Below, piece by piece: positions 1 through 61,432 of a DNA stretch of 61,432 nt; within the stretch, counting starts at the first letter, position 1; every line of letters starts with the position of its first letter. The notes under the pieces are model-generated. The model saw only the letters and a program-made list of their open reading frames with translations. It was not told the origin of the DNA and did not search any database. The DNA is from Klebsiella pneumoniae (GTDB lineage: Bacteria; Verrucomicrobiota; Verrucomicrobiia; Limisphaerales; SXTU01), in the NCBI GenBank assembly GCA_943330855.2, contig CALQJI020000025.1, forward strand, positions 1 to 61,432, in the 5' to 3' direction. A program made the translations under genes and the position numbers.

Positions 1-49
1 AGCGGCCGTGAATGCGGGCCAGGGCCTCGCGTTTGGCGGAGCGACTCAT
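1..49 (-). CDS. 5' end of an unidentified gene (partial)
   Basis: An ATG at 49 opens a leftward frame that reads MSRSAKREALARIHGR without a stop to the window edge. Only 16 codons are visible, so no family can be assigned. It would be divergent from the FkbM-like gene at 218, which makes 50-217 a shared promoter region. It could also be a chance open frame. Confidence 0.3.
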   Translation of the reverse strand, partial: MSRSAKREALARIHGR

Positions 50-61
50 GTTCGGGGCTTG

Positions 62-141
62 GGTAACCACGAATGTGAGTCAACGTATCGTCGGACTCCT
101 CGTCCAACTCCCCGCCCCGGTAACATTTAATATGAGTCAAC
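62..141. promoter_or_regulatory. Direct repeat in the divergent upstream region
   Basis: The pattern GGTAAC-N9-GAGTCAAC occurs at 62-84 and again at 119-141. The half-motifs keep the same spacing, and several spacer bases (AAT, T) also match. The copies are 57 bp apart in the 168-bp gap before the gene at 218. This could be a pair of regulator sites or a small repeat. The remainder of 50-217 shows nothing I can name. Confidence 0.35.
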
Positions 142-217
142 TCGCAATCAGCTCATCCCCCATTTTCTTCGTGCCCATCCGCTGGCGTTCGTGTTTCCCT
201 GCCCGGGAATCATCGCC

Positions 218-1153
218 ATGTCTGAACTCCTGAAAAACGCCGCCAAACGCGGCTTGAAGAAGGCCGCTAGCTGGGTCAGCACCGGCAAGAACCTCCCGCG
301 CCTCAAGGTCATGCAAACTTGGTGGCAGCGGCACGTTGGCGATCAGAATGCGATCAACGACCTGCGCTCCCAATACGCCTCACTTATCCACGCGCCGGAC
401 AAAGGCAAACTCCTCGCCCTCCACGAGCGCAAGGTCCACTCGCAATTCGGCGAGGACGGACTGCTGCTTCACTTCTTCTCCAAGATCGGCGCCCCCAACA
501 AGACTTTCATCGAGTTCGGCATCGAGGACGGCACGGAGTGCAACGCCGCCAACCTCGCGCTGAACTTCGGTTGGGGCGGACTCTTCCTCGAAGGCAGTGA
601 CTCGCTGGCGGACCGGGCGCGCGTCTTCTACCACCGGGACCGGGGCATCTCTCCGAATCACGTCAAAATTCGCTCAGCGTTCATCACGCGAGAGAACATC
701 AACGACCTCTTCGTGCAAAACGGCATGACCGGCGAAATTGATTTCCTCTCGGTGGATGTGGACGGCGTCGACTACTGGCTTTACGACGCCATCACCGTGG
801 TGCAACCGCGCCTAGTGGTCCTGGAGTTCAGCACCGCCTACGGCCCCCACCGCTCGCTGACGGCCCCCTACGAACCGGCCTTTGAACGGTATGCCAAGCA
901 CCCCAGCGGCTACTACCAAGGGGCCTCGCTCACGGCCCTAACGAAACTGGCCGAGCGCAAGGGCCTCGTCCTGGTGGGCTGCGGTTCCGCCGGAGCCAAC
1001 GCTTTCTTCGTTCGGCGCGATCTCGCGGCGCAGGCCGGTCTGCCCATCTTCACCCCGGCGGAAGCGTGCGAAATCAACGCCACCTGGTGCGCCCGCCATG
1101 CGAACCCGGACGCCTTCGACGTGATCAAGCATCTGCCGTTGGTCGAGGTTTAG
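218..1153 (+). CDS. FkbM-like / glycan-associated methyltransferase-like protein
   Basis: This 311-aa protein resembles proteins found in polysaccharide and methyltransferase loci. A Rossmann-like block with FIEFGIEDG lies near residue 97, and an acidic block (FLSVDVDGVDYW) near residue 178 resembles the second motif of FkbM-type methyltransferases. I see no signal peptide or membrane segment. The ATG at 218 is preferred over an in-frame GTG at 191, which would add only MFPCPGIIA. It is the first of three co-directional genes with a glycosyltransferase and a true FkbM enzyme, which suggests sugar or lipid decoration. The exact substrate is unknown. Confidence 0.6.
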   Translation: MSELLKNAAKRGLKKAASWVSTGKNLPRLKVMQTWWQRHVGDQNAINDLRSQYASLIHAPDKGKLLALHERKVHSQFGEDGLLLHFFSKIGAPNKTFIEFGIEDGTECNAANLALNFGWGGLFLEGSDSLADRARVFYHRDRGISPNHVKIRSAFITRENINDLFVQNGMTGEIDFLSVDVDGVDYWLYDAITVVQPRLVVLEFSTAYGPHRSLTAPYEPAFERYAKHPSGYYQGASLTALTKLAERKGLVLVGCGSAGANAFFVRRDLAAQAGLPIFTPAEACEINATWCARHANPDAFDVIKHLPLVEV

Positions 1154-1164
1154 TCCCACTCAAC

Positions 1165-1935
1165 ATGAACACCAAACGAGGCATTCTCTTCGTTGCCTGC
1201 GGAGAGAAATACGTGGAAGAGGCCAAGACGGCGATCACCTCTTGCCGCGCGCATCTCAGCGCCTACCCCATCGCGTTGGTCACCGATTCCAAAGACGTGC
1301 CCGCAGGCTTGGTGGATTTGATCATCCCGCTGGAAAAGCCGGAGAAAAGTTTCGCCGTTAAGATTCAGCCCCTCATCAACACCCCCTTCGAGGAGACACT
1401 CTTCCTCGACACGGATGTGCTGGTCTGCGAGCCGTGCGACGAGATTTTCGCCCCGCTCGAGCGCTACGACCTCGCCATCGCACACGACCCCTACCGGACC
1501 TCCTACAAGATCGAAACTCTCCCGGTCAGCATCCCCATGCCCAACACTGGGGTCATTGTTTATAAGCGGACCGAGGGCGTGCTGCGCATGTTCCGCCGGT
1601 GGGAAGAGCGCCACCGCACCCACTTCGGCAAGTATCATGGCAACGACCAACCCGCGTTCCGCGAGGTCATGTTCGAGTCGGACATCCGCCACTTCATCCT
1701 GCCGCCGGAATACAACCTGCGCACCTTCTTCCCCTCGATGATCGGTGGCCATCTCAACGTGAAGATCATCCACGAGCACACCCCCTACCTGCACGCGATT
1801 GCCCGCACCCTCAAGCGCGCCCACGGCGCCGGGGCACCCACCATTTACGGGCGACTCAAGCCAGCACTGGTATGGTTTTACTATTTCACCAAGGTTCGCC
1901 GCGTCCTCAACCGCTGGTTCACAAAAAGACCATGA
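1165..1935 (+). CDS. Glycosyltransferase, GT8-like nucleotide-diphospho-sugar transferase
   Basis: The protein is 256 aa. The N-terminal half looks like a GT-A fold: after ILFVACGEKYVEEA comes the metal/nucleotide-sugar motif DTD at about residues 82-84 (FLDTDVLV). A downstream NTGVIVYK block and GNDQPAF fit GT8-like retaining transferases. The start is the ATG at 1165, 11 nt after the preceding stop. The stop overlaps the next ATG by 4 nt (ATGA at 1932), so the two are probably co-translated. Donor and acceptor cannot be read from the sequence. Confidence 0.7.
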   Translation: MNTKRGILFVACGEKYVEEAKTAITSCRAHLSAYPIALVTDSKDVPAGLVDLIIPLEKPEKSFAVKIQPLINTPFEETLFLDTDVLVCEPCDEIFAPLERYDLAIAHDPYRTSYKIETLPVSIPMPNTGVIVYKRTEGVLRMFRRWEERHRTHFGKYHGNDQPAFREVMFESDIRHFILPPEYNLRTFFPSMIGGHLNVKIIHEHTPYLHAIARTLKRAHGAGAPTIYGRLKPALVWFYYFTKVRRVLNRWFTKRP

Positions 1936-2786
1936 GCTTCCGATCCCCCTTTGACTTCCTCCGCGACCGCCGCCGCATCCTGCGTCTTCCCCACGCCAAG
2001 CCCAGCGCCAAGGCGATTTACCACGCGTGGCTCCAGCTCCAACGCCATCCGAAGGCGAACTACGAAAAGCCCCTGTCCATCGAGTTGGGCGAAACCATCA
2101 TCCACGCGCAGACTTGGTGGGAGCTGGACTTCCTGTTCCAGGAGATTTTCCTGGGCAACGAGTATCTCGTGAAGCTGCCGCGACGCGACCCGCTCATCGT
2201 GGACTGCGGCGCAAACATCGGCTGCGCCACACTCTACTTCAAACTCCACTACCCCGACGCGCGCATCATCGCCATCGAGCCCAACCCCTTCTGCTTCGAG
2301 ATGCTGAAGAAAAACGTCGAGGTCAACGGCCTGAAGAACGTCTCCCTCCTGCAGGCCGCCTGCTCCAACTCGGTCGGCAGCGCGACGTTCCACGTCAACA
2401 CGACCTTCTCCCCGATGAGCAGCGCCTTGGGCAACCGCGACTCGAAGAACAAGACCGTCCCCGTCGAAGTCCGCTTGGTGAAGCTCTCCGACTCCATCCA
2501 CGAGGATGTGGACCTACTCAAGCTCGACATCGAGGGCGGCGAGTGGGAGGTCTTCGCGGACCTCGTGGCCAGCGGCAAGCTCGCGCGCATCCACCGCATG
2601 GCCATCGAGTATCATCACCGCTTCGGCACGACCGAGGTGAAGATGAGCCACTTCCTAAAAATTCTCGAAGACGCCGGCTACACCTACTCGCTGGGCGTGG
2701 ACATCAAAGCCGAGCGCCGCTTTATGGGTATCTTCCAAGACGTGATGATCTACGCGGTCAAACTCGGGATGGAAGACAAGGCGTAG
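1932..2786 (+). CDS. FkbM family methyltransferase
   Basis: This 284-aa SAM-dependent methyltransferase carries motif I (IVDCGANIGCATLYF) near residue 89, the acidic ribose-binding IAIEPNP block near 111, and LLKLDIEGGEWEVF near 196, the usual FkbM signature. Such enzymes typically O-methylate sugars or secondary-metabolite hydroxyls. The start is fixed by the ATGA overlap with the glycosyltransferase. Its TAG stop lies inside the left arm of the inverted repeat at 2783-2982. With the two upstream genes it forms a small glycan-modifying operon. Confidence 0.85.
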   Translation: MSFRSPFDFLRDRRRILRLPHAKPSAKAIYHAWLQLQRHPKANYEKPLSIELGETIIHAQTWWELDFLFQEIFLGNEYLVKLPRRDPLIVDCGANIGCATLYFKLHYPDARIIAIEPNPFCFEMLKKNVEVNGLKNVSLLQAACSNSVGSATFHVNTTFSPMSSALGNRDSKNKTVPVEVRLVKLSDSIHEDVDLLKLDIEGGEWEVFADLVASGKLARIHRMAIEYHHRFGTTEVKMSHFLKILEDAGYTYSLGVDIKAERRFMGIFQDVMIYAVKLGMEDKA

Positions 2787-2982
2787 CCGCAGCCTTCAGG
2801 CTGCGGATCAATTCGTTTGCCCGCGAATCACGCGAATTGACGCGCATGAGAAGTCGACAAACCCCCTTTTCCATACAGCCAACGAGAATCTTCCAAGCCC
2901 CTTTGCGGGATTCCATTCGCGTGGATTCGCGTGATTCGCGGGCCAACTACCCAGCCGCTCGCAACCTGAAGGTTGCGACTAC
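2783..2982. repeat. Nested inverted repeat supplying both convergent stop codons
   Basis: The outer arms are at 2783-2806 (GTAGCCGCAGCCTTCAGG...) and 2960-2982 (reverse complement GTAGTCGCAACCTTCAGG...). The inner arms are at 2819-2846 and 2911-2944 and share CCCGCGAATCACGCGAAT. The TAG in the left outer arm is the stop of the FkbM gene, and the TAG in the right outer arm is the stop of the minus-strand dipeptidase. There is no T-tract, so this is not a classical terminator. It looks like a dispersed palindromic element at a convergent junction. Confidence 0.75.
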
Positions 2983-4088
2983 GGGAGGTTCTTCCGCAGG
3001 AAGTTCAAGAAATTCCCCGACATGATCCCTTCGATCTCCGCCTTCTTGTAACCGCGCTTCTTCAGCAGGCCGGGGATCGTCTGGAGGTCGTAGATCGAGT
3101 TCATATCCATCGGCGTCTGCTCGTTGCCGTAGCCGCCATCGAGGTCGGTGCCGATGCCGACGTGCTTAGCGCTGCCGGCGAGCTGGCAGATGTGGTCGAT
3201 GTGCTCGCAGATGCGCTCGATCTTGAGGTTGAAGTCCGCCGGCTTGCTCCGGTTGTGCAGCCAGCCGGGCACCATCATGATCGCGTCAAAGGCCATGCCC
3301 AGCACGCCCCCGCGCTCGACGACCGCCTTGATTTGGTCGTCGGCGAACTGACGATTCCACGGCGCGAGCACACGGCAATTTTGATGACTGGCCCAGACCG
3401 GGCCTTGGAAAATTTCCAGCGCGTCCCAGAAGCACTCGTCGTTGAGATGAGTGCTATCGAGGATCATCCCGAGCCGGTCCATCTCCTTCAGTAAGTCCCT
3501 GCCGCGCGCGGGTAAACCACCCTCCGCATCCGTGCCGTGGGCATACACGCCGGGGCCATAGTGCGCCGGGCCGACCGCGCGCAGTCCATCCGCGTAGCTG
3601 CGCTCCAGATGCTTCAACGTGATGAGCGAGTCCGCGCCTTCGAGGCTCATGATGTAACCGATGGGCGGCTTCGCGGGCTGACGGCGCGACTCGACGACGT
3701 AGACCCTCGCGTCCGGCGGCGGAAGTTTCTGCCACAGCTTGAAGTGCGCTTCGAGCTGCGCGCCCGTGCGGATGGAAACGAGTTCACCCGCCTCCTCCAT
3801 CGCGCGATACCACGCGAGCTGCCCTTGCGTCTGCGCCCACGCCTGCGCGGGCGAAGCCCAGCCCGGCAGCCGATGGAAGTAAGGGGAATAGCGCGCGATC
3901 TGCGTCGCCACGCAAATGCCCACCTCCGCGCGTCGCAGCTCGGGAAAGCACAGCGTGTTGTTGCCCCGGTCCTTCTTGTCCGTCTGGTTGAGTTCGCGGC
4001 GGCGGATGCGTTCGAGGGACCACGTCAGATCGCGGTTCCACTCCAGCGCGTTCATGGCGAGGTCGAGATGTGCGTCGAGGATGAACAT
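2979..4088 (-). CDS. Membrane dipeptidase (peptidase M19)
   Basis: This 369-aa metallopeptidase of the renal-dipeptidase/amidohydrolase fold would hydrolyse dipeptides, including D-residue-containing ones. Metal-binding signatures are visible in order: DAHLDLA at residues 5-11 (HxD), SLEGADS in the middle, DSTHLND, ASHQNCR, and GTDLDGG near the C terminus. There is no obvious signal peptide, so it is probably cytoplasmic. The length is normal for the family. It stands alone, convergent with the FkbM gene. Confidence 0.85.
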   Translation of the reverse strand: MFILDAHLDLAMNALEWNRDLTWSLERIRRRELNQTDKKDRGNNTLCFPELRRAEVGICVATQIARYSPYFHRLPGWASPAQAWAQTQGQLAWYRAMEEAGELVSIRTGAQLEAHFKLWQKLPPPDARVYVVESRRQPAKPPIGYIMSLEGADSLITLKHLERSYADGLRAVGPAHYGPGVYAHGTDAEGGLPARGRDLLKEMDRLGMILDSTHLNDECFWDALEIFQGPVWASHQNCRVLAPWNRQFADDQIKAVVERGGVLGMAFDAIMMVPGWLHNRSKPADFNLKIERICEHIDHICQLAGSAKHVGIGTDLDGGYGNEQTPMDMNSIYDLQTIPGLLKKRGYKKAEIEGIMSGNFLNFLRKNLP

Positions 4089-4157
4089 GATTTGTGACTA
4101 AAATTTAGGCGCAACAACCGCCAATCGTCAGTAAGCATTTTTCCCCGATGGCGGCGG

Positions 4158-5102
4158 CTACTTCCCCGCATCCCACTCCCGGCACCACGCCACGGCGCGG
4201 GGGATGCCTGCTTCCAACGGCACCTGTGGCGCGTAGCCGAGGAGTTGCTTCGCCTTCGAGATGTCGGCGACGTAGCGGGTGACTTCGCCGAGCTGTGTCG
4301 GGGCGAGTGTGATTTGAGGGGACTTGCCCAAAGCCTGCCCGATGAGTTCCGCCATGTGGACGAGCTTGTGGCCCTGGCCGCACGCGAGGTTCACCGTCTC
4401 GTTCTTCACCCGGCCCGCCGCCAGCGCCGCCACGCCGCGTGCGATGCCGTCCACGCAGTCGTCCACGTAGGTGAAGTCCAGCACCTTGTCCGCGCCGAAG
4501 ATGGTGATGAGTTGACCCGCCGCGATGCGCCGGATGAAGAGCGGGATGACGCGCTCCATGCGCTCGGTGTCGTTGTCGAAGCGGCCATAGACGTTGCTGA
4601 AACGGAAGACGAGGTAGGCCAGCCCGTAGCAGCGCGCGTAGGAATAGATGAGTGCCTCGCCGGCTATCTTGCTCGCGGAGTAAGTGCTCTCCGTGTAGGC
4701 GAAGTCCGCGCTCGCCTCCGTCGTCGCGAAGCGGTGGATGTCGCCATACACCTCGCGGCTGCTGGAAAAAACCAGCGGCGTGCCGGTCTGCCGACAGTAT
4801 TCGAGCACGTTGAAAGTGACGTTAATGTTCTCCAGCGCGCGGTGCGGTTCCTTCACGAGCTGGTGGACCTTCGCATTCGCTGCGAGATGAACGACGACAT
4901 CGGCCTTGGGATACTCCGCGTCGCCGATGCCTGCGGGCGAGGCGGGGTAATTGCCGCTGAGGTCTTGCTGCAGCGTGGGGAAGCGGTCGGTCCAAGTGTT
5001 CGCACGCTTGTCCACGCCGAAGACCTCGTGTCCGTCCGCGAGCAAGCGCAACGCGAGGTTCGTGCCGATTTGCCCGCTGGAGCCGAAGAGGAGGATGCGC
5101 AT
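4158..5102 (-). CDS. NAD-dependent epimerase/dehydratase (extended SDR)
   Basis: This 314-aa sugar-nucleotide epimerase or dehydratase has the Rossmann GSSGQIG motif at residues 7-13, an FSSSREVYG strand near 112-120 and the catalytic YSASK at 141-145. The order and length match UDP-glucose-4-epimerase-like extended SDRs. The actual sugar cannot be read. The start is the ATG at 5102. The DUF58 gene upstream is 72 nt away on the same strand and may be co-transcribed. Confidence 0.85.
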   Translation of the reverse strand: MRILLFGSSGQIGTNLALRLLADGHEVFGVDKRANTWTDRFPTLQQDLSGNYPASPAGIGDAEYPKADVVVHLAANAKVHQLVKEPHRALENINVTFNVLEYCRQTGTPLVFSSSREVYGDIHRFATTEASADFAYTESTYSASKIAGEALIYSYARCYGLAYLVFRFSNVYGRFDNDTERMERVIPLFIRRIAAGQLITIFGADKVLDFTYVDDCVDGIARGVAALAAGRVKNETVNLACGQGHKLVHMAELIGQALGKSPQITLAPTQLGEVTRYVADISKAKQLLGYAPQVPLEAGIPRAVAWCREWDAGK

Positions 5103-5174
5103 GGCGAAATCGGTTCCGAGTTTTGGGTTTTGAGTTGGCCTCGGGTTGCTAGCGCGGCCGGCGATTGCCTTCCC

Positions 5175-6083
5175 TCAGTGCGCGCCGACTTGTTGCGCGC
5201 GCTCGTTGAGGAAGTCGGCCAGCACGGTGCCGGCGGGCTGGTCGGTGACAACTTCTCGGTAGTCGGCGTTGAATTCGAGGCAGGCCTGGCGGAGACGGGC
5301 GCGGTGGGCGTCGAAGGCACGGAGGTATTCGTCGCGCACCATCGCCGGCTCGGTCACGAGGCTGAAGGGACTTTCCAAATCTTGAAAGCGCAGCGGGCGC
5401 TCGAACTTGAACTCCATCTCCATCCGGTCGAGCAGGTGAAACACCGCGAGGTCGTGCTTCTGGAAGCGCAGATGTTGCAAGCAGGCGAGCAGCGGCTCCA
5501 GTTCGCAGAAGAAGTCGGAGATGACGATGACCAGTGCGCGGCGGCGGATTTTCTCGGCGAGGGAGTGGAGCGATTGGAGCAGGGCGGTGGGGCCGTGCGG
5601 TTCGAGGGTTTCGAGGGCGTTGAGGATTTCCTGGAGGTGCGCGGGGTTGCGGCGCGGCGGGAGTTCGGGCGGGACCTGCTCGCCGACGCAGTAGAGGCCG
5701 GCGGCGTCGCCTTGCTGGACGGCGAGGTAGGCGAGCGTGCCGGCGAGCTGCCGGGCAAAGGCAAACTTGCTCGCGCCGGGCTTGCCCGCGAAGCCCATCG
5801 AGGCGCTGGCGTCGAGGATGAGGCAGCAGCGGAGGTTCGTGTCCGCCTCGAACTCCTTCATGTAGTAACGGTCGGTCCGGCCCAGCACGCGCCAGTCGAG
5901 GCGGCGCAGGTCATCGCCCGGCACGTAGCTGCGATACTCGGCGAACTCCACGCTGGACCCGCGATGCGGGCTTTTGTGATGGCCGGAGACGCTGCCCTCC
6001 ATCGCGAAGCGCGAGACGAGCGGTAGGTGCGCGAGCTGGGCGAGGACAGTCGCATCGAGGAAGGAATGGGGGGTGGAGTCCAC
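5175..6083 (-). CDS. DUF58 domain protein (MoxR-associated vWA-like)
   Basis: The 302-aa protein shows the DUF58 signature VEFAEYRSYVPGDDLRRLDW near residues 45-65, followed by a vWA-like fold with DASASMG (a MIDAS-like DxSxS). These proteins usually work with a MoxR AAA+ ATPase encoded next door. No MoxR gene is visible here; the neighbours are an epimerase and a DUF1080 protein. The start is a GTG at 6083, because the next in-frame ATG would remove the conserved N-terminal helix. Confidence 0.8.
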   Translation of the reverse strand: MDSTPHSFLDATVLAQLAHLPLVSRFAMEGSVSGHHKSPHRGSSVEFAEYRSYVPGDDLRRLDWRVLGRTDRYYMKEFEADTNLRCCLILDASASMGFAGKPGASKFAFARQLAGTLAYLAVQQGDAAGLYCVGEQVPPELPPRRNPAHLQEILNALETLEPHGPTALLQSLHSLAEKIRRRALVIVISDFFCELEPLLACLQHLRFQKHDLAVFHLLDRMEMEFKFERPLRFQDLESPFSLVTEPAMVRDEYLRAFDAHRARLRQACLEFNADYREVVTDQPAGTVLADFLNERAQQVGAH

Positions 6084-6330
6084 GCGATTTCAGGCTATAG
6101 CGGGTTCGTTCTCCCGCACTGGAACTGGAGGGCGATACGAACCACAGCGTAGTGCCGCAATTTTCGGGGGCTTACCTCGATACACTTCATACGCGACGGA
6201 TTTCACCGCGAAAGAGTCCGCCTGCGTCTTCGACGCGTCAAGGCCCCCGCAGCCGAGCCTGACGTTGCGCCGCACCCTTCGGTGCTTCGCCACGCAACTG
6301 GCAAAACGCATTCCAGCCATTTCCAAATGC

Positions 6331-6361
6331 GGTAAGCCGGCTTGGAAGCCGGCGCTCCAAC
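6331..6361. repeat. Hairpin element downstream of the DUF1080 gene
   Basis: A perfect 8-bp stem (GCCGGCTT at 6336-6343, AAGCCGGC at 6346-6353) is followed by GCTCC. On the minus strand it reads as a GGAGCGCCGG... element lying just past the stop of the DUF1080 gene. It shares its opening word with elements at 12110 and 21226. The rest of the 6084-6370 gap shows no gene I can support. Confidence 0.5.
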
Positions 6362-6370
6362 TGCATCGGC

Positions 6371-7522
6371 TCACAGTTTTCGCACGTGGAGGTTGCCGAA
6401 GTCCATCCCGGCTCCGGTATCCTTGAGGCCGAACGCACCTTTGCCTGCGGGCACAGGCACGCGGGCGGTTTCCTTGTCGTTGAGGAAGACGATGGCTTCG
6501 GCCCCCTTCACCTGCACACGGACGCGGCCACCTTTGCCGGCTTCGAGGCCGGTCTTTACTTCTGTGCCCTTGCCGTCACGACCGCGGAGCAACAGAGCGG
6601 GAGCAGTGTCACCGGTCGCGCTCTTGCCCGCGCGAACATCCACGACGAACTCCACGTCGCCGAACTCGGCTTCGGTCCAGAGGGTTTGCTTCGCCGCGTC
6701 CGCACCCTCCTTCAGCACGAGCCGCCAGTCACTGGTCTGCCAACGCGTCTTCGCGTCGCCGGCGCTCTTCCAGCCGCGCAAGTCCACGCCGGTGTAGAGC
6801 GGTGCCCAGCCGGGGTCGAGCGGCGCGACGAGTTCCGGCGCGGGGTTGCTGGAGGGAAGCTCCTTGATACGGATGTTCCTGAACTCAACGGGCGCGCCCT
6901 CGCTTTCGAGCGCGAGATAGCCTTTGCGATAGTTGCACTCGTCGCCGCCGGAGACTTCCTTGCCGTTGACGTGCAGGCGGAGGGAGCCGTTGGTGCAGAC
7001 GACGCGGTAATGGTTCCACTCGGGCGAGGGCTTGCTGCGGTCCTCGCTGGGGAAGCTGCGGTCGCCGCGATGCTTGCCCAGCGGAATCATCTTCGCGCCG
7101 TGGATGGGGAAGACATCGCCGTGCGTGGTGAACCAATCGGACTTCTTGCCGTTCTGCTTCTCGTAGTTCGTGGCGTAACCGTGGTCGAGCACTTGCACCT
7201 CGATGCCGCGCAGGAAGGGCACGCCCGGCGCACTGATCGGCGAACCCCACATGAAGACGCCGGAGTTGCCGCCCGCGCTGAGGTGCCGCCACTCGACCTC
7301 CATGATGAAATTCTCGTAGTGCCGCGTGGTGCGCAGCGCCCCGACGGGCTTGCCAGTGCAGTGAATGACGCCGCCCTTCACGGTCCACGTCTCCGGCGCG
7401 CAGTTGATGTTCGTCCAACCGGCGAGGTCACGGCCATTGAACATGGAGACAAAGCCGTCGGCGTCGGCGGCAAAGAGCGGCAGAGCCAGAGCGGTGAGCG
7501 CGAGGGAGAACAGGTGTTTCAT
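6371..7522 (-). CDS. Exported DUF1080 (3-keto-disaccharide hydrolase-like) protein, two domains
   Basis: The 383-aa protein begins with a signal peptide (MKHLFSLALTALALPLFAADA). Residues about 25-215 form a typical DUF1080 concanavalin-like domain: FVSMFNGRDLAGWTN, GGVIHCTGKP and GGNSGVFMWG. Residues about 230-383 look like a second, shorter copy (WAPLYTGVDLRGWKS...). DUF1080 proteins are periplasmic or secreted glycan-active proteins, expanded in Planctomycetes and Verrucomicrobia, and some members hydrolyse 3-keto-glycosides. It is divergent from the DUF1549/1553 gene at 7718. Confidence 0.85.
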   Translation of the reverse strand: MKHLFSLALTALALPLFAADADGFVSMFNGRDLAGWTNINCAPETWTVKGGVIHCTGKPVGALRTTRHYENFIMEVEWRHLSAGGNSGVFMWGSPISAPGVPFLRGIEVQVLDHGYATNYEKQNGKKSDWFTTHGDVFPIHGAKMIPLGKHRGDRSFPSEDRSKPSPEWNHYRVVCTNGSLRLHVNGKEVSGGDECNYRKGYLALESEGAPVEFRNIRIKELPSSNPAPELVAPLDPGWAPLYTGVDLRGWKSAGDAKTRWQTSDWRLVLKEGADAAKQTLWTEAEFGDVEFVVDVRAGKSATGDTAPALLLRGRDGKGTEVKTGLEAGKGGRVRVQVKGAEAIVFLNDKETARVPVPAGKGAFGLKDTGAGMDFGNLHVRKL

Positions 7523-7717
7523 CGAGGGAGATTAGCAAGTTAGAAGGCGGCGTCCAACGCGAACGTGTGAAACGCCGCCCGGCCTGAGCCCTGTCCCCGC
7601 ACCGACACATCACCGGCTTCCAAATTGGCAGCGCGGGCAGAGTCCCGGTATGGAGGAACCCCAGATGCGCGCGTGAATGGTCGTTCGCCGGGCCAAGTCA
7701 TACTGCCCTCGCTCCCG

Positions 7718-10192
<2,475 letters not shown>

Positions 10193-10250
10193 CCCGCAGG
10201 GGCGCAGCTTGCCGGTTGAACCTGCCCGGTTTTCTTGGCACAGTGGCCAC

Positions 10251-11744
10251 ATGGTCAAGACCGTTCGCCTCCTATCCATTGTGATGCTCGCAGCCTCCGC
10301 GCTCGCGGCGAGCGCCGCCGCGAAGCGCCCCAACATTCTCTTCATGCTCACCGACGACCAGCGCTGGGATGCGCTTGGGATCGCCGGCAACCCACACCTC
10401 AAGACGCCGCACATGGACCGGCTCGGCAAGGAGGGCGTGTATTTCAAGAACACCTTCTGCACCACGTCGCTCTGTTCGCCCAGCCGCGCGAGCATCCTCA
10501 GCGGCGTTTACGCGCACGCGCACGGGGTGAAGAACAACTTCACCGAGTATCCCGCGAACTTCCGCAGCTTCCCCATGCAGCTCCAAAGGGCGGGCTACGA
10601 CACCGCTTACTTCGGCAAGTGGCACATGGGCGAGGACAACGACCAGCCGCGGCCCGGCTTCAACTGGTTCGTCACGCACAAGGGCCAGGGCAAATACTTC
10701 GACACCGAGTGGAACGTGAACGGCGACGGCGGCAAGGTCATTCCCGGCTACTACACGCACACCGTCACCGAGCTGGCCGAGGAGTGGCTGAAGCGCGACC
10801 ACAGCGGCAAACCGTGGCTGCTGATGGTCGGGCACAAGGCCCCGCACAGCTTCTATTTCCCGGAGCCGAAATACTCGAACAGCTTCGACAACGTCTGGAT
10901 TCCGTATCCCGAGTCCGCCTTCCGCCTCGCGGACAAACCGCTCTGGCTCCAAGACCGCATCAGCACGTGGCACGGCATCTACGGCCCGCTCTTCGAGTGG
11001 CGGAAGGTTTTCCCCGACAGCCGGCCCGAGGCGGTGAAGGACTTCGCGAACATGACGCGCGCCTACTGGGGCACCCTCCGTTCCGTGGATGACTCGGTGG
11101 GCCGCTTCTACGAACTGCTCAAGCAGCGCGGCGAGTTGGACAACACCATCATCGTCCACATGGGCGACAACGGCCTGCTCAACGGCGAGCACGGCATGGT
11201 GGACAAGCGCACCATGCACGAAGCCAGCATCCGCATCCCGCTGCTCGTGCGCTTCCCCGGCCTCACGCCGGCGGACAAACCCAAGGTCGTCGAGCAGCAA
11301 GTTCTCACCGTGGACATGGCCCCGAGCCTCCTCGAACTCTGCGGAGCCGCGCCGCTCCCGAACCTCCACGGCAAGTCCTGGGTGAAGCTCGTGCAGAAAG
11401 GTGACCCCGCTTGGCGCAAGTCGTGGCTCTACCATTACAACTACGAGAAGCAATTCCCCTACACGCCCAACGTGCGCGGCGTCCGCACGGACAACTGGAA
11501 ATACATCCACTATCCGCACGGCGATGGCTCGCCCGATCGCCACATGGCCGAGCTTTACAACGTGGAGTTCGATGCCGACGAGCGACACAACCTCATCACC
11601 AACCCGAAATACGCCGGTGTGGTGAAGGAGCTGCAAGCCGAGCTAGCCAAACAGTTGAAACAGACCGGCCTCACCCCGACGACCGACACGATGCCGATGG
11701 ACGAGGGCATCAAGAAGGCGCTGCCGGACCAGAAGCTCCGGTAG
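10251..11744 (+). CDS. Exported sulfatase (arylsulfatase family)
   Basis: The 497-aa protein has a signal peptide of about 24 residues ([20 protein letters not shown]). [13 protein letters not shown] provides the metal-binding DD at residues 35-36. CSPSR at 75-79 is the sulfatase signature whose Cys is converted to formylglycine. The GKWHMG and [12 protein letters not shown] blocks follow. It should cleave sulfate esters, probably from a sulfated polysaccharide, in the periplasm. The start is the ATG at 10251. It lies 58 nt downstream of the DUF1549/1553 gene, so it may be part of that transcription unit. Confidence 0.92.
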
Positions 11745-11791
11745 CGCGGGCGATTGCACTCCGCCCCACGACCTGCAAGCCTCCCCGCACT

Positions 11792-12103
11792 ATGTCGAGC
11801 ATTGGAAAACTGATGAAGCAGGCGACGCGGATGCAGGAGAAAATCGAGCGCGTCCAAAGTGAAATGGCGGACCAGACCGTCGAGGCCACCAGCGGCGGCG
11901 GCGCGGTGAAAGTCACCGCTAAGTGCGACGGCTCTCTCGCGAGTATCAAGATTGACCCGGCAGCGGTGAACCCCGCCGATGTGTCGCTCTTGGAGGACAT
12001 GGTCCTCGCCGCCGCGAACAACGCACTCGCCCAAGCGAAGAAAATCTCCGATGCCGAGATGGGCAAGGTCACGCAGGGCTTCAACCTGCCGGGGATGATG
12101 TAG
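11792..12103 (+). CDS. ybaB: YbaB/EbfC family nucleoid-associated protein
   Basis: This small basic/acidic protein has 103 aa, normal for the family. It starts MSSIGKLMKQATRMQEK and has the GGGAVKVTAKCDGSL beta block and a C-terminal MGKVTQGFNLPGMM. YbaB proteins bind DNA as dimers and usually sit between dnaX and recR. recR follows here, but a sulfatase gene replaces dnaX upstream. The ATG at 11792 matches the family N terminus. Confidence 0.93.
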   Translation: MSSIGKLMKQATRMQEKIERVQSEMADQTVEATSGGGAVKVTAKCDGSLASIKIDPAAVNPADVSLLEDMVLAAANNALAQAKKISDAEMGKVTQGFNLPGMM

Positions 12104-12109
12104 CTACTC

Positions 12110-12162
12110 GAGCGCGGACGCCCAGTCCGCATCACCGGCTGCGGACGTGGGCGTCCGCGCTC
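12110..12162. repeat. Perfect 15-bp inverted repeat between ybaB and recR
   Basis: GAGCGCGGACGCCCA at 12110-12124 is mirrored by TGGGCGTCCGCGCTC at 12148-12162. The inner stem continues as GTCCGC at 12125-12130 and GCGGAC at 12141-12146. There is no T-tract after it, so read-through into recR is likely. It belongs to the same GGAGCGCGG-type hairpin group as 21226-21328. Confidence 0.85.
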
Positions 12163-12178
12163 CACTTTTACCACCCTT

Positions 12179-12778
12179 ATGGCCTCCCTGCCTGAACCCA
12201 TCATCGCCCTCACGGCCGCGCTCTCTCGGCTGCCCGGCATCGGCCCCCGCTCGGCGGAACGGCTGGCGTTGCACCTCGTGCAGAACGACGCCGGCGCGGT
12301 GCGAATGTTGGCGGACGCCATCCTCGCGGCCCGCGAGCGCATCTCACTGTGCCGCGTGTGCGGCGCGTTGACCGAGCGGCAGCCGTGCACGTTGTGTGAT
12401 GACCCACGGCGCGATGCCTCCCTCATCTGCGTGGTCGAGCGGCCCACGGACATTTTCAGCATCGAGAAGTCCGGCGCGTTCCAAGGCCGCTTCCATGTGC
12501 TGGGCGGGAAGATTTCGCCGCTCAACGGCGTCGGGCCGGAGGACTTGCGCATCGCCGATCTGGAAACGCGGCTCAGCACCGAGCCGGTGCAGGAAATCAT
12601 CCTCGCGCTCGGCACGGATGTGGAAGGCGACGCGACTGGCCACTACCTCGCCAAGCGCCTCGCGCCTCGCGGAGTGAAGGTGAGCCGCCTCGCGCACGGT
12701 CTGCCGGCGGGGAGCGGGTTGGAATTCGCGGATGAACTGACTTTGAGCCGGGCGTTGGAGGGTAGAACGGGGCTTTGA
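12179..12778 (+). CDS. recR: Recombination protein RecR
   Basis: At 199 aa it has typical RecR length. It carries the N-terminal helix-hairpin-helix (LSRLPGIGPRSAERLALHL), a C4 zinc finger (C58, C61, C70, C73), and a Toprim domain beginning ICVVERPTDIFSIEKSG with ALGTDVEGDATGHYL. It acts with RecO/RecF in recombinational repair. The order ybaB-recR is conserved across bacteria. Confidence 0.96.
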   Translation: MASLPEPIIALTAALSRLPGIGPRSAERLALHLVQNDAGAVRMLADAILAARERISLCRVCGALTERQPCTLCDDPRRDASLICVVERPTDIFSIEKSGAFQGRFHVLGGKISPLNGVGPEDLRIADLETRLSTEPVQEIILALGTDVEGDATGHYLAKRLAPRGVKVSRLAHGLPAGSGLEFADELTLSRALEGRTGL

Positions 12779-12870
12779 AAGGAAGTTGCTGACCGGTCTG
12801 CGAACCGGGCGGTGGCTCTTCGGGACTGCCAACTCGTCCGCAAGGACCGGACGACGCTATGCCGCCCTGG

Positions 12871-13278
12871 TCATCCCTCCCAAGGATTGAACAGACTTGC
12901 GCCGGTGCGCGCCATGTTGCGGGTGACGAGGGTGAGGCCGTGGGCCAGCGCAGTCGCGGCAATCAAGCTATCAACGGTCGGGAGCGGCTGCCGGTGGCTG
13001 GCGGCCGTCAAATTGCCCCACGCGAGGCCCACCCGCTCGTCAATCGGCAAGACGCGCCCGGCAAACCGCTGGCGCAGGTCGTTGTTAATCCACGTCAACA
13101 AGCTGCGGCGCTTCGAGCCGTCGGGCAGCCGCGCGGCTCCGCTTTGCAGTTCGCCCAAGGTGATCGCGCTCAGAAACAGCTCGGACTCCGGCTGCGCATC
13201 CATCCAATCCATCACCTTGCGATTCGGGGTCCGTTGAAGGGGCTCGGAGATGACATTGGTATCCAGCAGCCAGCTCAC
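12871..13278 (-). CDS. Type II toxin, PIN-domain (VapC-like) ribonuclease
   Basis: The 135-aa PIN domain has the acidic catalytic residues in place: D6 (LLDTNVISE), E43 (ITLGELQ), D103 (TVDSLIAATA) and the LVTRN block near 117. The start is a GTG at 13278 overlapping the antitoxin stop (GTGA), which fits translational coupling. It probably cleaves RNA when not bound by the upstream antitoxin. Confidence 0.88.
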   Translation of the reverse strand: MSWLLDTNVISEPLQRTPNRKVMDWMDAQPESELFLSAITLGELQSGAARLPDGSKRRSLLTWINNDLRQRFAGRVLPIDERVGLAWGNLTAASHRQPLPTVDSLIAATALAHGLTLVTRNMARTGASLFNPWEG

Positions 13279-13526
13279 AACTTCACCTCGCGTGGAAAGT
13301 CACGGACGCGCTCAAGGTTAATCCCCGAGCCTCTCAGCGGTGACTCGGCGAAGAACTCCGACAACTTTTTTTGGGGCTTGGTGCTCTGCTTGAACTCCTT
13401 CACCGCCACGACTACCACGGTCGGTTTTCCGTGCCGGGTAATGGTCTGCGGCCCCTTGTTCAACGCGTCCTCCACGACCATGCTGAACTGGTTCTTGGCT
13501 TGCTGTAGTTGCCATGTGTTCTTCAT
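13275..13526 (-). CDS. Type II antitoxin, Phd/YefM family
   Basis: The 83-aa protein begins MKNTWQLQQAKNQFSMVVEDA and continues with GPQTITRHGKPTVVVVA, the Phd/YefM DNA-binding fold. The variable C-terminal tail would block the PIN toxin. The start is the ATG at 13526; a longer frame to 13589 adds no family-like sequence. It would bind its own promoter and autoregulate the pair. Confidence 0.88.
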   Translation of the reverse strand: MKNTWQLQQAKNQFSMVVEDALNKGPQTITRHGKPTVVVVAVKEFKQSTKPQKKLSEFFAESPLRGSGINLERVRDFPREVKL

Positions 13527-13564
13527 GCGGGGACGGTTGCCCGCAGATTCTGGCCTGTCTAGCC

Positions 13565-13657
13565 AGAATTCCAAAGCACTTGATGGCATCCTCCGACCGC
13601 ACCGCCCAAGTCACCGGCCTGACCCTCAACGTGGACGGCGGGTTTGAGATGCACTGA
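13565..13657 (+). pseudogene. 3' remnant of a short-chain dehydrogenase gene
   Basis: The frame ending at the TGA 13655-13657 reads HLMASSDRTAQVTGLTLN followed by VDGGFEMH. This is the characteristic C-terminal end of classical SDR oxidoreductases. Nothing upstream on the plus strand encodes the Rossmann or YxxxK parts; the antitoxin gene lies there instead. It looks like the tail of a gene whose front was lost, perhaps when the toxin-antitoxin pair arrived. Confidence 0.65.
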
Positions 13658-13680
13658 TAGTGCGATCGCCGATTGGCAGC

Positions 13681-15060
13681 TTAAGTAAAAATATCCGTCA
13701 CCGCATGGCCCTTCACATCGGTCAGGCGGAAGTCGCGACCGGCGTGGCGGTAGGTGAGACGTTCGTGATCCAGGCCGAGGCAGTGCAGGAGCGTCGCATG
13801 GAGATCGTGCAGATGGACTTTGTTCTCCACCGCCTCGTAGCCGTGCTCGTCGGTCTTGCCGTAGGCCAGACCGCCCCGGGTGCCGGCGCCAGCCAGCCAA
13901 AGGGTGAAGCCCTTGTTGTTGTGACCCCGGCCATCCTGCGTGGGATCGTCGGGCGTGCGGCCGAACTCGCCGGACCAGACCACGAGCGTGTCTTCCAGCA
14001 GGCCGCGGCGGGCGAGGTCCGTCAGCAGTCCCGTCATGGGCTTGTCAATCTGCGTGCAGGCCTTGGGCATGGCCGTGGAGACGAAGCCGTGATGATCCCA
14101 GTCCTCATGCGTGAGCTCGATGAACCGCACGCCGGCCTCGGCCATCCGGCGCGCCAGCAGGCATTGCCGCCCGAAGTCGTCCGTCAGCAACCCTTCGCCA
14201 ATGCCGTAAAGCTCCCGGGTTGCCTGAGTCTCGCCGGACAAGTCCAACACTTGAGGCAGCTCGCTCTGCATGCGGAACGCGAGTTCAAAGGACTCGATCA
14301 CGCCCTCCAGCCGGCCGTCGTGCGCCTGTTGCCGGGCGGTTTCCTGGTTCATCGTTTGCAGGAGGTCCAGTTGCCGCCGCTGTCCTTCCGGGGCGAGGCG
14401 CGGGCTGGCGAGATTGCCCACTTTGGCCCGGGCGATGGGCTTGCCCGAATCGCCAATGCGTGTCGCAGCGAACGAGGCCGGGAGGAACGCGCTGCTGTAA
14501 TAGCGGCTGCCTCCGAGCGCGGAGAGCGGGTTCAGCGCGACAAAGCCCGGCAGGTTGCGATTCTCCGTGCCGAGGCCGTAGGCGACCCAAGAGCCGAGGG
14601 AGGGGCGGATGAACTGAAAGCTGCCAGTGTGCAACTGCTCCAGCGCCTGCGGATGATTCTCATTGTCGGTGTGCATCGAATGAATCATGCACAACCGGTC
14701 GGCCTGCGTGGCGAGGTTCGGAAACAGCGACGACATCCACAGCCCGCTGCGGCCGTGCTGGGTGAACTTCCATTGGCTGCCGAACAGCTTGCTCTTGGGG
14801 TTGCGGCCCGGCTTGAGATTGTCCGCGTTGAGCTGCGGCTTGTAGTCGAACGTCTCGAGGTGGGATGGCCCGCCGCGCATGCACATGAAGATGATACGCT
14901 TGGCCCGCGCGGCGTAGTGCGACACCCGCGCGGCGAGCGGGCTCTGGTAGGCGGCCTCTTCGGCACACAGCCCGGCCAACGCGATGCTGCCGAAGCCGCC
15001 GCCCAGCGTCTGGAGCCATTGGCGGCGCGAAGTGCGGAGGGGTTGAGCGATGGGATTCAT
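13681..15060 (-). CDS. DUF1501 protein, Tat-exported
   Basis: The 459-aa protein has a twin-arginine signal near the N terminus (SRRQWLQTLGGGFGSIAL). DUF1501 features follow: RIIFMCMRGGPSHLETFDYKP, then VVWSGEFGRTP, GRGHNNKGFTLWLAGAG and a C-terminal LTYRHAGRDFRLTDVKGH. The fold is alkaline phosphatase/sulfatase-like. The start is the ATG at 15060, 4 nt past the stop of the DUF1549/1553 gene. It is the third gene of a three-gene operon with a second DUF1501 paralogue. Confidence 0.88.
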   Translation of the reverse strand: MNPIAQPLRTSRRQWLQTLGGGFGSIALAGLCAEEAAYQSPLAARVSHYAARAKRIIFMCMRGGPSHLETFDYKPQLNADNLKPGRNPKSKLFGSQWKFTQHGRSGLWMSSLFPNLATQADRLCMIHSMHTDNENHPQALEQLHTGSFQFIRPSLGSWVAYGLGTENRNLPGFVALNPLSALGGSRYYSSAFLPASFAATRIGDSGKPIARAKVGNLASPRLAPEGQRRQLDLLQTMNQETARQQAHDGRLEGVIESFELAFRMQSELPQVLDLSGETQATRELYGIGEGLLTDDFGRQCLLARRMAEAGVRFIELTHEDWDHHGFVSTAMPKACTQIDKPMTGLLTDLARRGLLEDTLVVWSGEFGRTPDDPTQDGRGHNNKGFTLWLAGAGTRGGLAYGKTDEHGYEAVENKVHLHDLHATLLHCLGLDHERLTYRHAGRDFRLTDVKGHAVTDIFT

Positions 15061-15064
15061 CAGG

Positions 15065-17278
15065 TCAGAAGGAGAAGCGGAATTCAGTGCTGGCCAGCAC
15101 CACCTGGGCGAGCGAGGTCCATTTTTCCAGACGCACGGCCTCGCCCGTGGCTGGGGTCGGTGTCTTCGCCAGCGGGATTTCGGGCCTGGTGAGATACGCA
15201 AGGAAGCGCTCGCGCTCGGCGGGCGTCGGTGGACGGGACAGGGCACGACGGAAGAGCCGGTCCAGCGGCTCCGCCTCGTCCGCCGAGGCTCCGGCCAGCA
15301 CCGCCACCGCGAGCTGGCGCGCATGGGCCAGCACCCATGGACTGTTCAGGAGGAAGGAAGCCTGCGCGGGCACGACCGTTTCATCGCGCGCACCCAATAC
15401 ACTGCTGGGCTCGGCGAAATCGAACAGCTTCAACACCTCTGGCAGCACACCGCGCACGACGGGCAGGTAAACGGCCCGGTGGCGATGCACCATCTGCGTT
15501 TCCACGAGCTGCGGCTTGAAGGGGAAGAGCTCGTGCGCTGTGAAGAGCGGGAGTTCCGCGACCAACGAACCGGGGCGAGGCTGCGGGTCAAGCTGACCGC
15601 TGACCGCGAGCATCGCGTCATGCAAGGCCTCGGCCTCCAACGCGCGCGGGCGCCTGCGCCAGAGGAAGACATTGTCAGGATCACGCTCCTGATTTGCAGC
15701 GTCCACAGTGCTCCCGAGCTGATAAACCCGGCTCAAGACCAGCGAGCGAATCAACTTCTTCGTGGACCAGCCGTCCGCCACGAACTGAGCCGCCAGATGG
15801 TCCAGCAGTTCCGGATGCGATGGCCGCGTTCCGTTGAGCCCAAAGTCGTCCGGGGTCGTCACCAGTCCCCGGCCGAAGAGGTGCAACCAGACGCGGTTCA
15901 CCGCCACGCGCGCGGTGAGCGGGTTGGCCGGATGCGCCAGCCAGTCCGCGAGCTGCCGCCGACCACTCTCGCCAGATGGAATGGCAGCAAGGCCGGGCAC
16001 TTGAATCGCCTGCGGCAGCCCGCGCGGCACCACGTCGCCAAGATTCTCAATCGTGCCCCGAATGTGAATCCGCACGTCCTCCGGTTTGGCTGCCTCGCGC
16101 GCCGCCATCGCCAGCGCGGGCTGGGGCGGATAGTTGGTCTCCAGGTTGATGACGGTAGCTTCGAGCACCTTGAGCTTCGCATCCCAGTCCTTGATGACCT
16201 CCTCCATCTTCACGATTTCGCTCTCCAGTTTGGCGGTGGCGGCTCCGGGCTTCTTGAGCTGCGCCTTGGCGTCGGCCAGGTTCCGCACCACGCGATAGCG
16301 GCCGGATCGCCCGTCGTTGCGCTGCTGGGTGCTCGTGGCGAGTTCCTTGTCGTGCGCGGCAGCCTTGGGCCCCAACGCAGCGGCCTCGGGGCCGATAGGT
16401 TGCAGTTCGGAATCGTGCAGGCACTTGATGCCCATGGGGCCGCGACCGTAAAGCGGCTCGGTGCTGCGCAGGATGCCGGCCAGCGCGTAGTAATCACGCG
16501 TCGGCACCGGATCAAACTTGTGGTCGTGACAGCGTGCGCAGGCAACCGACAGCCCGAGGATCGCCCGCCCGATCACATCAATTTGCTCATCGATCACGTC
16601 CATGCGGAACAGCTCTCGCTTCCGCTCCTCGAAGGCCTTGGCTCCAAGTGCGAGAAATCCCGTGGCAACGAGCCGCGCATCGCGCTCGGCACCGCTCGCC
16701 GGGATCAGGTCGCCCGCGATCTGGTCACGAATGAACTGGTCAAAGGGCAGATCACGGTTGAAGGCGTCGATGACCCAGTCCCGGTAGCGCCACGCGTGGT
16801 GCCAGGTCATGTTGCGATCCTTGCCGTTCGACTCGGCGTAGCGCGCCAAGTCCAGCCAGTGCCGGCCCCAGCGCTCGCCGAAGTGCGACGAGGCCAGGAG
16901 TTGGTCCACACGGCTGACGATGGCAGCTGACCGGTTGGACGGCGAAGCGCACGCCTGAACAAACGCCTCAACTTCCGTAGCCGTCGGCGGCAGGCCAGTC
17001 AGATCAAGGTGCAGGCGGCGGATGAGCACACGCGGGTCCGCGTCCGCCACCGGCTTGAGCTGCTGCTCCTCCAACTTGATGAGGATGAAGCGGTCCACGG
17101 TGGAGATCGGCCAGCCGGAGTTTTTCACTACCGGCACCGGCGTGGGCTGCACCGGTTTGAACGACCAAAAGGAGGAGGCATTTTCGAGCGTGAGCTTGCG
17201 CGGGCCCTCGGCGGCAAACAGCAGCCCCGCCAGCATCAGCAGCGTCCCAGCAATGAAAGTTCGGCAGGCCCAACTCAC
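15065..17278 (-). CDS. DUF1549/DUF1553 protein without PSCyt1 domain
   Basis: The 737-aa exported protein begins with a signal peptide (SWACRTFIAGTLLMLAGLLFAAEG). It carries DUF1549 with LDLTGLPPTATE, FGERWGRHWLDLARYAESNG and CARCHDHKFDPV, then DUF1553 with LTARVAVNRVWLHLFG. Unlike the paralogue at 7718 it lacks the N-terminal PSCyt1 haem domain. The start is a GTG at 17278 overlapping the upstream DUF1501 stop (GTGA). The N-terminal WSFKPVQ is the usual entry to DUF1549, so the longer frame to 18193 is a shadow. Confidence 0.87.
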   Translation of the reverse strand: MSWACRTFIAGTLLMLAGLLFAAEGPRKLTLENASSFWSFKPVQPTPVPVVKNSGWPISTVDRFILIKLEEQQLKPVADADPRVLIRRLHLDLTGLPPTATEVEAFVQACASPSNRSAAIVSRVDQLLASSHFGERWGRHWLDLARYAESNGKDRNMTWHHAWRYRDWVIDAFNRDLPFDQFIRDQIAGDLIPASGAERDARLVATGFLALGAKAFEERKRELFRMDVIDEQIDVIGRAILGLSVACARCHDHKFDPVPTRDYYALAGILRSTEPLYGRGPMGIKCLHDSELQPIGPEAAALGPKAAAHDKELATSTQQRNDGRSGRYRVVRNLADAKAQLKKPGAATAKLESEIVKMEEVIKDWDAKLKVLEATVINLETNYPPQPALAMAAREAAKPEDVRIHIRGTIENLGDVVPRGLPQAIQVPGLAAIPSGESGRRQLADWLAHPANPLTARVAVNRVWLHLFGRGLVTTPDDFGLNGTRPSHPELLDHLAAQFVADGWSTKKLIRSLVLSRVYQLGSTVDAANQERDPDNVFLWRRRPRALEAEALHDAMLAVSGQLDPQPRPGSLVAELPLFTAHELFPFKPQLVETQMVHRHRAVYLPVVRGVLPEVLKLFDFAEPSSVLGARDETVVPAQASFLLNSPWVLAHARQLAVAVLAGASADEAEPLDRLFRRALSRPPTPAERERFLAYLTRPEIPLAKTPTPATGEAVRLEKWTSLAQVVLASTEFRFSF

Positions 17279-18711
17279 GCGAAAATGTCTTTCACCACAT
17301 GCCCCTCCACATCCGTCAGGCGGAAATCGCGGCCGGCGTGGCGGTAGGTGAGGTGTTCGTGGTCCATGCCCAGCAGCGCGAGGAGCGTGGCGTGCAGGTC
17401 GTGGATGTGAATCTTGTTCTCGGCGGCGAACCAGCCGTAGTCGTCGGTCGCGCCGTAGGCGAAGCCGGGCTTCACGCCGCCGCCCGCCATCCACATGGTG
17501 AAGCCCTCGGGGTTGTGGTCGCGACCGTCGCGGCCGCCCTGCGCGGCGGGGGTGCGGCCAAACTCGCCGCCCCAGAGGACGAGCGTGTCTTGCAGGAGGC
17601 CGCGGGCTTTCAAGTCCTTCAACAGGCCGGCGATGGGGCGGTCCACTTCGGCGGCGTTCTTCGTGTGGCCTTTGCGGAGGTTGCCGTGCTGGTCCCATTG
17701 CACGTCGCCGTCGCTGTGCGTGACCTGGATGAAGCGCACGCCGCGCTCGGCGAAGCGCCGGGCCATGAGGCATTGGCGGCCGAAGTTCTCCGTCACCTTG
17801 TCGTCGAGGCCGTAGAGCTGTTTGGTCGCGTCGGTCTCGCGGGAGAGGTCCTGTGCCTCGGGCATGGCCATCTGCATGCGGAAGGCCAGCTCGAAGGAAT
17901 TGAGGCGGCCTTCGAGGGCTTGGTTCGGGCCGGTCTGCGCGAGGTGGTCGCGGTTCATCGCGGCGAGGAGGTCGAGCTGCTGCCGCTGCTCGCCGGGCGC
18001 GAGGCGCGGGATGATGTGGCGGACAAGCGCCTTGTCGGAAGAAACGGCGGCGTTGCCGATGGGGGTGCCTTGGGTCCAGGCGGGGAGGAAGGCCGCGCCC
18101 CAGTTGTTCACGCCGCCGTGCGCGAGCGTGGGGCAGATGGTCATGAAGCCGGGGAGGTTTTGGTTTTCTGAGCCGAGGCCGTAGTTGACCCACGCGCCCA
18201 TGCTGGGGCGGACGAAGTTGTCGCTGCCGGTGTGGAGCTTGAGGAGCGCACCGCCGTGCGCGGCGTTCGTGCCGTGGCAGGAGCGGAGGATGCAGAGGTC
18301 GTCAATGCACTGCGCGACGTGAGGGAAAAGCTCGCTGACGGGGAGGCCGGACTGGCCGTGGTTCTGGAATTTCCACGGCGACTTGAGGAGCTCGCCCGTG
18401 GCGGCGAATTGCACACGGGGTTTCGCGCCGGGGAAGGGCTTGCCGTCGTCGCGGTCGAGGAGGGGCTTGGGGTCGAAGGTGTCGAGGTGGGAGGGCCCGC
18501 CCTTCATGAAGAGGAAGATGACGCGCTTGGCGCGGGCGGGGGAAGCCGGGGGCTTGGCAGCGGCAGGGGATGGGGAATTACCGATTGCCGATTGCCGATT
18601 GCCGATTGGCTCCGCCAGTAGGGATGCTGCGGCGAGCCAGCCGAAGCCGAGGGCGGAGCGCTGGAGCGCGGCGCGGCGGCTGACGGAAGCGGTCTGCTGT
18701 GTGCGGCTCAT
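17275..18711 (-). CDS. DUF1501 protein, Tat-exported, with heptamer-encoded insert
   Basis: The 478-aa protein is the first gene of the operon. Tat signal: SRRAALQRSALGFGWLAAAS at residues 11-30. Directly after it, residues 36-45 are IGNRQSAIGN, encoded by the heptamer repeat, then a Pro/Ala-rich linker, then DUF1501 (RVIFLFMKGGPSHLDTFDPKP, VLWGGEFGRTPAAQGG, DHNPEGFTMW, LTYRHAGRDFRLTDVEGH). The start is the ATG at 18711. The repeat lies between signal and mature domain, where extra residues are likely tolerated. Confidence 0.88.
   Translation of the reverse strand: MSRTQQTASVSRRAALQRSALGFGWLAAASLLAEPIGNRQSAIGNSPSPAAAKPPASPARAKRVIFLFMKGGPSHLDTFDPKPLLDRDDGKPFPGAKPRVQFAATGELLKSPWKFQNHGQSGLPVSELFPHVAQCIDDLCILRSCHGTNAAHGGALLKLHTGSDNFVRPSMGAWVNYGLGSENQNLPGFMTICPTLAHGGVNNWGAAFLPAWTQGTPIGNAAVSSDKALVRHIIPRLAPGEQRQQLDLLAAMNRDHLAQTGPNQALEGRLNSFELAFRMQMAMPEAQDLSRETDATKQLYGLDDKVTENFGRQCLMARRFAERGVRFIQVTHSDGDVQWDQHGNLRKGHTKNAAEVDRPIAGLLKDLKARGLLQDTLVLWGGEFGRTPAAQGGRDGRDHNPEGFTMWMAGGGVKPGFAYGATDDYGWFAAENKIHIHDLHATLLALLGMDHEHLTYRHAGRDFRLTDVEGHVVKDIFA
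18577..18606. repeat. Heptamer repeat ATCGGCA x4 (minus strand, in coding sequence)
   Basis: On the minus strand this is the same 30-bp array as at 8222 and 8411, with one change (GGT for GGC in the last copy). It encodes IGNRQSAIGN in the DUF1501 gene. Confidence 0.93.
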
Positions 18712-18787
18712 GAGTGAATGCTGGCAGAGAACCTGACGCGGCTTGGGCGGGAATTCATTCGAGAGGAGTTCTCTGGGAGTGAAAACC

Positions 18788-19582
18788 TCAGCGCAACTGC
18801 TCGCGGAGCCACTCGGGACGGTTGGTGGTGATGCCGTCGGCACCGGCGGCGAGAAGTTTCTTCGCGACCTCCGCGTCGTCCACGGTCCACACGTAAAACT
18901 TGAGGCCAGCCGCGTGGGTCTGCTGGACAAAAGCGGCGTCGAGCGGGCCTTTGAACGCGAGGTTGAGGCCGTCGAGGTGCGCGGCTTTCGCTTTGGCGAT
19001 GAGCGAGGCGGGCGTCGGGGTCCACGCGCCGGTGGCCTTGTCCTGCTTGAAACTGGAGAGGAACAGCACGGGGATTTTCGGGAACAGCTGCTTGGCGTCG
19101 GTGCAGACGGGGTAGCTGAAGCTGATGATGACGAGCTGCGACGCGGGCTTGCCGGATGCCTTCAGCACGCGCTCCAACTCGGGCAGCACTTCCACGCCGC
19201 ACTTAATTTCGATGACGAGGCGCTTGCCGTCGGGGATGAGGGCGAGGGCTTCGTCGAGCGTGGGGAGCAGTTCACCTTTCCACTTCGGGTCTTTCCACGA
19301 ACCGGCGTCGAGGGCGCGGAGGGCGGTGAGATTGGAGTCGGGGATTTTCGCGGCGGTGCCGGTGGTGCGCTTGGTGTCCGCGTCGTGGCACACAACAATC
19401 TTGCCGTCCTTGGTGAGCCAGATGTCCAACTCGACGGCGTCCGCCCGCTGCTGCCAGCCGAGCTTGAAGGCGGCGAGGGTGTTCTCAGGCGCGTCGTGCG
19501 ACGCGCCGCGATGCGCGATGATGTCCACGGCGTGAGTGTGGGCGGCGGTGGCGAGGGTGGCGAGGAGAAGGAGGAGTTTCAT
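18788..19582 (-). CDS. Exported glycerophosphodiester phosphodiesterase
   Basis: The 264-aa protein has a signal peptide (MKLLLLLATLATAAHTHA). The GDPD TIM barrel shows DIIAHRGASHDAPENTLAAF, DAVELDIWLTKDGKIVVCHD and the C-terminal FYVWTVDDAEVAKKLLAAG and DGITTNRPEWL. It would cleave glycerophosphodiesters to glycerol-3-phosphate and an alcohol in the periplasm. The start is the ATG at 19582, which places the signal peptide at the N terminus. Confidence 0.92.
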   Translation of the reverse strand: MKLLLLLATLATAAHTHAVDIIAHRGASHDAPENTLAAFKLGWQQRADAVELDIWLTKDGKIVVCHDADTKRTTGTAAKIPDSNLTALRALDAGSWKDPKWKGELLPTLDEALALIPDGKRLVIEIKCGVEVLPELERVLKASGKPASQLVIISFSYPVCTDAKQLFPKIPVLFLSSFKQDKATGAWTPTPASLIAKAKAAHLDGLNLAFKGPLDAAFVQQTHAAGLKFYVWTVDDAEVAKKLLAAGADGITTNRPEWLREQLR

Positions 19583-19587
19583 TGCGC

Positions 19588-19677
19588 AGGTGGGAAAGTG
19601 GGCAGGCGAGAAAGTGAGCCGATGGAAGGGGTGGTTCGGGGGGATTCGCACCGGCTCACTTTCCCGCTTTCTCACCT
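19588..19677. repeat. Inverted repeat with GAAAGTGAG words
   Basis: A perfect 12-bp pair, GAAAGTGAGCCG (19610-19621) and CGGCTCACTTTC (19652-19663), is extended by imperfect outer arms (AGGTGGGAAAGTGGG, 19588-19602; its near complement, 19663-19677). The right side runs into the 3' end of the hydrolase gene and encodes part of its C terminus. Confidence 0.7.
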
Positions 19678-20534
19678 ACCCGCTTCCCTTCGGCTGCGAT
19701 GGCGAATTGCACCACGCGCTCCGCCCCGGCGACATACGCAGCGCGGTTGGCGAGGAGGGCGTCGTTGTGGTCGCCACCGATTTCAACAAACGCTTTCGGC
19801 TCGCGGGCCGCGGCGAAGTTGCGCTCGCCGTGGCTGAAGCGAATGGTCGTGTCCGCGCGGCTGTGCATGACGACCACGGGACAGGCGATGGCGGGCAGAC
19901 GGCTGTGGGTGTCGTATTTGATGCGGCTGATGAGTTTCACCGGCAGCCAGGGGAACAACTCCGCGCCGATGTCCGGGATGCTGGTGAAGGAGCTTTGCAA
20001 CACCAACCCGCCGACGCGCTCGGTGGCGGCGAGTTGGCTGGCGATGCCGCCGCCGAGGGATTCACCCCAAACCAGAATGTGCTCCGGCGCGAAGCCGTGC
20101 GTGCGGAGCCATTGGTAAGCAGTCGCGGCGTCGGTGTAAGTGCCGGCCTCACTTGGCTCGCCGCCGCTCCGACCGTAGCCGCGGTAGTCGAAGGCGAGCA
20201 GGCTCACGCCGGTTTCGAGGACGGCGCGGTAGTAGCCGGGACGGGAGGTGAGATTTCCACCGTTGCCGTGGCAGAAGAGCATGACGTAGCGGGCGCGGGG
20301 CGCGGACTGTTCAGCAGCGAAGAACCACGCGTGGAGACGGAGGTTGTCGGGAGTTTTCAGCCAGACTTCCTCGCTGACGCGGCCCACGTCGTCGGGCGTG
20401 TATTCCGCGTCGCGGGTTGGATGATAGACTTGGCTGTGCTCGAAGCGGTAAAGCATGAGGGCGATGACCAGCAGGCCCAGCAGGGGCACGAGCCAGCGGC
20501 GGGCGTTCTTAACGCGGGCGAGGAGCGGGTGCAA
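19656..20534 (-). CDS. Alpha/beta hydrolase, membrane-anchored (BEM46-like)
   Basis: The 292-aa protein has an N-terminal membrane segment (WLVPLLGLLVIALMLY, about residues 14-29). The hydrolase fold shows VMLFCHGNGGN (oxyanion region), FDYRGYGRSGG, the nucleophile elbow GESLGG, a DTTI acid block and GGDHND as the catalytic His. It is probably an esterase or peptidase-like enzyme facing the periplasm. The substrate is unknown. Its last codons are contributed by the inverted repeat at 19588-19677. Confidence 0.85.
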   Translation of the reverse strand: MHPLLARVKNARRWLVPLLGLLVIALMLYRFEHSQVYHPTRDAEYTPDDVGRVSEEVWLKTPDNLRLHAWFFAAEQSAPRARYVMLFCHGNGGNLTSRPGYYRAVLETGVSLLAFDYRGYGRSGGEPSEAGTYTDAATAYQWLRTHGFAPEHILVWGESLGGGIASQLAATERVGGLVLQSSFTSIPDIGAELFPWLPVKLISRIKYDTHSRLPAIACPVVVMHSRADTTIRFSHGERNFAAAREPKAFVEIGGDHNDALLANRAAYVAGAERVVQFAIAAEGKRVGEKAGK

Positions 20535-20554
20535 GGCGGGCGAGGGTTGGCGCT

Positions 20555-20627
20555 TGCTCGTAATCCTGATCCTGCTCCTGCTCCGCCATCCCCCCGAGGA
20601 GCAGGATTAGGATCAGGATTATGAGCA
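20555..20627. repeat. Long hairpin, 30-bp arms with 3 mismatches
   Basis: The arms are 20555-20584 (TGCTCGTAATCCTGATCCTG...) and 20598-20627, with a 13-nt loop. They are built from hexamer-like words (CCTGAT, CCTGCT). The hairpin sits between the hydrolase start and the glutathione peroxidase stop. No T-tract follows on either strand, so a terminator role is uncertain. Confidence 0.88.
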
Positions 20628-20638
20628 GGCGGGGAGTT

Positions 20639-21187
20639 TCACTTCGCGGCGAGCGCCTTCTCCACGGCCTTCACCAGCGCGGCATCGTCCGGCTCGGTGC
20701 TGGTGTCGAAGCGGGCGAGGAGCTTGCCGTCACGGCCCACGAGGAACTTGCTGAAGTTCCACGTCACGGCACCGGGCAGCGCGGAGCCTTTGCCGGTGAG
20801 CGCGTTGAAGAGCGGGTGCTGCTCCGGGCCGTCGGCGATGCGGACCTTGGCGAAGAGGGGGAAGGTGACTTTGTAGTTCGTGGTGCAGAACTGTTTAATC
20901 TCGGCGGCGGTGCCGGGTTCCTGCGCGCCGAAGTCGTTGCACGGGAAACCAAGGACGGCGAGGCCGCGCGCGCCGTATTCTTTGTGCAGGGCTTCGAGGC
21001 CGGAGTATTGCGGCGTGGCCCCGCATTGGGAGGCGACGTTGACGATGAGGAGGACTTTGCCGGCGAAGGGTTTGAGCGAAGTCTCCTTGCCGGCGATGTC
21101 CTTGAGCGGGATGTCGGTGAGCGACTTGATTTGAGCACAGGCGAGTTGGGTGAGGACGCAGAAGGCGAGCGTGAGCGCGAGTTTCAT
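20639..21187 (-). CDS. Exported glutathione peroxidase
   Basis: The 182-aa protein has a signal peptide (KLALTLAFCVLTQLACAQ). The thioredoxin-like fold contains the peroxidatic Cys in VNVASQCGATPQY, the Gln-bearing GFPCNDFGAQEPG and the Trp/Asn WNFSKFLV. It would reduce peroxides in the periplasm, probably with a thioredoxin-like donor; the DsbD at 22941 is one candidate supplier of electrons, but that is inference. Confidence 0.92.
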   Translation of the reverse strand: MKLALTLAFCVLTQLACAQIKSLTDIPLKDIAGKETSLKPFAGKVLLIVNVASQCGATPQYSGLEALHKEYGARGLAVLGFPCNDFGAQEPGTAAEIKQFCTTNYKVTFPLFAKVRIADGPEQHPLFNALTGKGSALPGAVTWNFSKFLVGRDGKLLARFDTSTEPDDAALVKAVEKALAAK

Positions 21188-21225
21188 GGGGGGAAGATAA
21201 CGCGCCGGGACGGACTGGGAAGCCT

Positions 21226-21328
21226 GGAGCGCGGCCCGCCGGGCAGCTTGGGGCGTGGAGTAAGACAGCCGTTAAGTCGCACCGGTGCGGACCTCGCGGG
21301 TGTAAAGCGGGCGGGCCGCCCGCGCTCC
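21226..21328. repeat. Inverted GGAGCGCGG element
   Basis: GGAGCGCGGCCCGCC at 21226-21240 pairs imperfectly with the reverse complement GGAGCGCGGGCGGCCCGC at 21311-21328. It lies between the glutathione peroxidase start and the NDP kinase stop. Related hairpins are at 6331 and 12110. Confidence 0.6.
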
Positions 21329-21330
21329 GG

Positions 21331-22509
21331 TCACTGCGCGCCGTGAAACTGCTCGACGACGCGTTTAAAGTCGTTGGCCTCGACCTGAACGATGCCGAAT
21401 TCGCGCTGGGCGTTCTCGGGGGCGTCGCTGGCGTGCGCGGCGTTGATCATGATGTTCGAGCCGAACTCGCGGCGGATGGAGCCGGGCGGGGCCTTCGCGG
21501 GGTCGGTGGGGCCGAGGACGTCGCGGATTTTAGCGACGGCGTTCGTGCCTTCGTAAACGAGGGCGATGCACTTCTCGGTGCCAGGTTCGGCCAACTGGTC
21601 CTTCGTGCACTCGGACTCCGAGCGGCCGGACATGAAGCGCACGATGTTATCGAACTGGTTGTCGCCGAAGGCGGGTCCGAGGATTTCGCCCATCGCGGCC
21701 TCGGCCTCGGGGGAGAGGGTGAAGCCGATGCTGGGGTCTTTCTCCAACGCGGCCTTGGCCTTGGCGGCGATGACGGACTTGAGCTTGGTGCGGAGGAATT
21801 GCTTCACCGGGCCATAGAATTCCATCGCCTGCGCCGTGCTCATGTGCAGGACGCGGATGCCGACGATGTAGAGGCCGGTGCGGCTGAAGAAATCAATGAC
21901 GTTGCCAGGGCGGCCGGTGGCGAAGCGGAAGTTGTCCGGCTTGATGAGGACGAGGGTGCGCTCAACTTTCTCGCCGGGCGGGTGCTCCACGCAGTCTTCG
22001 AGGATGCCGCCGTCGGCATCGGAGTAGCGCGCCCAGAGCTTGAGTTTCACACCGGCCTCTTCGGCGTTCGGCGCGGCGAGGACGGCGGGCTCGAAATAAC
22101 GAACCTCGTCGCGCTCGTCCAAAACGTAGTCACCAAAGGTGTCGCGAATGGTCTCACCGCCGCGCCGGGAGTGGCTGATATTACCGACAACGGAACGGAC
22201 CTTGCGCACGGCATCCTCACCCCGGAAGAGGAGCATCATGGAACGGCGGCGGCGACCGGTCTTCGGGTCGGGGCCAAGCTCGTGGACGATGTAGTCGTGG
22301 ATGAGCTGCTGGACGGTGCGGTCCTGGGGGTCGGCGGCGGAAATGACGACCTTGGAGTATTCCTCCACAAGCTCCTGGCACGCACCGAACATCCGGGCGG
22401 CGACGAGTTCCAAGCCCGTGCGGGTGATGAGCCGGGCTAGGATGCCGCCAGTGCGAGACTTGGCGAGGGTGTAGGGCGTGACAATGACGTAGGCAAGTTG
22501 CTGGGCCAT
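21331..22509 (-). CDS. ndk: Tandem nucleoside diphosphate kinase, first domain degenerate
   Basis: At 392 aa it is over twice the usual 140-150 aa. The C-terminal half is a recognisable NDK: ERTLVLIKPDNFRF, then SIRREFGSNIMINAAHASDAP with the phosphorylated His (about H359) in the N..HASD motif. The N-terminal half repeats the layout (LAYVIVTPYTLAKSRTGGIL, later GETIRDTFGDYVLDERDE), but the KPD and the active His are missing. The first domain may be structural or regulatory. The enzyme would transfer gamma-phosphate among nucleotides. Confidence 0.88.
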   Translation of the reverse strand: MAQQLAYVIVTPYTLAKSRTGGILARLITRTGLELVAARMFGACQELVEEYSKVVISAADPQDRTVQQLIHDYIVHELGPDPKTGRRRRSMMLLFRGEDAVRKVRSVVGNISHSRRGGETIRDTFGDYVLDERDEVRYFEPAVLAAPNAEEAGVKLKLWARYSDADGGILEDCVEHPPGEKVERTLVLIKPDNFRFATGRPGNVIDFFSRTGLYIVGIRVLHMSTAQAMEFYGPVKQFLRTKLKSVIAAKAKAALEKDPSIGFTLSPEAEAAMGEILGPAFGDNQFDNIVRFMSGRSESECTKDQLAEPGTEKCIALVYEGTNAVAKIRDVLGPTDPAKAPPGSIRREFGSNIMINAAHASDAPENAQREFGIVQVEANDFKRVVEQFHGAQ

Positions 22510-22540
22510 GAAATTAAAGGGGACAGGGACGGACTACGGA

Positions 22541-22744
22541 CTAGGCGGCGGGCGGGACGGGATCGGGGGCCGCCGACGGGGCGGCGGCGGGCGGGGCGGC
22601 CTTACCGCCGAGGATCTTGAACATGACCGTGGAGCAGACGGGGCAACGGCCTTTGATGGCCTTGCGCCCGTTCTTCATCACCTCTTCAACGCCAGCGGTG
22701 ATCTCCCTCTTCGACTTGCATTTAACGCAATAACCTTCGGCCAT
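22541..22744 (-). CDS. DUF5679 zinc-ribbon protein
   Basis: The 67-aa protein has CVKC near residue 6 and CPVC about 30 residues later, typical of the DUF5679 ribbon (GYCVKCKSKREI...GRKAIKGRCPVC), followed by a low-complexity Ala/Pro tail. The ATG at 22744 gives the family N terminus; a start at 22762 would add six residues. It lies 31 nt upstream of the NDK gene on the same strand. Its function is unknown. Confidence 0.75.
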   Translation of the reverse strand: MAEGYCVKCKSKREITAGVEEVMKNGRKAIKGRCPVCSTVMFKILGGKAAPPAAAPSAAPDPVPPAA

Positions 22745-22940
22745 GTGAGATTTCCGCCGCATCGCGACACGCGCGACACCGCAGTTACGGGAAAAAGCCT
22801 ACGGGCCGCTCAAGGGAAGCGTCAACGGCGAAATCGGGCGGGCGCGCTGGCAAGGCACAAATCAGCCTTGGCGCAGAGGGCGACAAGGCGGAAGGACAAT
22901 AAACTTTCAAACGAATCCGCCGCGAAGTCATCCTACTCGC

Positions 22941-25076
22941 ATGCGAAACAGACTTCTTGGGCTACTCTTCTTCTGTCTGCTCGGCCTTTCCACGCCCCGC
23001 GCCGAGGGTGCTGCCACCCAAGTCGAGTTGCTGCTGGACAAGGCTTCCGCAAAGCCCGGCGAAACCGTCCTGGCCGGCCTGCGCCTCACGATGGCCCCGC
23101 GCTGGCACACCTACTGGCGCTACGGCGGCGATGTCGGCTTCCCCACGAAGATTGCTTGGGAACTGCCCGCCGGCGTTACGGCGGGGGAAATCCAGTGGCC
23201 GGTGCCGGGCAAGTATTTCGCCAACACCCTGACCAGCTACGAATACGCGAAGGAAGTCGTGCTGCTCGTCCCGTTGAAGCTCGCCGCCAGCGCCCCCGTC
23301 GGCAGCCACGAACTCACGGCGAAAGCGAGCTGGCTCGAGTGTGAAACTGGCGGCTCCTGCGTTCCGGGCAAGGTCACGGTCAAGGCATCGCTCCTCATCG
23401 GCACAGAAACCAAGCCCACCGCCTCCGCCCCGCAGTTCACCGGCTGGCAGAAACTCTTACCGACGCAAAACCAAAAACTCGTCGCCTCCGCCCGCTGGGA
23501 AGCGGCCGCCTCGACGAACGACACGCGCCCGCTGCTCATCGAGTGGAGCACGACTGCGCCGAAGCCGGATTTCTTCCCCTACGGCGGCGAGGGTTTTGAA
23601 ATCGCTGGCCCGACCGAAGTCGTGAGCAGCGCGGGTGGAAAAGTCGCGCTTCGCAAGCTCGTGAAGAAGACCGAAGGCGACTGGCCCAAGCAACTGCTCG
23701 GCTTGCTCGTGGAAACCGCCGAGGCCGGCCACTCGACAGGTTACGAAGCGAATCTGCTCCTCACCGACACCCCAGCCACCGCCGCCACGCAACCTCCCGT
23801 GGGCAAAGGTGAAATCACCTCCTTCGCCCACGCCCTGCTCCTCGCGTTCCTCGGCGGCTTGATACTCAACATCATGCCGTGCGTCCTGCCCGTCATCGCC
23901 CTCAAGATTTTCGGCTTCGTGAACCAGGCAAAAGACTCCCCCGCAAGAGTCCGACAGCTCGGCCTCGTGTATTGCCTCGGCGTGCTCGTCTCGTTCGTCG
24001 TCCTCGCGGCCGTCGTCATCGGCGTGCAGCAGGCGGGCAAAAACGCGAGCTGGGGGATGCAATTCCAGAACCCCATCTTCCTCGTCAGCATGGTCACGCT
24101 CGTGACGCTCGTGGCGCTGAACCTCTTTGGCTTGTTCGAAGTAACCCTCGGCGGCGGCACGATGACGGCCGCGAGCGACTTGGCCCGCAAGGAGGGCCCC
24201 ACCGGCGCGTTCTTCAACGGCATCCTCGCCACCGCGCTGGCCACGCCCTGCACTGCACCCCTGCTCGCGCCCGCGCTGGGCTTCGCGTTCGCGCAGCCGC
24301 CACTGCTCATTCTCGTGCTCTTCCTCGCCATCGGCGCCGGACTCGCGCTGCCCTATCTGCTCCTCAGTTTCCAGCCCGCATGGCTCCGGTATCTGCCCAA
24401 GCCGGGCAACTGGATGGTTCACTTCAAGCACGCCATGGGCTTCCCCATGCTCGCCACGGCCATCTGGCTGCTGTGGGTCGCCACGCGCATCTTCGGACGC
24501 GACGGTGCGTTGTGGCTGGGCTTATTCCTCGTCGTCCTCGCGCTCGCGGCGTGGATTTGGGGCGAGTTCGTCCAGCGCGGCAGTCAGCGACGCGGGCTGG
24601 CCATGGCCATCAGCATCGCGCTCCTCGGCGGGGCTTACGGCTACGCGCTCGAAGGCCAGTTGCACTGGCGCAATCCCGCGCGGCCCACCGAGGCCGGCGG
24701 CCTGACCAAGTCCAGTCCCGACGGCATTGACTGGCAGCCGTGGAGTTTGGAAGCCGTGGCCAAGGCCCGCACCGAAGGCCGCGTGGTGCTCGTGGATTTC
24801 ACCGCCGACTGGTGCTTCACCTGCAAGGCCAACCTCGCAAGCAGCCTCGAAATCGCCCCGACACGGCAGAAGCTCAAAACCTTGAACGCCCTCGCTCTCC
24901 TCGCCGACAACACGCTGGAGACACCCGCCATCATCAGTGAACTAAAGAAGTTTGGCCGAGCGGGCGTGCCGATGGTGCTGGTCTATCCGCGCGACCCGAA
25001 AGCCGAGCCGTTCCTCCTGCCCACACTGCTCACACCCAACATCGTGCTCGAAGCCTTGGACAACGCGGCGAAGTAA
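22941..25076 (+). CDS. dsbD: Protein-disulfide reductase DsbD family
   Basis: The 711-aa protein has a signal peptide, then a periplasmic DsbD N-terminal-like domain (about 25-270, including SWLECETGGSCVPG). A multi-pass membrane core has NIMPCVLPVIALKIFGFV and ATPCTAPLLAPALGFAF, the two Cys that pass electrons across the membrane. The C-terminal thioredoxin domain has WCFTC (about residues 624-628). It carries reducing power from cytoplasmic thioredoxin to the periplasm. The three-domain architecture is complete. Confidence 0.92.
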   Translation: MRNRLLGLLFFCLLGLSTPRAEGAATQVELLLDKASAKPGETVLAGLRLTMAPRWHTYWRYGGDVGFPTKIAWELPAGVTAGEIQWPVPGKYFANTLTSYEYAKEVVLLVPLKLAASAPVGSHELTAKASWLECETGGSCVPGKVTVKASLLIGTETKPTASAPQFTGWQKLLPTQNQKLVASARWEAAASTNDTRPLLIEWSTTAPKPDFFPYGGEGFEIAGPTEVVSSAGGKVALRKLVKKTEGDWPKQLLGLLVETAEAGHSTGYEANLLLTDTPATAATQPPVGKGEITSFAHALLLAFLGGLILNIMPCVLPVIALKIFGFVNQAKDSPARVRQLGLVYCLGVLVSFVVLAAVVIGVQQAGKNASWGMQFQNPIFLVSMVTLVTLVALNLFGLFEVTLGGGTMTAASDLARKEGPTGAFFNGILATALATPCTAPLLAPALGFAFAQPPLLILVLFLAIGAGLALPYLLLSFQPAWLRYLPKPGNWMVHFKHAMGFPMLATAIWLLWVATRIFGRDGALWLGLFLVVLALAAWIWGEFVQRGSQRRGLAMAISIALLGGAYGYALEGQLHWRNPARPTEAGGLTKSSPDGIDWQPWSLEAVAKARTEGRVVLVDFTADWCFTCKANLASSLEIAPTRQKLKTLNALALLADNTLETPAIISELKKFGRAGVPMVLVYPRDPKAEPFLLPTLLTPNIVLEALDNAAK

Positions 25077-25414
25077 TATCAATTCCCAAAGACAATCGGT
25101 GCGTTGCCGTCCTTTGGGCGCTTTTCTTCCTCACCCCGGCCCTCTCCCCAGCACAGAGGGAGAAAGTCAGCCAGCGCTCGAAACCACTACCGCGTCTGGC
25201 AGCTCGAACGCGGCCCACGTCGCTCCCTCTCCGCTGGGGAGAGGGCCGGGGTGAGGGGAAAAGCGTGCGGACTACCACTGAACGCTACTCACCCAAACTC
25301 ATCGGGACTTGGTATGAGGTGGCGGCGGCTCGCTGTCGCCCCATCTGAGGATGGAAAGCAAAACGCGAAGGATTTCACCTTCGCGTCTTTCCGTTCCAGC
25401 AGTTCGCCGGGAAA
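25077..25414. repeat. Intergenic stretch with a long inverted repeat
   Basis: This 338-bp gap holds an inverted repeat. TTCCTCACCCCGGCCCTCTC (about 25127-25146) pairs with GAGAGGGCCGGGGTGAGG (about 25240-25257), with a spacer containing GAGGGAGAAAG and its counterpart CTCCCTCTCC. This wording is a common dispersed repeat in GC-rich genomes. The remainder (25265-25414) shows no gene I can support. Confidence 0.7.
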
Positions 25415-25597
25415 TCAGTGAGGATGCTCGTCGCTGGGCGGCATACAGCCGAACTTGCCGATCACCGCGAGCAAGCTGACCACCACGATGATGAGCGGCC
25501 ACCAGGACGGTGACTTGGGATGAACGGCCATGAGGATGGCACCGCCCAAAATCACTGCGATGGCCAGCCATGTGAACACTGCTTTGAAAAACGTCAT
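25415..25597 (-). CDS. Small two-helix membrane protein of unknown function
   Basis: The 60-aa protein has two hydrophobic segments (FTWLAIAVILGGAILMAV and WWPLIIVVVSLLAVIG) and a short His/Pro tail (CMPPSDEHPH). The ATG at 25597 begins MTFFKAVFTW. I do not recognise a family. The conserved-looking hydrophobic layout and normal base composition favour a real gene, but it could be spurious. Confidence 0.5.
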   Translation of the reverse strand: MTFFKAVFTWLAIAVILGGAILMAVHPKSPSWWPLIIVVVSLLAVIGKFGCMPPSDEHPH

Positions 25598-25707
25598 GGC
25601 GCGGAGAGTAGCGACGGCCCCATGGCTGGCAAGCGCCGGCTTGAACAACGCCCGCTTGGCCGCCTCACCCCCCTTCGCGAGCACGTCTTGGCTGCCGAGA
25701 AGCGAAC

Positions 25708-25790
25708 AGTGACCAGTAATTCGTGACCCGCGAGCGCACCCGGACGCGCTCGCGTCGCCTATCCCCGACTAATTACTAATCACTAATCAC
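25708..25790. repeat. Heptamer-based inverted repeat upstream of lpxK
   Basis: ACTAATTACTAATCACTAAT... (25768-25790) is built from ACTAATC heptamers. A degenerate inverted counterpart (AGTGACCAGTAATTCGTGAC) lies at 25708-25727. The element sits in the promoter region of lpxK. Confidence 0.55.
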
Positions 25791-25829
25791 TTTCCCCTCC
25801 CTCCCTCGCGCGGGCACACTCCGCGTCTC

Positions 25830-27002
25830 ATGCGCGAGACGCTCCGCAACTGGACGGAAAATGCCGAAACCTTCGTGCTCGAAGTCATCTTCGAGCAACG
25901 CAAGGGCAAGCGCGCCGGCCTCCTGCGCACCGCGCTCCTAGCGCTCTCAAAGGTCTTCACGGTCGCCGTGAAGCTCCGCCTCTTCCTCTACAACGTCCGC
26001 ATCCTCCGCGACTCCACCCTCGGCGTGCAGGTTATCGCCGTCGGCAACGTCACCGTCGGCGGCACGGGCAAGACGCCGGTCGTCGAGAAATTCGCGCGCG
26101 AGCTGACTGACGCCGGACGGAAAGTCGCCATCCTCTCGCGCGGCTATCGTTCCAACCCCGGCCCGCTCGCCCCGCGCCTGTTGAACAAACTCCTTCTCCG
26201 CGACGACACCACGCCGCCGCGCGTCGTCTCCGACGGCAAGAACCTACTGCTCAACTCCGAGACCGCCGGCGATGAACCTTACATGTTGGCGAGCAACTTG
26301 AAGGACGTCGTCGTGCTCGTCGACAAGGACCGGGTGAAGGCCGGCCGCTACGCCATCGCCAAGTTCGGCTGCGACACCCTGCTGCTCGACGACGGATACC
26401 AGTATTGGAAACTACGCGGTCGCCGGAAGGACATCGTGCTCGTGGACTGCCAGCAGCCCTTCGGCAACGAGCACCTGCTCCCGCGCGGCACCTTGCGCGA
26501 GCCACCCTCGCACCTCGACCGCGCCAGCGTCATCTTTCTCACCAAGAGCGACGGCGACACCGCTCCGCTCCGCGCCCGCATCGCCAAGCACAACCCAAAA
26601 GCCAGCATCGTCGAGTGCGTCCACCACCCGCTCTACTTCGAGGACGTGTTCACCGGCGAGCGGATGGACCTCAGCTTCCTCAAGGGCAAGAAGGTCGCGA
26701 GCTTCAGCGGCATCGCGCAGCCGGAGAGCTTCGAGGCCAGCCTCGTGAAGCAAGGCGGGGAGCTCGTCTATTCCAAACGCTTCGCCGACCACCACCGCTT
26801 CACGCAGCAGGAGGTCCTCAACGCCATCAACCGCGCCAAGAAGCGGCAGGCCGAAATCATCGTCACCACGCAGAAGGACGCTGTGCGCTTCCCGAAGATT
26901 GACCGCCGCGACCTGCCCATCTGCTTCATGCGCGTGGAAATCAAAATCCTCTCTGGCGCGAAAGACTTTCAGGACTGCGTGCGGCAGATTTGTTTCAAGT
27001 GA
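25830..27002 (+). CDS. lpxK: Tetraacyldisaccharide 4'-kinase LpxK
   Basis: The 390-aa enzyme phosphorylates the 4' position of the lipid A disaccharide at the inner membrane. An N-terminal hydrophobic/amphipathic region precedes the P-loop GNVTVGGTGKTP at about residues 72-83 and SRGYRS near 105, both hallmarks of LpxK. LLLDDGYQYW and LPRGTLREP follow. Its presence with the acyltransferase and waaF shows that the organism makes LPS. Confidence 0.94.
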   Translation: MRETLRNWTENAETFVLEVIFEQRKGKRAGLLRTALLALSKVFTVAVKLRLFLYNVRILRDSTLGVQVIAVGNVTVGGTGKTPVVEKFARELTDAGRKVAILSRGYRSNPGPLAPRLLNKLLLRDDTTPPRVVSDGKNLLLNSETAGDEPYMLASNLKDVVVLVDKDRVKAGRYAIAKFGCDTLLLDDGYQYWKLRGRRKDIVLVDCQQPFGNEHLLPRGTLREPPSHLDRASVIFLTKSDGDTAPLRARIAKHNPKASIVECVHHPLYFEDVFTGERMDLSFLKGKKVASFSGIAQPESFEASLVKQGGELVYSKRFADHHRFTQQEVLNAINRAKKRQAEIIVTTQKDAVRFPKIDRRDLPICFMRVEIKILSGAKDFQDCVRQICFK

Positions 27003-27062
27003 ACGCAGGTCAGGCGCAAATCACCAATTGTCGCGGCCCGGACCTTCAGCTAGTTTCCAACC

Positions 27063-27287
27063 ATGCCACAAGCAGTGCATCTCGAACTCGAAGTGCCCGA
27101 TGAACTCGCCCTAATCCGCCTCCCGGCGGGCGTCCAGCACCGCCTCACCCAGCTTCTCGACCAGCAGGACGCCGGCAAACCGCTGACAGCCGACGAGCGG
27201 CACGAGGCTGAAGGGTTGGTTGACTTGGCGGAACTGCTATCCGTCCTGCGCGCGCGCGCGGCACGGCTAGGTGGACTGGCGGCATGA
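27063..27287 (+). CDS. Small acidic helical protein, partner of an HNH protein
   Basis: The 74-aa protein (starting MPQAVHLELEVPDELALIRL) has no domain I can name. The middle (LTADERHEAEGLVDLAELLS) looks helical. Its stop overlaps the HNH gene by 4 nt (ATGA at 27284), so the two are probably co-translated. Such small-gene/HNH pairs can behave like toxin-antitoxin modules, but that is inference. Confidence 0.65.
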   Translation: MPQAVHLELEVPDELALIRLPAGVQHRLTQLLDQQDAGKPLTADERHEAEGLVDLAELLSVLRARAARLGGLAA

Positions 27288-27703
27288 CCATCTCGGCCAG
27301 TCTGAGGCGGCAAATCGCGGAACGGGCGGACAACCATTGCAAGTATTGTGGGCTGTCACAAGCCGGTCAGGAGGCTCGCTTTCATGTGGACCACATCACA
27401 CCGGTCGTAGTCGGAGGGCCCACCACGCCCGATAATCTGGCGCTTGCCTGTGTGTCCTGTTCGCTGCGTAAGGGCGCGCGCGAGGAGGTTGTGGACCCGC
27501 AAACGGGCAAGCTCGTGGGCCTGTTCCATCCACGTCGCGACGACTGGTATGTTCACTTTGGATGGGACGGTTTCAAAGCAATTGGCCTGACTTCCGCAGG
27601 CCGGGCCACAGTCGCGGCCTTGCAACTGAATCGCCCGCTCGCGCTGGCTATTCGTGAGGAGGAAACCCATCGGAACCGCCACCCGCCGCCGCATCGCAGC
27701 TAG
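27284..27703 (+). CDS. HNH endonuclease family protein
   Basis: The 139-aa protein has a compact HNH/ββα-metal module: HCKYCGLSQAG, then HVDHITPVVVGGPTTPDNLALACVSCS, with the paired Cys residues coordinating structural zinc and DHI carrying the catalytic His. The C-terminal part (GLFHPRRDDWYVHFGW...) is typical of small stand-alone HNH proteins. It starts inside the stop of the 74-aa gene. Its last codons overlap none of the acyltransferase gene. Confidence 0.85.
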   Translation: MTISASLRRQIAERADNHCKYCGLSQAGQEARFHVDHITPVVVGGPTTPDNLALACVSCSLRKGAREEVVDPQTGKLVGLFHPRRDDWYVHFGWDGFKAIGLTSAGRATVAALQLNRPLALAIREEETHRNRHPPPHRS

Positions 27704-27719
27704 CGGTATCATTCGACTG

Positions 27720-28652
27720 ATGGACCTTCTCCTCACCCTTCTCGCTCGCGTCGTGGTCGCGTTCCTTCAGGCGCTGCCGCTTGGAGCCGTCGCGTGGCTG
27801 GGGCGAGCGTTTGGAGCATTGGTTTATCTGCTGGATGCTCGGCATCGGAAGATGGCAGCGCAGAACATTGCGCTGTGTTTCCCGGAGAAGTCCGCCGGAG
27901 AAGTCCGCACGCTGGCTCGCGAGAATTTTCAGCGCATCGGTGAGAGCTTCGCCTGCGCGGTGAAGACGGCGAGCTTCGACGCCGATGGCATCCGCGCCGT
28001 GACCGAGTTCGTGGGTGCGGAGAAATTTCCCAAGCCCACGCCGGGACAGTCGCCGCCCAGTGTCGTGTGCGCGGTCGGGCACTTCGCGAACTTTGAACTG
28101 CTGGGCCGCTCCGCCTTGTTCTGCCCCGGCTACCAAGTGGCGACAACCTATCGCGGGCTGCGGCAGGCGGGGCTGACGCGCGTGATGCAGGAGCTGCGCG
28201 AAAAGTCCGGCAGCCTCTTCTTCGAGCGTCGCAAGGATGCCGACGCGCTCAAGACCGCGATGAACAGGCCCGGCATGATGCTGGGCCTCTTCACCGACCA
28301 GCACGCGGGCGACCGGGGCGTGCGGCTGCCGTTCTTTGGGCGCGATTGCTCCACGAGCGTCGCGCCGGGCCTGCTGGCACTGCGCTATGGGTGCCCGCTC
28401 TTCACCACCATTTGCTACCGCGTCGCGCCGGGCCGCTGGCGCATCGAGGTGGGCGACGAGATTCCGACGCACCTCAACGGCCAGCCGCGACCCGCCGAGG
28501 ACATGGCGCGCGACATGAACCGCGCCTTCGAGGCCGCCATCCGCCGCGACCCGGCGAACTGGTTCTGGGTTCACAACCGGTGGAAGGAAGGGAAGTGGCG
28601 CGGTGGGAAAGAGAATAGAGGAGAGAAGATAGAAGATAGCGAAGCAGCATGA
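27720..28652 (+). CDS. lpxL: Lipid A biosynthesis lauroyl/myristoyl-type acyltransferase
   Basis: The 310-aa LpxL/HtrB-family enzyme adds secondary acyl chains to lipid A. An N-terminal membrane helix (LLTLLARVVVAFLQALPLGA) is followed by the catalytic HX4E (VGHFANFELLG), GLFTDQHAG and PFFGRDCSTSVAPGLLAL, and ends in WFWVHNRWKEG. After that, about 20 residues rich in Lys/Glu/Gly (GGKENRGEKIEDSEAA) are encoded by a purine-rich heptamer repeat and do not belong to the family. Which acyl position it modifies is not clear, so the symbol is approximate. Confidence 0.88.
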   Translation: MDLLLTLLARVVVAFLQALPLGAVAWLGRAFGALVYLLDARHRKMAAQNIALCFPEKSAGEVRTLARENFQRIGESFACAVKTASFDADGIRAVTEFVGAEKFPKPTPGQSPPSVVCAVGHFANFELLGRSALFCPGYQVATTYRGLRQAGLTRVMQELREKSGSLFFERRKDADALKTAMNRPGMMLGLFTDQHAGDRGVRLPFFGRDCSTSVAPGLLALRYGCPLFTTICYRVAPGRWRIEVGDEIPTHLNGQPRPAEDMARDMNRAFEAAIRRDPANWFWVHNRWKEGKWRGGKENRGEKIEDSEAA

Positions 28653-28688
28653 ACGCTCCCCTCTATCCTCTATCCTCTATCCTCTACC
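28610..28688. repeat. Heptamer inverted repeat spanning the lpxL/waaF junction
   Basis: Left arm 28610-28639 has heptads such as AATAGAG, GAGAGAA and GATAGAA. Right arm 28656-28688 has three perfect copies of CTCTATC, the complement of GATAGAG. The arms encode the last residues of LpxL and residues about 5-14 of WaaF. The waaF ATG (28649) lies in the short spacer. Confidence 0.85.
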
Positions 28689-29776
28689 CGCGCCGCCTTC
28701 TGGTGCGCGGAGTGAACTGGCTCGGCGACGCGGTGATGACCACGCCAGCGCTGCTGCGGTTGCGCGAGGCGCTGCCGGAGACGCACATCACGCTGCTCAC
28801 GCAGGAGAAACAGGCGGGGCTTTGGGCAGGACACCCGGCCGTGAACGAGGTCCTCACCTTCGCGCGGAAGGAAGGCATCTTCCGCGTCGCGCGCCGACTG
28901 CGAGAAGGGGGATTCGACGCGGCGCTGGTGTTGCCAAACTCCTTGCGCACTGGGATGGAAGTGCGGCTCGCGGGCATTCCTCGGCGCATCGGCTACGCCG
29001 GTGGCTGGCGGGATTGGCTGCTGACGCAGGCCGTTCCTCGGCGCGCAGATGTCGTGGAGATGCGGAAACGGACGGCGGCGGAGGTGCGGCGGTTGGTGGC
29101 AGGCGCGCAGCCCGCCGGGTCGCAAACCGGCGCGCCGGCGGCGAGCCACCACCTCTTCCACTATCTCCACCTCGCCGCCGCACTGGGCGCGAAGGCGGAA
29201 CCGCTCGCGCCGCACCTCGCCGTCTCGGATGCCGAAGTTGCAGCGGTGAAGGTGAAGTTCAGCCTCCCAGACGGTATGCTCATCGGCCTGAACGCGGGCG
29301 CGGAATACGGCCCAGCCAAGCGCTGGCCTGCGGACCGCTTCATCGCTGCGGCGAAAGAGCTTCGCGCCCGGCTCAACTGTGGCTTCGTCATCTTCGGCGG
29401 CCCGGCGGACAACGCGCTCGCGGCGGAGATCGGCGCTGCGCTCGCGGTCAGCGTGACGAGCCTCGCGGGGCGCACTTCACTGCGTGAACTCTGCGCCGCG
29501 CTGCGCGCCTGCCGCGTCGTGCTGACCAATGACACCGGGCCAATGCATATCGCCGCCGCGGTCGGGACGCGGGTGGTAGCGCTCTTTGGCAGCACGTCGC
29601 CGGAACTCACCGGTCCCGGCCTGCCCGGCGACCCCCGGCACATCCTTCTGCAAGGCGAAGCGGCGTGTTCCCCGTGCTTCCTGCGCGAGTGCCCAATTGA
29701 TTTTCGCTGCATGAACTCACTCACAGTCCCGGCCGTGGTGGACGCGGTGGAGCGCGCAGCGAAGGAAAAATTATGA
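28649..29776 (+). CDS. waaF: LPS heptosyltransferase II-type glycosyltransferase (GT9)
   Basis: The 375-aa enzyme of family GT9 would add a heptose to the LPS inner core. LLVRGVNWLGDAVMTTPALLRL near the N terminus and the C-terminal VLTNDTGPMHIAAAVGTRVVALFGSTSPELTGP are the family signatures. Its N terminus has about 14 extra residues (NAPLYPLSSILYPRR) encoded by the heptamer repeat. The ATG overlaps the lpxL stop (ATGA), so the extension is probably translated. Substrate details are inferred from family and context. Confidence 0.9.
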   Translation: MNAPLYPLSSILYPRRLLVRGVNWLGDAVMTTPALLRLREALPETHITLLTQEKQAGLWAGHPAVNEVLTFARKEGIFRVARRLREGGFDAALVLPNSLRTGMEVRLAGIPRRIGYAGGWRDWLLTQAVPRRADVVEMRKRTAAEVRRLVAGAQPAGSQTGAPAASHHLFHYLHLAAALGAKAEPLAPHLAVSDAEVAAVKVKFSLPDGMLIGLNAGAEYGPAKRWPADRFIAAAKELRARLNCGFVIFGGPADNALAAEIGAALAVSVTSLAGRTSLRELCAALRACRVVLTNDTGPMHIAAAVGTRVVALFGSTSPELTGPGLPGDPRHILLQGEAACSPCFLRECPIDFRCMNSLTVPAVVDAVERAAKEKL

Positions 29777-29844
29777 GGAGAACAGCAAGGTGGGAGGACC
29801 TCAAGCGCACCGACAGCAACTCTTTTCCTGCCTTCCTGATCTCC

Positions 29845-30864
29845 TTATAAATCCCGCCCCGCTGCCGCTGCGAAGGGTTTCAGCTCCTGCATCAGCTTCG
29901 CGAAGCCTTCGAGCGTGAGTTGCTGCGCACCGTCGCTCCACGCTTCCTTCGGGTTGGGATGCACCTCCACGAGCAGTGCGTCCGCGCCCATCGCTGCGGC
30001 ACCTTTGCACATCGCCACCACGAGGTCCGCGCGACCCGCGCCTTGACTCGGGTCAATCACGATGGGGCTGTGCGACTCCTGCTTGATGATGGGAATGGTC
30101 GAGAGGTCGAGTGTGTTGCGCGTGTAGGTCTCGAAGGTGCGGATGCCGCGCTCGCAAAACATCAGCCCGGGGTTGTTGTTCGAGAGGATGTATTCGCCGG
30201 CGAGGAGCCACTCCTCGATTTTCATCGCGAGTCCGCGCTTGAGCAGCACGGGCTTGCCGGTCTTCGCGGCGGCGATGAGGAGCTGGAAGTTTTGCGCGTT
30301 GCGGGTGCCGATTTGCAGCACGTCGGCGTATTCGGCGACGAGTTCAGCATGGTCCTCGGAAAGCAGTTCGGTGATGACGGCGAGGCCGGTCTCCTTGCGC
30401 GCCTTGGCCAGGAGCTTCAAGCCTTTCACGCCCAGGCCCTGAAATTCATACGGTGAGGTGCGGGGCTTGAACGCGCCGCCGCGCAACACTTTCGCGCCGG
30501 CCTTCGCCACGGCTTCGGCGGTCGTCAGCAATTGCTTCTCACTCTCGACGGAGCAGGGGCCGGCCATGACGACGAGTTCCTTGCCACCGATGACGCAGCC
30601 GTTGGGCAGGGTGATGGTGGAGTTGGACGGGTGCGCCTCGCGGCTGACGAGTTTGAAGCGTTTCTGGATGGGCATGACGCTCTCGACCTGCGGCAGCACG
30701 GTGAGCGCCTCGAGTGTGTGGTGGGTGCGCTCGTCGCCGATGGCGCCGATGACGGTGCGGGCGACGCCGCGCATGACGTGCGGGCGGTAGCCGAGCCGGC
30801 GAATCTCGGTGAGCACGGCGGACTCTTCCCGCTTCGAGCACTTGGGGCGAAGGACGATGATCAT
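29845..30864 (-). CDS. aroF: 3-deoxy-7-phosphoheptulonate (DAHP) synthase, AroF/type Iβ
   Basis: The 339-aa enzyme catalyses the first step of the shikimate pathway (PEP + erythrose-4-phosphate). It has the N-terminal ferredoxin-like regulatory domain of type Iβ enzymes (about residues 1-70), then the barrel with VVMAGPCSVES, LRGGAFKPRTSPYEFQGLG, LKRGLAMKIEEW and HSPIVIDPSQGAG. The start is the ATG at 30864. It stands alone between convergent waaF and the minus-strand HAD gene. Confidence 0.94.
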   Translation of the reverse strand: MIIVLRPKCSKREESAVLTEIRRLGYRPHVMRGVARTVIGAIGDERTHHTLEALTVLPQVESVMPIQKRFKLVSREAHPSNSTITLPNGCVIGGKELVVMAGPCSVESEKQLLTTAEAVAKAGAKVLRGGAFKPRTSPYEFQGLGVKGLKLLAKARKETGLAVITELLSEDHAELVAEYADVLQIGTRNAQNFQLLIAAAKTGKPVLLKRGLAMKIEEWLLAGEYILSNNNPGLMFCERGIRTFETYTRNTLDLSTIPIIKQESHSPIVIDPSQGAGRADLVVAMCKGAAAMGADALLVEVHPNPKEAWSDGAQQLTLEGFAKLMQELKPFAAAAGRDL

Positions 30865-31004
30865 GGCGGGCTTTTATGGTGCCAGCCGAGCCGGGTTGAA
30901 ATGAAAAACTCCTTATTCTCGGGGGCCGACCGACTCGGTGGGGAGGAAGCCACGCGTCGCCCATGAGCGTCACTCGGCGCACCCCACCCGCAGTGCGTGG
31001 GGAG

Positions 31005-31048
31005 AAAAAGGGAGGCTGCCGCGGGCAAACAGTCCCAACGGCAGCCTC
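31005..31048 (-). terminator. Intrinsic terminator of the HAD gene
   Basis: The stem is GAGGCTGCCG (31012-31021) / CGGCAGCCTC (31039-31048), a perfect 10 bp with a 17-nt loop. Read on the minus strand it is followed by CCCTTTTTCTCC. It lies 39 nt downstream of the HAD stop codon. Confidence 0.8.
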
Positions 31049-31086
31049 GTCGCAGGAGAACTAACTATGACACACCAAAGCGGGTT

Positions 31087-31656
31087 TCAGGCCATTTCCA
31101 ATTGTGGGAGCGGGACGCGGACGTGGTGAACGGGGTGATTGAACTGGAGCACCTTCTGGCAGGCTTCTTCGAAGTCGTTGACCAGAAAGTCGTGATGGCC
31201 GGACCCGTTCCACTGCGACCGGATGAGCACCGAGTTGCAGCCCGCGACAAAGGCGGCGGAGGCATCCTGCCACTTATCGCTGATGGCAAAGCTGCGCTCC
31301 ATGTCGAGGTGCCAGCGAAAAGCGGCTTCCGTGAAAAGACCCGCGCCTGGCTTGTGGCAACTGCATCGGTCGCTCTCCTCGTGCGCGCACAGCAAGACGT
31401 CATCAATCGGCAACGCGCGGCGGAGCATATCGTGCATGCGGTCCAACTCCCGGCGCGGGAGCAGGCCGCGCCCCACATTGGGTTGGTTGGTGGTGACGAG
31501 CACAAGGTAGCCAGCGGCCTTGAGCTGCATCAGCGGCTCGCGCACTTCCTCGCGGATTTGAAATTCCTCCAGGCACATCGGCGGGAGTTGATTGCGCCCA
31601 GCGACACGCACTTGGTTCAAGACTCCGTCCCGCTCGAGAAACACGGCTGCTTTCAT
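31087..31656 (-). CDS. HAD-IIIA / GmhB-like protein with altered nucleophile motif
   Basis: The 189-aa protein resembles histidinol-phosphate / heptose-bisphosphate phosphatases. Motif I is FLERDGVLN where the family has FLDRDGVxN, so the nucleophilic Asp is replaced by Glu (residue 8). VLVTTNQPNVGRG (motif II), the zinc loop CSCHKPGAG and SDKWQDASAA (motif IV, normally GDxxxD) follow. The substitution would be expected to weaken or abolish the normal phospho-enzyme chemistry. The start is the ATG at 31656. A role in heptose supply for LPS is tempting but unproven. Confidence 0.75.
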   Translation of the reverse strand: MKAAVFLERDGVLNQVRVAGRNQLPPMCLEEFQIREEVREPLMQLKAAGYLVLVTTNQPNVGRGLLPRRELDRMHDMLRRALPIDDVLLCAHEESDRCSCHKPGAGLFTEAAFRWHLDMERSFAISDKWQDASAAFVAGCNSVLIRSQWNGSGHHDFLVNDFEEACQKVLQFNHPVHHVRVPLPQLEMA

Positions 31657-31996
31657 AGTTGCGATCAGAGCAGGTTCGCAGCCCAAACCGTCCGTCGGAG
31701 TCAAAAATACAGGAATCCCCGGATGATTCTTTCAGTTACGCCCTGAAGGCGGGGTGGGCAAAGAAGACAAGCAGGTGAGCAGGTGAGAAAGCGAGCGGTC
31801 TGGGATTTTCAGCTGCCAACTTTCAAAGGATCCAAACGACCGACGGCCTGTGCTGAACTTTGAACTTTTCCCGGACCATGCAGTTGAGCGCAGAAGAAAC
31901 ACGGAACAGTAGATGAAAATCTTGCCGCTGCGCTTCTGTATTCGCGCCTTCTCGTCCCCATCCGTGGCTACCGAATTCTTCCGGTCTATCTCCCCG
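31657..31996. other. Gap with repeat words, no gene seen
   Basis: This 340-bp stretch contains GCAGGTGA/GTGAG words at 31770-31795. At about 31898-31975 there is a degraded copy of the ACACGGAACAG...TTGCCGCTGC...CCATCCGTGGCT element found more completely at 33431-33566. I see no supported coding region. Part of it is the promoter region of the HAD gene. Confidence 0.6.
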
Positions 31997-32308
31997 TCAC
32001 AAAATGCGTTCGTGCGCCCACGGATACCGGGCTGTGCAGCCGAATTCGCGGGTCTGCTGGCCGATGGGCGGGGTGTGGAAGTTCGTCGGGTCGAAGGACG
32101 CCCCCGCGCCGCGCAGCACCACTTCCAACAGCGGATGTCCGTAAGTCACACCGGGGAAGACGACCTCGTTGCGGTTTACGTCGAGCACCCGCGTTTGGTC
32201 TGCCGTTACGACCACCCGGCGGATCGTTTTGAGCCGCTGCCGTTGCTCGGCGAGGAACGCGACCGCTTCGTCCGGTGTGCTGCCGGTGAAGGTCGCTGCC
32301 ACGCTCAT
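31997..32308 (-). CDS. Small protein of unknown function, coupled to the LamG-like gene
   Basis: The 103-aa protein has no family I recognise. It contains a predicted beta-rich middle (TIRRVVVTADQTRVLDVNRNEVVFPGVTYGH given here in part: VVVTADQTRVLDVNRNEVVF) and no signal or membrane segment. Its ATG overlaps the upstream gene stop (ATGA at 32305-32308), which supports real expression. Confidence 0.6.
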   Translation of the reverse strand: MSVAATFTGSTPDEAVAFLAEQRQRLKTIRRVVVTADQTRVLDVNRNEVVFPGVTYGHPLLEVVLRGAGASFDPTNFHTPPIGQQTREFGCTARYPWAHERIL

Positions 32309-33369
32309 TCGATGAGGTCTCTCGCCTCCTTGAACCGCTGCTCCATGCGCTTGATGACGGGCATCGCACGCAGGATGGCGTTTTGCTCCGTCTGGCCGAT
32401 AAAGGGCTTCATCCCCACGCGCACGGCAGCGACCGCATCGCCGTTGCGGTCGTGCAGCGGCAGCGTCACGAGATACAAGTCGCGGGTTTTGTCAGTGCCG
32501 GAATACATCACGTCCCTGGCGATGACGTGCTTCTCCAGCTCGCTGCCGAGAGTGCCGAGCAACTGCTCGTCGCGGCTGGCGACGACCCGCAACTCCTGCT
32601 CCGCTCCTCTGGCCATGTAGATGGTCACCTCGGAGATGCTGGTTTTCTTCTCGAAGACCTCGCGCACGAGCGCCTTGGCCAGCGTCTCGCGCGGCGTGTA
32701 GCTCACCTTCGCGTCGGCGAAGTGGCTGACGGAATCCGACTTCGTCCAGAAACCAAGTCTGCCGAAGGCGAACGAGTTATCGGTTAACGTGGGGATGGCC
32801 TCCTTGCCGTTGAGCAGGCAGCGGATCTGATTGCCCCGGCACTCGACCGTGAGCTCGTGCCAGACGCCGCGCGCAATGGGCACTTCCGGCCCGATCGGCG
32901 CGCTGCGGTCCCCGTTGACGAACTTGTAGAAGCGCACGTTGTTCCCCAGCCCACTAGCCCGGATGACGTAATAGTTTTTCGCGTCCTGAAAGCGAAACGC
33001 GACGCCCGCCATCTGCTCCTCCTTGCCCTCCACGCACTTGAACTTCGTGGTGAACGTGAAATCGCCGAACACCTCGCCATCGTAAATCAACCCGAGGAAC
33101 CGCTCATCCGTCGCGTCGGTCGAGAGCTGTGCGAGCACGCCGTTCTTGCCGCCGCGCGTGGCGTTGGGCGTAAGTGGCTGAAAAACGGTTGGCGCGTCGC
33201 CCAACACCACCTTCCAATCGCCCGGCTTGCCCGAACCAGTCAGCACGTTGACGAATCCCGCAGGCGGCTTGCCCTCCGGCATGGACGAAAAATCGAAGAT
33301 CCGTTCCGCGCCCCGCGCAGCGGACACGGACACGGCAACCGTCAACAGAATGAAAAACCAGCGTGACAT
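32305..33369 (-). CDS. Exported protein with LamG-like domain and C-terminal sensor-like domain
   Basis: The 354-aa protein has a signal peptide (SRWFFILLTVAVSVSAARGA). Residues about 25-225 look like a concanavalin/DUF1080-type fold (FGDFTFTTKFKCVEG, MAGVAFRFQDAKNYYVIRAS, RGVWHELTVECRGNQIRCLLNG). Residues about 235-350 (ISEVTIYMARGAEQELRVVA..., LYLVTLPLHDRNGDAVAAVR) resemble a PAS/Cache-like fold, but I cannot name the family. The ATG at 33369 is chosen because the signal peptide starts there. Confidence 0.6.
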   Translation of the reverse strand: MSRWFFILLTVAVSVSAARGAERIFDFSSMPEGKPPAGFVNVLTGSGKPGDWKVVLGDAPTVFQPLTPNATRGGKNGVLAQLSTDATDERFLGLIYDGEVFGDFTFTTKFKCVEGKEEQMAGVAFRFQDAKNYYVIRASGLGNNVRFYKFVNGDRSAPIGPEVPIARGVWHELTVECRGNQIRCLLNGKEAIPTLTDNSFAFGRLGFWTKSDSVSHFADAKVSYTPRETLAKALVREVFEKKTSISEVTIYMARGAEQELRVVASRDEQLLGTLGSELEKHVIARDVMYSGTDKTRDLYLVTLPLHDRNGDAVAAVRVGMKPFIGQTEQNAILRAMPVIKRMEQRFKEARDLIE

Positions 33370-33802
33370 CGGGCGCGAAGCTAGCAGAAGAGCCGGACGG
33401 GACAAGCGTTAGAAGCCGAACATGCAGGTGAGCCACGGATGGAACACGGATAAAACACGGAACAGCGGGTAAATACTTGCCGCTGCATTTCAGTGTTCGT
33501 CACCAGCCTTTGGTGGCCGCGCTCACTTCGTCCCATCCGTGTTTCATCGATGTTCCATCCGCGGCTAAAAACCCTTCTGGTTCAGAACGGCTGACTTCAG
33601 CACCTGGCTGCGCGGGACCACTCTGACCTTGCGCCGACGTTGCCCAATTCTATTCTCCACCCATAAGAACCACCCTGAACACCGCACCGCTCTGCCTCGC
33701 CGCGTTGGTGCTGCCCGGTGCCCAAGTCCAACAACACGCATCGCCCGCGTCGCGTCCGGTGGCACCACGCTTCTCGGATTTGCGCATTCGAGCTTTCCCC
33801 AC
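33370..33802. repeat. Gap with AGCCACGGATG inverted element upstream of radC
   Basis: In this 433-bp gap, AGCCACGGATGGAACACGGA... (33431-33460) pairs with the reverse complement AGCCGCGGATGGAACATCGA... (33532-33566). The interior (AACACGGAACAG...TTGCCGCTGC) matches the degraded copy at about 31898-31975. The remainder, 33570-33802, shows no convincing gene. Confidence 0.7.
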
Positions 33803-34510
33803 ATGAGCGGCCCGCGCATCAAAGACATCCCCGCCCACGAGCGCCCGCGCGAGCGGCTCGCGGCGAACGGCCCAGACTCGCTGGCGAATTCCGACCTCAT
33901 CGCCATCCTACTGCGCACGGGCTTGCAGGGGAAATCAGCTTTGGTCATCGCTCAGGAGTTGCTCGCGAAGTTCCAGACACTCGACCGTCTCTCGCAGGCT
34001 GCGGTGAAGGAGCTTTGCGAAGTGAAAGGCATCGGACGTGACAAGGCCGTGACGCTCCAAGCCGCGTTCAGCCTCGCGCGCCGCATGGCCGCTGAGATTC
34101 GCACCGAGTCGCCCTTGCTCGATACCCCCGACCAAATCGCCGACCTGCTGCGCGAGGAGGTGCGGACCTACGAGGTGGAGCACTTTCTTGTGCTGCTGCT
34201 GAACACACGCCGTCGGCTCATCCGCGTGGAGCCCATTTCTCAAGGCACGCTCGACTCCATCCACGTCCACGCGCGCGAGGTCTTCAAGCACGCCATCGTC
34301 GCGAACGCCGCCGCCATCGTGCTCGTCCACAACCACCCCAGCGGCGACCCGACCCCCAGCGAAGCCGACATCAAGGTGACGCGCGATCTCATCCGCGCGG
34401 GGCAGTTGCTCAAGATTGAGGTGCTGGACCACGTCATCCTCGGCCACCGCACGACCGCGCGGGCACGGGACTTCGCGTCGCTGCGGGAGTTGGGGTTCTT
34501 CTACTCGTGA
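33803..34510 (+). CDS. radC: RadC family protein (JAB/MPN domain)
   Basis: The 235-aa protein starts MSGPRIKDIPAHERPRERL with the usual RadC N-terminal helices and an HhH-like CEVKGIGRDKAVTLQAA. The JAMM motif is VLVHNHPSGDPTPSEAD. RadC proteins are common near repair and mobile-element genes; their biochemical role is not settled. The start is the ATG at 33803. Confidence 0.9.
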   Translation: MSGPRIKDIPAHERPRERLAANGPDSLANSDLIAILLRTGLQGKSALVIAQELLAKFQTLDRLSQAAVKELCEVKGIGRDKAVTLQAAFSLARRMAAEIRTESPLLDTPDQIADLLREEVRTYEVEHFLVLLLNTRRRLIRVEPISQGTLDSIHVHAREVFKHAIVANAAAIVLVHNHPSGDPTPSEADIKVTRDLIRAGQLLKIEVLDHVILGHRTTARARDFASLRELGFFYS

Positions 34511-34582
34511 CCCGCAGCCAGCAAGCCAGGCTTCAGTGATTCGTGGCGCGTGTGGTCGCTGACGCGCGAAGCCGCCTGCCAA

Positions 34583-35974
34583 TCACTTCCCCGAGAGCGG
34601 CCGCCCGGTCATCGGTGCCACCGGCTCCCGCCACGTGAACGTCGGCTCGTAGCGCACCGCCAAGTGTGGCGTCTCCAGCCGCAGACCGCCCTGCAACCGC
34701 GATTGAAATGCAGCCGCCAGAACACCCGTCGTCAGCAGTGTGCGCTCCACCGGCCAAGTCGGCTGGCCCGTGTAAATCATCTGCTCCACGCCTTGCAGCA
34801 GGAACGCGAAATGGCCGAACGGCCGCGCCTCCTGCGTCCAAAATGCCGTCGCCGTGCAGTCCTTCCGCCCCTCTTCGCGCCACGCAACGATCCACTCATT
34901 GTGCCCGTCCTTCGCGTCGTGGATCATCGTGGCCTTGAAGCCGTCGCGATACTCGATGAAGTAAGCCGCCGGATTTTTCACCTGCTCCACGAAGGGTTTC
35001 TTGAACCGCGCCTTGTTCTCGCGCGCATCCGCAGCGGCTTGGAGAATTTCCTGGCTGAAGCGGCCCTTCCGCATTTCCTCCCACACCTCCGGCCCCTGCA
35101 TGAACTGCACCGCCGCCACGCCCGTCTCGCCGCCACGCCGCCGCTCGACGAGGCATTGCAACGCCTCCAACCCGTGAAAGCCATAGCCCTCAATCGGCCC
35201 ATACGAGAGCGCCACCGCCTCCGTCGCGCGCGCTCCCAGTTTCATCTCGACGCTGGGGTGCCGCCACAAACCCGGCAACGACGACCCCGCCATCAGCGGC
35301 ACCCGCAACTCGCGGGCGGTGTCATACATCCACTTCGCGTCCGCCCAGTTCGCGGCCAGATGCTTGTCGGAAAACACGGGCACGCTGCGCCCCACCTTGC
35401 GGAACACCGCCGCTGTCTCCTCGAAAAACCGGCGGCGCGGATACATGATTTGACCCGTCTCCGAGAGCGGATACTTCCCGTGCTCGCCGATGAGCAGCAC
35501 GCCGTCCACCGCGAGCGACTTCCCCCCCAGCGTGAGCGCCTGCTCGATGCTGGGCACGATCGGCACGCCGTGCTCCGCCGCGAGCCGCTCGCTGATGTCC
35601 TTCTCATGCTTTTGGTCCACGTAGAGGCTGACCACTTTGAGCTTCGGCCAGCCCGCGCCCGGTGGCCACGTGCCCTGTCCGTCGAGCGAATGGCTCTGCA
35701 AAATGCGGCTGACGATCACATCCGCGTGCGAGTTGTGGTGATAGACCGTGACAATGGCGGCGACGCGCTTCGGCTCGGTGGCCGTCGCCGCACCCGCCGT
35801 CGCCCCCGCCGCCAGCGCCAGCCCGCCGACGAAGTTGCGCCGCGACAGCCTGGCCGACGGCGGTTGCGAGCGAGAGCGGTCAGTGGAAACAACGTTGGCG
35901 GCCGACAGCGAATGGGATTGCACGCCTCTGTGGACGAGCGCGGGGAGGCACTTCTTGAAAGGAAGTGGCGTCAT
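34583..35974 (-). CDS. Tat-exported protein of unknown function
   Basis: The 463-aa protein has an atypically long N terminus, then a Tat signal (SRRNFVGGLALAAGATAGAA) at about residues 44-63. The mature part begins RVAAIVTVYHHNSHADVIVS and has a Rossmann-like look (VDGVLLIGEHGKYP), with VALSYGPIEGYGFHGLEALQC. I recognise no named family with certainty. The start is the ATG at 35974, overlapping the ribokinase stop (ATGA), so the two genes form an operon. Confidence 0.65.
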   Translation of the reverse strand: MTPLPFKKCLPALVHRGVQSHSLSAANVVSTDRSRSQPPSARLSRRNFVGGLALAAGATAGAATATEPKRVAAIVTVYHHNSHADVIVSRILQSHSLDGQGTWPPGAGWPKLKVVSLYVDQKHEKDISERLAAEHGVPIVPSIEQALTLGGKSLAVDGVLLIGEHGKYPLSETGQIMYPRRRFFEETAAVFRKVGRSVPVFSDKHLAANWADAKWMYDTARELRVPLMAGSSLPGLWRHPSVEMKLGARATEAVALSYGPIEGYGFHGLEALQCLVERRRGGETGVAAVQFMQGPEVWEEMRKGRFSQEILQAAADARENKARFKKPFVEQVKNPAAYFIEYRDGFKATMIHDAKDGHNEWIVAWREEGRKDCTATAFWTQEARPFGHFAFLLQGVEQMIYTGQPTWPVERTLLTTGVLAAAFQSRLQGGLRLETPHLAVRYEPTFTWREPVAPMTGRPLSGK

Positions 35975-36897
35975 GCGGTTGCTTCCGCTCCTTTCATCCA
36001 AGCCTCCACCTCTCGCCGCGACGGGATGCTCGACTGCGCGCCGCGCCGGGTAACCGCGATGGCGGCGGCGGCGCAACCAAAGCGAGCCGCCTCGCGCGGC
36101 CCCGCGCCATCCACGAGCCGCGTGACGAACGCGCCAATGAAGGTGTCGCCCGCGCCGACGGTGTCCACGGCATTGACCTTGAAGCCCGGCACGTGGCCGG
36201 TGAATTCCGGCGTGTCCAACCACACGCCGTTCGCGCCGAGCGTCACGAGCACGCGCGGACAGGCGGAGCGCATCTTGATAGCGACGGCCGCCCCGGCAGC
36301 GCTCGCGGCATCCCGCACCTCGGAGCCGCTGAGTTTCGCCGCCTCGTTCTCGTTGGGAATAATCCAGTCGCAGAGATGCAGCAGCGCGTCGCCGACGGGC
36401 GCGAAGGGGGCGGGGTTCAAGATGGCCGGCACGCGGTGTTCGCGGGCGAGGCGCAAGGTGGCTTCCACAGACAGCAACGGCGTCTCCAACTGCACGACGA
36501 CGGCCTTCGACTTCGCGAAGAGGTCACGATGCAACTCCACGTCAGCGGCGGTGAGCGTGTCGTTCGCGCCATTGGCCACGACGATTTGGTTCTGCCCCGT
36601 GGCATCGAGCACAATCATCGCGGTGCCGCTGGCCACGTCCTCCCGCCGCACGACGCCGCGCGTGCTGACGCCGACTTCCATCAGATTCGCGACCATCTCG
36701 TCGCCGAACGCATCTTGCCCCACTGCGCCGATGATGGCAGCGGGCATCCCCATGCGGGCGATGGCGTAGGCTTGGTTCGCACCCTTGCCGCCGGATGCGC
36801 GGCGGAAGTTCTTCCCGAGTATCGCCTCGCCGGGCGCGGGGAAGCGCGGGGCCTCGATGAACAGGTCCATGTTGAAACTGCCGACGACGGTAATCAC
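35971..36897 (-). CDS. rbsK: Ribokinase (PfkB family)
   Basis: The 308-aa sugar kinase shows the PfkB motif 1 region (NFRRASGGKGANQAYAIARMG), the adenine-binding NPAPFAPVGDALL region, and motif 2 DTVGAGDTFIGAFV with the catalytic Asp. It would phosphorylate ribose or a similar sugar. The start is the ATG at 36897. No ribose transporter is adjacent. It is translationally coupled to the Tat-exported unknown. Confidence 0.88.
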   Translation of the reverse strand: MITVVGSFNMDLFIEAPRFPAPGEAILGKNFRRASGGKGANQAYAIARMGMPAAIIGAVGQDAFGDEMVANLMEVGVSTRGVVRREDVASGTAMIVLDATGQNQIVVANGANDTLTAADVELHRDLFAKSKAVVVQLETPLLSVEATLRLAREHRVPAILNPAPFAPVGDALLHLCDWIIPNENEAAKLSGSEVRDAASAAGAAVAIKMRSACPRVLVTLGANGVWLDTPEFTGHVPGFKVNAVDTVGAGDTFIGAFVTRLVDGAGPREAARFGCAAAAIAVTRRGAQSSIPSRREVEAWMKGAEATA

Positions 36898-37015
36898 AGG
36901 TGGATGAAAGCAGGCCCGCGCGCGCAGGGCGAGTGGACTTTGGCGCGCCGCCCAACGCGCTGGCTGCTGGATTGCCTGCTCGACATTCCCTTCACCCGGA
37001 CGCTATAGGCCAGCC

Positions 37016-39130
<2,115 letters not shown>

Positions 39131-39204
39131 CGGGCGGCGAGTTGTCCGACTGTCCGCCTGCGCCCCGCCGTCCGGGAAACATCCGCCGCCGTTGTCGCGG
39201 GCCG

Positions 39205-40491
39205 TCAGCTTCCCAGCTCAAAGCCCGGGATCGTCCCGCTGCCGGAGCTGGAGCCGAACGCGTTCACCTCCGCGCCCAGACGACGGAGAAACTGCACGTA
39301 GAGATTGGAGAGCGGCGGGTTCTTCTTCGGGTCGAAGGCGAGGTGCTGCCCGTGCCGGAAGCCGCCTCCCGCGACGATGACGGGCAGGTTTTTGTTGTCG
39401 TGGCTGCTGGCGTTGCCGAGGTTGCTGCCGAACATCACGATGGTGCGGTCGAGCAGATTGCCGCCTTGCTCCTGCGTGCCCTTGAGTTTCGCCAGCAGTT
39501 CACCGAAGAGCTTCATCTGCTGGAGTTCCACGACCTTCAACTCCTCGAGCTTCGCCGGGTCTTGGCCGTGGTGCGAGAGGTTGTGCCAATCCTGCGTGAC
39601 GCCGGCGATGACCGGCACGGCGTTGAGGCCGTTCAGCGCGAAGGTGATGAACCGCGTCGAGTCCGTCTGCAACGCGAGGTGCATCAAGTCCACCATCAGC
39701 CGCACGCGCGCGGGCACTTCCACCGAGCTGGCGATGTCCACCGGCGGCTTGGCGTCCACCTTCGGCTTCGGGCGACGCGCCCAATCCTGTGCCTTGACCA
39801 TGCGCACCTCGACCTCGCGGACGGAGGTGAAATACTCATCGAGCTTGTCGCGGTCGGGTTTGCCCAAGCCGCGTTGGAAGTCCTTCGCCTCCTCCAGCAC
39901 GGTGTCCATGATGCTCTGGCCCTGCTTGAGCCGCTGCACCTGGGCGTTCACCTCGTTGGTCGTGCCGTCCACGAACATGTTCTTGAACACCCGTGAGGGC
40001 CGCTCGTCCGCCGGAATCGGCACGCCGCTGCGCGTGAAGGACAGGCCCCGGCTCGACGACGACGCGAGCGTGAGCGAGCCGAAGCGCGTGTCCGGCACGA
40101 GCTTCTCGATGGCGTATTGGTCGAGCGAGATGGTGTTCTTGAAATTGTCCGCGCGCGGGTGCGGGGCGGAGGTGAGGTAACACAGCTCGGCGGGATGCCC
40201 GCCATCCACCTCGGGATGCGAGAGGCCGGAGAAGACCGTGAAGTCGCGGCGGAACTCCGCGAGCGGTTCGAGGTAAGGCGTCAGCTCGTAATCCTTGCCC
40301 GCCGCCGAGGGGAACAAGTTCGGCGTGTGCAGGCCCAGCGTGGTGTTGATGCAAACCATCCGGCGCGGCGCCTGAGCAGCAGCCTGCGCGCGCAACGGCG
40401 TCATGGCCTCCAGCAACGGCAACGCGAGCGTGACACCGGCACCCCGGAGGAAAGTGCGGCGGGAGAAAGTGGCGGGGCGAGTGATGTTCAT
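39205..40491 (-). CDS. DUF1552 protein, Tat-exported
   Basis: The 428-aa protein has a Tat signal (SRRTFLRGAGVTLALPLLEA) near residue 10. DUF1552 hallmarks are RRMVCINTTLGLHTPNLFP, FTVFSGLSHPEVDGGH and IVMFGSNLGNASSHDNKNLP. The start is the ATG at 40491. DUF1552 genes usually follow a DUF1587/1588/1592/1595 cytochrome gene; none is visible here, so this one is an orphan. Its function is unknown. Confidence 0.88.
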   Translation of the reverse strand: MNITRPATFSRRTFLRGAGVTLALPLLEAMTPLRAQAAAQAPRRMVCINTTLGLHTPNLFPSAAGKDYELTPYLEPLAEFRRDFTVFSGLSHPEVDGGHPAELCYLTSAPHPRADNFKNTISLDQYAIEKLVPDTRFGSLTLASSSSRGLSFTRSGVPIPADERPSRVFKNMFVDGTTNEVNAQVQRLKQGQSIMDTVLEEAKDFQRGLGKPDRDKLDEYFTSVREVEVRMVKAQDWARRPKPKVDAKPPVDIASSVEVPARVRLMVDLMHLALQTDSTRFITFALNGLNAVPVIAGVTQDWHNLSHHGQDPAKLEELKVVELQQMKLFGELLAKLKGTQEQGGNLLDRTIVMFGSNLGNASSHDNKNLPVIVAGGGFRHGQHLAFDPKKNPPLSNLYVQFLRRLGAEVNAFGSSSGSGTIPGFELGS

Positions 40492-40688
40492 GGGTGGCGC
40501 GGGCGACCAGCGGACAGTCAGACGGAGAGATGGGGATGGCATACTCATGCGTATTCGCGGGCTGGTGCGAACCGCGGGAACTGACAAACGCCCTATCGAG
40601 GTCTGCGGCTGGGAAGCAGATTCAGGCGCACACGAACAGTAGTTTCAACTTGTTACGGAGCGCGGACTGCGGGTAGATTTTTGCTCTC

Positions 40689-41618
40689 GTGGCTCCTATT
40701 TTGGACAATCTCCCGCCGCACCGACACCGCATCTATGGCCTAACTGTCGCAACGTGGATTCCGTTTCCCGAATTGGAATCCGCGCCCGCCGACGCGCCTG
40801 TGGATGCGGTCTTCAGCGTGGGCGAGGTGCCAGCTCGGCTGGCATCGCCACAGCTTACTGGCGTGTGCTTCCAGACCGCGCCGGGTGAACTCTTGATGTG
40901 GGTGACAGAAGGGGCGCGCTACTTGGTCAAGGACGGACGGGAAATCATCGTCCAACCCAAGTCCGATACGCCGCTGGATGCGGTGCGTGTTTTGTTGCTC
41001 TGCTGGCCTTTGGGGGCGCTGCTCCTGCAACGACGACTCCTCCCCCTCCACGCCAGCGTCATCGCCACGCCGCGCGGCGCGGTGGCGTTTATGGGAGCGT
41101 CTCGGGCCGGAAAGTCCACCCTCGCGGCGCATTTCCGCAAGACGGGTTTCCGGGTGCTCTCTGACGACGTGGCTGTGGTTCAGTTCGCTCCCGATGGCCG
41201 GCCTTGGATTGCCCCCGGCTATCCCCAGTTCAAGTTATGGCCGGAGGTGGCAGAAAAGCTCGGGGAAGACGCCGGGCGGATGCCCAATCTGTGGCCCAAC
41301 CACCCCAAGCGGTCCCTCTCGTTTCAGAGTGAGTTTCACTCCACACCACTCCCGGTCGCCCGGCTCTACGTTCTGGAAACTGTGGCGGCCGATGAAGTTC
41401 AGTTGAGCCAACTCACCCCCTTCGAAAGCATACGTGCGCTGGCAGAGCACACGTATCGTGCCCAGTTTGTCCCGGGACTCGGTCTACAGGGCAGCCACTT
41501 TCAAGCCATCGCCCGCCTGGCGGACGCCGTGCCCCTCACCCGCGTCAGCCGACCAGCCCAAGGCTTCCAACTGGAGAGGCTCACCACCGTGCTGGCGGCA
41601 GACTTTTGCACGGCGTAA
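40689..41618 (+). CDS. HprK-like kinase of a lasso-peptide cluster
   Basis: The 309-aa protein resembles HPr kinase/phosphorylase C-terminal domains. P-loop GASRAGKST is at 136-144, preceded by LHAS (H121) and followed by VLSDDVAVV at about 156-164. The N-terminal 100 residues have no HprK-N similarity I recognise. In lasso clusters such as paeninodin, kinases of this type phosphorylate the C-terminal residue of the precursor. The start is a GTG at 40689. It is the first gene of the rightward arm. Confidence 0.82.
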   Translation: MAPILDNLPPHRHRIYGLTVATWIPFPELESAPADAPVDAVFSVGEVPARLASPQLTGVCFQTAPGELLMWVTEGARYLVKDGREIIVQPKSDTPLDAVRVLLLCWPLGALLLQRRLLPLHASVIATPRGAVAFMGASRAGKSTLAAHFRKTGFRVLSDDVAVVQFAPDGRPWIAPGYPQFKLWPEVAEKLGEDAGRMPNLWPNHPKRSLSFQSEFHSTPLPVARLYVLETVAADEVQLSQLTPFESIRALAEHTYRAQFVPGLGLQGSHFQAIARLADAVPLTRVSRPAQGFQLERLTTVLAADFCTA

Positions 41619-41731
41619 TCGCAGCGGATTAAGTTCAATCTTCCGCTCCTCTAGGCCGTGTGTTCTAATCCTTGCCAACGGCTCAATCCGGTGCCATGTC
41701 AACACTACCCCGACCTCGAGTCCTTCAAATT

Positions 41732-42037
41732 ATGCCACACACAGTTTTGAACTTGGATTCTCAGGTAGCCCGATCATCCGAATTGATCAGCACCTCGGTA
41801 AGCGGCCAGACGGCGTTGATGAGCGTCACCAACGGAGCCTACTACGGACTGGACCCCGTCGGCAGCCGCATTTGGGAACTGATTGTTGAACCCAGAAGGG
41901 TCAGTTCGGTCTGTGAACAGCTCCTTGCTGAATTCGCCGTTGACCGGGCCAAGTGCGAAACCCAAGTGCTCGCCTTCCTCCAGCGACTGGCCAATGACGG
42001 ACTTCTGAGCGTGAGCCATGAGCAGCCGCCTGCTTAA
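41732..42037 (+). CDS. Lasso peptide B1 / PqqD-family leader-recognition protein
   Basis: The 101-aa protein is a RiPP recognition element of the PqqD fold, with the family block VTNGAYYGLDPVGSRIWELI at residues 32-51 followed by a helical C terminus. It would bind the precursor leader and present it to B2 and C. The ATG at 41732 gives the family N terminus; an in-frame ATG at 41696 would add 12 residues and cannot be excluded. It overlaps the B2 gene by 20 nt. Confidence 0.85.
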   Translation: MPHTVLNLDSQVARSSELISTSVSGQTALMSVTNGAYYGLDPVGSRIWELIVEPRRVSSVCEQLLAEFAVDRAKCETQVLAFLQRLANDGLLSVSHEQPPA

Positions 42038-42461
42038 ACTTGGGCGATGCAACTGGAGCGACCAGGCGCTGCTGATGGAGACGCTGGCTTGGCTGTGCAG
42101 TGCCCGGCTGCTGCTCCTGCTCCTGCCGTTCCGATGGCTGGCCCCGAGGCTGGGCAAGGCCATGACCGAATCGCCGTCGGCAATTTCCCTGTCTGAACGG
42201 GAGCTTGCCCTGAAAGTCTCTTGGGCCGTGCAGTCCGTAGCCGCACACGTCCCGCTCGGCTTCGTCTGCCTCCCGCAAGCGATTGCCGCCAAGTGGATGC
42301 TCCGCCGTCGACGTCTCGCCACCACGCTCTACCTCGGAGTTGCCACCCCTGAGCGGACTAAGCTTACTGCTCATGCTTGGCTGCGTGCCGGTGACAAAAT
42401 ACTGACGGGACGGGAGGCGAGCCTCCAGCACACAACCATCGCGTGGTTCGGCGACAAATAG
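42018..42461 (+). CDS. Lasso peptide B2, transglutaminase-like leader peptidase
   Basis: The 147-aa protein has a hydrophobic N-terminal part (LAWLCSARLLLLLLPFRWLA), then the B2 papain/transglutaminase-like core: catalytic C84 in GFVCLPQAIAAKWMLRRR, H119 in TAHAWLRAG, and D126. It would cleave the leader from the precursor so that the cyclase can act. This motif set is highly characteristic of lasso B2 proteins and is the strongest single marker of the cluster. Confidence 0.92.
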   Translation: MSSRLLKLGRCNWSDQALLMETLAWLCSARLLLLLLPFRWLAPRLGKAMTESPSAISLSERELALKVSWAVQSVAAHVPLGFVCLPQAIAAKWMLRRRRLATTLYLGVATPERTKLTAHAWLRAGDKILTGREASLQHTTIAWFGDK

Positions 42462-42555
42462 GGCACTTGACTCACGAACGCCAACTGGCGGACACGGACG
42501 ATGGTTGGGGTGGAATTTCTTTCCCGCCCCGACCGAAAATAGTCCAAAAAAATGC

Positions 42556-42585
42556 TTGACCTAACCATCGAAATCCAAGACAACT
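42556..42585 (+). promoter_or_regulatory. Possible promoter of the lasso precursor
   Basis: TTGACC at 42556-42561 is followed, after 18 nt, by ACAACT at 42580-42585, a weak -35/-10 pair. An A-rich run (CCAAAAAAATG) lies just upstream. It sits 32 nt before the precursor ATG in a locally AT-rich stretch (about 40% GC in 42541-42600). It is weak evidence, but precursor genes often have a strong separate promoter. Confidence 0.3.
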
Positions 42586-42616
42586 GAAGCCGGTTTTTGA
42601 AACAGCTAAACAATTC

Positions 42617-42757
42617 ATGAAAAACACCACCGAAACGCAGATCACGCAGCCCGAAAAGAAGCAGTGGAACGAGCCCACTATGACGCAACTATCCATCAAC
42701 TTTGAAACGCTGATTGGCAACGGTGTCGCTGCGGACGGACTCATGAATAACACCTGA
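42617..42757 (+). CDS. Candidate lasso peptide precursor (46 aa)
   Basis: The ORF encodes 46 residues: MKNTTETQITQPEKK, then QWNEPTMTQLSINFET, then LIGNGVAADGLMNNT. It lies 155 nt after B2 on the same strand and is closed by a strong terminator. The leader half has KKxWxxP (W17, P20), matching the Tyr-x-x-Pro motif that lasso B1 proteins bind. T31 is the only leader Thr that could be penultimate to a plausible core. That would give a core IGNGVAADGLMNNT with D40 at position 8; starting at G34 would put D40 at position 7. It ends in Thr. No clear Shine-Dalgarno is visible. Confidence 0.75.
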   Translation: MKNTTETQITQPEKKQWNEPTMTQLSINFETLIGNGVAADGLMNNT

Positions 42758-42782
42758 GATTTTAGCGATCCCAGATTTTCCT

Positions 42783-42817
42783 ACCACGCTTGGTTAATTG
42801 CCAAGCGTGGTTTTTTT
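42783..42817 (+). terminator. Intrinsic terminator after the lasso precursor
   Basis: A perfect 11-bp stem ACCACGCTTGG (42783-42793) / CCAAGCGTGGT (42801-42811), loop TTAATTG, is followed by an uninterrupted run of seven T (42811-42817). It lies 25 nt past the precursor stop. The gap from here to 43012 shows no further gene I can support. Confidence 0.95.
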
Positions 42818-43012
42818 GTGCGACCCATCAGGTTGCCGGGCATCGGCTCAGTTTGATCATCGCTTGTGCAAGCTGGTTTTTTCATCACGCCATCAAGCCT
42901 AGACGGGACACGGATTCTCTCAATGGGGTGTTACCCTATCAAATCAGTGCTGAGACTGCCCGCTACCAAACCACGTTGAGCAAGGATTGAACGCGTCCAA
43001 TCCGCACGGCTG

Positions 43013-44926
43013 TCAAAAGCGCAGGAGAAACAGTCCCGTCATCGTCCCGCGGGTAATCAGCGTCACGCACTCCGCCGTGTTGTTCGCGTTGATTCCGTAT
43101 TGCAGTGAGTCCAGCACCCGACGCAGACGAGGCACGTCCACCACTTCGCTCGCCAAGGAAGAACGCTCCATCCGCTCGAAAACCTCCCGGAACTCGTCTG
43201 CGGAAGCTCGGATGCGGTAGCCGATGTCCATCGCCTGCTTGCCACGCTTGGGATTGAGGCGGACGGCGTCCGGGAGCAATCCCTGCATCGCCCGCCTGAG
43301 CAGCCATCGCGTTTGTCCTCGGTGATAGAACTGGCTGTTGGGCACCCGCAGGCAAAACTCAATCAATTCAGGGTCCATTGTCGGATCACGCACATCCAAA
43401 CCGTAGGCGGCACCCAGTTCTGCCCAACCGCTGCCCACAGGTGTCTTGGACAGGTTCATGACCGCCAGTCGCTCCTGCCGCGGGTCCGGGAAGGAAAAAC
43501 TGGGGTTGTGCCCCATGTCCTGCATGCGCTCCCGCAAATTGAGTCCTCGGGCAAATTCAGCATTGATCGCCGAGTAGTTCAACCACGGTTCCTGCCAGTG
43601 CCCCCTCCGGTGCCGCCAACTCTCCCGTAGCGGCAACAGGGCCGGCCTCAGCAGATGCCGGCGGATAACCATCGCGGGGGTCGCCTGAAGTTCCTTGGCA
43701 CGGCCCCACAGCCCCCGCCAGCGCCCCCGTAGCAAGTCGGGCCACAAGCTTTCCGGCCAGCCAGTCCATGAGACACCGCCGTTACCGAACTGGCCCGTCA
43801 ACAAAACCCCGATCCCTCGTGCCCGTGCCTGTTCCAGCAGGTCCACGATCCAAAAGTGATTCACCGCCCCGTGCCCCGGTTCGTCGCAGATTTCCAAAAC
43901 CCGTGCGAAACCCGCCAGCGGAGAAACGTGCTCCCCCCGGACATACTGCACATCCAAGTTTCCAAAGTGAGCCCGATTGGCTTCCACCAGCGGTTGCTCG
44001 TCAAAGAACAAACCGGGCAATTCAAACTCAATCTTGTGCAGCGGCACCGAGGAAAACGCCGCCAGACGGCGTCCCTCGGCACGAAGCTCCCGTGCCGCCA
44101 AGGCACAGACCGAGCCAGAATCAAGCCCTCCGCTCAACGTTCCGCCCACCGTCCGACCGCCGCGCATCCGCACCCGCACGGCGCGTGTGAATTGTTCTCG
44201 GAACGCCTCAACATAATCATCGTCGGACTTGAGTTCCAAGGGGGCCAACGTCTCGGGAAACCAATACCGCCGCTTCGTGATTTGGCCGTCTGCCCGGAGG
44301 GTGAGGGTATGTCCTGGTTCCAGACGCACGATGCCTTCATACCCGCACAAATTGCCCCGACCACTCCAGGCCGTCAGCACTTGCGCAACGCGCAGGAGGT
44401 TCGGACGGCGCGGCATTTCTGGCACGGCCAGCAGGGCCTTCACACAAGAGGCGAACGCAAACCATCGCGGATTCGCGTGATAATAGAGGGAACTCACGCC
44501 GCACGGGCATTGCGCCAGAAACAGGCGGCGCTCACGGGATTCCCATATGGCGAACGCGAAGTCGCCGCGCAAATGAAGCACACAGTCCTCACCCCATTTC
44601 TGGAATGCTCGCAGAATCAGCTCACCGTCCGGCACCGTGGCGTGATTGTCCTCCGCAACTGCGAGTTGGGTTGCCAACTCCTCCCGATTGTCCAAGCGGG
44701 CGGCCGCCGTGAGGACTAATCCGCTGTCTGAATCCCGCCGGGGCAGCCGCTCATGCCGACTCTCCGGCGTGGCGTGCCGCATCAAATGCCCCAGTCCCAC
44801 GGTGCCATCGTGCCACAAGCCGGCACCGTCTGGCCCCCAGTAGGCCATCGCTGCGCGCATGCCTTCGAGGGCGTTGCGCTCCACGGGCCGTCCATCCAGC
44901 GAGTAATATCCGTAAATTCCACTCAT
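43013..44926 (-). CDS. Lasso peptide cyclase (asparagine synthetase homologue, protein C)
   Basis: The 637-aa AsnB-like protein has an N-terminal class II glutaminase-like domain starting MSGIYGYYSLDG. Residue 2 is Ser, not the catalytic Cys of true asparagine synthetases. The synthetase domain has the PP-loop GGTLSGGLDSGSVCALA. In lasso systems this enzyme adenylates the Asp/Glu side chain and closes the macrolactam. The ATG at 44926 gives the family N terminus; the frame to 44941 adds only MNPDR. It is convergent with the precursor gene. Confidence 0.88.
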   Translation of the reverse strand: MSGIYGYYSLDGRPVERNALEGMRAAMAYWGPDGAGLWHDGTVGLGHLMRHATPESRHERLPRRDSDSGLVLTAAARLDNREELATQLAVAEDNHATVPDGELILRAFQKWGEDCVLHLRGDFAFAIWESRERRLFLAQCPCGVSSLYYHANPRWFAFASCVKALLAVPEMPRRPNLLRVAQVLTAWSGRGNLCGYEGIVRLEPGHTLTLRADGQITKRRYWFPETLAPLELKSDDDYVEAFREQFTRAVRVRMRGGRTVGGTLSGGLDSGSVCALAARELRAEGRRLAAFSSVPLHKIEFELPGLFFDEQPLVEANRAHFGNLDVQYVRGEHVSPLAGFARVLEICDEPGHGAVNHFWIVDLLEQARARGIGVLLTGQFGNGGVSWTGWPESLWPDLLRGRWRGLWGRAKELQATPAMVIRRHLLRPALLPLRESWRHRRGHWQEPWLNYSAINAEFARGLNLRERMQDMGHNPSFSFPDPRQERLAVMNLSKTPVGSGWAELGAAYGLDVRDPTMDPELIEFCLRVPNSQFYHRGQTRWLLRRAMQGLLPDAVRLNPKRGKQAMDIGYRIRASADEFREVFERMERSSLASEVVDVPRLRRVLDSLQYGINANNTAECVTLITRGTMTGLFLLRF

Positions 44927-45089
44927 GCGATCCGGGTTCAACGAAGGGACGGAATGCGGCCCTTCAGCTCACATCTTGGCTTATCAAGCCACCGCACGAC
45001 TCTAGCCATGAAGCGAGACCCCGCCAAGGATTAGGATCGTTGATCCGGGAGAATGGGCCGTGTCCGTCGGCGGGAATCGCCGTCAAACG

Positions 45090-46280
45090 CTAGCGGTGCC
45101 GCATGCGCCTGCGCAACCACAGCAGCGGCGCGGCTGCATAGTAGAGCGCAAACAACCGGTCCGGCAGCCGCAGCATCTTCCAGTTGGCCGGCGACATGAG
45201 GCGAGGCCGCAGCACGGCGGCCTTCGCGGACCAGGCCCGGCGCAGTCGTAGTTGGTAGCGGGTTTGGCGTAGCAATTCCCGCAGCCCCGGCTGGTCCGCC
45301 TCAGCCCGGTTCATGCGCCGCAGCGCCGAGTGGACGAGCCAGTTCACCCGTGCCGCGTGCGCCGCCGGCACGCGCACCGGCTCAGGCGTCGGAATGCCAA
45401 ACAGCGTTTCCACCAGCCGCGCCCCTTGCCAAACGGACGCCTCCACGCCGCACGCGCGGGCCGTCCGCATCACCTGGTGCCAATCAACTCCGCCGTGCAA
45501 CAGCAGCCGCGCCACGTCCACGAGCCAGAACAGGCGAAACCATTCGTGGCCCGCGCCGTGCACGAAAAGGTAGAGCGCCTCCGTCTCCGCAGGCAGCCGC
45601 GCCAGTTCGATGCCACCGAGCGTCTCCCGTGCGCCGGCTTTCAGCCACTCGTCGAAGGCCTGACACCCCAGTCCCTCCAGCCGCCACTCGACCTCGATGC
45701 GCACACCAGTGGTGTCGTTGAAATACTCGAACTCGTGCCTGAGCCGCTGGTATTCGCGCCACTGCCGGGGCGTCAGCTCGAAATCTGGCTGCGAGCGGCG
45801 GCAGCCGGCGGCACGCAGCACCGCATCCGCTGGTGCGAGCTGTTCCGGTGCGATGAGCAAATCCAGATCGCCCGCATGCCGTGCGCCCACATCGCCGTAA
45901 AGTGAACGCGCGAGCAAAGGGCCTTTCACACTCAAGAACGGAATGCCCGCACTCGCGAACAACCGCGCGATGCGCACCAACTCTGCCGACCGGACCAGCG
46001 CCAGCCTCGCCGTGCGCCGGGCCGTCGCTGTGAGTTGCTCCCGCACTGGATCGGGCAGCGCCGCGCGCACGTCTCCGACAAGGCGATGTTGCAAAAATGC
46101 CCCCACGCGATGCCGCGTGAGGCTCTCTCCAAACGCGGCGGAGTCCACGTCGGCAGGCCATTGGAAGCTCTCCGCTCCCGCTGTTCCCAGCGCCACACGC
46201 AGCAGTTGCACCAGCGCGCTCAACTCCGGTGGCCACGCGGCCACGCGAGGGGACAGTCGATCTGGCAGCGCGGCGTTCAT
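45090..46280 (-). CDS. Nucleotidyltransferase family protein of the lasso cluster
   Basis: The 396-aa NTP_transf_5-type protein has FLSVKGPLLARSLYGDVGAR then HAGDLDLLIAPEQL, where DLD supplies the metal-binding acidic pair of the nucleotidyltransferase fold, and RIEVEWRLEG the third acidic region. Such proteins recur in kinase-containing lasso clusters. The start is the ATG at 46280, overlapping the ABC transporter stop (ATGA). The modified target is unknown; it may act on the peptide or a carrier. Confidence 0.82.
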   Translation of the reverse strand: MNAALPDRLSPRVAAWPPELSALVQLLRVALGTAGAESFQWPADVDSAAFGESLTRHRVGAFLQHRLVGDVRAALPDPVREQLTATARRTARLALVRSAELVRIARLFASAGIPFLSVKGPLLARSLYGDVGARHAGDLDLLIAPEQLAPADAVLRAAGCRRSQPDFELTPRQWREYQRLRHEFEYFNDTTGVRIEVEWRLEGLGCQAFDEWLKAGARETLGGIELARLPAETEALYLFVHGAGHEWFRLFWLVDVARLLLHGGVDWHQVMRTARACGVEASVWQGARLVETLFGIPTPEPVRVPAAHAARVNWLVHSALRRMNRAEADQPGLRELLRQTRYQLRLRRAWSAKAAVLRPRLMSPANWKMLRLPDRLFALYYAAAPLLWLRRRMRHR

Positions 46281-48061
46281 GGCAAATTCGTTCCAGCGGA
46301 CATCAGCTTGCGGAACGCCCCGCCTTCGCGCTGGGCCAGTTCCGCCGGTGCGCCGCACTCCACCACGCGCCCCTGGTCCAACACGATGACTTGGTCCGCG
46401 TTCTGCACTGTGGAGAGCCGATGCGCGATGATGACGATGGTCAGTTCGCCGTGAAGCCGCTCGATGGCCTGCTGGATAAGCCGCTCATTCTCGTGATCCA
46501 GCGAGCTGGTCGCCTCGTCCAGCAGCAGCAGCGTGGGACGCCGCAACAGCGCGCGGGCAAGCGTGAGCCGCTGGCGCTCACCACCGGAGAGGCGCACACC
46601 CCGGTCACCCACCACGGTATCGAGCCCTTGCGGCAGCCGCGCGACGAACTCCGCCGCGGCGGCGGTGCGCAGGACGGACTGCAACTCGTCCTCAGTGGCG
46701 TCGGACCGCGCCCACAAAAGATTCGCGCGGATGGTGTCGTGGAAGAGAAACGGCTCCTGCGGCACGTAGCCGATGGAGCTGCGCCATGCAGCCAGCCGGT
46801 GCTGAACACCTTCGAGCGGCTCGCCATCCACCATCACGCGGCCGTCCGTTGGCGTGAGCAGGCCGAGCAGGAGATCGGCAATCGTGCTCTTGCCCGCGCC
46901 CGACGCGCCGACAAGCGCGGTCATGCGTCGCGCCGGAACGGTGAGGCTGACGTTCCGCACCACGTCCTGGCCGGCAGCGGGATCGTAGCGGAAGGAGACG
47001 TTGTCGAGGCGCACCTCGCGCTGGAGTTCGAGCGCGAGCGAAACATCGGCCACGGCCTCACGGTCGGCGTCGAGTTCGGCCCGCAGCTTCTCCACGGCAT
47101 CGAATGCGGGCTGGTAATGGACGATCTGCTGCCATGCGCCTTGAATGGCGCCGATGCGCGGCAGGAGGCGGGTGAAGACAAAAACCATGAGCACGAGTTG
47201 TGCGGTGCCAAGCCGCGCCCATGCCACCGCCACATAGAGAAAGGCCATCAGCGCCGTCCAGCCCGCCAACTCGAAGAACACGCGCGAGGCGGAGAAGACG
47301 TGGCGCGTGGCGACGAAGTGCTCGGCGATGGAGTGCGTGGCACGCCGAAACAGATCGAGGTGATGGCCCCCGCACCCGTGGCTCTTGGCGACCTTGTAGC
47401 CCGCGAGATGCTCGGCGATGGCGGCGCTCATCTCCGCGCGGCATAGCTGGCTGGCCTTGCCGGCCTCGTGCGCGCGGCGGTTCAACGGGCGCAACGCCAC
47501 CGCCACCAGCACTCCGCACCCCAGCGCCATCGCGGTGAGCGGCGGCGAAACCATGAGCGCCACGGCCAGATGCACCAGCGCCAGCCCGGCCATGCCCGCG
47601 AGCGCGACGCCCTGCTGCGCCGCGAAGCCCGCGTTGTCCACCTCCTGCGTGAGCGCGCGCGTGAGGTCCGCCGCACGCAATCGCGTGAACGCCAGCCAGC
47701 GCGCGTCCACTAGCGCCGCGTAAAGCCGGTCGCGCAGATGCGCAGTGTAGGCCGCCTCGATGCGCGCGTTGTGATGGTCCGCAACGCGGCGCAGCACCGC
47801 CTGCACGACGAGCAGGGCAACGAAACTACACAGCACCAACTCGAAGGCGGGTGTGACGCCGAGCGCGGAGAAGATGTTCCGCCAGACGCTGGAGAGACCC
47901 GCCGCCGCACGCACTTCGCCCAGGCCGAGCAGCTCCACCAGCGGCATGAGCAGCAACAGACCCGCCGCCTCCAGCAACGCGACCGCCACCAGCAACGCGA
48001 CTGACCCGCCCACACGCCAACGCGCGTAACTTAGAAAGCTGCTGAGGAAGGGCGGTAGCAC
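46277..48061 (-). CDS. ABC transporter, lasso peptide exporter type (protein D)
   Basis: The 594-aa protein fuses a six-helix membrane domain (about 1-320) to an ATPase: Walker A GASGAGKST, Q-loop YVPQEPFLF, signature LSGGERQRL, Walker B LLLLDEATSSLD and the switch His in IIAHRLSTV. Its length fits LapD/McjD-like exporters that confer immunity and export. It starts at a GTG (48061). It is first in the leftward arm, coupled to the nucleotidyltransferase. Homodimerisation is expected from the family. Confidence 0.88.
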   Translation of the reverse strand: MLPPFLSSFLSYARWRVGGSVALLVAVALLEAAGLLLLMPLVELLGLGEVRAAAGLSSVWRNIFSALGVTPAFELVLCSFVALLVVQAVLRRVADHHNARIEAAYTAHLRDRLYAALVDARWLAFTRLRAADLTRALTQEVDNAGFAAQQGVALAGMAGLALVHLAVALMVSPPLTAMALGCGVLVAVALRPLNRRAHEAGKASQLCRAEMSAAIAEHLAGYKVAKSHGCGGHHLDLFRRATHSIAEHFVATRHVFSASRVFFELAGWTALMAFLYVAVAWARLGTAQLVLMVFVFTRLLPRIGAIQGAWQQIVHYQPAFDAVEKLRAELDADREAVADVSLALELQREVRLDNVSFRYDPAAGQDVVRNVSLTVPARRMTALVGASGAGKSTIADLLLGLLTPTDGRVMVDGEPLEGVQHRLAAWRSSIGYVPQEPFLFHDTIRANLLWARSDATEDELQSVLRTAAAAEFVARLPQGLDTVVGDRGVRLSGGERQRLTLARALLRRPTLLLLDEATSSLDHENERLIQQAIERLHGELTIVIIAHRLSTVQNADQVIVLDQGRVVECGAPAELAQREGGAFRKLMSAGTNLP

Positions 48062-48092
48062 GACGGCAGAGTTTGGTCTTCCCGCACGCGAG

Positions 48093-48125
48093 GGAAAAGA
48101 AAAAGCGCACCGGATGGGTGCGCTT
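48093..48125 (-). terminator. Intrinsic terminator of the polysaccharide operon
   Basis: The stem AAGCGCACC (48103-48111) / GGTGCGCTT (48117-48125) has a 5-nt loop. On the minus strand it is followed by TTTTCTTTTCCC. It lies 30 nt past the DUF5989 stop and separates the polysaccharide operon from the lasso transporter gene. Confidence 0.9.
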
Positions 48126-48154
48126 GGACCAAGGAGAGCCGGCCGAACCGCCTC

Positions 48155-48352
48155 TCAGAATAGAGTGTAAATGAACGGGGCTGCCGCCGTGCCGCCGAGG
48201 ATAAGCAGCGCGCCGATGGCCAGCAGCGCCAGCAGCAGCGGGATGAGCCAGAACTTCTTGTTCTCGCCGAGGAAGGCGATGAACTCCTTCACGAGCCCGG
48301 GCTGCGCCTGCTTGCCGGCTCGCTCGAACTCATTGGGGGTTTGTTCGCTCAT
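48155..48352 (-). CDS. DUF5989 small membrane protein
   Basis: The 65-aa protein has an acidic N terminus (MSEQTPNEFERAGKQ), then FLGENKKFWLIPLLLALLAI, the characteristic DUF5989 motif followed by one membrane helix and GGTAAAPFIYTLF. DUF5989 genes are commonly found beside SxtJ-like and carbamoyltransferase genes, as here. The ATG at 48352 is preferred to an in-frame TTG at 48379. Confidence 0.85.
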   Translation of the reverse strand: MSEQTPNEFERAGKQAQPGLVKEFIAFLGENKKFWLIPLLLALLAIGALLILGGTAAAPFIYTLF

Positions 48353-48375
48353 GTTGTGGTCGTTTAGCGGGTCGC

Positions 48376-48816
48376 TCAAAACTGGCGGTAGTAGCGTTTC
48401 GGTTCCGGCGCGGGCGGCGCGTCCACCCAGTGAGTGTCGGCTTGTGGGTTGGGAGATTTGCGGATCGCCTGCCGTCCGCCAAGTCGTTTGAGAAGGCCGA
48501 TGCCCGTCACGAGCACGTAGAAAATTAGGCCCAGCAAAACGTTGCCGACGACGAGGCCGATGCAGCAGGCCAGCGCATACCAGACTAAGTAAAACGGTTT
48601 AGCGAGGGCGGGCACGGCGTAGAACAGCACGCCCGCCGCCGCACCGAGGCCGCCGAGTTTCAACGCGAAGGAAACATTCCAGCCCTTGCCACCAAACCAG
48701 CCGATTAGCAGGAAGGCAACTGCAAGACAGGGAAACCCAACGACCAAGCTCTTCGCGAACGTGCGGAGCGCCGCCGTGTCCGGGTTCCAGTTTACTTCTT
48801 TGAACGGGTTGACCAT
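48376..48816 (-). CDS. SxtJ family membrane protein
   Basis: The 146-aa protein has three or four hydrophobic segments (LVVGFPCLAVAFLLIGWF, LGGLGAAAGVLFYAVPAL, WYALACCIGLVVGNVLLGLI) and a polar C terminus. The start MVNPFKEVNWNPDT fits the SxtJ family, typically adjacent to carbamoyltransferases. The ATG at 48816 is chosen over a TTG at 48825 that would overlap the upstream stop. Its biochemical role is unknown. Confidence 0.82.
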   Translation of the reverse strand: MVNPFKEVNWNPDTAALRTFAKSLVVGFPCLAVAFLLIGWFGGKGWNVSFALKLGGLGAAAGVLFYAVPALAKPFYLVWYALACCIGLVVGNVLLGLIFYVLVTGIGLLKRLGGRQAIRKSPNPQADTHWVDAPPAPEPKRYYRQF

Positions 48817-48821
48817 GCGGC

Positions 48822-50672
48822 TCAATCCAGCTTGAAGCTCTCGATGTATTTCTTCCGCTCGCTTTCATCCTGCGCCGGCTGCTCGGTGCGGCGGAGCACG
48901 CAGTTTTCCAGCACCAGCACGTCCATGTCCGACGCACGGAAGCAGCGGTAGGCATCCTCGGGCGTGCAAACGATCGGCTCGCCGCGAATGTTGAAACTGG
49001 TGTTGATGATCACGCCGCAGCCGGTCTGGCGCTTGAACTCCTTCATCAGCCGCCAGTAGCGCCCGTGCCTCTCCTCGTCCACCGTCTGGATGCGCGCGCT
49101 CATGTCCACGTGCGTGATGGCCGGCAGCGTCGAGCGCGGGACGTTCACACGCTTCCGCAGGTCGGGGTCGCGCATCAGTGCGGTCTGTTCCGGTGTGAGC
49201 GGGAGCCACTGATCCTTCTTCACGTCGGCCACCATGAGCATGTAGGGCGACTCACGGTCATGGTCGAAATACTTCGCCACGTCCTCGATGAGCACGCACG
49301 GGGCGAAGGGCCGGAAGCTCTCGCGGAACTTGATGCGGAGGTTCATCTGCGACTGCATCGCGGGGCTCCGCGGGTCGCCGATGATGCTGCGGGCACCGAG
49401 AGCGCGCGGGCCGAATTCCATCCGCCCGCTGAACCAGCCGATGACTTTCTCCGAGGCCATCTCCTGCGCCACGGCTTCCAGGAGCGCGGGTTCCTGTTCG
49501 TAGAACGTGTAGCGGACCTGCTTGCCGTCGAGGAAGGCGCGGATTTCCTCGTTCGAAAATTTTGGGCCAAGGAGAGAGCCTCTGAGGAAATCCTTGCGAT
49601 ACGCAACGTGCGGACGCGGCTTGTCCAACAACTGGTGCTGCACGAAGAGCGCCGCGCCCAGCGCACCACCGGCGTCTCCCGAGGCTGGCGTGACGAACAC
49701 GTCGTCGAAGATTCCCGCGCGGAGCAACTTGCCGTTGGCCACGCAGTTAAGCGCGACGCCGCCGGCGAGACAGAGAAACTTGCTGCCGGTGAGTTCCTTC
49801 GCGTGCCGTGCCATGCGCAGGACGACTTCCTCTGTGACCGTTTGAATCGAAGCAGCGAGGTCCATTTCCCGCTGCGTGATGGCGGACTCTGGGTCGCGCG
49901 CAGGGCCGCCGAAGAGCGAGGCGAACTTGGCGTTCGTCATCGTCAGCCCCTGGCAGAAGTTGAAGTAGCTCATGTCCATCGCCAGCGAGCCGTCAGGCTT
50001 CACGTCTACGAGGTGCTTGAGAATTCTGTCCGTGTAGCGCGGCTCACCGTAGGGCGCGAGGCCCATGAGCTTGTATTCCCCGGAGTTCACCTTGAAGCCG
50101 CAGAAGTAAGTCACCGCGCTGTAAAGCAAGCCGAGCGAGTGCGGAAAGTGGAGTGTCTTGAGGAGTTTGATTTTGTTCCCCTGCCCGTGCCCAATGGTCG
50201 CCGTGTCCCACTCGCCGACGCCGTCGAGCGTGAGAATGGCGGCGTCTTCGTAAGGCGACGGGAAGAAAGTGCTGGCCGCGTGCGCTTCGTGGTGGCCGGT
50301 GAACGCGATGCGTTTCGTGTAGCGGCCACCGAGCGCCTTCCGAATTTCGCGGGGCAGATGCAGCTTGGTCTTGAGCCACAGCGGCATCGCCATCATGAAC
50401 GACTGAAGGCCGACGGGTGCGAAAGCGAGATACGTCTCCAGCAGGCGGTCGAACTTCTGGAGCGGCTTGTCGTAGAAGACGACGTGGTCGAGTTGCTCGG
50501 GAGTGAGGCTGGCCTCGCGCAGGCAGTAGTCCACCGCGTGCGTGGGAAACGCGGCATCGTGCTTGATGCGCGTGAACCGCTCCTCCTGCGCAGCGGCGAC
50601 GATGTCCCCGTCCACGACAAGCGCGGCAGCGCTGTCGTGGTAGTAAGCGGAGATGCCTAGGATGCGGCCCAT
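48822..50672 (-). CDS. Carbamoyltransferase (NodU/CmcH family)
   Basis: The 616-aa protein shows the N-terminal Kae1-like domain MGRILGISAYYHDSAAALVVDG, GHHEAHAASTFFPSP, LTLDGVGEWDTATI and LCLAGGVALNCVANGKLL. The C-terminal domain has RMEFGPRALGARSIIGDPRSP and VIINTSFNIRGEPIVCTPEDA. It transfers carbamoyl groups to sugar or natural-product hydroxyls. In this operon it probably carbamoylates the polysaccharide. The ATG is at 50672. Confidence 0.94.
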   Translation of the reverse strand: MGRILGISAYYHDSAAALVVDGDIVAAAQEERFTRIKHDAAFPTHAVDYCLREASLTPEQLDHVVFYDKPLQKFDRLLETYLAFAPVGLQSFMMAMPLWLKTKLHLPREIRKALGGRYTKRIAFTGHHEAHAASTFFPSPYEDAAILTLDGVGEWDTATIGHGQGNKIKLLKTLHFPHSLGLLYSAVTYFCGFKVNSGEYKLMGLAPYGEPRYTDRILKHLVDVKPDGSLAMDMSYFNFCQGLTMTNAKFASLFGGPARDPESAITQREMDLAASIQTVTEEVVLRMARHAKELTGSKFLCLAGGVALNCVANGKLLRAGIFDDVFVTPASGDAGGALGAALFVQHQLLDKPRPHVAYRKDFLRGSLLGPKFSNEEIRAFLDGKQVRYTFYEQEPALLEAVAQEMASEKVIGWFSGRMEFGPRALGARSIIGDPRSPAMQSQMNLRIKFRESFRPFAPCVLIEDVAKYFDHDRESPYMLMVADVKKDQWLPLTPEQTALMRDPDLRKRVNVPRSTLPAITHVDMSARIQTVDEERHGRYWRLMKEFKRQTGCGVIINTSFNIRGEPIVCTPEDAYRCFRASDMDVLVLENCVLRRTEQPAQDESERKKYIESFKLD

Positions 50673-50684
50673 ACTGCGAACAAG

Positions 50685-51824
50685 TCAGCGCTTGTCCGTG
50701 ATAAGCGAACGGTAGATTTCATCCATCTGCCGCAACGGCTCGGCCCAGGAAAGCTGCGACATCACTTCATCCCGGCGGCTTGTCAGGCGCGCGCGCTCCG
50801 CCGGATCGAGCATCGTGCGGAGGCCGTGCGCGAGCGTCTCCACACCCAGCGGCACCGCCAAGCCCGCGCGCTCATGAATGGCTGGTGCGATACCACAGGT
50901 GTCCGTGAGCAGCACGGGCAGCCCAGCGGCCACGGCCTCGGCCACCGCGTTGCCGTAGCTCTCGATGAGCGAGGGCATCACGAATAAATCGGCGGCTGCA
51001 AGGGCCGAGAGTTTTTCCTCATCGTAGAGCGCGCCCGCGAATGCGACATCGCCCGTGATGCCGAGGCGTTGCGCCAAGGCGCGCAGCCGAGTTTCGTAAT
51101 CTGACTCGGCGGGGCCGACGAGTGCCAGCGTGGTATTAGATGGGCGCACGCGGGCGAAGGCTTCGAGGAACTGCTCCAGGTTTTTCACCGGGCTCAGGCG
51201 ACCGAGGAAGAGCACGACGCGGCGGTCGGCGGAAATTCCAAGCTTGCGCCGAAAGATGTCGGCGGACGGCAGCTTCGCGAAGGTCTCAACGTCAATCCCG
51301 TTGCGGCGCAGCAGGAGCTTTGGCGGCTGCCCCAGCGGTTCGAGTTCCTTGAACTCCTGCGGCGAGGTCGCGATGACGACCCGCGCCTGCCGCGCGATGC
51401 GGTGGGTGAAGGCGCGGTGATAGAGCCGCTTCACCCACTGGTTCCGGCCGCGCGGCAAATACCCGCCCAGCGGTTCGAGCACGCAGGGTTTCTCCGCCAG
51501 CGCCGCCGCTCGCGCCGCCAGCGGGGTAAGTGAATTGTAGAGTCCGTAGATGTGAACCACGTCCGCCCCAGCAATCGCTGCCGTGATCAGCCGCCGGTCG
51601 GTGGGCCATTGGCGCAATCCTCGGCCGACCCACGGCAGATACTGCACGTGGACGCCGCCGTAGCGCGTGGCCTCGGCCCGCGTCGGGTCCTCTGAAAAAA
51701 AAGTCAGCACGGACACATCATGTCCGTGCTGGCCCAAGCCCTGAGCGAGGGCGTGAATTTTAAGCGGTGGCCCGCCGAACTTCAGCTCCGGGAAATAGAC
51801 GCCGGTTGCTTTCAGAATGCGCAT
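50685..51824 (-). CDS. Glycosyltransferase family 4
   Basis: The 379-aa GT-B transferase has an N-terminal acceptor domain (MRILKATGVYFPELKFGGPP, GQHGHDVSVLTFF) and a donor domain with RRVVLFLGRLSPVKNLEQFLEAF, GDVAFAGALYDEEKLSAL and FVMPSLIESYGNAVAEAVAAGLPVL (given in part: ESYGNAVAEAVA, the EX7E motif). Retaining chemistry is expected. Substrates are unknown. It lies 12 nt upstream of the carbamoyltransferase gene. Confidence 0.9.
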   Translation of the reverse strand: MRILKATGVYFPELKFGGPPLKIHALAQGLGQHGHDVSVLTFFSEDPTRAEATRYGGVHVQYLPWVGRGLRQWPTDRRLITAAIAGADVVHIYGLYNSLTPLAARAAALAEKPCVLEPLGGYLPRGRNQWVKRLYHRAFTHRIARQARVVIATSPQEFKELEPLGQPPKLLLRRNGIDVETFAKLPSADIFRRKLGISADRRVVLFLGRLSPVKNLEQFLEAFARVRPSNTTLALVGPAESDYETRLRALAQRLGITGDVAFAGALYDEEKLSALAAADLFVMPSLIESYGNAVAEAVAAGLPVLLTDTCGIAPAIHERAGLAVPLGVETLAHGLRTMLDPAERARLTSRRDEVMSQLSWAEPLRQMDEIYRSLITDKR

Positions 51825-51842
51825 AGGCTAATCGGCACTTAG

Positions 51843-52961
51843 CTAGCCACGTTTTGCTTCCGGTCGTGCTGCGGACGGCACGAGTCGATCCACAATTTCG
51901 TGGGTGCGACGCGTGAAGTTCTCGATGGAGAAATAATCCAAACCTAGCGGCACCACCCCACGGGACCGGGCGAGCACTTGCCTGATGCCATCGCCCACGG
52001 CACCGACCACACGCGGGTCCACCAGCACGCCAAGTTCGCCGTTGCGCACTGCCTCACGGCTGCCGTCCACGGCGCTAGCCAGCACGGGGATGCCGCACGC
52101 GAGGGCTTCGAGATACACGATGCCGAAACCTTCGCCCCAGCCCGGCATCACGAACGCGTGGGCGAGCCGATAATGGTTCGCCTTGGTTTCCTCCGAAATG
52201 CGCCCGGTGAAAACGACGCGATCGCGCAAGCCCAGTTGCGTAGCCTTCGCTTCAAGCCGCGCGCGGTCGGTGCCATCGCCGCAGATCAGGTAGCTCAAGT
52301 TGGGGATGTCCCGCGCCAAATCCGTCATCGCCTCCAGCACTTCATCCACCCCTTTGTAACGCTCGTCCGACGAGAGGCGCGCGAGGGTCATGATCACCGT
52401 GCGGCCTGCGAGGCCATACCTGTGCGCAAGTTCCTCGGGCGCGGGGCCGGGGCCGTAGCTCGACAAATCAACCGCGCACGGCAGCACATGGCTCCGTGCC
52501 GGCACCATGCCAGACCAGCCGAGGAAACGTTGCTGGGTCAACTCGGTGATAGCCACGGTCGCCTCGACACGGCGAGCGAGGCGGCGGTGCAACCGGCTGG
52601 CCGGTGCCTGCCAGGCTTCCACGCCATAGAGGTTCAGAACGACCGGGCCACGCACACGCCAGCGCACCAATGCGGCTGCGGGCAGGAGGTTGATGTGGCT
52701 GCACACGAGCAGGTCGAACGGCCCGTGGCGGACCGCCGCGCCAGCCACCGCAAGGAGATACTTCAGCTTGCCCCCCGTTCCGCAGGTCAGATGCCGCAAG
52801 CGGGCTGGCAGCGGGCCAGGGGCCTCTGGCATGAGTCGCGGGAGCGCGACAACTTCCGTGACTTCAGGGTGCGCGCACAACGCGCCGAGCAGGTCGCGGT
52901 TGAACTTGGCAATGCCGCCCTGACTACCGAAGCCGTCCGTGAGCAGAACAAGGATGCGCAT
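51843..52961 (-). CDS. Glycosyltransferase family 4
   Basis: The 372-aa GT-B enzyme starts MRILVLLTDGFGSQGGIAKF, the nucleotide-free N domain. The donor domain has VIMTLARLSSDERYKGVDEV, YLICGDGTDRARLE, RVVFTGRISEETKANHY and EGFGIVYLEALACGIPVLAS with the EX7E acidic pair. The ATG at 52961 marks the family start; the longer frame to 53645 reads through AsnB sequence. It lies 10 nt from the asnB stop. Confidence 0.9.
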   Translation of the reverse strand: MRILVLLTDGFGSQGGIAKFNRDLLGALCAHPEVTEVVALPRLMPEAPGPLPARLRHLTCGTGGKLKYLLAVAGAAVRHGPFDLLVCSHINLLPAAALVRWRVRGPVVLNLYGVEAWQAPASRLHRRLARRVEATVAITELTQQRFLGWSGMVPARSHVLPCAVDLSSYGPGPAPEELAHRYGLAGRTVIMTLARLSSDERYKGVDEVLEAMTDLARDIPNLSYLICGDGTDRARLEAKATQLGLRDRVVFTGRISEETKANHYRLAHAFVMPGWGEGFGIVYLEALACGIPVLASAVDGSREAVRNGELGVLVDPRVVGAVGDGIRQVLARSRGVVPLGLDYFSIENFTRRTHEIVDRLVPSAARPEAKRG

Positions 52962-52971
52962 CCGTTCGAGT

Positions 52972-54762
52972 TCAGTTCCGGGCAAACTGCGCATGGACGA
53001 ACTTCGCCCAGCCGCGAAGACCCCGCTCTGCTGGCGTGTTATCACTTCCGTCCAGGAGCCAGTCGCGCACCGGAATGAAGAAGCCCGTCTTGGGGCGGTT
53101 GAGCACGGCGGCTGGCAACGGGCGGGCCGGGCTACGAGCAAGCGATTGCTTGCCGGGTGGGTGCGCGCCAGCGAGCAACGGTGCGAGCGTCCGCCACAAC
53201 GCCACGTCCACGAGCGGCACGCGAACCTCGATGGAGTGCGCCATGCTCGCCCAGTCCGCGTCGCGCAGGAGCTGGTTGCGCATATACCAAACGGCTTCGA
53301 GGGCGGAGACTTTTTGCCGGGATGTCGGCAGGGCCGCGTGCGTTTCGCGCAGCCGGAGCAAGGGTTGCAATTCGTTCCAACCTGCGCGCACCAAGTCGGG
53401 ATCGAGAAGGGCCGGCAGTTCCCACGGCATAAACATCCCGCGGCGTAACAGATACGCGCCGCCGGGCGTGCCGCCGTATTCCAGCAATCCAGCGTATTTC
53501 GGAGACGTGCGCTGCCGCAGCACGGGGGCAGCCACCACCCGGAACGCGCGCCCGAACCACGGCGCGTGACGGAAAGGCGCGAGCCAACGCGCGGCCCGAG
53601 GAACATCCCGGAAACTCGGATAACCGCCGAGCAACTCGTCTCCACCCAACCCGGAGAGCGCGACCTTCAGCCCGGCGCGACGCGCGGCAAGGCTAACGAA
53701 ATAAGTGTTCACCCCGTCGGTCGAGGGTTGGTCCATCGCACGGAGGAGCGCGGTGCGTTCGCTGTTAAAATCCTCCTTCGTCACCCAGATAGTCTGATGC
53801 TCTGCGCCATAGTGCCGCGCGACTTCCTCGGCCAGCGGCACTTCGTCGTTAGCCGTGCCGCGAAACTCGGTAAAGCCCAGCGTGACAGTGCGGAGCCGCC
53901 CGCCTTGCTCCGAGGCCAACCCTGCGAGCGCGGTGGAGTCCAGCCCAGCGGAGAGGAATACCCCGACGGGCACATCGGCGATCAGGTGATGTCGCACGGT
54001 GTCGGCAAACGCAGCCCGCACTGTGTCTACTGCTTGAGCGCTGCTGTCGAGCGCGTGGGGCGCGCTGAGAATTTGTCCGACGCTTCCGTGGGTTCCATTG
54101 ACTCGCGAGCCATCCGCGCCCGCCCACAGCCAGCCGCCCGCCGGCAGCGAGCGGATGCCGCGATACAGCGAATACGGCTCCGGCACGTGACCCCACAGAA
54201 AGAAGCCCACTTGTCCGGCGGGATCCAGAGCGGTGTCCACTCCACCGCCTGCGAGGAGAGACTTCACCTGCGATGCTGCGCGCAAGGTCTTGCCATCGTC
54301 CGCGACGTAGAGAGGCTTTATGCCAAAGGTGTCACGTGCGAGCAGCAGGCCTTGGCGTTCGTTGTCCCACAGCGCAAAGGCGAACATCCCGCGCAGCGTG
54401 CGCAGCATCTCTCGACCCTGCTCAGCGTAGAGATGCAACAACACCTCAGTGTCGCTGTTAGATCGGAAGCGCCGCCCGCGCGCCTCCAGCCCGGCGCGTA
54501 ACTCGCGGTGGTTGTAAATCTCGCCGTTGAAGACAATCACCAGCCGTCCATCCTCGGAACTCATCGGCTGAGCGCCTGCGGAGGAAAGGTCAATGATGGA
54601 GAGGCGGCGGTGTGCCAATCCCACGCGCCGATCGCTGGAGAACCAAAGGCCCGCACCGTCAGGGCCGCGGGCCGTCATCTGGTCGCGCATCCGTAGCAAC
54701 TCCGCCTCGTCCACCGGTGCAGCGGAGGAAGAGTGAGCAAAACAAACGGCGATGCCACACAT
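52972..54762 (-). CDS. asnB: Asparagine synthase (glutamine-hydrolysing), AsnB-like
   Basis: The 596-aa protein begins MCGIAVCF with the catalytic Cys2, followed by RGPDGAG, FNGEIYNHRELR and SDTEVLLHLY, so the glutaminase domain is intact. The synthetase domain has GVFLSAGLDSTALAGLA (PP-loop). In polysaccharide loci such enzymes may amidate uronic acid residues rather than make asparagine. Contrast the lasso cyclase at 43013, where residue 2 is Ser. The ATG is at 54762. Confidence 0.92.
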   Translation of the reverse strand: MCGIAVCFAHSSSAAPVDEAELLRMRDQMTARGPDGAGLWFSSDRRVGLAHRRLSIIDLSSAGAQPMSSEDGRLVIVFNGEIYNHRELRAGLEARGRRFRSNSDTEVLLHLYAEQGREMLRTLRGMFAFALWDNERQGLLLARDTFGIKPLYVADDGKTLRAASQVKSLLAGGGVDTALDPAGQVGFFLWGHVPEPYSLYRGIRSLPAGGWLWAGADGSRVNGTHGSVGQILSAPHALDSSAQAVDTVRAAFADTVRHHLIADVPVGVFLSAGLDSTALAGLASEQGGRLRTVTLGFTEFRGTANDEVPLAEEVARHYGAEHQTIWVTKEDFNSERTALLRAMDQPSTDGVNTYFVSLAARRAGLKVALSGLGGDELLGGYPSFRDVPRAARWLAPFRHAPWFGRAFRVVAAPVLRQRTSPKYAGLLEYGGTPGGAYLLRRGMFMPWELPALLDPDLVRAGWNELQPLLRLRETHAALPTSRQKVSALEAVWYMRNQLLRDADWASMAHSIEVRVPLVDVALWRTLAPLLAGAHPPGKQSLARSPARPLPAAVLNRPKTGFFIPVRDWLLDGSDNTPAERGLRGWAKFVHAQFARN

Positions 54763-54799
54763 GAACGGGAACGATCGGAGGCTAAACGGTAGCAGCGTC

Positions 54800-56680
54800 T
54801 CAGGCGCCGCCGAGGAATGGCTGGTATTCCGGCACGACCTCCTGGATGAGCCGTTTCATCTGGTCCGGCTCGATGAGGTGCATCTCGCGCTCGAGCTTGG
54901 CGAACTGCGCGGCTACTTGCTCCAGCCGCACGGGCGTGCAAACGAAGCGCATGATCTTCGCGTGGTTGGTGGCCTTGAAATTCTCGCCGTTATGGCTGAG
55001 CTCCTCGAAGAGCTTCTCGCCAGGGCGCAGGCCGGTGAACTCGATCTCGATATCCTCGTCAGGCCGCAGCCCGTGCAGCTCAATGAGCTGCCGCGCGAGG
55101 TCCACGATTTTGATCGGCTTACCCATATCGAGGACGAAAATTTCCCCGCCCTCAGCCTGACTCGCGCTTTGGAGCACGAGGCCGACCGCCTCTGGGATGG
55201 TCATGAAATAACGAGTCACTTCGGGGTGAGTCACCTTCACCGGGCCACCCGCCTCGATCTGGCGATTGAAAGTCGGAATCACGCTGCCGGAGGAGCCGAG
55301 CACGTTGCCGAAGCGCACGGCCACGAAACGTGTGCCATCGGGCTTCTGCGCGTGCAACGCCTGGAGGAAAATTTCCGCCATCCGTTTACTCGCGCCCATC
55401 ACGCTTGTGGGATTGATGGCCTTGTCCGTGGAGATGAGCAGGAACTGGGCGGTGCCGAACTCCTGCGCCAGCTCGGCGATGAACTTGGTGCCGAGAGTGT
55501 TGTTCTTCACCGCCTCCGCCGGCTGGTGCTCCATCATGGGCACGTGCTTGTGTGCAGCAGCGTGGAAAATGGCATGCGGGGGGAACCGGGTGAAGACCGC
55601 GCGCATCCGAGTTGCATCGAGAATGTCGGCAACAATCGGGACGATGATGCCACCGTGCCCGGCAGCCACGAGTTCCTGCTCGATTTGAAAAAGCTGCACC
55701 TCGCAGCGCTCGACCAAAAGCAGGCGTTGGGGATTGAACGCGGCAATCTGGCGGCACAATTCACTACCGATGCTACCGCCCGCGCCCGTCACCATCACCA
55801 CGCGATGGTTGAGCAACTGGCGGATGTTATCGGTCTGCAACTTTACGGGGTCACGGCCCAACAGGTCTTCGATCCGCACCTCGCGCAACTGACTCACCTT
55901 CACCCGGCCCGTGGCCAACTCCTCCATCGAGGGCACGATCTCACACTTGATCCGCGCCTGCTGGGCCAGGGCGAGCACCTCGCGGATACGCCGAGCCGAG
56001 GGTGAGGGCAGGGCAATGATTAGTTCGTCCAGTTGCCATTCGATATTTTTCTCGGTAATTAATTCCGGTCTACCAACCACGAGGATGTCATGCACTCGCG
56101 AGTTCCACTTGGACTTGTCGTCGTCGAAGAACACCACGGGGCTCAAGCCCAGTCCGCGGCGCATCAGCAACTCCTTCGCGAGGTTCGCCCCCACGAAACC
56201 CGCGCCCACGATGGCAACGCGTTTCATGCGCTCATCACCCCGCCGCTCCGGGTGCGCCACCTTCTCGCGGTAAAGCCGAAAGAACAGGCGAATGCCTGCC
56301 AGCCCTACGAACGAAAGAATGAAATCCACCGCAATCACCCCGCGCGGCGGCGACCACGCGCTGAAGGTATCGAGCGATCTTACAACCAGCAAGACGACCG
56401 CTCCGACAGCCACCGCCACGAATAGGAGGAACAGGTCCCGGACGCCAAAGTAGCTCAACAAGCCGGCGAACTGCCTCGAAGCGCACAGCAGCACCAGCTT
56501 TACCGGCACGATCCACGCGATCGACAGCCACATTGTCGACAGAAATTCGCCCGGCACGGCAAAATCAAACCGCAACTGCCACGCAACCCAGAGCGAGGCC
56601 AGCAACCCGATGCTGTAGAGCAGCACCAAGAACAGGAAACGCAACTGCGCCCGGTATCGCGGTAGAAAGTTATTCCACAT
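54800..56680 (-). CDS. Membrane-bound nucleotide-sugar 4,6-dehydratase (CapD/FlaA1-like)
   Basis: The 626-aa protein has four N-terminal membrane helices (LRFLFLVLLYSIGLLASLWV ...), a CoA-binding-like Rossmann domain (VAIVGAGFVGANLA) and a C-terminal SDR with VMVTGAGGSIGSELCRQIA, STDKAINPTSVMGASKR and FGNVLGSSGSVIPTF. It makes 4-keto-6-deoxy sugar nucleotides (UDP-GlcNAc type) for glycan assembly. The ATG at 56680 (MWNNFLPRYRAQL) is preferred to an upstream TTG. Confidence 0.9.
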   Translation of the reverse strand: MWNNFLPRYRAQLRFLFLVLLYSIGLLASLWVAWQLRFDFAVPGEFLSTMWLSIAWIVPVKLVLLCASRQFAGLLSYFGVRDLFLLFVAVAVGAVVLLVVRSLDTFSAWSPPRGVIAVDFILSFVGLAGIRLFFRLYREKVAHPERRGDERMKRVAIVGAGFVGANLAKELLMRRGLGLSPVVFFDDDKSKWNSRVHDILVVGRPELITEKNIEWQLDELIIALPSPSARRIREVLALAQQARIKCEIVPSMEELATGRVKVSQLREVRIEDLLGRDPVKLQTDNIRQLLNHRVVMVTGAGGSIGSELCRQIAAFNPQRLLLVERCEVQLFQIEQELVAAGHGGIIVPIVADILDATRMRAVFTRFPPHAIFHAAAHKHVPMMEHQPAEAVKNNTLGTKFIAELAQEFGTAQFLLISTDKAINPTSVMGASKRMAEIFLQALHAQKPDGTRFVAVRFGNVLGSSGSVIPTFNRQIEAGGPVKVTHPEVTRYFMTIPEAVGLVLQSASQAEGGEIFVLDMGKPIKIVDLARQLIELHGLRPDEDIEIEFTGLRPGEKLFEELSHNGENFKATNHAKIMRFVCTPVRLEQVAAQFAKLEREMHLIEPDQMKRLIQEVVPEYQPFLGGA

Positions 56681-56728
56681 ATCCAACGCCTTCAGTCCTT
56701 CGCGCGCACTCAATCACACCCAAGGACT

Positions 56729-57766
56729 TCATCTCGTTTGCACCCGGCGGAACACAGTCTCCGACCAGCCAAAAAAGCTGAACCACAGCATGACAACAAC
56801 CGCAGCCAGCCACGGCCGAAACTGATCTCCCACATTGACATACAGAACCATCAATCCCAAGACGCAAATTTGCAGCACCCACTCCCAGCCAGTCACCAAC
56901 ACGTGGCTCCTGCCCGCCCGGATAAGCAGTTGATAAAAATGTTCACGGTGAGCGGCAAGGCAGCGCTCGCGCCTCAGTATGCGCCGGATGAGCGTGATGC
57001 CGGTATCGAGAACGAAATTTGCGTGCAACAATGCTAGGGGGATCAAAAGCCACCAACCGTGATCATGCGACAGCCAGATCGCCAACCCCGCCAACACGAA
57101 ACCCAAAGCCGCGCTACCCACATCGCCCATGAACATGCGCGCTCGTGGAAAGTTATGCGGCAGGAAACCGGCCCCGGCCCCGGCTACGACCTCAGCCAAT
57201 AGGACCTGCGGCGCGAGCCAGTCGCCCCCCGCAATTCCTCCGATCAGTGCCGTGCCAACGCCGGTTAGTGCAGCTTGTCCGGCCGCAATCCCGTTGATTC
57301 CATCCATGAAGTTGAACGCATTCGCATAACCCACCAACCATAAGAACAACACGAACCAACCCAACCCTGTGGGGAGCGCTAGGCCGACATTGAAAGACCA
57401 AGACACGCTCACCACCGGGCCACCCAGTGCCGTGATCAGCACTCCCGCTGCGAGCGCGTGGCAAACAAAGCGCAGCCAAGAAGGTTGCGGCTTCAGGTCG
57501 TCGCACAAAGAAATCACCGCCACAATCAGTGTGCCAGCCAACAGTCCGAAGAGCGGCCGAGACGGAGAGATGGTGCCGGCGGCCAACAAACCCGCAGCCG
57601 CCCCTAACAGGACGAGCATTATACCCAGACCGCCGCCCCGAGCAATAGGCTGGGCATGACTCGATCTGGCGTTAGGCTGGTCAATGGCGTTCCATTTCAC
57701 CAGCAACCGCCTCACGGGAAAGCCAACCAGCCAAGATCCAACCGCCGTTGCCGCTACTAGGATCAT
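56729..57766 (-). CDS. WecA-like polyprenyl-phosphate sugar-1-phosphate transferase
   Basis: The 345-aa multi-pass membrane protein of the MraY/WecA superfamily has NARSSHAQPIARGGGLGIML, SLCDDLKP (DD motif), ANAFNFMDGINGIAAGQAAL, and ARMFMGDVGSAALGFVLAGL, the catalytic loops. It starts glycan synthesis by loading a sugar-1-phosphate on undecaprenyl phosphate. The ATG at 57766 overlaps the upstream stop by 4 nt (ATGA), preferred to a GTG at 57784. Confidence 0.92.
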   Translation of the reverse strand: MILVAATAVGSWLVGFPVRRLLVKWNAIDQPNARSSHAQPIARGGGLGIMLVLLGAAAGLLAAGTISPSRPLFGLLAGTLIVAVISLCDDLKPQPSWLRFVCHALAAGVLITALGGPVVSVSWSFNVGLALPTGLGWFVLFLWLVGYANAFNFMDGINGIAAGQAALTGVGTALIGGIAGGDWLAPQVLLAEVVAGAGAGFLPHNFPRARMFMGDVGSAALGFVLAGLAIWLSHDHGWWLLIPLALLHANFVLDTGITLIRRILRRERCLAAHREHFYQLLIRAGRSHVLVTGWEWVLQICVLGLMVLYVNVGDQFRPWLAAVVVMLWFSFFGWSETVFRRVQTR

Positions 57767-59064
57767 AGTTGGCCATTTCCGCACCGTGAAACCGAGTCAA
57801 AGACCTCGATGTATTTTTTAGTGGCCACAGGGCGATCATAATGCGCGTCGAACGCTCGCCGGGCGTTGCGCCCGAAGGTCTCGCGCAGTTCGGACCGTGC
57901 GGTGGCCTCCTCCAGCGCGCGCACCAGCCCAGTCACGTCGCCCTGTTCCACTACCCAGCCTAGCTGATGCTGGCGAACAAGCGTTGGCACTTCGCCCTCC
58001 ACTGCGCCAATGTAGAGGACCGGCTTGCCTGCAGCCATGATGCCATAAATCTTGCTCGGCACGATCAACCCCTCGAAACCCCGCGCCAGTGTGACGAGGC
58101 AAACATCCGCCTGATTGAGACTTTCGTTTAGCTCCTCCATCGGCACGTAATCTTGAAAGACGCAATTGCCGATGCCAAGCCGCTGAACATCGGCCTCCAG
58201 TTGGGGGCGGCGCTTGCCCCGGCCGACGAACTGGAATCGCAGGTCCGCCCGGGCTTTGAGTTGGGTCATTCCTGCCAGGAGTGTTTCGAACTCATGGCCC
58301 GCGCCTAGGTTCCCTGAGTATTGGAAGCAGACCGGGGCGCCGACTACGGCTGGCCTAGGCAGTGGGAAGATCAGATGTCCGTCATGCCAGTTGTCAATGG
58401 GCAGGACTTGCTCGGGTTTGACGTCAGGATGCGCCGCCAGCAACCGGCGCTTCATGCAATCGCCCAACGCAATGATCACTGCTGCCCGCGCCATCCAAGA
58501 ACCGAAAAGCCAGCCAGCGAGCCGAGCGCTGGGCGAGCCAGCGCGAAGCAGGCCCGAGGCGATCGCTATTTCAGGATACAAATCGTGGGCGACGAAGATG
58601 AAGGGTATCCCCCGCAAACGCAGCTGCAGCCAGGCGAGGAAGACGGAGAATGGGGGCGAAGAGGTGATGACGAGACAATCCGGACGGGATATTCTCAACA
58701 GTTTCCAACCGGAAAAGAGGATGAAGCTCAAGTAGTTCGCCAACCGCCCGAGGGTTGTGTGCCGGTTGAGTTGCGTTCCGCTCACGCGGTGGATATCGAC
58801 GCCAGCGTGCCGTTCGGAACTGGGATAGGTCTCGGCCAAATTATAACCTTTGGCGCTGGTGATCACCGTCACCTGACGTCCGGCAGCGGCAGCATCCACC
58901 GCCACTGCCGTGATCATCTGCGAGGTCGCGGTGTTATCCGGCCAGAACACCTGGCAGTGGATGAGGATTTTTTGCTGGGACAAGGGGACGGGGAGGTTCA
59001 CCTGCCGAGGCAGGCTGGAGAGAATGGCTGGCACGGCCGGGGCCGGCAGACACAGCCAGCTCAT
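57763..59064 (-). CDS. Glycosyltransferase family 4 (WbuB-like)
   Basis: The 433-aa protein shows ILIHCQVFWPDNTATSQMIT near residue 32, then VAHDLYPEIAIASG, VCFQYSGNLGAGHEFETLL and FEGLIVPSKIYGIMAAGKPVLY (in part: IVPSKIYGIMAAGKPVL), typical of WbuB/WcaI-like GT4 enzymes. The start is the ATG at 59064, overlapping the polymerase stop by one base (TGATG). It probably adds an early sugar of the repeat unit. Confidence 0.9.
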   Translation of the reverse strand: MSWLCLPAPAVPAILSSLPRQVNLPVPLSQQKILIHCQVFWPDNTATSQMITAVAVDAAAAGRQVTVITSAKGYNLAETYPSSERHAGVDIHRVSGTQLNRHTTLGRLANYLSFILFSGWKLLRISRPDCLVITSSPPFSVFLAWLQLRLRGIPFIFVAHDLYPEIAIASGLLRAGSPSARLAGWLFGSWMARAAVIIALGDCMKRRLLAAHPDVKPEQVLPIDNWHDGHLIFPLPRPAVVGAPVCFQYSGNLGAGHEFETLLAGMTQLKARADLRFQFVGRGKRRPQLEADVQRLGIGNCVFQDYVPMEELNESLNQADVCLVTLARGFEGLIVPSKIYGIMAAGKPVLYIGAVEGEVPTLVRQHQLGWVVEQGDVTGLVRALEEATARSELRETFGRNARRAFDAHYDRPVATKKYIEVFDSVSRCGNGQL

Positions 59065-60575
59065 CAAGCGCGTTCGCTTTGGGGAGGCTCGGCAGGAGCG
59101 CGCCACGAGCTCGCAAAATATCGCAATAACAGTGAAAGCAGAATGAAACCCGTAAGGGCGAAGTAGAAAAACATGGTCGTGGCCGAGCCAAGCCCGTTCA
59201 TGAAAAACGCCATGACGACGATATAGGTTGCTTTCCCGCCGTCGCTCTGCGGCCCGTTGAAAATGGTGGCAGCGGCGCTCAAAAAGGTCCCTATGACGAA
59301 CATGATCACCACCACGCCTCCGACACCGAAGTTGGCATAGGCCTCCGTTAGGAAGCCAATGCCCATCCGAACGCTGTCTCGTTGAGATTCGATCATGAGG
59401 CCATAGTCCAGTGCAAACATGATGTTGGCCTCCGTCGAGCTCGGCTTGTCTCGCCACAACACACGGGGAATCCAGCCATAGAGCATATACTCGTAGCTAA
59501 CGCCACCGTAATGCGCCACTTCTCCCGGGGTGAGCTCCAAGACATGCGAAAAGATGTGAATCATGTCGAACCGATGGACCGTTCGCACGACCGCATCGTT
59601 TATGCCCTGGGCGGTGTTCAAGGTTACAGCCACCTCCGAGACCTTGTGCGACCAGATTGCCATTTGTTCAGGGACAGTGGGGGCCTTGTCCGCCATCCAC
59701 ACTTCGCGCCGATACTCCTGTTTGGCCGCGTTCATCACCACGACTGCCACCCCACCAGCCACCAGCCAGGCTACTGGGATCCGTTGACTAGCAGTCCATC
59801 TGGCTGCCAGGAGCACAAGCAAAGGAATGAATCCCGCCTCCAGCATTCCAGTTGTCGTGCCAACCAAAGCCGCCGCGCCCGTTACGCCATATAGGAGCAT
59901 CTTCGAGTAGCGGCGTGATTCTGTCCCCGGTCGAAAGACACGAAACGTCAGCAGGGCGATGCCCACCCCCATGACGAATACGATTAACGAAAATACTGCG
60001 CCGGCGATCCCCATAACGAGGTGATTACCAGTAATCCGGTCCAGCACTTGCAGTCCGGCGCCGACACCGAATGACACCAAAAGGAACTGGGGAAATCGCC
60101 GAGGTTCCATGGGAAGGTCGGCCCGGGGCAACCAACCGGCCATAGGCGAGCGCGGGAACAGGTAGTAGCCTACGATCATCGCCGCGATGCCCAGCAGGCT
60201 GAACTGTTGCGCTCGTTGCGTCACGGCCCAATTGAGCATGGTGTAAGAGTTGAAAGCGCGGATGGAGTTCTCATGCAGAAAAACAGGGACTGCGAACGCA
60301 ATCGCAAAGGCCACGCAGAGTAGTTCGAACATGGGCGCTCTACGGCGAGCCCCCGCCTGCCAAACCGCAATGGGAAGGAGACACACGGCCAGCACGGACA
60401 TTCCCAGCAAATACGCTTCCATTGGCACCGGCTCCGCCTGCCAGTATTCAAACAGGACCGCGCTGACCGCGAGAGTCCCGATATAGCCAGCAGGAGCTAG
60501 CAATGAACGGAACGACGCCACTGCGGGCGGTGAATTTGTGGCGGGTTGAACTTGGGTGGTTGAAAAAGTCGTCAT
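59064..60575 (-). CDS. O-antigen/exopolysaccharide polymerase-like membrane protein (Wzy-like)
   Basis: The 503-aa hydrophobic protein has about ten membrane segments (for example GYIGTLAVSAVLFEYW, AYLLGMSVLAVCLLPIAVW, FSLIVFVMGVGIALLTFRVF, VAWLVAGGVAVVVMNAA) and a large polar loop between about residues 290 and 400 (PGEVAHYGGVSYEYMLYGWI). This layout is typical of Wzy polymerases, whose sequences are poorly conserved. The assignment relies on topology and on position first in the glycosyltransferase operon. Confidence 0.75.
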   Translation of the reverse strand: MTTFSTTQVQPATNSPPAVASFRSLLAPAGYIGTLAVSAVLFEYWQAEPVPMEAYLLGMSVLAVCLLPIAVWQAGARRRAPMFELLCVAFAIAFAVPVFLHENSIRAFNSYTMLNWAVTQRAQQFSLLGIAAMIVGYYLFPRSPMAGWLPRADLPMEPRRFPQFLLVSFGVGAGLQVLDRITGNHLVMGIAGAVFSLIVFVMGVGIALLTFRVFRPGTESRRYSKMLLYGVTGAAALVGTTTGMLEAGFIPLLVLLAARWTASQRIPVAWLVAGGVAVVVMNAAKQEYRREVWMADKAPTVPEQMAIWSHKVSEVAVTLNTAQGINDAVVRTVHRFDMIHIFSHVLELTPGEVAHYGGVSYEYMLYGWIPRVLWRDKPSSTEANIMFALDYGLMIESQRDSVRMGIGFLTEAYANFGVGGVVVIMFVIGTFLSAAATIFNGPQSDGGKATYIVVMAFFMNGLGSATTMFFYFALTGFILLSLLLRYFASSWRAPAEPPQSERA

Positions 60576-60653
60576 AGTGTTGTCATTTGACTCGACCTCT
60601 CTCTTAGGCCCTGTTCCGAATGATGGTCCATTAAAGCGCCTGTCGTTAGGACG

Positions 60654-61432
60654 TCAACGGATGTCGCCTTTGTCACTCACCGAGGCGGCTGGCCTTTTGG
60701 CCATGCCTTCAAAGATGGGACTAACAAGCGGTTGCAACACCATGGCCCCAGCGACAGAAAGGTGGTGATAGTCATAATAAAGGGCTTGCCCATCGTTTGC
60801 TACGCGGCAGTTTTTTTTGGAGGTTAAAAACAGAGCGGTTGGGTCGAGGACCGTGACATCAAGGGCGGCGACTTCCTCAAAAATCGAATTTTGGAGGCGG
60901 CGTGTCCGATCATGATCGGCCAAAGATAATCCGAGTTCGTCAGGATTGTGACCATTCAAAACGGCAAAGGCCAACGCTTTGGGCACGTTCCAAGGATGCT
61001 GAGGAACTTGTCTCATGATCCAGATTCTTGAACCCGAGTGTTTCAGTGCACTTACCGTGTCAAGCAAACCACGACGAAGTCGAGTGACCTCAGCGTCAGT
61101 CACGTAGCCACCCCACATCGCCACGAGGACTACATCACTTACACCCTTGTTGCGGATGAACTCCACGACTGCGTGGTTGAATGGAATGCCATCCTTTTTG
61201 AGGGATGATGGAACCTGGCTTTCGTAGCCGACCAATGGAAGGTTCGAGGAGTGAACCGCCGCAACACCGCGAACCGAGTGTGCCCAACGGTGTCCATGAC
61301 ATGCGCTGAAAATAGCGACGAGAACGACGCGTGCCGAGCGTATAACGCCGGTCCGCAGGCCGATTCTACGCGGGTCGCCGCAAGCCTCCCGACCGCTAAA
61401 AGCCCCGCCAGGAGGCGTATAACTCCAGCAAA
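60654..61432 (-). CDS. SGNH-domain protein, C-terminal part (partial at window edge)
   Basis: The frame is open from its stop at 60654 to the window end, so the start lies outside. The visible 259 codons end with an SGNH hydrolase-like region: SVRGVAAVHSSNLPLVGYES, then ARIWIM-like SRIWIMRQVPQHPWN, and YYDYHHLSVAGAMVLQPLV, the DxxH block. Proteins of this type often carry an N-terminal acyltransferase-3 membrane domain and O-acetylate glycans. I cannot see a Gly-Asp-Ser block in the visible part. A TTG at 61235 could be an internal start, but similarity continues upstream of it. Confidence 0.65.
   Translation of the reverse strand, partial: CWSYTPPGGAFSGREACGDPRRIGLRTGVIRSARVVLVAIFSACHGHRWAHSVRGVAAVHSSNLPLVGYESQVPSSLKKDGIPFNHAVVEFIRNKGVSDVVLVAMWGGYVTDAEVTRLRRGLLDTVSALKHSGSRIWIMRQVPQHPWNVPKALAFAVLNGHNPDELGLSLADHDRTRRLQNSIFEEVAALDVTVLDPTALFLTSKKNCRVANDGQALYYDYHHLSVAGAMVLQPLVSPIFEGMAKRPAASVSDKGDIR

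Follow-up and report, generated by a model that had tools for sequence, protein, structure and literature searches.

The lasso peptide kinases PadeK and PsmK target a C-terminal Ser, and hexose addition requires PsmN, according to the available part of a review (PMC9266682). For BsfK the natural site is ring Ser3, and Thr is tolerated in its place, as described in the accessible sections of PMC10368454. The site of phosphorylation is thus not fixed by kinase family, since BsfK modifies a ring residue, and Thr is a possible acceptor, since BsfK takes it in place of Ser3; among lasso kinases that have been characterised, each reported natural site is a Ser. In the titles and opening lines of abstracts of the open-licence papers listed, no account was found of the cluster described here, of a lasso cyclase swap or of lasso phosphothreonine. 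The gene families and motifs at positions 40689-48061 of the window (the whole 61,432-nucleotide stretch of DNA that was analysed) are consistent with a lasso cluster that includes a kinase and N, as in paeninodin, pseudomycoidin and bsf.

Organization of the locus

The locus consists of two converging arms, with K, B1, B2 and A on the plus strand and C, N and D on the minus strand. The plus arm starts with the HprK-like peptide kinase K (40689..41618, GTG start), which carries the motif GASRAGKST. It is followed by the PqqD-like precursor-recognition protein B1 (41672..42037, with an alternative ATG start at 41696), the leader peptidase B2 (42018..42461), which overlaps B1 by 20 nt, and the 46-aa precursor A (42617..42757). 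An intrinsic-terminator-like stem of 12 pairs with a T-run lies 3' of A (42783..42811, plus strand). On the minus strand are the AsnB-like lasso cyclase C (43013..44926, or to 44941), the NTP_transf_5 family (PsmN-like) protein N (45090..46280, with a possible upstream GTG at 46358) and the ABC exporter D (46277..48061). D and N overlap by 4 nt, the stop codon of D and the ATG of N together forming ATGA. The gene calls of the first-pass annotation were right, including the 46-aa ORF, the terminator-like stem and the 4-nt overlap, and the genome that it had called Verrucomicrobia-like belongs to Verrucomicrobiota.

All seven genes recur in identical layout in a congener locus (L002, genome G529), with 58-91% amino-acid identity between the proteins. 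Pairwise dN/dS between the two loci is 0.42 for D and 0.09-0.2 for each of the other six genes. The recurrence of the layout, the identities and these ratios argue that the cluster is not a chance assembly of genes. The stem arms of the terminator are also conserved in L002. A candidate promoter of A's own, TTGACC-17 nt-GACAAC (42556..42584, plus strand), was located by eye, and a similar TTGnnn-17 nt-(G/C)ACAAC is seen, again by eye, upstream of A in L002 and in a second congener locus, L158; a consensus promoter scan reported no site at 42556..42584.

The convergent layout had been regarded as unusual, and the survey agrees. Among 98 loci of relatives, 48 contain both C and B2; the two are on opposite strands in 7 of the 48 and converge in 4, when the best C and the best B2 of each locus are taken with no distance limit.

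Kinase, leader-processing proteins and cyclase

In a profile search K scored 33.5 bits against TIGR04352 (cut-off 200) and is thus only weakly related to HprK. The HprK-like catalytic residues H121, G136, G141, K142, S143, D159 and D160 are present, in line with the assignment as an HprK-like kinase. The second Gly of the kinase motif is Arg139 in K; this position matches that of the G166A substitution in BsfK, which retained activity according to the available text of PMC10368454. K is 86% identical to its counterpart in L002.

B2 scored above both curated cut-offs (PF13471, 89.8 bits, cut-off 26; NF033537, 85 bits, cut-off 33), and its C84 and H119 were confirmed by counting in the translation. 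B1 matched PF05402 with 64.5 bits (cut-off 23.4) and NF033536 with 77.4 bits, below the cut-off of 80. The locus therefore has a transglutaminase-like Cys peptidase together with a B1 RRE, as lasso systems do. For the AsnB-like C, the lasso cyclase model NF033535 was the best family (415 bits, under the exception cut-off of 525). The protein begins MSGI, Ser replacing the glutaminase Cys. A sequence search of the PDB returned AsnB-like matches for C and, at E <= 0.1, no match for K, N or B2. The profile searches thus agree with the lasso-type B1, B2 and C proposed before. The earlier statement that few lasso systems are described in Verrucomicrobia fits the available literature on lasso peptides there, although, of 387 genomes sampled across the phylum, 17 have a B2 domain above cut-off.

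N scored 165 bits against PF14907 (cut-off 31.2) and is the single match to this family in the window's own genome, which is 85.75% complete. The complete K-B1-B2-A / D-N-C system of the first-pass annotation is plausible, with N and D tied to it by family and co-occurrence only; on these grounds both are presumed to act in the lasso pathway.

Precursor and predicted core

The relation of A (MKNTTETQITQPEKKQWNEPTMTQLSINFETL/IGNGVAADGLMNNT) to paeninodin precursors, suggested earlier, holds weakly: A scored 15.9 bits against the paeninodin precursor family NF033524, below the curated cut-off of 27. The orthologue in L002 is 72% identical. Only 2 of the 685 short ORFs in the window pass for leader motif, Thr at -2 and D/E spacing, and 42617-42757 alone lies within the cluster. 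A has the features of a lasso precursor, namely WNEPTM (aromatic-xxPx-hydrophobic), T31 at -2 and D40 within core positions 7-9. W17, P20, T31 and D40 are invariant among 18 aligned precursors, although the choice of rows itself biases towards invariance of W and P, and partly of T and D, the rows having been hand-picked from a list filtered for leader motif, T/I/V/L at -2 and D/E spacing. A second list of ORFs, made without the T/D filter, was read by eye and not counted. Thr at -2 in the aligned precursors points to a predicted core IGNGVAADGLMNNT (42713..42754, plus strand) with a ring from Ile1 to Asp8 and the tail GLMNNT ending in Thr14; residue 1 of the ring would thus be Ile. The computed [M+H]+ of the 14-residue lasso core is 1328.63, or 1408.593 when phosphorylated and 1570.646 when it also bears one hexose, and that of a 13-residue core is 1215.54.

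Thr14 is the sole Ser/Thr in the predicted core and thus the sole hydroxyl offered to K. Where kinases of the PadeK/PsmK type have a C-terminal Ser acceptor, the C-terminal residue is Thr in the window, L002, L158 and L129. With labels read by hand, one per locus, the C-terminal Ser or Thr tracks the kinase tree (3 changes, against at least 8 in 300 shuffles) for the 46 of 62 rows labelled; the other 16 had no recognised precursor or were mixed (e.g. L029, L038). Residue 1, also labelled by hand, is linked weakly to the cyclase, with 12 changes against a shuffle mean of 18.0 and 2 of 500 shuffles equally low, in a test restricted to loci where a Thr -2 precursor could be read (which leaves out e.g. 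L003 and L014). At this strength of signal, the idea that residue 1 is strictly set by cyclase clade was rejected.

Apparently conflicting histories of the two arms

In L158, from the congener G526, the genes are ordered K-B1-B2-C-A on one strand, and the precursor core AQAMTGGDGMGAGTNLT ends in Thr. Identity to the window is 59% for K, 61% for B1 and 79% for B2, but 32-40% for C. The trees show the same discordance. Kinases of the window, L002, L158 and L129 form one clade (SH-aLRT 100), and the B2 tree groups the window, L002, L158 and L130 (support 91, not starred). In the C tree, L129, L130 and L158 are together at 100, and the window and L002 join P0026, a Limisphaerales MAG, at 99-100. 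Forcing the cyclases of the window, L002, L158, L129 and L130 into one clade cost 103.8 lnL (AU p 3.4e-64), the clade having been chosen after the trees were viewed. The genome of L130, G528, has several cyclases, and three further ones also fall outside the window C group. Identical trees would be expected from an old paralogy followed by lineage sorting. The trees were quick ones, built without bootstrap and with long branches flagged. The L158 cyclase is split over two frames, of which one was used in the trees, so that the L158 cluster may be broken or misassembled. L003 has a cyclase closer to window C, and B2 alone (135 columns) did not reject a grouping with this locus (p 0.305). A remnant of an earlier cyclase was sought between B2 and A, and the idea was dropped as none was found (best E 0.20).

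D is 84% identical to its counterpart in G526, 76% in G527 and G528, 60% in G662 and 58% in G529; in G524 identity is 50% over half of its length. In G526 the D-N pair (L155) lies apart from that genome's only B2. A clean insertion site between DUF1552 and a carbamoyltransferase was considered and rejected, because G526 has these two genes on separate contigs and the flanking regions are not alike.

The cyclase tree conflict and the location of D-N in G526 away from lasso genes suggest that each arm is a module with a history of its own. The first-pass annotation had read the convergence as a separation of precursor maturation from cyclisation and export. This functional reading is not supported, given the same two observations and the one-strand arrangement of L158 with another cyclase, which L130 shows in part, with B2, C and A on one strand.

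Proposed origin and biosynthesis

These results suggest that the locus makes a phospho-Thr-tailed lasso peptide with an Ile1-Asp8 ring, and that the convergence arose by loss of the cyclase and its replacement from another lineage, a reading to which a probability of roughly 0.7 is given. An ancestral cyclase would have been located between B2 and the precursor and then lost, and one of another lineage would have arrived on the opposite strand; the exchange would have been accompanied by a change of residue 1 from Ala to Ile. In the predicted pathway, B1 would bind the leader and present it to K and B2, K would phosphorylate Thr14, and B2 would cleave after Leu32, with Thr at -2. C would activate Asp8 and join it to the Ile1 amino group to form the ring; N may place a sugar on the phosphate, as PsmN does, and D would export the product. 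That a cyclase was naturally transplanted into a resident kinase-leader-peptidase-precursor module, with residue 1 going from Ala to Ile to fit and a phosphothreonine-tailed Ile1-Asp8 lasso as the outcome, is offered tentatively, at somewhat under even odds.

A simple inversion, in which C is original to the K-B1-B2-A module and only the orientation of the C-N-D arm changed, is compatible with the 7 of 48 loci that have C and B2 on opposite strands, which come from several phyla. It is unlikely, as C is so much less similar to the cyclase of the G526 sister module than B2 and K are to their counterparts, and as a single cyclase clade is rejected by the AU test. MAG contigs may be chimeric, and the differing histories of the arms could reflect unrelated fragments joined between A and C; the junction of A, terminator and C is also present in L002, a contig from another genome of the genus (A 72%, C 91%), which makes such a chimera highly improbable. 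The same doubt as for the inversion applies to a core beginning at Gly34 (GNGVAADGLMNNT), which would have seven residues in its ring (Gly1-Asp7) and place Leu at -2. Gly is common as lasso residue 1, but residue 1 is other than Gly, Ala or Ser in 26 of 53 labelled loci, including the window and L002. W at -17 would fit the spacing of BsfA, which has Tyr at -17 and Ile at -2 in the accessible text of PMC10368454; this spacing gave the initial guess, which was abandoned after alignment of the relatives, the invariant T31 and D40 indicating Thr at -2 and an 8-residue ring in the nearest kin.

The possibility that D and N are part of a neighbouring glycan/carbamoyltransferase locus, the lasso system being K-B1-B2-A and C only, has an appreciable chance, though one that falls well short of even. 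In G526 (L155, where N is present) and in G527 (L156, where N is absent), D adjoins the carbamoyltransferase with no lasso genes alongside, and among 11 congeners the carbamoyltransferase occurs in precisely those 6 that have D at >=50% identity. Against this, N followed by D also occurs in the paeninodin-like loci L068, L071, L072, L076, L077 and L080, and G662, from another family, has D-N with B2 and a lasso-type cyclase, on contigs too short to show adjacency. B2 is also present in at least 6 of at least 7 genomes of the order having D at E <= 1e-110, with G481 as the exception; searches of the order scored at most 3-4 candidates per genome, and the counts are lower bounds.

Discussion

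If replacement of the cyclase is true, the locus is a natural experiment on which parts of the lasso machinery are exchangeable. The leader-reading half (B1, B2, K) would keep its leader and the ring-closing half (C) would be exchanged, and the change of core residue 1 would point to a possible seat of cyclase specificity. Were the transplant itself true, leader-reading and ring-closing modules would swap independently in lasso evolution, with residue 1 as the interface. The predicted phosphothreonine lasso peptide and the Ile1 macrolactam are both checkable by mass.

The bsf cluster of Bradymonas sediminis resembles the locus in having A, B1, B2, C, D, K and N with a separate B1, and its kinase shares the His, P-loop Gly/Lys/Ser and Asp-Asp residues of K. 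BsfA has Ile at -2, Gly1, a C-terminal Asp and a phosphorylated ring Ser3, whereas Thr at -2, Ile1 and a C-terminal Thr are predicted here; neither a convergent layout nor a cyclase swap is described for bsf in the available text, which also reports that the cluster yielded no -18 Da product in several hosts (PMC10368454). Metanodin, with Asn as ring residue 1, shares a non-Gly residue with the predicted Ile1; its cluster is gammaproteobacterial, unlike the present one, and the terms kinase and nucleotidyltransferase are absent from its main text as available (PMC12670498). Paeninodin (pade, Paenibacillus) and paeninodin-like loci have separate K, B1 and B2, as in the window, and precursors with a W/YxxPxL...T leader and a C-terminal hydroxy residue. 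In L066-L068, L071, L072, L075-L078 and L080, C-K-B1-B2 are on one strand, unlike the window, and ten paeninodin-like precursors have a 9-residue ring starting with Ala, Gly or Leu, in contrast to the 8-residue ring with Ile1 predicted here. Pseudomycoidin (psm) of Bacillus also combines a kinase with a nucleotidyltransferase-like N, which adds hexose in that system and to which window N is likened by family only. In psm the C-terminal residue is phosphorylated, as predicted for the window, the residue being Ser in psm and Thr here (PMC9266682, available part).

Gene content and families of the cluster

All seven genes that the first-pass annotation had named were found in their places: the HprK-like kinase, PqqD-like B1, leader peptidase B2 and 46-aa precursor (K-B1-B2-A, 40689-42757) on the plus strand, and the cyclase C, the NTP_transf_5 family (PsmN-like) protein N and the ABC exporter D (43013-48061) on the minus strand. 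A terminator-like stem of 12 pairs (42783-42811, plus strand), whose arms are kept in the related locus L002, closes the right-going arm. In profile searches, B2 and N scored above curated cut-offs, A fell below the paeninodin-family cut-off and K was weakly HprK-like. B1 passed the Pfam cut-off and lay slightly below the lasso B1 cut-off, and the best family of C was the lasso cyclase model, at a score below its strict cut-off. C begins with MSGI, versus MCGI in the AsnB-like protein at 52972-54762, and such a start fits the expectation for a cyclase without need of glutamine. The kinase residues named for BsfK were all present in K except the second Gly, which is Arg; PMC10368454 reports that BsfK G166A, altered at this position, retains activity. 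The lasso cluster is real, belongs to a known kind and probably functions.

Among named relatives the nearest is L002 (Verrucomicrobia MAG NC_groundwater_1844). It carries all seven genes in identical layout, flanked by a DUF1552 gene on one side and a carbamoyltransferase gene on the other. Protein identity was 91% for C, 85% for K, 83% for B2, 80% for B1 and 72% for A. D (46277-48061), at 58%, is much more diverged than its neighbours N (84%) and the carbamoyltransferase (92%). Pairwise dN/dS was 0.09-0.2 for the cluster genes except D (0.42; 0.72 over its membrane half), and within A dN was 0.13 in the leader and 0.40 in the core. C and B2 were both present in 48 of the 98 relatives' loci examined, on opposite strands in seven of the 48, and converge in L002, L040, L062 and L112. 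Across the phylum, 17 of the 387 genomes sampled carried a B2 domain over cut-off.

Cyclase history and the convergent layout

The congener G526 carries a sister module, K-B1-B2-C-A, on a single strand (L158), and B2, C and A also share one strand at L130 of the congener G528. Identity of L158 to the window was 59% for K, 61% for B1 and 79% for B2 but merely 32-40% for C. The L158 cyclase (7060-9167) spans two reading frames, by frameshift or sequencing error. In quick trees, the kinases of the window, L002, L158 and L129 formed one clade (support 100), and B2 of the window, L002, L158 and L130 grouped together (support 91, not starred). The cyclases of L129, L130 and L158 grouped (support 100) apart from window C, which joined P0026 (Limisphaerales per its source) in an 11-row group including an Acidobacteriaceae locus. 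Forcing window C into a clade with those three cyclases, a constraint named after the trees were seen, cost 103.8 log-likelihood units (AU p 3.4e-64), and adding three further G528 cyclases left its position unchanged. Grouping window K with that of L003 was rejected (p 0.004), as was a grouping that also took in L005 (p 0.0002); the grouping with L003 for B2, which is short and long-branched, was not (p 0.305). No remnant of an older cyclase was found between B2 and A in the window. Deep paralogy could also give the cyclase tree conflict. In the simplest history of the layout, the original cyclase would have been lost from between B2 and A and a replacement gained on the opposite strand; the convergent layout most likely records module exchange.

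The site beside the DUF1552 gene and the D-N pair

In G525 (L159), the DUF1552 gene that lies beside K adjoins a different, single-strand lasso set, with 90% DNA identity to the window over 266 bases ending at about 40565; in G526 and G524 a large gene on the same strand lies immediately upstream of it instead. More than one lasso cassette appears to have occupied this position. The L159 set (G525:C194, 3-3166) comprises B2, B1, K and the start of C on one strand, with an additional truncated B1-like frame read by eye, and suggests repeated cassette exchange there. The NodU-like carbamoyltransferase (48822-50672), 88-92% conserved in the five other congeners having the gene, which with the window's own genome makes six of 11, likely forms a glycan locus with the nearby AsnB-like protein (52972-54762).

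In G526, D-N adjoins the carbamoyltransferase (L155), on a contig different from that of the genome's only B2, and only in this genome was the pair seen apart from lasso genes. In G662 it lies on a 3.3-kb contig; B2 and a lasso-type cyclase are also encoded in that genome, on different contigs that are likewise too short to show adjacency. G527 has D without an adjoining N. D (at least 50% identity) and the carbamoyltransferase occurred in the same six of 11 congeners, and B2 in seven. At E <= 1e-110, D was detected in at least 7 of 320 genomes of the order, six of these seven with B2. From these placements and the co-occurrence with B2, D-N looks like a movable unit. The main rival to a lasso function gives the pair a role in the glycan locus instead; as part of the lasso system, D-N may serve in cis or in trans.

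Precursor and predicted product

When A, MKNTTETQITQPEKKQWNEPTMTQLSINFETLIGNGVAADGLMNNT, was aligned with 17 relatives' precursors picked from a motif-filtered list, W17, P20, T31 and D40 were invariant. Thr31 takes the -2 position in the alignment, so the predicted core is IGNGVAADGLMNNT, with a ring from Ile1 to Asp8; the same placement gives IGLNAAVDGLNTNT in L002. Core residue 1 is variable. Among 53 labelled loci, 26 have a residue other than Gly, Ala or Ser here, and both the window and L002 belong to these. In the congener G528, four tandem lasso-like precursors with a YAKPxxQ leader, Thr and Asp lie next to K, C and N (L166, G528:C441, 2649-3864).

Thr14 is the sole hydroxyl residue of the window core. 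A C-terminal Thr is common to the window, L002, L158 and L129; in L130 and L131, which also come from this genus, the last residue is Ser. On the kinase tree (46 of 62 rows labelled), C-terminal Ser/Thr versus other took three changes, compared with at least eight in all 300 shuffles. Ten loci, mostly of Chloroflexota (L007, L010, L016, L018, L023, L025, L028-L030, L065), have SLDT-type leaders. Every one of them encodes one or more cores with Gly-Ser at 4-5, and a C-terminal Ser/Thr is mostly lacking; the kinases of these loci group with L033 (SH-aLRT 85) and may act on ring Ser5.

PadeK, ThcoK, SyanK and PsmK are reported to phosphorylate a C-terminal Ser (PMC9266682), and BsfK to modify ring Ser3, also accepting Thr substituted there (PMC10368454). 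Given these reported sites, C-terminal phosphothreonine is a prediction here, and the window product is predicted to combine an Ile1 ring with this modification. The putative site, Thr14, would differ from that of the former four kinases in being Thr rather than Ser, and from that of BsfK in lying at the C-terminus rather than in the ring.
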